Source: a virus
Strand: one strand, 5' to 3'
DNA length: 29,604 bases
IMG/VR virus record: IMGVR_UViG_3300020204_000265
Span: 1-29,604 of that record
Shown: positions 1-29,604 of the stretch, piece after piece
How positions within the stretch are numbered: the stretch's first letter is position 1
How the letters are laid out: every line of letters begins with the position of its first letter
Notes under the pieces: generated by a model
Database searches by the model: none
What the model saw: the letters and a program-made list of their open reading frames with translations, nothing else
What the model was told of the DNA's origin: nothing
Program-made: the position numbers and the translations under genes

Positions 1-2
1 AA

Positions 3-1976
3 GGTGCTACAGGACCACAAGGTTCACAAGGTGCTACAGGACCAAACGCTGGTATAACTTCATATACTAATCCTGGTGATAATAGAGTAATCACATCTGT
101 TAACTCATCAACTATAAATAGTGAGGCTAATTTTACATTTAATGGTACTACTTTAATATTAACAGGTTCAATTATACAATCAGGTTCTAGTGTAGCTGCA
201 TCATTACGTGGTAGTGGTTCAGCAGTATTTTCTGTTGATGGTACCACAGGTAGATTATTTCAAATAGATGACTCATTAACAGGCTCATTATTTAGTGTAA
301 ATACTGCTGGTGGTTTACCTGTAATTGAAGCATTTTCAGATAATACAGTTAAAATAGGTAAATATGGGGCTGAAGCCATTGTAATATCAGGAAGTAACAA
401 TACAACTCAAATTAGTGGTTCTATTAAGTTACCTTCTTTAGCTTCAACTTCAGACACTACTGTAGTTACTTTTAATACAACAACTAAGACAATTGGATTT
501 AATACAGTTGCTGGTCCTCAAGGTGCCCAAGGTGCTACAGGACCTCAAGGTGCCCAAGGTGCTACAGGACCTCAAGGTTCTCAAGGTTCACAAGGTGCTC
601 AAGGTTCACAAGGTGCCCAAGGTGCTCAAGGAGCCCAAGGTGCCACAGGCCCACAAGGTTCACAAGGTGCCCAAGGTGCTCAAGGAGCCCAAGGTGCCAC
701 AGGCCCACAAGGTTCACAAGGCGCCCAAGGTGCTCAAGGAGCCCAAGGTGCCACAGGCCCACAAGGTTCACAAGGCGCCCAAGGTGCTCAAGGAGCTCAA
801 GGTGCCACAGGACCTCAAGGTGCCCAAGGTGCTCAAGGAGCTCAAGGTGCCCAAGGGCCTCAAGGTGCCCAAGGCGCCCAAGGTGTCCAAGGTGCTGTTG
901 GTCCACAAGGTTCACAAGGAGCTCAAGGTTCACAAGGTGCTCAAGGCGCTCAAGGTGCTCAAGGTGCTGTTGGTCCACAAGGTGCTCAAGGTGCCACAGG
1001 ACCTCAAGGTGCTCAAGGCGCTCAAGGAGCTCAAGGTGCTGTTGGTCCACAAGGTTCTCAAGGTTCACAAGGAGCTCAAGGTTCACAAGGTGCTCAAGGT
1101 GCCCAAGGCGCCCAAGGCGCTGTTGGTCCACAAGGTGCTCAAGGTGCCCAAGGTGTCCAAGGTGCTGTTGGTCCACAAGGTTCTCAAGGTTCACAAGGAG
1201 CTCAAGGTTCACAAGGTGCTCAAGGTGCCCAAGGCGCCCAAGGCGCTGTTGGTCCACAAGGTGCCCAAGGTGCCCAAGGAGCTCAAGGTGCTGTTGGTCC
1301 ACAAGGTGCCCAAGGTTCTCAAGGTTCACAAGGAGCTCAAGGTTCACAAGGTGCTCAAGGTGCCCAAGGAGCTCAAGGTGCTGTTGGTCCACAAGGTGCC
1401 CAAGGTTCTCAAGGTTCACAAGGTGCCCAAGGTTCACAAGGTGCTCAAGGTGGTCAAGGTGCCCAAGGAGCTACAGGTCCAAATGCAGGTATTACCTCTT
1501 ATACCAATCCAGCTGATAATCGTGTTATAACTTCAGTTAACTCATCTACTATTAATGCAGAGGCTAACTTAACATTTGATGGTACAACATTGTTTGTAAA
1601 TGGTGCTTTAGGAGTAGGTACAAGTACTCCAACAACTACAGGCTTAATTAGAGCAACTAATGATGTTGTAGCTTTTTTTTCTTCAGATGAAAGATTAAAA
1701 GCTAATAAAGTTAAGATAAATAATCCTTTAGATAAATTATCACAAATTAATGGATATGAATTTGATTGGATATCTGTTGAAGGAGTCCATGAAAATGAAG
1801 GACATGATGTTGGAATTATAGCTCAGGAAATTGAAAAAGTATTACCTGAAATAGTGACTACAAGAGATAATGGATATAAAGCTGTTAAATATGAAAAATT
1901 AGTTGCTTTACTTATTGAGGCTATTAAAGAACAACAAGAACAAATTAATAAACTTAAAAATTTATTAAATAAATAA
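3..1976 (+). CDS. Collagen-like tail fibre with C-terminal S74 intramolecular chaperone (5' partial)
   Basis: The reading frame is open from the window edge to TAA at 1974-1976 and has no Met, so the real start lies upstream. Order: a short Gly-X-Y tract; a beta-rich segment beginning with the residues GITSYTNP; an uninterrupted array of 108 Gly-X-Y triplets (513-1484); a second copy of the GITSYTNP module; then a peptidase_S74-type chaperone. In the last part SDERLK carries the catalytic Ser (codon 1683-1685), followed by the GIIAQE and [15 protein letters not shown] motifs and a short coiled coil. In known S74 fibres this domain drives trimerisation and is released by autocleavage just before that Ser. 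Role inferred: receptor-binding tail fibre. The array uses mostly GAQ, GSQ, GPQ, GAT and GAV triplets and has no charged residue. The TTG at 1590 is internal to this gene, not a separate start. Confidence 0.9.
513..1484 (+). repeat. Collagen Gly-X-Y coding repeat array (9-bp period)
   Basis: Gly codons recur every 9 bases without a break of phase from 513 to the last GPN triplet at 1476-1484. Higher-order direct repeats lie inside: 54-bp units starting at about 603, 657, 711 and 765; near-identical segments 126 bp apart starting at 1038 and 1164; and a 90-bp spaced pair at 1290 and 1380. This structure suggests expansion and contraction by recombination or slippage. The same composition keeps other frames open on both strands, and those are not genes. 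Confidence 0.9.
1482..1589 (+). repeat. Second copy of a duplicated fibre module (first copy at about 45-150)
   Basis: The encoded segments at about 45-150 and 1482-1589 both read G-x-T-S-Y-T-N-P, then [14 protein letters not shown], then E-A-N and G-T-T. Each directly follows a collagen tract ending GATGPN. The DNA copies differ mainly at third codon positions, so the duplication is old or under protein-level selection. The fibre is therefore built of repeated collagen plus cap modules. Confidence 0.8.
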
Positions 1977-1982
1977 TATAAA

Positions 1983-2318
1983 ATGGCTATCACATATAAT
2001 TGGAAAATTGATTTATTAGATTGTTATCCAACCTCATCACAAGGTTTAAATTATGTATTTGTCACTCATTGGAGATTAAATGCTAATGAAACTGTAAATA
2101 ATATAAATTACACAGCTGAAACTAGTGGTAAACAATATATAACATCAAGTACAGGATCATTTATACCTTTTAATGAATTAACATTAAATACTGTATCAGG
2201 ATGGATTGAAGAATCTATGGGAAGTGAAATGGCTAATAATATAAAAATTGATTTAGCTGAAAAGATTAATAATCAGATTAATCCTCCAACAGTATCATTA
2301 CAACCACCTTGGTTATAA
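1983..2318 (+). CDS. Small conserved fibre-adjacent protein, function unknown
   Basis: This is a 111-residue protein starting 6 bases after the fibre gene stop. It has no signal peptide, membrane segment or catalytic motif. It begins MAITYNWKI, has a central THWRLNA block and a Pro-rich end (PPTVSLQPPWL). From memory, short proteins with this start and a V-x-HWR block are common beside tail-fibre genes of T4-like marine myoviruses, where their role is not established. The tight spacing suggests translation from the fibre transcript. A virion or fibre-assembly role is inference from position. Confidence 0.65.
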   Translation: MAITYNWKIDLLDCYPTSSQGLNYVFVTHWRLNANETVNNINYTAETSGKQYITSSTGSFIPFNELTLNTVSGWIEESMGSEMANNIKIDLAEKINNQINPPTVSLQPPWL

Positions 2319-2333
2319 AATAAAAAATAGTTT

Positions 2334-3251
2334 ATGGCTTTACCAGCATCAGGACAAATATCAATGAATGATATAAGAGTGGAATTGGGAATACCATCCC
2401 AGTCTCCATTTGAATTAAACACAGCTATAGGTGAAGGATATGTTTATCTTAATGAATGTAGTACTTCTAAACCAATTGCTGCAAATCCTGATGCTATAAG
2501 TGAATGGTATAGCTATAATCATAGTGCTACTTGTACAAACAGAGGTAGTTTTAAATTTAGTACTACTAGTTGTGCTAATGCATGTGCTGGACCTTTTACA
2601 ACAACAGTTTATTCTTGTGGTTTATCAGTGGGAAATATTCTTAGAACAACATTAATATCTCCAGGTAACTATTGTGGTGGTCCTGTTAGTGATGTTAATG
2701 GATTTTATAGTAATGGTACAACATGTTATGCTGTTTCTGGGCAAGCTATCACATCTATATCTAACTGTCCAACACCAACACCTACCCCAACTCCAACACC
2801 AACACCTACCCCAACTCCAACATCAACACCTACACCTACACCAAGTAATGTAACTATTACTGTTTATCATAAACGAACTAATAATACTCCAGCAAATGGA
2901 TATTCAATCCATTATAAAACAGCTGGTGGATCTTGTACTTGGACTCATTTGAATTGTACTGGTAATGATCCTGACTGTAATGCTGATGATAATTGTTCTC
3001 AATGTGGTAGTACATTTACAGTAGCTCAAAATACAGATATAGAAATAGCTGTAACTTTATGTCAAGACTTTAACACTGGTTTAACCTTTAATGCCGAAGA
3101 TAATACAAGTACTTGTCCTTCTAATTCAGGTACTTATTGTGAAGATCTTACTTGTACTTTGACTCCATTTAGTTTTAATTCAGGCACATCAAATAAGAAT
3201 ATAGCTATTACAGTTTTTGTTAATAAATTTGGATATTTACAATGTGTTTAA
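2334..3251 (+). CDS. Cys-rich tail/adhesin-like protein with a Pro-Thr linker
   Basis: This is a 305-residue protein with two Cys-containing parts joined by a (Pro-Thr)n linker at about residues 146-173. The N-terminus (MALPASGQISMNDIRVELG) resembles the opening seen in many phage structural proteins that anchor tail appendages. I count 18 cysteines, which is unusual for a cytoplasmic protein and suggests disulphide-stabilised surface domains once released. No enzyme motif is seen. The C-terminal part (from about residue 174) is rich in Thr, Asn and beta-type patterns, like an adhesin head. Its place directly after the fibre gene supports a receptor-binding or decoration role. The linker is also a plausible substrate for the hydroxylase and glycosyltransferases encoded next. 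Confidence 0.65.
   Translation: MALPASGQISMNDIRVELGIPSQSPFELNTAIGEGYVYLNECSTSKPIAANPDAISEWYSYNHSATCTNRGSFKFSTTSCANACAGPFTTTVYSCGLSVGNILRTTLISPGNYCGGPVSDVNGFYSNGTTCYAVSGQAITSISNCPTPTPTPTPTPTPTPTPTSTPTPTPSNVTITVYHKRTNNTPANGYSIHYKTAGGSCTWTHLNCTGNDPDCNADDNCSQCGSTFTVAQNTDIEIAVTLCQDFNTGLTFNAEDNTSTCPSNSGTYCEDLTCTLTPFSFNSGTSNKNIAITVFVNKFGYLQCV
2769..2853 (+). repeat. 24-bp tandem repeat encoding a Pro-Thr linker
   Basis: Two exact 24-bp copies lie at 2769-2792 and 2793-2816, followed by a degenerate third stretch to about 2853. Together they encode an almost perfect Pro-Thr dipeptide run with one Ser. Copy number is likely to vary between relatives because all units are in frame. Confidence 0.8.
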
Positions 3252-3280
3252 ACATAATAAATATAAAATTAAATTAATTT

Positions 3281-4093
3281 ATGTCAATTAGAGCATCAAG
3301 AAAATCAGAGATAAGTCGAACAAAAACATCTCTTAAACTAACTTATACAACTGAAGGAGGTCGAAATATTCCTATAATGCATAAAGCATTTAAAAATTTA
3401 GAAATAAAACATGCTAATACTTTAGTATCAGTTGCTTGCTCTTATAGAAATGTTAGTGCTAGTGATTTACGAGTTTTAGATATTGGGTATGGTTTAGGAT
3501 ATAGTTATCAAAGATTTTATGAATTAGGAGTTGGTACATTACATTGTGTTGAAGTAAACCAATCTATATATAATGATTTAGTAAATCATGACTTTAGTGG
3601 AGGAGCAGGTGGGGAAATAGCCATACCTTTAACATATGAGAATTATAACTCATCTTGGGAAGATTATGCTGATAATTATGAAATAGGTGAGAGAAATCCA
3701 GGATATGATATAATATATTATAGCCCATGTGATGATATTGGTAACATGTATTTATTTAGACAACTTAGAAGAGTATCTAAACAGGGAACTATATTAAGTA
3801 TTCAAGGTTTATCATTATTTGATAATCAAAGTGAAGCATATCAATCATTTGATCGTGTAACTGAAGAACCAGGAGGAGTAGATCCAGACAGTGATGCTTA
3901 TGATTCCTCTTTTACAGTTAGTATGTATAATACTTTAAATAATTTAGGATATTTTAAGGTACGTTATCAATATTTAAATTGTAGTGGAGGTAGTGGAGAT
4001 AGTATAGCATCCCCAATAGCTGTTGAAGAAGGTGGTTTATGTAATAATGGAATATGGCTAAGAGAACAACCACGTTTATCATCTCGTGACTAA
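3281..4093 (+). CDS. SAM-dependent methyltransferase-like protein
   Basis: This is a 270-residue protein with a class I Rossmann methyltransferase core. Motif I is VLDIGYGLG at residues 65-73, which contacts S-adenosylmethionine. An acidic residue at the end of strand 2 (E91 in LHCVEVNQ) is typical for binding the SAM ribose. The later YDIIYYSPCDD stretch fits motif IV. The closest pattern I recognise is the spermidine-synthase-like or small-molecule methyltransferase type, so the substrate cannot be read from sequence. It starts a group of modifying enzymes between fibre and sheath genes, which suggests methylation of a sugar or of a virion protein (inference). The N-terminal 50 residues are basic and unassigned. 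Confidence 0.7.
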   Translation: MSIRASRKSEISRTKTSLKLTYTTEGGRNIPIMHKAFKNLEIKHANTLVSVACSYRNVSASDLRVLDIGYGLGYSYQRFYELGVGTLHCVEVNQSIYNDLVNHDFSGGAGGEIAIPLTYENYNSSWEDYADNYEIGERNPGYDIIYYSPCDDIGNMYLFRQLRRVSKQGTILSIQGLSLFDNQSEAYQSFDRVTEEPGGVDPDSDAYDSSFTVSMYNTLNNLGYFKVRYQYLNCSGGSGDSIASPIAVEEGGLCNNGIWLREQPRLSSRD

Positions 4094-4143
4094 AGATAGA
4101 TAAAATCCAAAAATAAAATTTGGCTACTAGATAAAACTAACAT

Positions 4144-4151
4144 ATATTTAT
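4144..4151 (+). promoter_or_regulatory. ATATTTAT motif upstream of the first oxygenase gene
   Basis: The motif is in an A/T-rich context (CAT before, ATATAAAT after), 14 bases before the ATG at 4166. It is one of ten such sites placed before genes. It is the reverse complement of the ATAAATAT core of T4-type late promoters; role unproven. Confidence 0.35.
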
Positions 4152-4165
4152 ATATAAATTAAGTT

Positions 4166-5089
4166 ATGGCTCATGAATCTTCTTGTGAAGATATTATATG
4201 GAATATTGATTTTATTAATCAAGTTGGATCTTCTTATAAAATTATAGGATGGATTGCTAGTAAAACATCTAAGATAATTGGTTTACAATTAAATAAACAA
4301 AATATATCTTATGATGTTATTGATCGACCTGATGTAAAAAATGTTTATCCATTTCTTCAAACATCACATGTTGGTGTTGAATTTATTATTAATAAAGAAG
4401 ATATTAAAAAATCACTTCAAATTATTGTTAAAGGAGATGTTATAGCTAAAGTATATAATATTGGTTCACTAGAGCATTGGTTTGTTATAAAATCAGGATT
4501 TACAAATGCTTCAAAAAGTTTAATTATTGTAGATAATTTCTATAATGATCCTGATATAATTAGAGATTATGTTATAAAAAAAGTAAAATTTGACTATTCA
4601 GAATACCACACAGGTAAAAGAAGTTTAGACCGTTTTATATTAGAAGGTACTAAAGAAAAATTTGAGGAACTTTTAGGTTGTCCAATACTTAATTGGAATC
4701 ATCCAAATTATGCAAATGGTAAGTTTCAATATTGTACCTCATATGATCATGTTGTGTATCATATTGATACTCAAAACTATGCTGCAATGGTATATCTTAC
4801 ACCAGATGCTCCATTACAAACAGGTACTGCCTCTTACAGAAGTAAGTTAACAGGTGCTACTCGTTTTGATAATGGTGAAACAGGAGAATTATATCAAAAA
4901 ACATTTAAAGGTGTAAGTAATGAATTAAATTTTTATGATAAAACATCTTGGGAAGAAGTAGATAGAGTAGCAAATGTTTATAATCGTTTAGTTATGTTTG
5001 ATTCTAAAAGGTTACATTCAGCTACAGAATACTTTGGTGATGCTCTAGAAAATGCTAGATTATTCCACTTATTCTTTTTTGATATTTAA
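4166..5089 (+). CDS. DUF6445-like Fe(II)/2-oxoglutarate oxygenase with N-terminal beta domain
   Basis: This is a 307-residue protein. Residues 17-95 resemble the small beta-sandwich domain often attached to glycosyltransferases (GWI start, RPDVKNVYP at 54-62). Residues 118-307 match the DUF6445 branch of the 2OG-Fe(II) oxygenase superfamily: VDNFYNDPD opening, iron ligands H199-x-D201 and H284 (RLHSATEYFG), and R298 near the C-terminus as the likely 2-oxoglutarate contact. All expected catalytic residues are present, so an active dioxygenase is likely. Possible substrates are a fibre amino acid side chain, a sugar or a lipid; none is indicated by sequence. It lies directly upstream of two glycosyltransferase genes. 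Confidence 0.75.
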   Translation: MAHESSCEDIIWNIDFINQVGSSYKIIGWIASKTSKIIGLQLNKQNISYDVIDRPDVKNVYPFLQTSHVGVEFIINKEDIKKSLQIIVKGDVIAKVYNIGSLEHWFVIKSGFTNASKSLIIVDNFYNDPDIIRDYVIKKVKFDYSEYHTGKRSLDRFILEGTKEKFEELLGCPILNWNHPNYANGKFQYCTSYDHVVYHIDTQNYAAMVYLTPDAPLQTGTASYRSKLTGATRFDNGETGELYQKTFKGVSNELNFYDKTSWEEVDRVANVYNRLVMFDSKRLHSATEYFGDALENARLFHLFFFDI

Positions 5090-5108
5090 TTGATATTTAA
5101 AATCTGTT

Positions 5109-6245
5109 ATGACAAATCCAACTATTTGTTTTGCTACTATTTGCAAAAATGAATCTCACATCATTAAAAAAACCTTAGAATCTATATACAAGTATATAAG
5201 TTATTGGGTTATATGTGATACTGGCTCTACAGATAATACTAGAGAAATAATTACTGAGTTTTTTAAAGAAAAAAACATACCAGGAGAACTCCACATTGAT
5301 GAGTTCAAAGATTTTGGTTATAATAAGAGCTTATTAATGAAACGAGCTCAACATAAAGCAGATTACATACTACAAATAGATGCTGATGATCCATTAATTG
5401 GTGAGTTTAAATTTACTCAACAAGATATTGGTTATGATGTCTATTTAATCAATGTAAAACGAGGAATAACTAGTTATAAAGCATTAACTTTATTTAATGC
5501 TAAACGTTTATGGAAGTTTTGTAGTGTGGCTCACACAGCTATTAAATCTATAGATAGACCTGAATTTACAACAGGGGATTTAACCCATTATGACTTTTAT
5601 GTCTCATCAGAGGATATAGGAGCTAGAAAAGCAGATCCTGAAAAATATCTTAAAGATGCTAAAAAACTTAAAAAACAGTTTTTTGATACTCTAATTGATG
5701 ATCCAGATAATTTAAATAATCGCTCTATTTTCTATATAGCTCAAAGCTATATGGATTATGGAATGTTTGAGGAAGCAATTAGATGGTGTAGATTGTATAC
5801 TAAAATAAGAGGCAATTGGCTTGAAGAACACTTTGAAGCTCAACTAAGAATAGCTAATTGTTATATTAGACTAGATGGTGATTCTAATTTAATAGAACAA
5901 GAAATGAAAAAAGCAATTGATATATACCCAGATAGAGCAGAACCATATTTTATTTTAGGTAATTACTTTAATAATAAAAAACAATCAGAAAAAGCATATT
6001 ATTATCTTAAACAAGCTCAATCTAAAGATGTAGAATTAGCTAAACAAAAATATATACTATTTATAAATGAATTTAACTATGGTAAGTATGTAAATGATGA
6101 ACTATCAGTAGCTTGTTATTGGACAAATAAATATAAAGAAGGATTAAAATTATTAGAGGAAATTATTGATGATCCTAAGTATAATAGTGATAAAGAACGA
6201 TTATTAAATAATATTAATTTTTTTAAACAAAAACTTAATGAATGA
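5109..6245 (+). CDS. Family 2 glycosyltransferase with C-terminal TPR repeats
   Basis: This is a 378-residue protein. The N-terminal GT-A domain shows the family 2 start ICFATICKNE, the nucleotide-sugar binding run CDTGSTDNT at residues 36-44 and the metal-binding DADD at 91-94. From about residue 199 it becomes helical with tetratricopeptide-type repeats (for example AEPYFILGNYF followed by KAYYYLKQAQ), which usually bind a protein partner or acceptor. This GT2-TPR arrangement occurs in bacterial and phage sugar-modifying enzymes. The stop overlaps the start of the next glycosyltransferase (ATGA), indicating translational coupling. Acceptor unknown; a fibre protein is a reasonable guess from context. 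Confidence 0.85.
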   Translation: MTNPTICFATICKNESHIIKKTLESIYKYISYWVICDTGSTDNTREIITEFFKEKNIPGELHIDEFKDFGYNKSLLMKRAQHKADYILQIDADDPLIGEFKFTQQDIGYDVYLINVKRGITSYKALTLFNAKRLWKFCSVAHTAIKSIDRPEFTTGDLTHYDFYVSSEDIGARKADPEKYLKDAKKLKKQFFDTLIDDPDNLNNRSIFYIAQSYMDYGMFEEAIRWCRLYTKIRGNWLEEHFEAQLRIANCYIRLDGDSNLIEQEMKKAIDIYPDRAEPYFILGNYFNNKKQSEKAYYYLKQAQSKDVELAKQKYILFINEFNYGKYVNDELSVACYWTNKYKEGLKLLEEIIDDPKYNSDKERLLNNINFFKQKLNE

Positions 6246-8062
6246 TAAAACTACATTTATTAACTCGTTGTACTAGATTAAGTAATTTAAGAATTATTAG
6301 AGACACTGTATTTCCTAGTCCTCTAGATGTAACATGGCATATAATTTTTGACACTAGCATTGTAAAAAGTTTTAATAATGTTTTAATAGATGAGTTAAAA
6401 CAACTACCAACAAAAATATATTATATAGAAAGTAATGGTACTGATTATTTATATCCTCAATTAAGTGATATTATAAACACTATTGATGAAGGATTTGTAA
6501 GTATATTAGATGATGATAACATATTACATTCTGATTTTTATAATAGTATTGAAAAAATAATAAAACAATACCCAGATAAAAAGGCATTTGTTTACAAACA
6601 ATATATTGGTGGTAAAGATTTCACAGGTTTAAAAGTTAGAGACATAGGTCCTGAGCATATGAAACTACAACATATAGATTCAGCTCAATATATAATTGAG
6701 GTTAATTTATATAAAACAAGACAATATGAGGAAGGATATGATGCTGATGGTAGATTTATAGAACCATTTTATAAAGAACATGCTGATAAATTTCATTTTA
6801 TAGATGAGGTATTATGTTATTATAATCATTTAACATTCTCTAGAAAAGCCAACTTACCAAGAATATTATATATAGGTCCAGGTTTACCAGAGCTTAGATC
6901 TAAACAACTTTATAATTATGAAGAAGATAAATTAGATATTTTTTACACTACAAATGATAACAATATTGATTCTATTTTAATAAATTATAATCCAAATGCT
7001 ATTGTTACTGTAGGTGAAAGTGACTCTGATTTCCCTAACTTATATAGACAACCAGCTGAAGTAAGAAAAAAATGGATTCATGTAAAAGATGTTGATTTAG
7101 ATTTAGGTACTAAAGCGTATTATTGTGCTATGATTCAAATGTTAGAAGATAATACATCTGAATTAATTTCATTTTTTACCCCAATTTATAAAACTGGAGA
7201 AAAATTATATAGAACATATCAATCTTTAGTAGACCAAACTTATATAAATTGGGAATGGGTTTTAATAGATGACTCTACAGATGAATTAACTACAAAAATA
7301 GCTGAAGAATTAGCCGCTAAAGATTATAGAATAAAAGTATATAGTTTTAAAGAAAAAAGTAATGGTAATATTGGTGATGTAAAATATAAAGCAGCTATGT
7401 TATGTAGAGGTTATTTACTAGCTGAGTTAGATCATGATGATATTTTAACTGAAAGATGTACTGAGTATCTACACATGGCTAGTCAAGCATATCCAGATGC
7501 TGGCTTCTTTTTCACAGATTGGGCTGAAGTAAGTGAAACAATGACACCATATACTTATGAAGATGGATTTGGATTAGGATATGGAAAGTATAGAGATGAA
7601 AATTATAAAGGACATATAATAAAAGTTTGTGATCAACATAATTTAAATCCAAAAACAATTCGTCATATTGTTGGTACACCAAACCATGTTAGAGCTTGGC
7701 GTAAAGATGTTTACTTAAGTTTAGGTGGACATAATAGAAATTTAACAATAGCAGATGATTATGAATTAATGATAAGAACATTTTTAAAAACTAAGTTTTG
7801 TAAAATACCAATACTTGGTTATCTTCAATTTATATATCTTCACCAAAATAAAACCGACGAAAATAGTCAGGCTGACTCAAGATCAGATATTCAAAGACGT
7901 ATTAGAACTATAGCTAATTTCTATAATGAAGCTATTAAAAAAAGATTTGAAGAATTAGGTGTTGAAGACTGGGCTTATTTAACTAATGGATGTGATATAC
8001 AAGATATACCTAGTAGATATGGTAATCAAGAAAACTATGTAAATTATATATTTAAAATTTAA
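6242..8062 (+). CDS. Two-domain glycosyltransferase
   Basis: This is a 606-residue protein with two GT-A-like halves. The first (about 1-210) begins IKLHLLTRCTR and has an LDDDN metal site near residue 90. The second (about 305-560) is a canonical family 2 domain: ISFFTPIYKTGEKLYRTYQS, then QTYINWEWVLIDDSTD, then ELDHDD near residue 398. About 95 residues between them contain a possible Rossmann-like segment (RILYIGPGLPELRSK), perhaps the remnant of another transferase module. It is translationally coupled to the upstream GT by a 4-base overlap. The pair could add two or three successive sugars to one acceptor. A bifunctional enzyme is likely but sugar identities cannot be inferred. Confidence 0.85.
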   Translation: MIKLHLLTRCTRLSNLRIIRDTVFPSPLDVTWHIIFDTSIVKSFNNVLIDELKQLPTKIYYIESNGTDYLYPQLSDIINTIDEGFVSILDDDNILHSDFYNSIEKIIKQYPDKKAFVYKQYIGGKDFTGLKVRDIGPEHMKLQHIDSAQYIIEVNLYKTRQYEEGYDADGRFIEPFYKEHADKFHFIDEVLCYYNHLTFSRKANLPRILYIGPGLPELRSKQLYNYEEDKLDIFYTTNDNNIDSILINYNPNAIVTVGESDSDFPNLYRQPAEVRKKWIHVKDVDLDLGTKAYYCAMIQMLEDNTSELISFFTPIYKTGEKLYRTYQSLVDQTYINWEWVLIDDSTDELTTKIAEELAAKDYRIKVYSFKEKSNGNIGDVKYKAAMLCRGYLLAELDHDDILTERCTEYLHMASQAYPDAGFFFTDWAEVSETMTPYTYEDGFGLGYGKYRDENYKGHIIKVCDQHNLNPKTIRHIVGTPNHVRAWRKDVYLSLGGHNRNLTIADDYELMIRTFLKTKFCKIPILGYLQFIYLHQNKTDENSQADSRSDIQRRIRTIANFYNEAIKKRFEELGVEDWAYLTNGCDIQDIPSRYGNQENYVNYIFKI

Positions 8063-8065
8063 AAC

Positions 8066-8653
8066 ATGTCATTTTTATTTTCAAAAGAACAAAATGATCC
8101 TCAAAATTACTATTATTATACAAATGGTTTTAGTGATGAAGAATTAGATAAAGTTTACAAAGATGTAGCTACATTAAACTTTGAACAAGCATCAACTATA
8201 GATTCAAAATCAAATGATAAAGAAATTAGATCATCATCTGTTAAATGGATACCAAATAATCAACAATGGAATTGGTTATATTTTAAATTAATGGATATGG
8301 CTGTTCAGGCCAACAACTCTTTATGGCATTTTGATTTATACTCAGTACAAGATTTAATTCAGTATACTGAATACTATGCTACAGAAAATGGACATTATAC
8401 ATGGCATCAAGATTTTGGACCAGGTAATCCTTCATTAAGAAAAATATCACTTACTGTTCAATTATCAAGACCTGATGAATATGAAGGTGGTGATTTAGAG
8501 TATTGGAAAGGGGGAAATGAAATTATACAAGCACCTAAGAACAAAGGATTAGTATTTATATTTCCTTCATATATGATGCACCGTGTAACACCAGTGACTA
8601 AAGGAACACGTCGCTCATTTGTTTTATGGATAGGTGGAGAACATTATAGATAA
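8066..8653 (+). CDS. Prolyl-hydroxylase-like (PKHD-type) Fe(II)/2-oxoglutarate oxygenase
   Basis: This is a 195-residue protein, close to the usual length of the PKHD/P4H catalytic domain. Iron ligands are H114-x-D116 (TWHQDFG) and H172 (MMHRVTPV). The 2-oxoglutarate-binding Arg is R182 or R183 in the GTRRSFVLW block, and YEGGDLEYW is the typical strand between them. It starts 3 bases after the glycosyltransferase stop, so it is part of the same transcription unit. Members of this group hydroxylate prolyl residues or small molecules. Candidate substrates encoded nearby are Pro residues of the collagen array or the Pro-Thr linker; that link is inference. A second, distinct oxygenase lies upstream in the same cassette. 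Confidence 0.85.
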   Translation: MSFLFSKEQNDPQNYYYYTNGFSDEELDKVYKDVATLNFEQASTIDSKSNDKEIRSSSVKWIPNNQQWNWLYFKLMDMAVQANNSLWHFDLYSVQDLIQYTEYYATENGHYTWHQDFGPGNPSLRKISLTVQLSRPDEYEGGDLEYWKGGNEIIQAPKNKGLVFIFPSYMMHRVTPVTKGTRRSFVLWIGGEHYR

Positions 8654-8679
8654 ATTTGGTTGTTTTTTAAATTTTGTAT

Positions 8680-8687
8680 ATATTTAT
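8680..8687 (+). promoter_or_regulatory. ATATTTAT motif upstream of the small membrane protein gene
   Basis: It lies 16 bases before the ATG at 8704, after a 50-base gap that follows the modification cassette, so a new transcript could begin here. Confidence 0.35.
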
Positions 8688-8703
8688 ATCAAACAAATAA
8701 ATT

Positions 8704-8940
8704 ATGATAACATTTTTAATTTTAGCTGCTATTGTTTCTGTTGTTGTTGGTTTATGGCTTATTAATAAACAACAAAATAAAGACTTAAAAGAAGTTAATA
8801 CAGAAATTGATCTATTTATTGATGATTTAGCTCCTGAAGTTACACCAGCACCAATCGCTGAAACTATAGCTAAGAAAAAATCTACTAAGAAAAAACCAGT
8901 TGCTACTAAAAAATCAGCTAAAAAAGCAACTAAAAAATAA
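8704..8940 (+). CDS. Small membrane-anchored protein with Lys/Ala-rich tail
   Basis: This is a 78-residue protein. Residues 2-20 (ITFLILAAIVSVVVGLWLI) form one membrane segment at the very N-terminus. A short acidic region (EIDLFIDDLAPE) follows, then a histone H1-like basic tail of KKSTKKKP / KKSAKKATKK type. The tail could bind DNA, RNA or anionic membrane. Spanin-like or superinfection-exclusion roles are possible, but no diagnostic motif is seen and there is no lipobox. The stop is 2 bases before the next start, so the two small genes form a pair behind their own upstream ATATTTAT motif. Confidence 0.6.
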   Translation: MITFLILAAIVSVVVGLWLINKQQNKDLKEVNTEIDLFIDDLAPEVTPAPIAETIAKKKSTKKKPVATKKSAKKATKK

Positions 8941-8942
8941 TT

Positions 8943-9176
8943 ATGAGTGTTATTACAAAAAAACTAACCACTGAAGAATTACAGTCTGTTAAAAATATCA
9001 GACAAGATTATAGTAATTTAGCTTTAGCTATTGGTGAATTAGAGTTACAAAAATTTAATTTGTTAGAAAATTATCAAAAAGAAATAGCTGAACGTGAAAA
9101 ACAATTAGCAAAACAGTTACAAGAAAAATATGGTGAAGGTACCATTGATCTTGAGACAGGAGAAGTAAAAGTATAA
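8943..9176 (+). CDS. Small coiled-coil protein, function unknown
   Basis: This is a 77-residue protein that is mostly helical. Residues 8-65 show heptad-like spacing of Leu, Ile and Val among many Glu, Lys and Gln, suggesting a coiled coil. The end (GEGTIDLETGEVKV) looks like a short beta hairpin. No membrane segment or Cys. It is translationally adjacent to the preceding basic membrane protein and is followed by the clearest terminator in the window. From memory, similar short coiled-coil proteins occur next to tail sheath genes in T4-like phages, with no known role. Confidence 0.6.
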   Translation: MSVITKKLTTEELQSVKNIRQDYSNLALAIGELELQKFNLLENYQKEIAEREKQLAKQLQEKYGEGTIDLETGEVKV

Positions 9177-9207
9177 TATGTATTGTTAGGTGTTAGGAGT
9201 TAATATA

Positions 9208-9248
9208 GAAGAAAGCCTCGATAGTAATGTCGGGGCTTCTTCGTTTTA
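9208..9248 (+). terminator. Intrinsic terminator before the tail sheath gene
   Basis: A stem of GAAGAA(A)GCCTCGA pairs with TCGGGGCTTCTTC with one bulged A and one wobble pair. The loop is 8 bases (9222-9229) and a GTTTTAT tract follows. GC content is far above the surroundings. Confidence 0.75.
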
Positions 9249-9261
9249 TAAATTACTTCAT

Positions 9262-9269
9262 ATATTTAT
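9262..9269 (+). promoter_or_regulatory. ATATTTAT motif upstream of the tail sheath gene
   Basis: It lies between the terminator ending near 9248 and the sheath ATG (24 bases before it). A terminator followed by this motif is the best case for promoter function. Confidence 0.45.
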
Positions 9270-9293
9270 CAGTAGACAAAATCTATTTAAAAC

Positions 9294-11054
9294 ATGGCGC
9301 AAGAAACATTAATTTCTCCAGGTGTATTAACCCGTGAGAATGATTTATCTCAAATAACCCAATTACCAATCACTGTTGGCTTAGCTTTAGTTGGTCCAAC
9401 TGTTAAAGGTAAACCATACATTCCAACTGTAGTCACTTCATATAGTGATTATATTAATCGATTTGGTGGTTCATTTGTTAGTGGTGGAGCTAATTATGAA
9501 TTTTTAACTTCAATAGCCGCTTATAATTACTTTCAACAAGGTGGTGAGTCAATTTTGGTAACAAAAGTTGTTAGTGGTTCATTTACTCCATCATCAGCTA
9601 GTATTTTCATATCTGGATCAACTTCTACAGCTTCATTTGTTTTAGAAACATTAAATGTTGGTTTATTTACTGACAATAGTGGATCTGTTTTAAGTAATGG
9701 TGGTTTAAGTAGTGGATCTTCAGAAAATGTTAGATTTGAAATAACAAATGTTAATCAAACTCAAGGTACATTTACTGTAGTAATTCGTCGTGGTGATGAT
9801 AATGAACTTAATAAAGTTGTATTAGAAACATTCACTAATGTATCTTTAGATCCAAACCAACCAAACTATATAGCATCAGCAATAGGTGATCAATTAAAAG
9901 CATTATCCTATGATTCTGATATGGGTGGATTTTATATTGATATAGATGGTGATTATCCAAATAATAGTCGCTATGTAAGAGTTAAATCTGTAAATTCTCC
10001 AACTCCAAATTATTTTGATAATACTGGTAATGTAGCAGTTAATGGTTTACCAGGTGCTTTAATTGGATTAAGCTATTCAGCTTCATTACCATTTGCTGGA
10101 ACTGGATCTTATGGTGGATCATTTGATGGTGGAGTAGGTGATGATATTCCATTTATTGGAGGTACATTATTTAAAACTATTTCAACTAAAACTCAAGGTA
10201 TACCAGCCTCCAGCTATTTAACAGCTAGTAATATTTTAGCTAATAAAGATGAATATGATTATGAATTATTAGTAACTCCAGGTTTAATTAAATCTTTACA
10301 CTCATCAGCTGTAACTAGTTTTATAACTAATGCTGAAAGTAGAGGTGATTATTTTTATATCACTGACTTAAAAGAATATAATAGTACTTTAACAAGTGTT
10401 GTAAATTCAGCCGCCACATTAAATACTAACTATGCTGGTGCTTATTGGCCATGGGTTCAAGTAGTGTCTCAAGAAACTGGTAAATTAGTATTTGTTCCTG
10501 CTTCAACAATTATGGCTGGTGTTTATGCTTTTAATGATAATGTAAGTGCTGAATGGTTTGCACCTGCTGGTTTAAATAGAGGTGGATTAGGTGGTGTTAT
10601 TCAAGCTGAAAGAAAGTTATCTCCAACAAATCGTGATAATTTATATGCTGGTAAAGTAAATCCAATTGCTACCTTCCCTAATGTTGGTGTGACTGCATTT
10701 GGTCAGAAAACATTACAACAAAAAGCTAGTGCTTTAGATAGAATTAATGTTCGTCGTTTATTAATTGCTCTTAAGAGATTTATTGGTAATGTAGCTAAAA
10801 CATTAATATTTGAACAAAATACAACTGTGACAAGAAACCGTTTCTTATCTCAAGTTACTCCATACTTAGAAAGTGTACAACAACGTCAAGGTTTATTTGC
10901 TTTTAAAGTAGTAATGGATGAAACAAATAACACTCCAGATGTGATTGATCGTAATCAATTAGTAGGACAAATCTTCTTACAACCAACTCGTACAGCTGAA
11001 TTTATCCTATTAGATTTCAATATCTTACCAACTGGTGTAGAATTTGGTTCATAA
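9294..11054 (+). CDS. gp18: Tail sheath protein (gp18-like)
   Basis: This is a 586-residue protein (T4 gp18 is about 659). It polymerises around the tail tube and contracts on infection. The N-terminus (LISPGVLTRENDLSQ) is the signature of the T4-type sheath family, and the opening includes the GLALVGPTVKGKPYIPT block. The C-terminal core from about residue 480 holds ALKRFIGNVAKTLIFEQN, PYLESVQQRQGLFAFKVV and FLQPTRTAEFI, the part that forms inter-subunit connections in known sheaths. The middle is Ser/Thr/Gly-rich and variable, as expected for the surface-exposed domain. It is the first gene after a terminator, with an ATATTTAT motif 24 bases before the start, and is followed by the tube gene as in T4. 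Confidence 0.95.
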   Translation: MAQETLISPGVLTRENDLSQITQLPITVGLALVGPTVKGKPYIPTVVTSYSDYINRFGGSFVSGGANYEFLTSIAAYNYFQQGGESILVTKVVSGSFTPSSASIFISGSTSTASFVLETLNVGLFTDNSGSVLSNGGLSSGSSENVRFEITNVNQTQGTFTVVIRRGDDNELNKVVLETFTNVSLDPNQPNYIASAIGDQLKALSYDSDMGGFYIDIDGDYPNNSRYVRVKSVNSPTPNYFDNTGNVAVNGLPGALIGLSYSASLPFAGTGSYGGSFDGGVGDDIPFIGGTLFKTISTKTQGIPASSYLTASNILANKDEYDYELLVTPGLIKSLHSSAVTSFITNAESRGDYFYITDLKEYNSTLTSVVNSAATLNTNYAGAYWPWVQVVSQETGKLVFVPASTIMAGVYAFNDNVSAEWFAPAGLNRGGLGGVIQAERKLSPTNRDNLYAGKVNPIATFPNVGVTAFGQKTLQQKASALDRINVRRLLIALKRFIGNVAKTLIFEQNTTVTRNRFLSQVTPYLESVQQRQGLFAFKVVMDETNNTPDVIDRNQLVGQIFLQPTRTAEFILLDFNILPTGVEFGS

Positions 11055-11070
11055 GAAACTTAAATTATTA

Positions 11071-11078
11071 ATATTTAT
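11071..11078 (+). promoter_or_regulatory. ATATTTAT motif upstream of the tail tube gene
   Basis: It lies 16 bases before the ATG, in the 40-base gap after the sheath gene. A separate promoter would suit the high demand for tube protein. Confidence 0.4.
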
Positions 11079-11094
11079 ATAAAACAACAATACA

Positions 11095-11580
11095 ATGGCA
11101 GTATTAGATCCAAATGAAATAATGTTCACCGCATTTGAACCTAAAGTTCAGAATCGCTTTTTAATGTATATTGATGGTGTACCAACTTATTTAGTTAAAA
11201 AAGCTTCAACTCCATCATTTAATGCTGGTGAGATTGTGTTAGATCATATCAATGTTTACCGTAAAGTAAAAGGTAAAGTTCGTTGGAATGATATGACAAT
11301 TGAAATGTATGACCCTGTAACCCCAAGTGGTGCTCAAGCTATAATGGAATGGGCTCGTTTAGCTCATGAATCAGTAACTGGTCGTGATGGTTATTCTGAT
11401 TTCTATAAGAAAGATTTACGTTTAGACATTTTAGGTCCAGTTGGTGATGTAGTAGGTGAATGGATTATTAAAGGTGCCTATTGTAAAGAAGCTAACTTTG
11501 GTGAGTATGATTGGGCTAATGAAACTTATATCAGCATCAGTGTAACTGTAGCTATGGATTATTGCATATTGAACTACTAA
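11095..11580 (+). CDS. gp19: Tail tube protein (gp19-like)
   Basis: This is a 161-residue protein, nearly the length of T4 gp19 (163). It forms the stacked hexameric rings of the inner tail tube through which DNA passes. Recognisable blocks are the N-terminal FTAFEPKVQNRFLMYIDG, the central KGKVRWNDMTIEMYDPV and the C-terminal IIKGAYCKEANFGEYDW. It directly follows the sheath gene, has its own upstream motif and ends before a terminator-like hairpin, consistent with high separate expression of this abundant protein. Confidence 0.95.
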   Translation: MAVLDPNEIMFTAFEPKVQNRFLMYIDGVPTYLVKKASTPSFNAGEIVLDHINVYRKVKGKVRWNDMTIEMYDPVTPSGAQAIMEWARLAHESVTGRDGYSDFYKKDLRLDILGPVGDVVGEWIIKGAYCKEANFGEYDWANETYISISVTVAMDYCILNY

Positions 11581-11598
11581 TTCAGTTCAAAATATTTT

Positions 11599-11630
11599 AA
11601 AGAGCCGTCCATTTGGATGGCTTCTTTTAT
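11599..11630 (+). terminator. Intrinsic terminator after the tail tube gene
   Basis: AAAGAGCCGTCC pairs with GGATGGCTTCTTT around a short ATTT loop, with a bulged base and a G-T pair. A T-rich tract (CTTCTTTTATCTTTG) follows. It lies 19 bases after the stop. Confidence 0.7.
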
Positions 11631-11636
11631 CTTTGT

Positions 11637-11644
11637 ATATTTAT
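11637..11644 (+). promoter_or_regulatory. ATATTTAT motif upstream of the gp26-like gene
   Basis: It follows a terminator hairpin (11599-11630) and lies 23 bases before the ATG, again the terminator-then-motif order. Confidence 0.45.
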
Positions 11645-11667
11645 ATATATAAAACAATAAAAACGTT

Positions 11668-12432
11668 ATGGAAGAAAAATTTAAGTATCCAACTGAGCAA
11701 ATTGAATTACCATCTAAAGGTTTACTTTATCCTGAATCATCTCCATTGTCTAAAGGAGTAATTGAAATGAAGTATATGACTGCTAAAGAAGAAGATATTT
11801 TAACTAACTCTAACTTTATTAGACAAGGTACAGTTATTGATAAATTATTACAGTCAATGATTATCACACCAATTGATTATAATGATTTATTAAATGGGGA
11901 TAAAAATGCTATATTAATAGCAGCTCGTATTTTAGGTTATGGTAAAGATTATGAATTTATGTATAATAATCCTAATACAGGTGCTCAAGAAAAAGCAACA
12001 ATTGATTTAAGTCAGGTTGAATCAAAACCACTAGATGAGTCTTTGTTTACTCGTGGTAAAAATGAATTTGATTTTCAGTTACCGTTTTCTAAAGTAATGG
12101 TGACATTTAAGTTATTAACCCATAGTGATGAAAAAAAGATTGATAGAGAAATTGAAGGATTGAAAAAAATTAACCCACAATCAGTAGCCACTATAACAAC
12201 TCGTTTGAAACATTTAATCACATCTATTAATGGTGACAGAGAAGTAACTACAATACGTAGTTTTGCTGAGAATATGTTAGCTAGAGATGTAAAAGCTTTA
12301 CGTGATCATATTAATAAAATAACACCAGATGTTGACTTAAAAGTTAATGCTGTTAAAGAAAATGGTGATGTGGTGGAGGGCATCGAATTACCAATTGGTA
12401 TTAGCTTTTTTTGGCCTGACACCGAGCTATAA
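11668..12432 (+). CDS. gp26: Baseplate hub / tail assembly protein (T4 gp26-like)
   Basis: This is a 254-residue protein; T4 gp26 is 208. Family hallmarks are the N-terminal IELPSKGLLYPESSPLSKG and MKYMTAKEEDILTNSNFI, then GTVIDKLLQSMI, which match the T4 baseplate protein family (PF12322). It is followed by a second ORF in another frame and then the tape measure gene, which is the position held by the G/GT tail chaperones in other phages. The C-terminal codons GISFFW lie on a T7 run (12406-12412) where a ribosome could change frame. Ending normally, translation stops at 12432 with WPDTEL. A chaperone role for this phage is inference from position. Confidence 0.85.
   Translation: MEEKFKYPTEQIELPSKGLLYPESSPLSKGVIEMKYMTAKEEDILTNSNFIRQGTVIDKLLQSMIITPIDYNDLLNGDKNAILIAARILGYGKDYEFMYNNPNTGAQEKATIDLSQVESKPLDESLFTRGKNEFDFQLPFSKVMVTFKLLTHSDEKKIDREIEGLKKINPQSVATITTRLKHLITSINGDREVTTIRSFAENMLARDVKALRDHINKITPDVDLKVNAVKENGDVVEGIELPIGISFFWPDTEL
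12406..12412 (+). other. Putative programmed frameshift site (T7)
   Basis: Seven T residues occupy codons TTT-TTT-T of the upstream frame. Phe-tRNA can re-pair after a -2 or +1 slip. The 0-frame stop is 18 bases downstream of the run. Confidence 0.55.
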
Positions 12433-12676
12433 AAATATATTATTAGAAGAAATTCACACATTGTGTTATTTTGGCCAAGGTGGATTTACTTATGATGAGG
12501 TATATAGTATGCCTATTAGATACAGACATTATCATTTAAAGAAGGTAATTGAGCATTTAGAAAAACAAGCGGAAGTTATGAATAAATCATTCACTAATGA
12601 TGAAAAATCCAAAACTCCATTAGGTCCTCCATTAAAACCAGATTTTACAACCAAACCAAAAGCGCCCAAAAAATAG
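12413..12676 (+). CDS. C-terminal extension ORF of the gp26-like protein, probably expressed by frameshift
   Basis: This ORF is in the +1 frame relative to the gp26-like gene. Residues that look like real coding start at GLTPSYKNILLEEIH and continue with FTYDEVYSMPIRYRHYHLKK and a Pro/Lys-rich tail. The frame is open back to an ATG at 12347, but that part (MVMWWRAS) runs antiparallel in sense to the well-conserved gp26-like end and looks like out-of-frame noise. The boundary sits on TTTTTTT (12406-12412), so a +1 or -2 slip would fuse 248 residues of the first ORF to about 87 of this one (335-336 in all). This mirrors the GT tail chaperone arrangement upstream of tape measure genes. Independent initiation at 12347-12368 remains possible. 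Confidence 0.6.
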   Translation, partial: GLTPSYKNILLEEIHTLCYFGQGGFTYDEVYSMPIRYRHYHLKKVIEHLEKQAEVMNKSFTNDEKSKTPLGPPLKPDFTTKPKAPKK

Positions 12677-12686
12677 GGCGCTTTCA
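12659..12686 (+). terminator. Hairpin terminator with the upstream stop codon in its loop
   Basis: AAAGCGCCC pairs perfectly with GGGCGCTTT around an A-rich 8-base loop. The TAG stop of the preceding ORF falls at the end of the loop and first stem base. The following tract (CATATTTATT) is T-rich but broken, so termination may be partial. Confidence 0.6.
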
Positions 12687-12693
12687 TATTTAT
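12686..12693 (+). promoter_or_regulatory. ATATTTAT motif upstream of the tape measure gene
   Basis: It directly follows the stop-codon hairpin and overlaps its T-rich side. It lies 21 bases before the ATG. Confidence 0.4.
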
Positions 12694-12714
12694 TCCCGAT
12701 GTAAACTAGTATAA

Positions 12715-15117
12715 ATGGCTTTAGATCCACAAGCGCAACAAAACGTAAATGACTTTCAGTTATATGTGAAAGATACATTGATGTCCATCAGTGCCAAGTT
12801 TTCAGAAACAATGGCTGAAGCTGTTGAAGACGCGTTTGATAATCTTGATAAAAAGGTTATATCATCTGTTGAAAAAGATTTAACTAAAACTTTTAAGAGT
12901 TTAGTCAAAGCTTCTGATGATATTTCTCTTAACATGTTTAAATTAAAACAAGGTTTAATTGGATCTAAAGATTTAGCTAAACAACAAGTTGGTATAGAGG
13001 AAAAAAGAGCATTATTAGAAGCTAGAATAGCCCATGCTAGAATGATGAGGGCTAAATTTGATGAAAAAGATGTAGCGGCTGCTAGAGAAGCCTTAGACTA
13101 CCAAGAACAAATATTAGCAGAAGCTATTGCTTATAATGCTACAATTGAAAAAAGACTTGGTATAACAGGTAAATTAGTTGGAGCATTAGGAAAAATACCT
13201 GGTATAGGTCAATTCATAAAAGCAGATGAATTAGAAACTAAGTTACGAAGTGCTGCGGCTAATGGCGCTGGTCAGTTTAAAATTATGGGACTGGCGGCTA
13301 AAAGTGCTTTTGGTCAGATAACTAAAGGATTAACAGATCCATTATTTTTATTAACAGCTCAAATAGCTCTATTTAAGAAAATTTTTGATCTTAATAAAGA
13401 CATAAATGAAAGACAAACTGCCCAACAACGAGCTTTAGGAATATCAGCCGATCAATCACAAAGATTAGCTCAAAGTACATTTGAATACGCTAACGCTACT
13501 AATGATGTTTTTGTCACTGAAAAACGAATAACAGAAGGTAGAAATAAATTAAATGAATTATTAGGTACTAGTGTAGTATACACTAATCAATCAGTTGAAG
13601 GTTTTGAACGTTTAACTCACTATTATGGTGTGAGTGAAGATAGTGCTGCTAAATTAACTGAATTAGCTACTCAACAAGGACAATCAACTAAAGATATTCT
13701 TAACTCTACTATTAGAGTAGCTAATGAACAAAAAAGACAGTTTGGTGGCACTATGAGCTACCAAAAAGTATTACAAAAAGTAAGTTCTACTGGTGGTGAA
13801 ATATTAACCAAATTTAAAGGTAATACTCAGGAATTAGCTAAAGCAGTAATGAACGCTGATAGATTGGGTTTAAATTTAGAACAAGTTAATAAAATAGGTG
13901 AATCATTACTTGATTTTGAGTCATCAATTGAAAATGAACTTAAGGCAGAATTATTAACTGGTAAACAAATAAATTTAGAAAGAGCCAGAGCAGCCGCTTT
14001 ATCAGGTGACTTAGCTAAATTAACAACAGAAATAGCTAACCAAACAGGTGGTATAGCTAATTTTCAAAGAATGAATGTTATACAACAGAAAGCATACGCT
14101 GAAGCTTTTGGTATGACAGCTGCTGAGATGGGTGATATGCTTCGTAAAAGAGAATTTGAAAATAAATTAGGAGCAGATGCTAAAAAATCAGCTGAAGAAC
14201 AACTTAAATTAGCTGAAAAAAGAGGTATTAAAATAGAGGATAGTGTTAGAAAAGAACTTGAAGCTAAATCATTAGCAGATAAACAAAAATATGTTTTTGA
14301 AAAATTAGCTGAAGTTTTAGGAAAATTAACATCAGGCCCTATGCAAAAGTTTATGAGCTTACTAAGTAAAGCTTTAGGGTTTGTAGAAAAAATATTTAGT
14401 TTTTTCGGAAAAATGACTGGTGGTCCTTTAGGTGATGCTTTAGGAGCCGCTATTATAGGAGCTCCATTATTAATAGGTGGTGTGAGGATGTTAGTAGGAT
14501 CTTTAAAAACAGCTGTGTTAGGTAAACCATCAGGTAGATTTGGTGATCCAATTCATGTCACTGATGATGGTGGGGCTGGAGGAGGAGGTGGTATCACAGA
14601 TATGCTTGGTGGTAAGAAAAGTATATTTAGTGGAAGAGGAAAAGGAATGTTAAGGGGAGGATTTGGTAGAGGTAAAAATATGACTTTAGCTAGATCACTT
14701 AGAGGAGGAATGAAAGGATTTGGTATAGGAGCAGCCATAGGCATTGGTGCTGATTTAGTGGCTAGCCAAATGGATGAAGGTGCAACTAAAGATACTGTAG
14801 AAGGTATTGGTACAACAGCTTCATATGCTGGTACAGGTGCTTTAATAGGTTCAGTTATACCAGGTGTTGGTACAGCTGTAGGAGCTGTTGTAGGTGGTTT
14901 AGCAGGAGCTATGACATCATTATTCACAGCTGAAGAAAATAGAATAAAACGACAAGAAGCTAGAGAGAAAACAGAAGAAGATCAAAATAAACGTACAAAT
15001 GAATTATTAGAGCAATTAGCTATTAGACCAAATGTATTAAATGTTGGTGGTAAAACTATTATGGAATTTAACACAGCAGCTGATCAATATGGTACACGAG
15101 GTAGTTCATTTAATTAA
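12715..15117 (+). CDS. Tail tape measure protein
   Basis: This is an 800-residue protein, likely the tape measure that sets tail length (functional counterpart of T4 gp29). Residues 20-170 are mainly charged helix with coiled-coil character. Residues 170-560 are helical, with several Ala/Glu/Lys-rich stretches. Hydrophobic segments lie at about 571-600, 670-685 and 705-738, and a Gly-rich basic stretch at about 620-670. Gly/Ala-rich hydrophobic segments near the C-terminus are common in tape measures and may insert in the host membrane during DNA ejection. Position directly after the putative chaperone pair and before baseplate genes is the standard order. No lytic domain is seen. Confidence 0.8.
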   Translation: MALDPQAQQNVNDFQLYVKDTLMSISAKFSETMAEAVEDAFDNLDKKVISSVEKDLTKTFKSLVKASDDISLNMFKLKQGLIGSKDLAKQQVGIEEKRALLEARIAHARMMRAKFDEKDVAAAREALDYQEQILAEAIAYNATIEKRLGITGKLVGALGKIPGIGQFIKADELETKLRSAAANGAGQFKIMGLAAKSAFGQITKGLTDPLFLLTAQIALFKKIFDLNKDINERQTAQQRALGISADQSQRLAQSTFEYANATNDVFVTEKRITEGRNKLNELLGTSVVYTNQSVEGFERLTHYYGVSEDSAAKLTELATQQGQSTKDILNSTIRVANEQKRQFGGTMSYQKVLQKVSSTGGEILTKFKGNTQELAKAVMNADRLGLNLEQVNKIGESLLDFESSIENELKAELLTGKQINLERARAAALSGDLAKLTTEIANQTGGIANFQRMNVIQQKAYAEAFGMTAAEMGDMLRKREFENKLGADAKKSAEEQLKLAEKRGIKIEDSVRKELEAKSLADKQKYVFEKLAEVLGKLTSGPMQKFMSLLSKALGFVEKIFSFFGKMTGGPLGDALGAAIIGAPLLIGGVRMLVGSLKTAVLGKPSGRFGDPIHVTDDGGAGGGGGITDMLGGKKSIFSGRGKGMLRGGFGRGKNMTLARSLRGGMKGFGIGAAIGIGADLVASQMDEGATKDTVEGIGTTASYAGTGALIGSVIPGVGTAVGAVVGGLAGAMTSLFTAEENRIKRQEAREKTEEDQNKRTNELLEQLAIRPNVLNVGGKTIMEFNTAADQYGTRGSSFN

Positions 15118-15124
15118 TCATAAC

Positions 15125-15132
15125 ATATTTAT
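15125..15132 (+). promoter_or_regulatory. ATATTTAT motif upstream of the duplicated-domain gene
   Basis: It lies 15 bases before the ATG in a 30-base gap, with the same AAC prefix as the site at 23526. Confidence 0.35.
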
Positions 15133-15147
15133 AGTAAATATACAATC

Positions 15148-15717
15148 ATGGCATTATTTAGTAAATTAGCAGATAGCACACTTAGCTTAAAAGGACAACC
15201 AGGTCCTAACTTTGAAAATGAAGGACAAAAAGTATCTTCAAATATTCAAGCTTTAACTAAAAATAATCAATTAGTATCATCTCAAGATTTAAAATCTGGA
15301 AGGATATATGGATCTTCTCCTAATAGAACTAGAATTGCTCCATCTACTTTAGATTTGAGTGGTATCACACCTAAACAATATATTAATATTTTAGGATCAT
15401 CTAATAATGCTAATACCTCTCAATTTAACTCATCAACAAGTACTGGGCTCACACTTGAAAAAAGATTAGATTTTAGCCAATTAGGTTTACAAGGTAAAAT
15501 CCAACCATCATTTGAAAATGTAGGACAAATGACTACATCTGATATTCAAGCTAAAACTCAAAATAGTATATTAAACTCATCTCAAGATTTACTAACTGGT
15601 AGAAAATATGGTAAAGGTAGATTTACAACTTTTGTACCACCATCAAGATTAGATGCTAGTGGACTACCTGTTGGTAATGTTTATAAAAATAAAGGACCTA
15701 AAGAAGGAAGATACTAA
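15148..15717 (+). CDS. Virion-associated protein with an internal duplication, unrecognised
   Basis: This is a 189-residue protein made of two copies of one module, at about residues 12-70 and 112-173. The shared pattern is P-x-FEN-x-GQ, then IQA-x-T-x-N, then SSQDL, GR-x-YG and a closing PS-x-LD-x-SG. No enzyme motif, membrane segment or Cys. The stop overlaps the next start by one base (TAATG), so it is coupled to the 642-residue baseplate-like protein. A structural role in the baseplate or at the tube tip is inferred from position only. Confidence 0.6.
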   Translation: MALFSKLADSTLSLKGQPGPNFENEGQKVSSNIQALTKNNQLVSSQDLKSGRIYGSSPNRTRIAPSTLDLSGITPKQYINILGSSNNANTSQFNSSTSTGLTLEKRLDFSQLGLQGKIQPSFENVGQMTTSDIQAKTQNSILNSSQDLLTGRKYGKGRFTTFVPPSRLDASGLPVGNVYKNKGPKEGRY

Positions 15718-17645
15718 TGCCATTTATAACATTAGATAATAGTTTTAGCAACCTAGCTCAGTATTATAATAGGCCATTTGCTAATAAACCTGAAATACCT
15801 AAAGATTCAAATCAATTTAAATCATTTGATGATGGTCTTATTAGAGGTGGTGTTTTAAATGTTGGGTTAGCATCAATTAAAGATACAGCTCGTATAGGTA
15901 ATTTTTTAAAATCACCTAAAGGACTTATATGGGTAGCTAAACAAGTTGGTTTACAACGCTCAAATCCTAAATTAGAAACACCTGAAAAATTTATAACATT
16001 AAGTAATAATAATACTAGATTATATAATTTAGGTATAAACACATTAGCTCAAGTTCCTTTAAATGCTTTAGGTGGTCATATTATTAGACATGGTATTTTA
16101 CCTGTTAGTGGTGGAGGTTATTTAAATAATGATTCAAATAATGTTAAAGGATATAGTTATGAAAAAGTAGTTAAAGCAAAAAATTTATCAAGTAAAGTCA
16201 CAACAAGTTCTATAACAAAAACTAACGATACTCTTTCAAAAGCAACTAACACAGCTTTCTCTCCTTCTCCAATTGGTATAAATAATAGAAATACTGGAAA
16301 TTTTATCCCATCAAAAGAATCAGGTGAGGTTCTTCAATTTAGTAGTCCTCAAGACGCGGCCGCTGGTAGCGTGTCTAAACTAGCCCAACAGCAAACTCTA
16401 GATACTGTTATTATAACTACTTCTTCAAAACCAGCTCAACTAACATATCAAAATTTACCTAATAGATTATTACAACATTTAACTAATATTCAAACTGAAG
16501 ATAAAAAAATTAAATCATTAATAACTACTCCTATTAAATTATTATCACATAGTGGAGGACCTGATAGTATTTATGGTATAGGTAAAACTATAATTAGTAC
16601 AAACCCAGAACAACGAACAAATGTCTCTAATTCATCAAATGATCCTAAAAATGAAGTATTAAACAATTTTAAAGTAAAACCATACTCTGAATTAGATAAT
16701 TTATCTCAAGTACGTAGTTCAACAATTCAAAGACAAAAACAAACATATATTGCTCCTTTTGATCAAGAAAATGTTGAAGATAGAATTGGTGTTTCTAAAG
16801 TAGGACAGAATAATATTAATAGAAGTGTAGATGCTATAAATTCTATTAGTATCATGGATGGATCTACTTTTTATAAATATAGTAAATCAGCAACTAATAA
16901 AAACTATGGTAATGAATTATATAGTGATATTAACCAATTTGGTAATAGTTCACTTTTTACATATAGTGGAGACACTACAGGAGTAAAAGCAGGAAATTTT
17001 GGTAGAGATATAATTAAATTTAGAATTGAGTTTATAAATAATGAAAAAATAAATGAAACTGAAATTTTAGCTTTTAGAGCTTATATTGATGATTTTAATG
17101 ATGGTATGACAGCTAAATGGAATACCTATAACTATATGGGTCGTGGTGAAGATTTTTATGTGTATAATGGATTCACAAGAGAAATAAGTGTATCATTTAC
17201 TATGTATGCTCACTCACCTAAAGAAATGAAACCATTGTATCAAAAATTAAATTATTTAATGTCAACATTTGCTCCTGATTATAGTTCAAAACTAAAAATG
17301 AGAGGTAATATAGCTAAGTTAACAGTAGGTGATTATTTATATCAACAGCCTGGTATATTCACTGATATTAAACTATCAGGAATATTAGATACACATTGGG
17401 AAATAGCATTAAATGATCCAGAAAAGGGATCTGATATGTTCCAATATGAAGTACCTAAACATATTAAAGTATCTTTAACATTTAAACCTATACATAATTT
17501 CTTACCACGTAGAGCTTATAGAGATACTTTAGCTAATACACCATTTATTACACCAAATGATAAAGATAATAAATATCTTTCTGGTAATGAAAAAGTAGTT
17601 TCACCAAAAACTTTAGAAATTGAAAGTGGTGAAAAAATAGCTTAA
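15717..17645 (+). CDS. Baseplate / tail-tube initiator-like protein
   Basis: This is a 642-residue protein. The N-terminal part (about 1-140) has FDDGLIRGGVLN and QVGLQRSNPKLE blocks that I associate with phage structural proteins of Bacteroidota-type myoviruses. The middle (140-370) is Ser/Thr/Asn-rich and low in complexity. The C-terminal part (about 380-600) is a compact domain with YNYMGRGEDFYVYNGFTR, VSFTMYAHSPKEMKPLYQ and THWEIALNDPEKGSD, a layout like the tube-fold domain of tube-initiator proteins such as T4 gp48/gp54. That assignment is by pattern and position, not by clear identity. It is translationally coupled to the upstream duplicated-domain protein. Confidence 0.55.
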   Translation: MPFITLDNSFSNLAQYYNRPFANKPEIPKDSNQFKSFDDGLIRGGVLNVGLASIKDTARIGNFLKSPKGLIWVAKQVGLQRSNPKLETPEKFITLSNNNTRLYNLGINTLAQVPLNALGGHIIRHGILPVSGGGYLNNDSNNVKGYSYEKVVKAKNLSSKVTTSSITKTNDTLSKATNTAFSPSPIGINNRNTGNFIPSKESGEVLQFSSPQDAAAGSVSKLAQQQTLDTVIITTSSKPAQLTYQNLPNRLLQHLTNIQTEDKKIKSLITTPIKLLSHSGGPDSIYGIGKTIISTNPEQRTNVSNSSNDPKNEVLNNFKVKPYSELDNLSQVRSSTIQRQKQTYIAPFDQENVEDRIGVSKVGQNNINRSVDAINSISIMDGSTFYKYSKSATNKNYGNELYSDINQFGNSSLFTYSGDTTGVKAGNFGRDIIKFRIEFINNEKINETEILAFRAYIDDFNDGMTAKWNTYNYMGRGEDFYVYNGFTREISVSFTMYAHSPKEMKPLYQKLNYLMSTFAPDYSSKLKMRGNIAKLTVGDYLYQQPGIFTDIKLSGILDTHWEIALNDPEKGSDMFQYEVPKHIKVSLTFKPIHNFLPRRAYRDTLANTPFITPNDKDNKYLSGNEKVVSPKTLEIESGEKIA

Positions 17646-17691
17646 CTACTTCAAAATATTACTGTTTAATAATAAAAAATATTAAAACTCA

Positions 17692-17699
17692 ATATTTAT
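17692..17699 (+). promoter_or_regulatory. ATATTTAT motif upstream of the gp53-like gene
   Basis: It is only 4 bases before the ATG. If it is a -10-like element, transcripts would be leaderless or the true start lies downstream. Confidence 0.3.
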
Positions 17700-17703
17700 T
17701 ATC

Positions 17704-18021
17704 ATGAATAGGTATGATGATAATAATATTATTGAGACTACTCCAACAGTACAATATCCTAAAGTAACTAGATATCGTTCATCAACTCGATATCCTGATA
17801 TTCCATTATCTGAATTTGATTTATATATTTTAACTATTCGTGGGGATAGATTAGATAATTTAGCTAATCAATTTTATGGTGACCCAACATTATGGTGGGT
17901 TCTATCTGTGGCTAATCCTGATTTACCTAATGATTCATTGTATCCAACTCTTGGATATCAATTAAGAATACCATCAAATTTAGAACAAATTTTATTTGAT
18001 TATCAACAATTAAATAGTTAA
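17704..18021 (+). CDS. gp53: LysM-containing baseplate wedge protein (gp53-like)
   Basis: This is a 105-residue protein. Residues about 44-92 form a LysM-type domain: YILTIRGDRLDNLANQFYGDP (split as YILTIRGDRLDNLA and NQFYGDPTLWW), then IANPDL-like VANPDLPND and the closing YQLRIPS. T4 gp53 is longer (about 196) but is known to contain a LysM-like fold and to lock baseplate wedges together around the hub. Here only the core and a short N-terminal arm remain. It lies between the putative tube initiator and the giant hub-like gene and is separated from the latter by 8 bases. Confidence 0.7.
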   Translation: MNRYDDNNIIETTPTVQYPKVTRYRSSTRYPDIPLSEFDLYILTIRGDRLDNLANQFYGDPTLWWVLSVANPDLPNDSLYPTLGYQLRIPSNLEQILFDYQQLNS

Positions 18022-18029
18022 AAAGTGTT

Positions 18030-21000
18030 ATGTCAATATTTAAAAGTACTCTTAGTCCAACTACAGCTGCTCAATTAAAAGCTCGTGAGCAAGTAGTGGT
18101 AAACAAAACTAGAGATGATTTGTTTTTACGTTTCACCTCTGGCAAAAACTCTTGGGTGAGAATGACCTCATTAGTTAACTCTAATTTTAATTGTAAGAGA
18201 GTTAAAGATAAAGATGGTAAGGTTATTTTAGATAATGATAAAAAACCAAAACAAATTTGTGCTTACTATGGTGACCAACTATCTAGAAAATATGTTTTAG
18301 AGGGTGGTACTTTATATCAATCAAATGAAAATAGTTTTCTTTTAAGAAGAGGTATAGCTCAACAGGGTGGTGTTTATGGAAGTGATTTAGATAGAGTATC
18401 ATCAAGTGATAAAGCTAAATCTAGTAGAGATCTTGGTTTAAGACCAATGCCTGGTATTACTAATGTTAGTATTGCTAATAAAAGTGCTTATGGTTCATTA
18501 AGAGAAGCTACTATTGAGTATCTTATTTGGGACAGACATCAATTAGAAGAAATGGAGGTTTTATTTATGAGACCTGGCTATTCTGTATTTTTAGAATGGG
18601 GATGGTCTCAGTATTTAGATCATGATATTGCTTCTAATATTAATACTGTTCCTGATAATATTACTATTAAAAATTTTGATGCTCTCACTATAAATCCTTT
18701 TGCTAATAATCAAACTGAAGATGACTACTATAAAAGTATAGATTCAACAATAGAAAAAACAAAAGGTAATTATGATGCTATGATTGGTTTAATTAAAAAC
18801 TTTTCATGGCAATTAACAAATGAAGGTGGTTATAGATGTACAACTGTTTTAATATCTAGAGGTGAAGTTTTAGAGACACTAAAAGCTAGTAGTAATCCAA
18901 ATATTATAATTGATAGTTTTTCATCTCCTTCTCAAATAAATCCAGGAATAGGTAATAATGAACCTGCTCTTGTTTTAAGTTTATTTGAAAAAATATTTTT
19001 AACTATTAAAGGTGGGATTAATTTAAGTGAAGTAGCAAAAGAGGATGGTGAAATTTATCAACAACTAACACCACCTCCTCCAACTGGCTCATCAGATTCT
19101 TCAGACTCATCTAATCCTCCTCAACAACAATTAACTCAAGAGCAAATAATATCTTTAAAAAAATCTATTGACACAACATCAAAGGAAATTAAAAAAGGAT
19201 ATGATATAATTATAGAAGGATTAACAGATCCTAATATTAAATATAAATGGGACTATAAATCAGGTATAATAGAATCATCTCTTACTTTTCCAAGTGAGTA
19301 TGAAAACCTGTTAGGATTAGTAAAAGTAACTGAAGCTTCAACTGAAGGTACTGGTATTGAATATATATCATTTATTAATTTTATAGCTATTCTTAATAGA
19401 TTTTTCATTCCTAGAGATAAAAACCATAAACCAATACTTCAAATAATACTTCCAGTTGAAACTCCTTGTTTAATGAGTGAGGATAGTGTTAGTATAGATC
19501 CATTAACATGTTTGATATGTAACAAATCAGCTACTTTTATCACAGATACAGAAAACGTAACTGATTCTGATAATATAGGATTTAATCCTACTTTAATTGG
19601 TAGTCTTGGATATAATATAGATAAAGCACATTATACTTATAATGGATTATACAAACTACCAAATTTTAATGGTAATGAAGATAATGAAAAAAATAAAAAT
19701 ATAGGTTTAATAGGTAATATATATATTTCTATAAGTAAAATTATATCTATTTACAGAGGATTAATGAGTGAAAATGGAGTTGATATAACTGAACTTTTAA
19801 CAACATTACTAAGTGATATATCCTTTGCTTTAGGTGGTATTAATGACTTTAAATTATATACTGATAGAAACATAGTTCAAATTATTGATGCTAAATACTT
19901 AGAAGAAGGAGAAACAATAAAAGACAAATACCAGTTTACTTTATTTGGTTTAGATAGCATATGTAGAAATATTCAGTTAAATTCTCGTGTATTTGCTGAA
20001 CAATCAACCATGATTAGTGTAGCAGCTGGTTCTAGTGAAAATTTTAATAACTTAGGTGATATTTATTCTTCAACTCAACAATACTTTAATAGGGGATTAA
20101 GTGATAGAATTATAAAAGATTTAGATATTAAAAATGAAGTCCCAGGTTTATCACCATTAAAAGATAAAGATGGTAATCCTGTTAATCTATATTACTATCA
20201 TATATACCAAAATTTAGCTTCATTAAGTAATTATTTAAATAGAAAAGTATTAGGTCTATATTCAAAAAAATATATTATTGATAATAATCAGTATATATCT
20301 GATATGACAGGAAACGGACTTAGAGAAACTCAAATACCACAAGAAGAAGAAGTTGCAAATGCTAGTAGTTTATTGAAAAGTTTTCATTATCAACTTAATG
20401 GTGGAGATATTGATTATAAATCATTAATTCCTTTTGAACTTGAAATAACAATAGATGGTATGGGTGGATTTATTGTTGGACAAATATTTACTATTAACAA
20501 AAGATTCCCCTCTATTATACCAAAATCATATTTTAATAATAATTTAGGATTTATTATTCTTGGTATATCACATTCACTTCAAAATAATGATTGGACAACA
20601 ACATTAAGAACTCAAATCTGCATATTAGATAATCCTGATGATAAAAAATCTGACCATTATCCTCTACCTGTTGATAAAACTAAATTAAAAAGTATAATTA
20701 AACAAGTTCGTAAATCAGTTATAACAACATCTTATCTAATATCAGCTATGGCTGATTATATGGTTTATCTAACATTAAAACTAACAGTAGCTGATAATCC
20801 AGTTACTCCTGAATATAGATATCCAGCAGCTAAACAGCCTTTTTTAGCAGGAAACACTTTTGTTGATAATCCTAAAACAAATTATAAATATCAATTTGAC
20901 TATTTAGACTGGGACAAAGGTGGAGGGGTTAATAAACAAGCTTTAGTTTATGGAATTTTATCTGGCATAGCATACAATCCACAATTAACTAAAGATTATT

Positions 21001-21557
21001 CAAATAATCTTTGGGGTGGTGTGAAAAATTTTAGCGCAACTCAAGAAAATAAGAATAATTATTTATATATGTGGTGGAATGACAATAAAGATAAAGGTTA
21101 TACATCATTTCCTTCTGGATCATTTAAAGAATTACTTACTACACCAACTATTGATGGAGCTAGTACTATTGATTTTAGTCCATTAGTAAATACTTTTAAA
21201 CAATATCTATTCCCAAATTATCAAAATTATGACACAGACAAATCTAGATTTACAGATAATCTTAATAATCAACTAAAAGAATCTATATTCTTTTATAAAA
21301 TTTTAGGTAATGATCCTAAAAAAACATTAGAATCTGAATTTACAGCTAATTATAATTTTGGAGGTGATAGCGACACTGACTCTGCTGTTAATTTAAATGC
21401 TTTATTTAATACTTATTATATTAATGTTTATCAAGCTATTAGTAATGGAGATGAATTAGGACAACTTATACGCCCTGATAATATAATTTCATCAGAAACA
21501 GATCTTAAAGCAACATCACAATCTAAAGGACGTTATACACTTTATAGAGCAAAGTAA
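18030..21557 (+). CDS. Giant baseplate hub-like protein
   Basis: This is a 1175-residue protein with no single full-length family that I recognise. Residues about 799-855 read IPFELEITIDGMGG, VGQIFTINKRFP, FIILGISHSLQNNDWTTTLRTQ. This is the C-terminal barrel pattern of contractile-tail hub proteins (gp27/gpD type), which connects the tube to the spike. A Pro/Ser/Gln-rich linker lies near residues 345-370. The N-terminal 340 residues (AREQVVVNKTRDDLFLRF, EMEVLFMRPGYSVFLEWGW) look like an additional baseplate domain. About 300 residues after the hub motif have no recognised relation and may carry the spike adaptor or a peptidoglycan-contact function. No lysozyme catalytic motif is seen. Confidence 0.6.
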   Translation: MSIFKSTLSPTTAAQLKAREQVVVNKTRDDLFLRFTSGKNSWVRMTSLVNSNFNCKRVKDKDGKVILDNDKKPKQICAYYGDQLSRKYVLEGGTLYQSNENSFLLRRGIAQQGGVYGSDLDRVSSSDKAKSSRDLGLRPMPGITNVSIANKSAYGSLREATIEYLIWDRHQLEEMEVLFMRPGYSVFLEWGWSQYLDHDIASNINTVPDNITIKNFDALTINPFANNQTEDDYYKSIDSTIEKTKGNYDAMIGLIKNFSWQLTNEGGYRCTTVLISRGEVLETLKASSNPNIIIDSFSSPSQINPGIGNNEPALVLSLFEKIFLTIKGGINLSEVAKEDGEIYQQLTPPPPTGSSDSSDSSNPPQQQLTQEQIISLKKSIDTTSKEIKKGYDIIIEGLTDPNIKYKWDYKSGIIESSLTFPSEYENLLGLVKVTEASTEGTGIEYISFINFIAILNRFFIPRDKNHKPILQIILPVETPCLMSEDSVSIDPLTCLICNKSATFITDTENVTDSDNIGFNPTLIGSLGYNIDKAHYTYNGLYKLPNFNGNEDNEKNKNIGLIGNIYISISKIISIYRGLMSENGVDITELLTTLLSDISFALGGINDFKLYTDRNIVQIIDAKYLEEGETIKDKYQFTLFGLDSICRNIQLNSRVFAEQSTMISVAAGSSENFNNLGDIYSSTQQYFNRGLSDRIIKDLDIKNEVPGLSPLKDKDGNPVNLYYYHIYQNLASLSNYLNRKVLGLYSKKYIIDNNQYISDMTGNGLRETQIPQEEEVANASSLLKSFHYQLNGGDIDYKSLIPFELEITIDGMGGFIVGQIFTINKRFPSIIPKSYFNNNLGFIILGISHSLQNNDWTTTLRTQICILDNPDDKKSDHYPLPVDKTKLKSIIKQVRKSVITTSYLISAMADYMVYLTLKLTVADNPVTPEYRYPAAKQPFLAGNTFVDNPKTNYKYQFDYLDWDKGGGVNKQALVYGILSGIAYNPQLTKDYSNNLWGGVKNFSATQENKNNYLYMWWNDNKDKGYTSFPSGSFKELLTTPTIDGASTIDFSPLVNTFKQYLFPNYQNYDTDKSRFTDNLNNQLKESIFFYKILGNDPKKTLESEFTANYNFGGDSDTDSAVNLNALFNTYYINVYQAISNGDELGQLIRPDNIISSETDLKATSQSKGRYTLYRAK

Positions 21558-21565
21558 TTAAAAAT

Positions 21566-22204
21566 ATGTACATACCTTTATCAAATATTGTTGAAACTGG
21601 ATATACTCAAGGATATAGATTCACTAATAAAATAGGTGAAAACTATATAGGATTTTATTTTAAAGATAATAAAGGTAAATTTTATTCTGGAAAAAGTTAC
21701 ACATCTAATACTATACAATTAATAGATACAATTCCTCCTATTTCTCTTGATTTAAATTCATTAACAAAAAATACTACTTTTAATTTACGTTATACTAAAA
21801 TATATGATGGTAATTTAGATACACCATTATTAAAAACAGAATATATTGAACCTAGTGAGGATGATTATATTAATGGGGTATTTATTCGTTGTATAGCCCA
21901 ATTAATACCTAGTATATACCCAGAAAAAAATATAGTTGAAATTACCACATCTACTTTTTATCAAATAAAAGATAATCCTAATATAATTAAATCATATAGA
22001 TTAGCTACATTTGGTTGGAAATTAAATGGACCTATAGATGATGTTTATAAAAATAATATTAGAGTTAGAGATGGTGCTGTTAGTACTAATTTAAGATCAT
22101 TAGCTGATGTTGAGAAAAAAATAAAAGGTATTTCTTTATATTTAGATAATCCTTTACAGTTTGTTAATGTTGCTATAAGAGACGATAATAGATTTAATTC
22201 ATAA
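21566..22204 (+). CDS. Unrecognised protein at the end of the baseplate cluster
   Basis: This is a 212-residue protein, mainly beta in pattern, with no Cys-pair, membrane or enzyme motif (single C at about residue 109). It begins MYIPLSNIVETGYTQGYRF and contains a KFYSGKSYTSNTIQLID block. It starts 8 bases after the hub-like gene and ends the virion gene group before the replication genes, so a baseplate or tail-tip role is likely by position. Low confidence in function, high confidence that it is a real gene because length, codon use and spacing match its neighbours. Confidence 0.6.
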   Translation: MYIPLSNIVETGYTQGYRFTNKIGENYIGFYFKDNKGKFYSGKSYTSNTIQLIDTIPPISLDLNSLTKNTTFNLRYTKIYDGNLDTPLLKTEYIEPSEDDYINGVFIRCIAQLIPSIYPEKNIVEITTSTFYQIKDNPNIIKSYRLATFGWKLNGPIDDVYKNNIRVRDGAVSTNLRSLADVEKKIKGISLYLDNPLQFVNVAIRDDNRFNS

Positions 22205-22258
22205 AACAGTTTGCCTACCTAAAATTTCTACTATATATTTAACCTAATAATAAAGGTT

Positions 22259-23524
22259 ATGTATTACATAGTAGAGACTAAAGAACAACTAAAATATCTA
22301 TTTGACAAATCAGAAATAGCCACTTGTTTTGTTAATATCATCACAACAAATGATAATCGCCATCCATCATTAACTAAACCATGTTTAGTATATTATAATG
22401 ATGGAGAAAAAGGTTATATATTACCTATAAACCATAGTGAAGCATTTAAATTAGATTGGGAAACAGTTAAACAATTTATATGTAGTTTTCAAACTGTATG
22501 TGTTTTAGATAAAAAATTTCATTTATATTTTCTACCAGGTGATAATTTAGTTGACTTAAATTTTGACGTATATGTTGATGAGTCAGAATTTGACACTAAA
22601 GTACATATTAATTTTAATTGTGAAAAATATTATATAAATGAGCTAAATTCAATTATACCTATCTCAAAACATTATGAAAAATGGGAAAATATATATTATC
22701 GATTAACAGATAAAGGTTTATTATCAAAATGGTGTGGTACAAATAAATTTTTAAATGATATATACACTAATGTGTTTTATCAAATAGAAAAAAATGGTAT
22801 AGGTATTGATCCACATAAGTTTAATAAACATTTTGAAACTACTTGGAAAGATAATTCAATTTACGGGAATACAGTTTTTACACAATATAATTTATACAAT
22901 ACAACTACTCGCCCGTCAAACGCATTTAATGGCGTTAATTTCGCCGCTTTACCTAAGGACAGCGCACGTGAGTCATTTGAACCAAATAATTATATATTTG
23001 TTGAATTTGATTATAGTGCTTACCATCCACGCATCATCGCTAAAATGATTGATTATAAATTTGAAGGTGAACCATATGATGAAATACCTAAAGAAATTAT
23101 GTTTCAAAACTTATATGGTGGTATTAGGGATGAATACGCGTGGTTTCCATTTTTTGCAGTTTTAAAAGAATGGTTAGATAATAAATGGAAAGAATTTAAA
23201 TCAACCCAACTTAACAGTCTAATGTTACCTTCAGGTATAGCTATACCTCAAACAAAAATAGAAAACCCAACACCAAACAAAATATTAAGCTATCTAATCC
23301 AGTCTTATGAAACATATTATAATACACTAACATTACAGCGTGTATTAAAAATGTTATATGGTAGAAAAACTAAAATAGTATTATACACATATGACTCAAT
23401 ACTGCTGGATGTAGCTAAAGAAGATATTAAATTATTATCAAAAATTAAACAAGAACTTGAAGCTGATGGATTCCCAACACGTATGAGTATTGGTGAGAAT
23501 TATGGTGCTTTAATAAAAAAATAA
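22259..23524 (+). CDS. Compact family-A DNA polymerase with degenerate exonuclease region
   Basis: This is a 421-residue protein, shorter than a Klenow fragment (about 600). Palm motifs of Pol I-type enzymes are visible in order: NTTTRPSN (214-221, compare TGRLSS), motif A VEFDYSAYHPR with D251, an O-helix-like KEIMFQNLYGG (278-288, with K278 and Y286), and motif C YTYDSILLD with D379. Residues 171-190 include VFYQIEKNGIGID, matching the conserved pre-palm helix of Pol I. Residues 1-130 look like the remains of the DEDD 3'-5' exonuclease (CLVYYNDGEKGYILPI), but no DxE pair is seen, so proofreading is probably lost. It opens the replication cluster. T4 itself uses a family-B polymerase, so this is a substitution or an additional polymerase. 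Confidence 0.8.
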   Translation: MYYIVETKEQLKYLFDKSEIATCFVNIITTNDNRHPSLTKPCLVYYNDGEKGYILPINHSEAFKLDWETVKQFICSFQTVCVLDKKFHLYFLPGDNLVDLNFDVYVDESEFDTKVHINFNCEKYYINELNSIIPISKHYEKWENIYYRLTDKGLLSKWCGTNKFLNDIYTNVFYQIEKNGIGIDPHKFNKHFETTWKDNSIYGNTVFTQYNLYNTTTRPSNAFNGVNFAALPKDSARESFEPNNYIFVEFDYSAYHPRIIAKMIDYKFEGEPYDEIPKEIMFQNLYGGIRDEYAWFPFFAVLKEWLDNKWKEFKSTQLNSLMLPSGIAIPQTKIENPTPNKILSYLIQSYETYYNTLTLQRVLKMLYGRKTKIVLYTYDSILLDVAKEDIKLLSKIKQELEADGFPTRMSIGENYGALIKK

Positions 23525-23525
23525 C

Positions 23526-23533
23526 ATATTTAT
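23526..23533 (+). promoter_or_regulatory. ATATTTAT motif overlapping a start codon
   Basis: Its last two bases are the first two of the ATG at 23532. This is an argument against a simple promoter at this copy. Confidence 0.25.
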
Positions 23534-23951
23534 GACATGGAATTTAACAATAGAGGAATTGGCTAATAAGTTATTTGCAACCTTTTCAAAGAAGGAAGAC
23601 ATAGAAAAAACAATTGAGGTTATCACAACCCGCTATTCTATCTTATTCAATAAAATTTTTATTTTAGAGTCTAAGGATAGTGATGAATTTATCTGTACAT
23701 ATAATATTGATCCAGGTAATTTAAGTACAACCACTGTATTACCTAATACTATATTATTACACCGTAAGAAAGAATCAAACACATTATATACTATTAATGC
23801 TTTGAACACTTTAATTAAAACATTGAATAATGGTTATGCTGATCCTAATTATAAAGTTGAATGGACTGATTATAAGAACACTATCTTATTAACTAATGGT
23901 CCTGATCTTCGTAAATTGGAAACAACCATTTATAAGATTATTAATCTCTAA
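23532..23951 (+). CDS. Unrecognised small protein between polymerase and gp32
   Basis: This is a 139-residue protein, alpha/beta in pattern, starting 7 bases after the polymerase stop. Its ATG overlaps an ATATTTAT motif. It begins MTWNLTIEELANKLFATFS and ends KLETTIYKIINL. No catalytic motif is seen. In T4 the gp32 neighbourhood holds gp59 (helicase loader), gp33 and dsbA, but I see no match to any of them. A replication-accessory role is inference from position. A weak hairpin overlaps its stop. Confidence 0.55.
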   Translation: MTWNLTIEELANKLFATFSKKEDIEKTIEVITTRYSILFNKIFILESKDSDEFICTYNIDPGNLSTTTVLPNTILLHRKKESNTLYTINALNTLIKTLNNGYADPNYKVEWTDYKNTILLTNGPDLRKLETTIYKIINL

Positions 23952-23973
23952 GTTTGGCCTTTGGCTTAACTTA
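23949..23973 (+). terminator. Weak hairpin after the small gene before gp32
   Basis: TAAGTT and GCC pair with GGC and AACTTA, separated by a 2x2 internal loop, around a TTT loop. The next bases are T-rich (TCTTATATTTAATT). It may be an attenuator for gp32 expression; the evidence is modest. Confidence 0.35.
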
Positions 23974-24005
23974 TCTTATATTTAATTCTAAAATAATAAA
24001 CAGTT

Positions 24006-24809
24006 ATGGATTTATCACAAATTAAAAGTCGTTTACAGACTTTGCAAAACAAAAGTAAAGGCAGTGGTAACAAAGAAGACCGTGCCAAAAATTTCTGGAT
24101 TCCACCAATTGGAAAATCAGTAATTCGTATTGTTCCATCTAAACTCAACAAGGCAAATCCATTCAAAGAAGTAATGTTTCATTATGGTGTTGGAAATAGA
24201 GCCATGTTAGCATTAACTAACTTTGGAGAGAAAGATCCAATTGTTGAATTTGCTCAACAACTTCGTAAAACTAGTGACAAAGAAAATTGGTCATTAGCTA
24301 AGAAGATTGAACCTAAAATGAGGGTATTTGTACCTGTTATTGTCCGTGGTGAAGAAGAAAAAGGTGTTCGCATGTGGCAATTTGGTAAAGAAATGTACCT
24401 TGAATTATTAGGTATTGCTGAAGATGAGGATATTGGAGATTATACTGATATTCTGGAAGGTAGAGATTTAACAGTTGATACAGTTGGTCCTGAAGTTACA
24501 GGTACTAAATTCAACAAATCATCTATTCGTATTAAACCAAAAACTAGTTCATTAACTGATGATAATGAAGTTATTAAGAAATGGATTAGTGAACAGCCTG
24601 ATGTTTTATCACTCTATAAAAAATATGAGTTTGATGAAATGAAGACTATGTTAGTGGAATGGTTAGAGCCATCTGAGAGTGGTAGTGAAGAAACAACTGA
24701 AGAAGTTGTTGAAACACCAGTACAAGAAGCTCCTAAGACTAACTATACTCTTAATACTAAGAAAAAAGGGTTTAATGAAGATGAATTTGATGAACTATTT
24801 AACAAGTAA
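24006..24809 (+). CDS. gp32: Single-stranded DNA-binding protein (gp32-like)
   Basis: This is a 267-residue protein (T4 gp32 is 301). It binds and organises ssDNA for replication and recombination. It has a basic N-terminus, FWIPPIGKSVIRIVP as the first OB-fold strands, VIVRGEEEKGVRMWQFGKEMY, GRDLTVDTVGPE, and an acidic C-terminal tail (EETTEEVVE...) ending DEFDELF, which in T4 contacts gp41, UvsX and other partners. Unlike T4 gp32, no Cys occurs anywhere in the protein, so the zinc-binding subdomain is absent or replaced; the region where the Cys cluster usually sits reads LTNFGEKDPIVEFAQQL. It is followed 5 bases later by uvsX. Confidence 0.9.
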   Translation: MDLSQIKSRLQTLQNKSKGSGNKEDRAKNFWIPPIGKSVIRIVPSKLNKANPFKEVMFHYGVGNRAMLALTNFGEKDPIVEFAQQLRKTSDKENWSLAKKIEPKMRVFVPVIVRGEEEKGVRMWQFGKEMYLELLGIAEDEDIGDYTDILEGRDLTVDTVGPEVTGTKFNKSSIRIKPKTSSLTDDNEVIKKWISEQPDVLSLYKKYEFDEMKTMLVEWLEPSESGSEETTEEVVETPVQEAPKTNYTLNTKKKGFNEDEFDELFNK

Positions 24810-24814
24810 TTAAT

Positions 24815-25924
24815 ATGGCTAAGTCCACTAAAAGTGTAAATGCAAGTGTATCACAAGCAATTAAAGGTACATTTGATCTTGATAAGTTTAAGAAAACTAA
24901 AAAGTTAGATCAATCATCTAACTTTAAAACCCAAAAGTGGATTCCATTTTCACCAACTGTACAAGATGCTTTATCTATACCAGGTGTACCTATGGGGCAC
25001 ATTACTATAGCTAGAGGTGGTTCAGATACAGGTAAAACAACATTAATGATTGAAACAGCAGTGAATGCTCAGAAAATGGGCATTCTACCTGTTTTCATTA
25101 TTACTGAAATGAAATGGGATTTTGCTCATGCTCAGAAAATGGGATTTCAATGTGAAGCTGAAGCTGATAAAGACACAGGTGAAATAGTAAATTATAAAGG
25201 TTTTTTCTTATACATTGATAGGTCAATTCTTAATTCAATTGAAGATGTATCAGCTTTTATGGCTGATATTTTAGATGAGCAAAAGAAAGGTAATTTACCT
25301 CATGATTTATTATTTCTATGGGATTCAGTAGGTTCTATACCATGTGACATGAGTATTGAACAAGGTAAAAATAATCCAATGTGGAATGCTGGAGCAATGG
25401 CTACACAATTTGGTAATTTTATTAATCAGAAAATTCCATTATCACGTAAAGAATCATATCAATTTACTAATACATTCTTTGTGATTAACAAAACAGGTGT
25501 TCAACCAGCTTTAACTCCTATGAGTCAACCTCGTATGACTAATAAAGGTGGTAATACAATGTATTGGGATGCTTCAATTGTAATTACATTTGGTAATGTT
25601 ACAAATAGTGGTACAAGTAAGATTCATGCTCAACATAAAGGTAAAAAAGTAGAATTTGCTAAACGTACTAAAATCGCTATCGATAAAATACATGCTGATT
25701 GTGGAATTGCAACCACATCAACAGTAATTGTTACACCTCATGGATTCATTCCAGATGATAAAGATAATGAGAAAGCTTATAAAGCAGCTCATGCTCATGA
25801 ATGGTTTGGTGAGGGAGTAAAAATTGATGAGATAAAAGTTACTGAGGATAATAGTGAATGGGAAGAAAGTAGTAAAATATCTCCAATGATTGAAATCGAT
25901 AATGATGATGAACAAGACGTTTAA
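24815..25924 (+). CDS. uvsX: RecA-like recombinase (UvsX)
   Basis: This is a 369-residue protein (T4 UvsX is 391). It forms the strand-exchange filament for recombination-dependent replication. Walker A is GGSDTGKTT at residues 68-76, an unusual form with Asp where RecA has Ser. Walker B is LLFLWDSVGS with D170. ITEMKWDFAHAQKMG follows the first strand as in UvsX, and the DNA-binding loop region is near MSIEQGKNNPMWNAGAMA. The end is acidic (EIDNDDEQDV). It starts 5 bases after gp32 and its 3' end overlaps the rnh start by 23 bases, so the three genes are translationally linked. Confidence 0.9.
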   Translation: MAKSTKSVNASVSQAIKGTFDLDKFKKTKKLDQSSNFKTQKWIPFSPTVQDALSIPGVPMGHITIARGGSDTGKTTLMIETAVNAQKMGILPVFIITEMKWDFAHAQKMGFQCEAEADKDTGEIVNYKGFFLYIDRSILNSIEDVSAFMADILDEQKKGNLPHDLLFLWDSVGSIPCDMSIEQGKNNPMWNAGAMATQFGNFINQKIPLSRKESYQFTNTFFVINKTGVQPALTPMSQPRMTNKGGNTMYWDASIVITFGNVTNSGTSKIHAQHKGKKVEFAKRTKIAIDKIHADCGIATTSTVIVTPHGFIPDDKDNEKAYKAAHAHEWFGEGVKIDEIKVTEDNSEWEESSKISPMIEIDNDDEQDV

Positions 25925-26936
25925 AGATATACTATCTAATATTAAGAATACTAAGCAAGAAGCCTTGTATTTAAATAGTAAAGTACTCTTAATAGACTCA
26001 ATGAATACATTTCTAAGAAGTTTTGCCATGATTAACCATATGAATCCAAGTGGAGCCCACATTGGTGGGCTCACTGGGTTCTTAAAATCAATTGGCTTTG
26101 CTATTCGTCATATTAAACCTACTAGAGTTATTTTAATATTTGATGGTAATGGTAGTACTACTAATAAAAAGAATTTATATTCAGAATATAAAGCACATAG
26201 AAAACTACAACGTATAACTAATTGGGATGGATTTGATGGTAAAGAAGATGAATCTGCTTCTATTGAGAACCAAATGTTACGTTTAGTAGAGTATTTAAAG
26301 TGTCTACCTATTGACTTATTATCTATTGATAAAATAGAAGCTGATGATGTTATAGGTTATATAACAAATAAATTAGATAGTGAAGTATATATAATGTCAG
26401 CTGACCAAGATTTTTTACAATTAGTAAATAATAGAGTAACAGTGTATTCACCTATTAAAAAGAAATTTTATACACCTAAATTAGTAAAGGAAGATTATGG
26501 TTTATATCCTCAAAACTTTATTAATAAAAAAATATTAATGGGTGATAATTCAGATAATATACCTGGTGTTAAAGGATTAGGACCTAAAAAATTATTTAAA
26601 TTATTTCCAGAATTAGAAACTAATATAGATATCACTTTAGAAAGTTTATTAGCTAAGTCTGAGGAACTAATTAATGAACATGGCTTATATGGTAATATAG
26701 TTAACTTTAAAAAACAGTTACTTATTAATCAGCAACTAATGGATTTGTCCAATCCAGATTTACCAGAAGACAGTTTAGAAGAAATAGAACAAGTATTAAC
26801 AAATGAACCTAATAGATTAGATAAATTACATTTCATAAAGCTTTATAATGAGGATAGATTAGGTAATTCAATTCCTAATGTAGAGATTTGGCTTAATGAA
26901 ATTTTTTCTTATCTTCAAGTTTATAAATTAAAATAG
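25902..26936 (+). CDS. rnh: RNase H / 5'-3' exonuclease (T4 Rnh-like)
   Basis: About 344 residues from the first of three consecutive ATG codons at 25902; the frame is open further upstream only to a TTG. It removes RNA primers and flaps from lagging-strand fragments. FEN-family metal ligands are visible: LLIDSMNTFLRSF (D32), ILIFDGNG (D81), EADDVIGY (E146, D148, D149), SADQDF (D168, D170) and MGDNSDNIPGVKG (D215, D218). The last is followed by the helix-hairpin-helix GLGPKKLFKLF. T4 Rnh is 305 residues. It overlaps the uvsX 3' end and is followed 2 bases later by the helicase gene, matching the replication role. Confidence 0.9.
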   Translation: MMMNKTFKDILSNIKNTKQEALYLNSKVLLIDSMNTFLRSFAMINHMNPSGAHIGGLTGFLKSIGFAIRHIKPTRVILIFDGNGSTTNKKNLYSEYKAHRKLQRITNWDGFDGKEDESASIENQMLRLVEYLKCLPIDLLSIDKIEADDVIGYITNKLDSEVYIMSADQDFLQLVNNRVTVYSPIKKKFYTPKLVKEDYGLYPQNFINKKILMGDNSDNIPGVKGLGPKKLFKLFPELETNIDITLESLLAKSEELINEHGLYGNIVNFKKQLLINQQLMDLSNPDLPEDSLEEIEQVLTNEPNRLDKLHFIKLYNEDRLGNSIPNVEIWLNEIFSYLQVYKLK

Positions 26937-26938
26937 TT

Positions 26939-28309
26939 ATGGTTGCTTTTAGCAAATTAAATCAATATGGTTTGAATTTTCAAACCAAGGTAATTAGTTC
27001 ACTTTTAAAGAATAAAAAATTTCTACTTAACATTCGTGATGTAGCAACACCAGATTATTTTGATAATCAAGCACATCAATGGTTAGTAGAAACAATTATT
27101 AAATATTTTGATAAGTATCATGCTACACCTACACTTGATACATTACATATTGAAGTAAAGAAAATTGAAAATGAAGTATTAAAAACATCAGTAGTAGAAC
27201 AATTAAAAGAAGCTTATAAATCATCTAATGAAGATCAAGAATATGTAGAACAAGAATTTAGTAATTTTTGTAAAAATCAACAGTTAAAAAAAGCATTATT
27301 AACATCAGTAGATTTATTACAATCAGGAATGTATGATGATATTAGAGTACTTGTTGATTCAGCTTTAAAAGCTGGTATGGATAAGAATTTAGGTCATGAA
27401 TATGAAAAAGATGTTGAAGATAGATATCGTGAAGAATACAGAAATCCAGTAGCCACACCTTGGCCTGGTATTAATCAATTACTACAAGGTGGATTAGGTG
27501 GAGGTGATTTTGGACTAATATTTGGAGGTCCTGGTGGTGGTAAGAGTTGGTCATTAATTGCTCTAGGAGCAGCAGCTGTACAAGCTGGATTTAATGTTAA
27601 TCATTACACATTAGAATTAAGTGAAGCTTATATTGGTAAAAGATATGATGCTTGTTTTACTAATATATCTGTGAATAATATTCAAAACCACAGAACAAAT
27701 GTTGAAAAAACTGTCTCTAATTTACCTGGTAAATTGGTTATTAAAGAATATTCAACAGGTAAAGCGACTATAAGTACTATTGAAGCACATATACAAAAAT
27801 GTAGAGACTTAGATCAAATGCCTGATTTAGTACTTATTGACTATGTTGATTTATTACGTGCTAATCGCTCAAGTAAAGAACGTAAGGAAGAAATTGATGA
27901 TGTATATACAGCTACTAAAGGTTTAGCACGTGAATTAAATGTTCCAATTTGGTCAGTGAGTCAGGTTAATAGAGCTGGAGCTAATGATGATATTATTGAA
28001 GGTGATAAAGCAGCGGGATCATATAATAAAATGATGATTACTGATTTTGCTATGTCACTATCACGTCGACGTCAAGATAAAGCTAGCGGTACTGGTAGAT
28101 TTCACATAATGAAAAATAGATATGGTATGGATGGTGTCACTTACTCAGCTGTTATAGACACATCAACAGGCCATATACAAATTGATACTAATGAATTAGA
28201 TGAAGAAATACTTGAAAGAGAACGTCCAGTTAAATTAAATGAAAATTTTGACTCTGTAGATAGGGATATACTTAAAAAGAAATTTTTTGAACTTAATAAT
28301 AACAGCTAA
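26939..28309 (+). CDS. gp41: Replicative DNA helicase (gp41/DnaB-like)
   Basis: This is a 456-residue protein (T4 gp41 is 475). It is a hexameric 5'-3' helicase that unwinds the fork. The N-terminal domain is about 1-150. The RecA-like core has Walker A GGPGGGKS at 196-203, catalytic Glu in HYTLELSE (E226), Walker B LVLIDYVDLL with D301, and the sensor SQVNRAG at 341-347. A Lys/Arg-containing finger (SRRRQDKA) and NRYGMDG close the domain, as in DnaB. It is next to rnh and in the same transcription direction as gp32 and uvsX. Confidence 0.92.
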   Translation: MVAFSKLNQYGLNFQTKVISSLLKNKKFLLNIRDVATPDYFDNQAHQWLVETIIKYFDKYHATPTLDTLHIEVKKIENEVLKTSVVEQLKEAYKSSNEDQEYVEQEFSNFCKNQQLKKALLTSVDLLQSGMYDDIRVLVDSALKAGMDKNLGHEYEKDVEDRYREEYRNPVATPWPGINQLLQGGLGGGDFGLIFGGPGGGKSWSLIALGAAAVQAGFNVNHYTLELSEAYIGKRYDACFTNISVNNIQNHRTNVEKTVSNLPGKLVIKEYSTGKATISTIEAHIQKCRDLDQMPDLVLIDYVDLLRANRSSKERKEEIDDVYTATKGLARELNVPIWSVSQVNRAGANDDIIEGDKAAGSYNKMMITDFAMSLSRRRQDKASGTGRFHIMKNRYGMDGVTYSAVIDTSTGHIQIDTNELDEEILERERPVKLNENFDSVDRDILKKKFFELNNNS

Positions 28310-28316
28310 TTTAATT

Positions 28317-28324
28317 ATATTTAT
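28317..28324 (+). promoter_or_regulatory. ATATTTAT motif upstream of the DUF6884-like gene
   Basis: It lies 6 bases before the ATG in a 21-base gap after the helicase gene. Confidence 0.3.
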
Positions 28325-28330
28325 ACCTAT

Positions 28331-28819
28331 ATGAGTAAAGTTGTATTAGTATCATGTTCTGCAGGTAAAGCCAGTGAAGCAGCACCAGCTGAAGAGTTGT
28401 ATAATTCTGATTTATTTAAGAAACAACTTGAATATGCTAAAAAACTTACTAATCCAAATGATATATATATTATCTCTGCTAAGTATCATTTAATACCATT
28501 ACGCTCTAAAATTGAACCATATAATATGACATTGAAAGATATGTCAGCTGATGAGCGTCAAAATTGGTCTGACACTGTATTAGGTCAATTAAAAGAAAAA
28601 GGTTATAATCTTGATAAAGATAAGTTTGTTATCTTAGCAGGAAATTCATATCGTCAATATTTAGAACCCCATATGAAGAATGTTGAAGTTCCATTCAATG
28701 GTCTTCGTATAGGACAACAAAAGAAAGCGTTGTTACAAAAACTTAAAGAAACTATCATTAAGTTAACAACATCAATAATTAAGGAAGTAAAAAAACTCTA
28801 TAAAAATGGAATACTCTAA
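28331..28819 (+). CDS. DUF6884-like protein
   Basis: This is a 162-residue protein. It has the motif set of a phage- and bacterium-wide uncharacterised family (DUF6884 by recollection): VVLVSCSAGK at residues 4-13, PAEELYNSDLFKK, IYIISAKYHLIPL, EPYNMTLKDM, FVILAGNSYRQYL and a closing VPFNGLRIGQQ. The conserved Cys, Lys and Tyr suggest an enzyme acting on a nucleotide or nucleic acid base, but no reaction is proven. Its C-terminal 30 residues are an extra basic helix. It lies in the replication/nucleotide cluster directly before a ribonucleotide reductase gene, which fits a base- or nucleotide-related role. Confidence 0.65.
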   Translation: MSKVVLVSCSAGKASEAAPAEELYNSDLFKKQLEYAKKLTNPNDIYIISAKYHLIPLRSKIEPYNMTLKDMSADERQNWSDTVLGQLKEKGYNLDKDKFVILAGNSYRQYLEPHMKNVEVPFNGLRIGQQKKALLQKLKETIIKLTTSIIKEVKKLYKNGIL

Positions 28820-29069
28820 AGCCAAAATTGAAGAATTAATGGATCAATATCTTCAAGATAATGAAGATTTTGGTGATTATAATGAATCAGAATTAATTAG
28901 TGAAGTTTTTATTGGCTTTAAACCATTGTTATTAGAGGGAACTAGCGACAGGATTTCAGAATCACTTCTTCAAGAACATGCTTTATCACTTAAAGGTGTG
29001 CCTAAAGATATTTTTGAAGATTTTGTTTTATATCTCCAGATGACTGAATTAGACAGTCGCTTACTTTAA
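28806..29069 (+). CDS. Small acidic protein, unrecognised
   Basis: This is an 87-residue, mainly helical, strongly acidic protein (MEYSKAKIEELMDQYLQDNEDFGDYNESELISEV, split here as MEYSKAKIEELMDQYL and QDNEDFGDYNESEL). Its start overlaps the 3' end of the preceding gene by 14 bases, a sign of coupled translation. No Cys, membrane segment or known motif. It may be a regulator or partner of the preceding protein or of the reductase; nothing in sequence decides this. Confidence 0.55.
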   Translation: MEYSKAKIEELMDQYLQDNEDFGDYNESELISEVFIGFKPLLLEGTSDRISESLLQEHALSLKGVPKDIFEDFVLYLQMTELDSRLL

Positions 29070-29097
29070 ATTTAGAAACATAAAAAAAGAAAGGCTG

Positions 29098-29124
29098 TTG
29101 AGAAATGGCATGACATTGTACACT
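29098..29124 (+). promoter_or_regulatory. Possible sigma70-like promoter before the reductase gene
   Basis: TTGAGA (29098-29103) and TACACT (29119-29124) are separated by 15 bases, shorter than the ideal 17. This is the only longer gap in the replication cluster that lacks an ATATTTAT motif. Weak evidence. Confidence 0.2.
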
Positions 29125-29147
29125 TAACTATTAAATAATATATCAAA

Positions 29148-29604
29148 ATGGACGTAACACAAGAAATTCTATCTGACATTACCACGTACATGAAGTACGC
29201 CAAATTCAGATCTGAATTAAACAGAAGAGAAACATGGGATGAATTAGTAGACAGAAATAAAGAAATGCATATTAAAAAATTTCCAAAATTAAAAAATGAA
29301 ATTAAAGAAGCTTATAAATTTGTTTATGATAAAAAAGTACTTCCGTCGATGCGCTCTATGCAATTTGCAGGTAAGCCCGTTGACATTAATAATGCTCGTA
29401 TATTTAATTGCTCTTATTTGCCTATTGATGATGTAGCTTCATTTAGTGAAATAATGTTTCTTCTTCTCTCTGGTTGTGGTGTTGGTTACTCTGTTCAAAC
29501 ACATCATATTGAGGAATTACCTGAGATAAGAAAACCACTTAAATCAAAGCGTTATTTAGTAGGTGATAGTATTGAGGGATGGGCAGATGCTGTTAAAGTA
29601 TTAG
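29148..29604 (+). CDS. nrdJ: Class II (adenosylcobalamin-dependent) ribonucleotide reductase (3' partial)
   Basis: The gene runs off the window; 152 full codons are visible against 700 or more in the family. It makes deoxyribonucleotides from ribonucleotides. Seen in order: RRETWDELVDRNKEMH, VLPSMRSMQFAGKPVD, the first redox-active Cys in IFNCSYLPIDD, LLLSGCGVGYSVQ, and DSIEGWADAVKVL. These match the monomeric B12-dependent (RTPR-like) class rather than NrdA of T4. Start chosen at the first ATG, 78 bases after the preceding stop, with no Shine-Dalgarno sequence. If the class is right, dNTP synthesis depends on host cobalamin. Confidence 0.8.
   Translation, partial: MDVTQEILSDITTYMKYAKFRSELNRRETWDELVDRNKEMHIKKFPKLKNEIKEAYKFVYDKKVLPSMRSMQFAGKPVDINNARIFNCSYLPIDDVASFSEIMFLLLSGCGVGYSVQTHHIEELPEIRKPLKSKRYLVGDSIEGWADAVKVL

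Follow-up and report, generated by a model that had tools for sequence, protein, structure and literature searches.

The window, by which we mean the whole stretch of 29,604 nt analysed here (positions 1 to 29,604 of IMG/VR record IMGVR_UViG_3300020204_000265, a 29.6 kb fragment), contains an overlapping pair of open reading frames, designated A and B, between the tail tube and tape measure genes, in synteny with the immuto phages. The features of this region are as follows.

9294..11054, plus strand: tail sheath protein (phrog_23, E=1.2e-68).
11095..11580, plus strand: tail tube protein (phrog_4542, E=1.4e-23).
11668..12432, plus strand: ORF A, 254 aa, gp26 family (PF12322, phrog_150); predicted tail assembly chaperone, short form (TAC-N).
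12347..12412, plus strand: upstream stretch of the B frame, including the ATG at 12347; read as non-coding in the B frame (stops in relatives, no conserved start).
12403..12414, plus strand: putative frameshift site AGC_TTT_TTT_TGG, comprising a codon ending in C, the T7 run (12406-12412) and TGG; read directly from the sequence.
12413..12676, plus strand: B domain, 87 codons plus stop, predicted to extend the long form (TAC-NC, about 335 aa) at its C-terminus; based on alignment, HMM and the +1 frame being open in relatives.
12659..12684, plus strand: terminator-like hairpin, AAAGCGCCC-AAAAAATA-GGGCGCTTT, over the end of B and 5' of the tape measure gene.
12715..15117, plus strand: probable tape measure protein, 800 aa (position, length, synteny with the Flavobacterium immuto phage).

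ORF A ends in GGT ATT AGC TTT TTT TGG CCT GAC ACC GAG CTA TAA, giving a protein with the C-terminus ISFFWPDTEL, and ORF B (12347-12676) lies at +1 relative to it (codon starts 1 vs 2 mod 3), the T7 run being read as AGC TTT TTT TGG in the A frame and as GCT TTT TTT GGC in the B frame. The open stretch of the +1 frame spans 12341 to 12676, with 87 residues from the first GGC after the T7 run, and fusion of A and B by a +1 shift would yield 335 residues. A gap of 282 bases separates ORF A from an 800-aa ORF located where a tape measure gene would be expected; this ORF itself matched no family, and its syntenic counterpart in the Flavobacterium immuto phage is annotated as a tail tape measure protein. 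The hairpin at 12659-12684 is GC-rich and bidirectional, and a stable fold (MFE below -10) was present at this position in 70 of 94 relatives. Elsewhere in the window, two glycosyltransferase family 2 proteins and one 2OG-Fe(II) oxygenase are encoded 5' of the tail sheath gene (5109-8653), and a RecA-like ORF (24815-25924) overlaps the next ORF (25890-26936), whose sole start is TTG.

ORF A is a member of the T4 gp26 family, as a previous sequence-only reading of the window had proposed. Specifically, it matched PF12322 (T4_baseplate) with 38.1 bits (cutoff 24.5, E=1.7e-9) and phrog_150 (baseplate hub) with E=2e-15; this was the one match within the 29.6 kb fragment, no second full-length gp26-like gene being found there. 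The AlphaFold2 model of ORF A was confident (pLDDT 89) and resembled baseplate-hub proteins predicted for phages, that of SP-15 among them. A PDB sequence search with ORF A gave no match, and a Foldseek search of the PDB with the model returned nothing at E<=0.001; the highest probability among the matches listed, only 0.16, was that of the HK97 chaperone 2ob9, a resemblance that may be taken only as a hint. In addition, ORF A did not match lambda-type chaperone profiles in the libraries scanned.

When folded alone, the B domain was helical with moderate confidence (pLDDT 73); in relatives its C-terminus is frequently KAPKK or KASKK. T4 gp51 consists of the same N domain as gp26 plus about 48 residues, and hhalign placed B on this extension in the expected register, with a weak probability of 0.5-4.5%; the B profile run directly against the single T4 gp51 gave no match. 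We also ran the B HMM over 1140 six-frame ORFs from distant phages, and four of the best five matches outside the training loci were frames following gp26-like genes (in LR756511, GXN1, LIS04 and Atu_ph07; E 0.016 to 0.87). Based on these comparisons, B is likely to be homologous to the gp51 extension.

Relatives of the locus were collected by scanning viral contigs with ORF A, which gave 17 loci, and with a 13-sequence profile, which gave 80; a separate DNA scan of viral contigs with the 15-mer CTTTTTTTGGCCTGA gave at least 120 stretches, 114 of those listed being new. Judged by a 180-base window around the site, these represent 95 distinct sequences from the profile search and at least 85 more from the 15-mer scan. 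We found that the +1 relation was kept in 99 of 99 loci from the unbiased protein search. All 114 new 15-mer matches listed were the same locus, with A recognized by HMM in frame 0 and B at +1 in 113 of them, the one remaining listed match having A only. The relation was also present in seven of seven loci from metagenome-assembled genomes, several of which were labelled Flavobacteriales, Flavobacteriaceae, Winogradskyella or Saprospiraceae, bringing the distinct loci to at least about 180 in total; the isolates Flavobacterium phage immuto and Microcystis phage Mel-JY01 belong to the same group. After the slip position the B frame stays open for 72-105 codons in 96 of 96 complete loci, and its alignment shows invariant L, G, G, Y, P and R residues, which, together with the retention of the +1 relation in all relatives, argues that the frame is more than a chance opening. 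No in-frame natural fusion of A and B was found; in a scan for six Ts in the same context, seven family members were present among the 120 matches listed, all with CTT TTT TGG and the +1 relation. The sequence-only reading had described a second frame at +1 running through the T7 run and had proposed comparing related phages; in that comparison the site, the frame relation and the overlap turned out to be conserved, and the 12347 start was not.

The constant feature of the site is a pyrimidine stretch of seven bases, nearly always YTTYTTY (the sole exception being a CTA in locus L020); the base in front of it is hardly ever T. Among 96 distinct genes, the first codon of the pair was TTT in all, whereas 17.5% of the other Phe codons were TTC, and the second was TTT (85), CTT (10) or CTA (1); as a Leu codon it was never TTA, although TTA is the commonest Leu codon. 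The codon before the run ended in C in 89 of 99 loci, where chance would give 20.8; for T, 58.4 loci were expected and one was observed. These statistics count related loci as independent, and their nominal significance is inflated. Synonymous codon identity was near expectation in both A and B and was raised only over the five or six codons of the site. Dual coding (WPD in frame 0, GLT at +1) can account for the frozen GGC CTG 3' of the run; it does not account for the TTT codons or for the C in front of them, since the fusion is made without reading them in the other frame. The T7 run that the earlier reading had taken as the site is not itself required, the seven-base pyrimidine stretch being what is retained.

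The natural variants bear on the direction of a slip. At TTT CTT T, TTT CTT C and TTT CTA T, which occur in relatives, the tRNA-Phe on the first codon could move from UUU to UUC at +1, and at CTT TTT TGG, found at at least seven further loci with the +1 relation still kept, as well as at the TTC TTT CGT of Streptococcus phage GXN1, the tRNA on the second codon could move to UUU or UUC, also at +1. A single rule, a +1 movement on UUU followed by a pyrimidine, would therefore cover all the variants. The site in the window is not a canonical X_XXY_YYZ heptamer with a second ORF at -1, since a C precedes the run and the second ORF is at +1; in most loci a stop soon ends the -1 frame. A base other than T before the run would be expected to prevent the tandem -1 slip to which a T run could otherwise give rise.

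The same fusion could be made by -2 slippage, which the earlier reading had left level with +1: the tRNA on the second codon (T4-6) would re-pair two bases back, adding an extra Phe, as in phage Mu, which uses such a shift (PMC5009743). Slippage of this kind is feasible on TTTTTTT, and the first codon is always TTT in the core family, but pairing would be poor at the TTT CTT sites and would fail in LR756508 (a CUA-reading tRNA on UUC) and in GXN1 (tRNA-Phe on UCU), which share the frame relation. Re-pairing across the natural variants thus favours +1, and we consider -2 unlikely.

Slippage of RNA polymerase on the T7 run, producing a share of transcripts with the frames joined, would fit the homopolymer present in most loci. 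However, the frame relation is also kept at the 10 of 96 sites with TTT CTT, which contain no run of more than three Ts (locus L029 has TTTCTTCTCCC), and at CTT TTT TGG, likewise a site with no long T run; we regard this explanation as very improbable.

Equally improbable is the production of B as a separate small protein, by reinitiation or coupling after A, for which the window offers the ATG at 12347 and for which there are annotation precedents, such small ORFs being annotated individually in a cyanophage and a Vibrio phage. We found no start codon of any kind (ATG, GTG or TTG) in the B frame 5' of the slip in 30 of 99 loci, and no ATG in 76 of 99. The first possible start within B mostly lies 32 or 36 residues past the slip, inside the conserved core. 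The upstream part of the B frame (MLLKKMVMWWRAS in the window), previously dismissed as noise, is indeed not conserved in relatives and is soon closed by a stop; it opens only past the position equivalent to the 12347 ATG in L003, and only 23-26 nt before the ORF A stop in L009 and L016. No relative had a conserved independent start for B or had the two frames separated without a slippery site, either of which the earlier reading had named as counting against it. Finally, although homopolymers are prone to sequencing errors, an error or a decayed gene is already excluded for practical purposes by the agreement among loci, at least about 180 of them distinct, that come from many projects and include isolate genomes as well as sites without a homopolymer; both domains are conserved.

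Taken together, these data suggest that ribosomes very probably slip forward by one base on the pyrimidine run near the end of the gp26-type gene. We consider it likely, with a probability of about 0.85, that one gene gives rise to two tail chaperones, TAC-N (254 aa) and TAC-NC (about 335 aa), by a +1 slip of tRNA-Phe in the P site. Most ribosomes would read ORF A to its stop, releasing TAC-N. In a minority, the tRNA-Phe (anticodon GAA) in the P site would slip by +1 on one of the UUU codons of UUU_UUU_U and re-pair with the overlapping UUU or UUC, reading would resume at GGC CUG, and the product would be TAC-NC of about 335 aa, with the junction SFF-GLT. If lambda G/GT is a guide, the N part may coat the tape measure protein, the gene for which is next downstream, and the C part may recruit the tail tube subunit. 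A role in tail assembly is indicated by the position of the gene, the predicted production of two forms and the T4 literature. The earlier interpretation as a frameshifted chaperone gene, having passed the conservation checks, is supported.

The site provides a YUU_Y codon able to re-pair at +1, as do bacterial prfB (CUU_U) and influenza PA-X (UUU_C), in which P-site slippage likewise takes place on YUU_Y. For PA-X, the +1 shift was shown by protein sequencing, and UUU_C +1 sites were predicted to form a class in which the neighbouring codons are restricted (PMC3498833). In prfB and PA-X, however, the A site holds a rare codon or a stop, whereas in the window family the A-site codon is TGG in most loci or TTT, never a stop and with no obvious rare codon. 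We found no conserved RNA structure downstream (mean fold z -0.59; no synonymous conservation downstream). A Shine-Dalgarno (SD)-like motif lies close upstream in 21% of loci, compared with 12% elsewhere, and such an element is absent close to the site in the window; an SD stimulator does not seem to be a general feature. A third-position G in the third codon upstream (mostly GGG) is about fivefold over-represented, occurring in one third of loci, the window not being among them.

Lambda gpG/gpGT (Xu, Hendrix and Duda 2004) likewise comprise a short and a frameshift-extended form encoded between the tail tube and tape measure genes, but lambda uses a -1 shift on XXXYYYZ, whereas the window would use +1 on UUU_Y and has an N part of the T4 gp26 family. 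Frameshifted tail assembly chaperones have long been known, in -1, -2 and +1 versions, and T4 has been named as the exception to the conserved tail-gene frameshift (review PMC5009743). The chaperone pair of the HF1-group haloviruses, which are archaeal viruses, also shows a +1 relation, and the TTT-CGC motif with which its first gene ends has been proposed as a +1 site (PMC7230728). T4 gp26 and gp51 belong to the same family (PF12322) as ORF A, gp51 having a gp26-like N domain followed by a C extension that seems to resemble B, but in T4 they are two separate genes, whereas the window has one gene with a putative frameshift; the earlier remark that this is not a standard feature of T4 therefore holds, yet other phages of the gp26 family have -1 sites. 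A 2022 paper by Vladimirov, Gautam and Davidson, the source for gp26 and gp51 as tail assembly chaperones of T4-like phages, reportedly argues for a mechanism other than frameshifting. According to the PRFect paper (PMC10885494), which cites Vladimirov et al. 2022, certain T4-like phages have two genes instead, one short and one long, and a passage in PMC12846349 cites the same work for poly-T -1 sites in T4-like phages.

We found gp26-like genes ending in T_TTT_TTC with a C domain at -1 in PA5oct, Atu_ph07, L116, LR756511, S-RIM50, a KVP40-like Vibrio phage and Moby. These members have the same gene and the same FF position as the window but carry a canonical U_UUU_UUC with the C domain at -1, in place of C_UUU_YUU and +1. 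In a cyanophage (L121:3235-3372) and a Vibrio phage (L123:3274-3441), the small ORFs that carry the annotation gp51 or baseplate hub assembly catalyst probably represent no more than the C domain that the preceding gp26 gene would reach by a -1 frameshift. In Kuttervirus PM10 (L122, near 3242), the gp26-like gene ends in GAG ATT TTC ATT TAA with a C-domain-like -1 frame and no canonical heptamer. SP-15, LIS04 and GXN1 also show the +1 relation; in these three (L021, L022 and L023), an NCC CGA just past the FF codons, CCC_CGA in GXN1, is a second possible +1 site. Overall, members of the gp26 family from cyanophages, KVP40-like phages and jumbo phages have -1 sites, those of T-even phages are two genes, and the +1 relation is seen here. 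In a tree of the N domains, the two-gene rows formed one clade, the -1 rows were scattered, and LR756511, on a long branch, fell among the 19 +1 rows, which for this reason required two changes. The simplest account of these sequences would be an ancestral -1 arrangement, a gene duplication in the T-even phages and a switch to +1 on the branch of the window.

The +1 gp26 branch with this motif seems to be undescribed, though Vladimirov et al. 2022 may hold more. In the immuto and Mel-JY01 records, the long chaperone would be missing or annotated as a stray small ORF. The site would offer a +1 shift at which neither a stop codon nor an SD or RNA structure is apparent, and the at least roughly 180 natural variants make rules for direction on homopolymers (T before the run for -1, C for +1) testable. 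We give even odds to a broader proposal, in which the gp26 family has three interchangeable solutions to the stoichiometry of the two forms (-1, +1 and gene duplication) and the +1 branch, mostly of Bacteroidota phages, represents a new class of structure-free +1 sites (C_UUU_YUU_Y), the base before the run setting the direction by excluding -1 slippage. Whereas T4 is listed as the exception, a large branch of the T4 gp26 family would use frameshifting, and in the rarer +1 direction.
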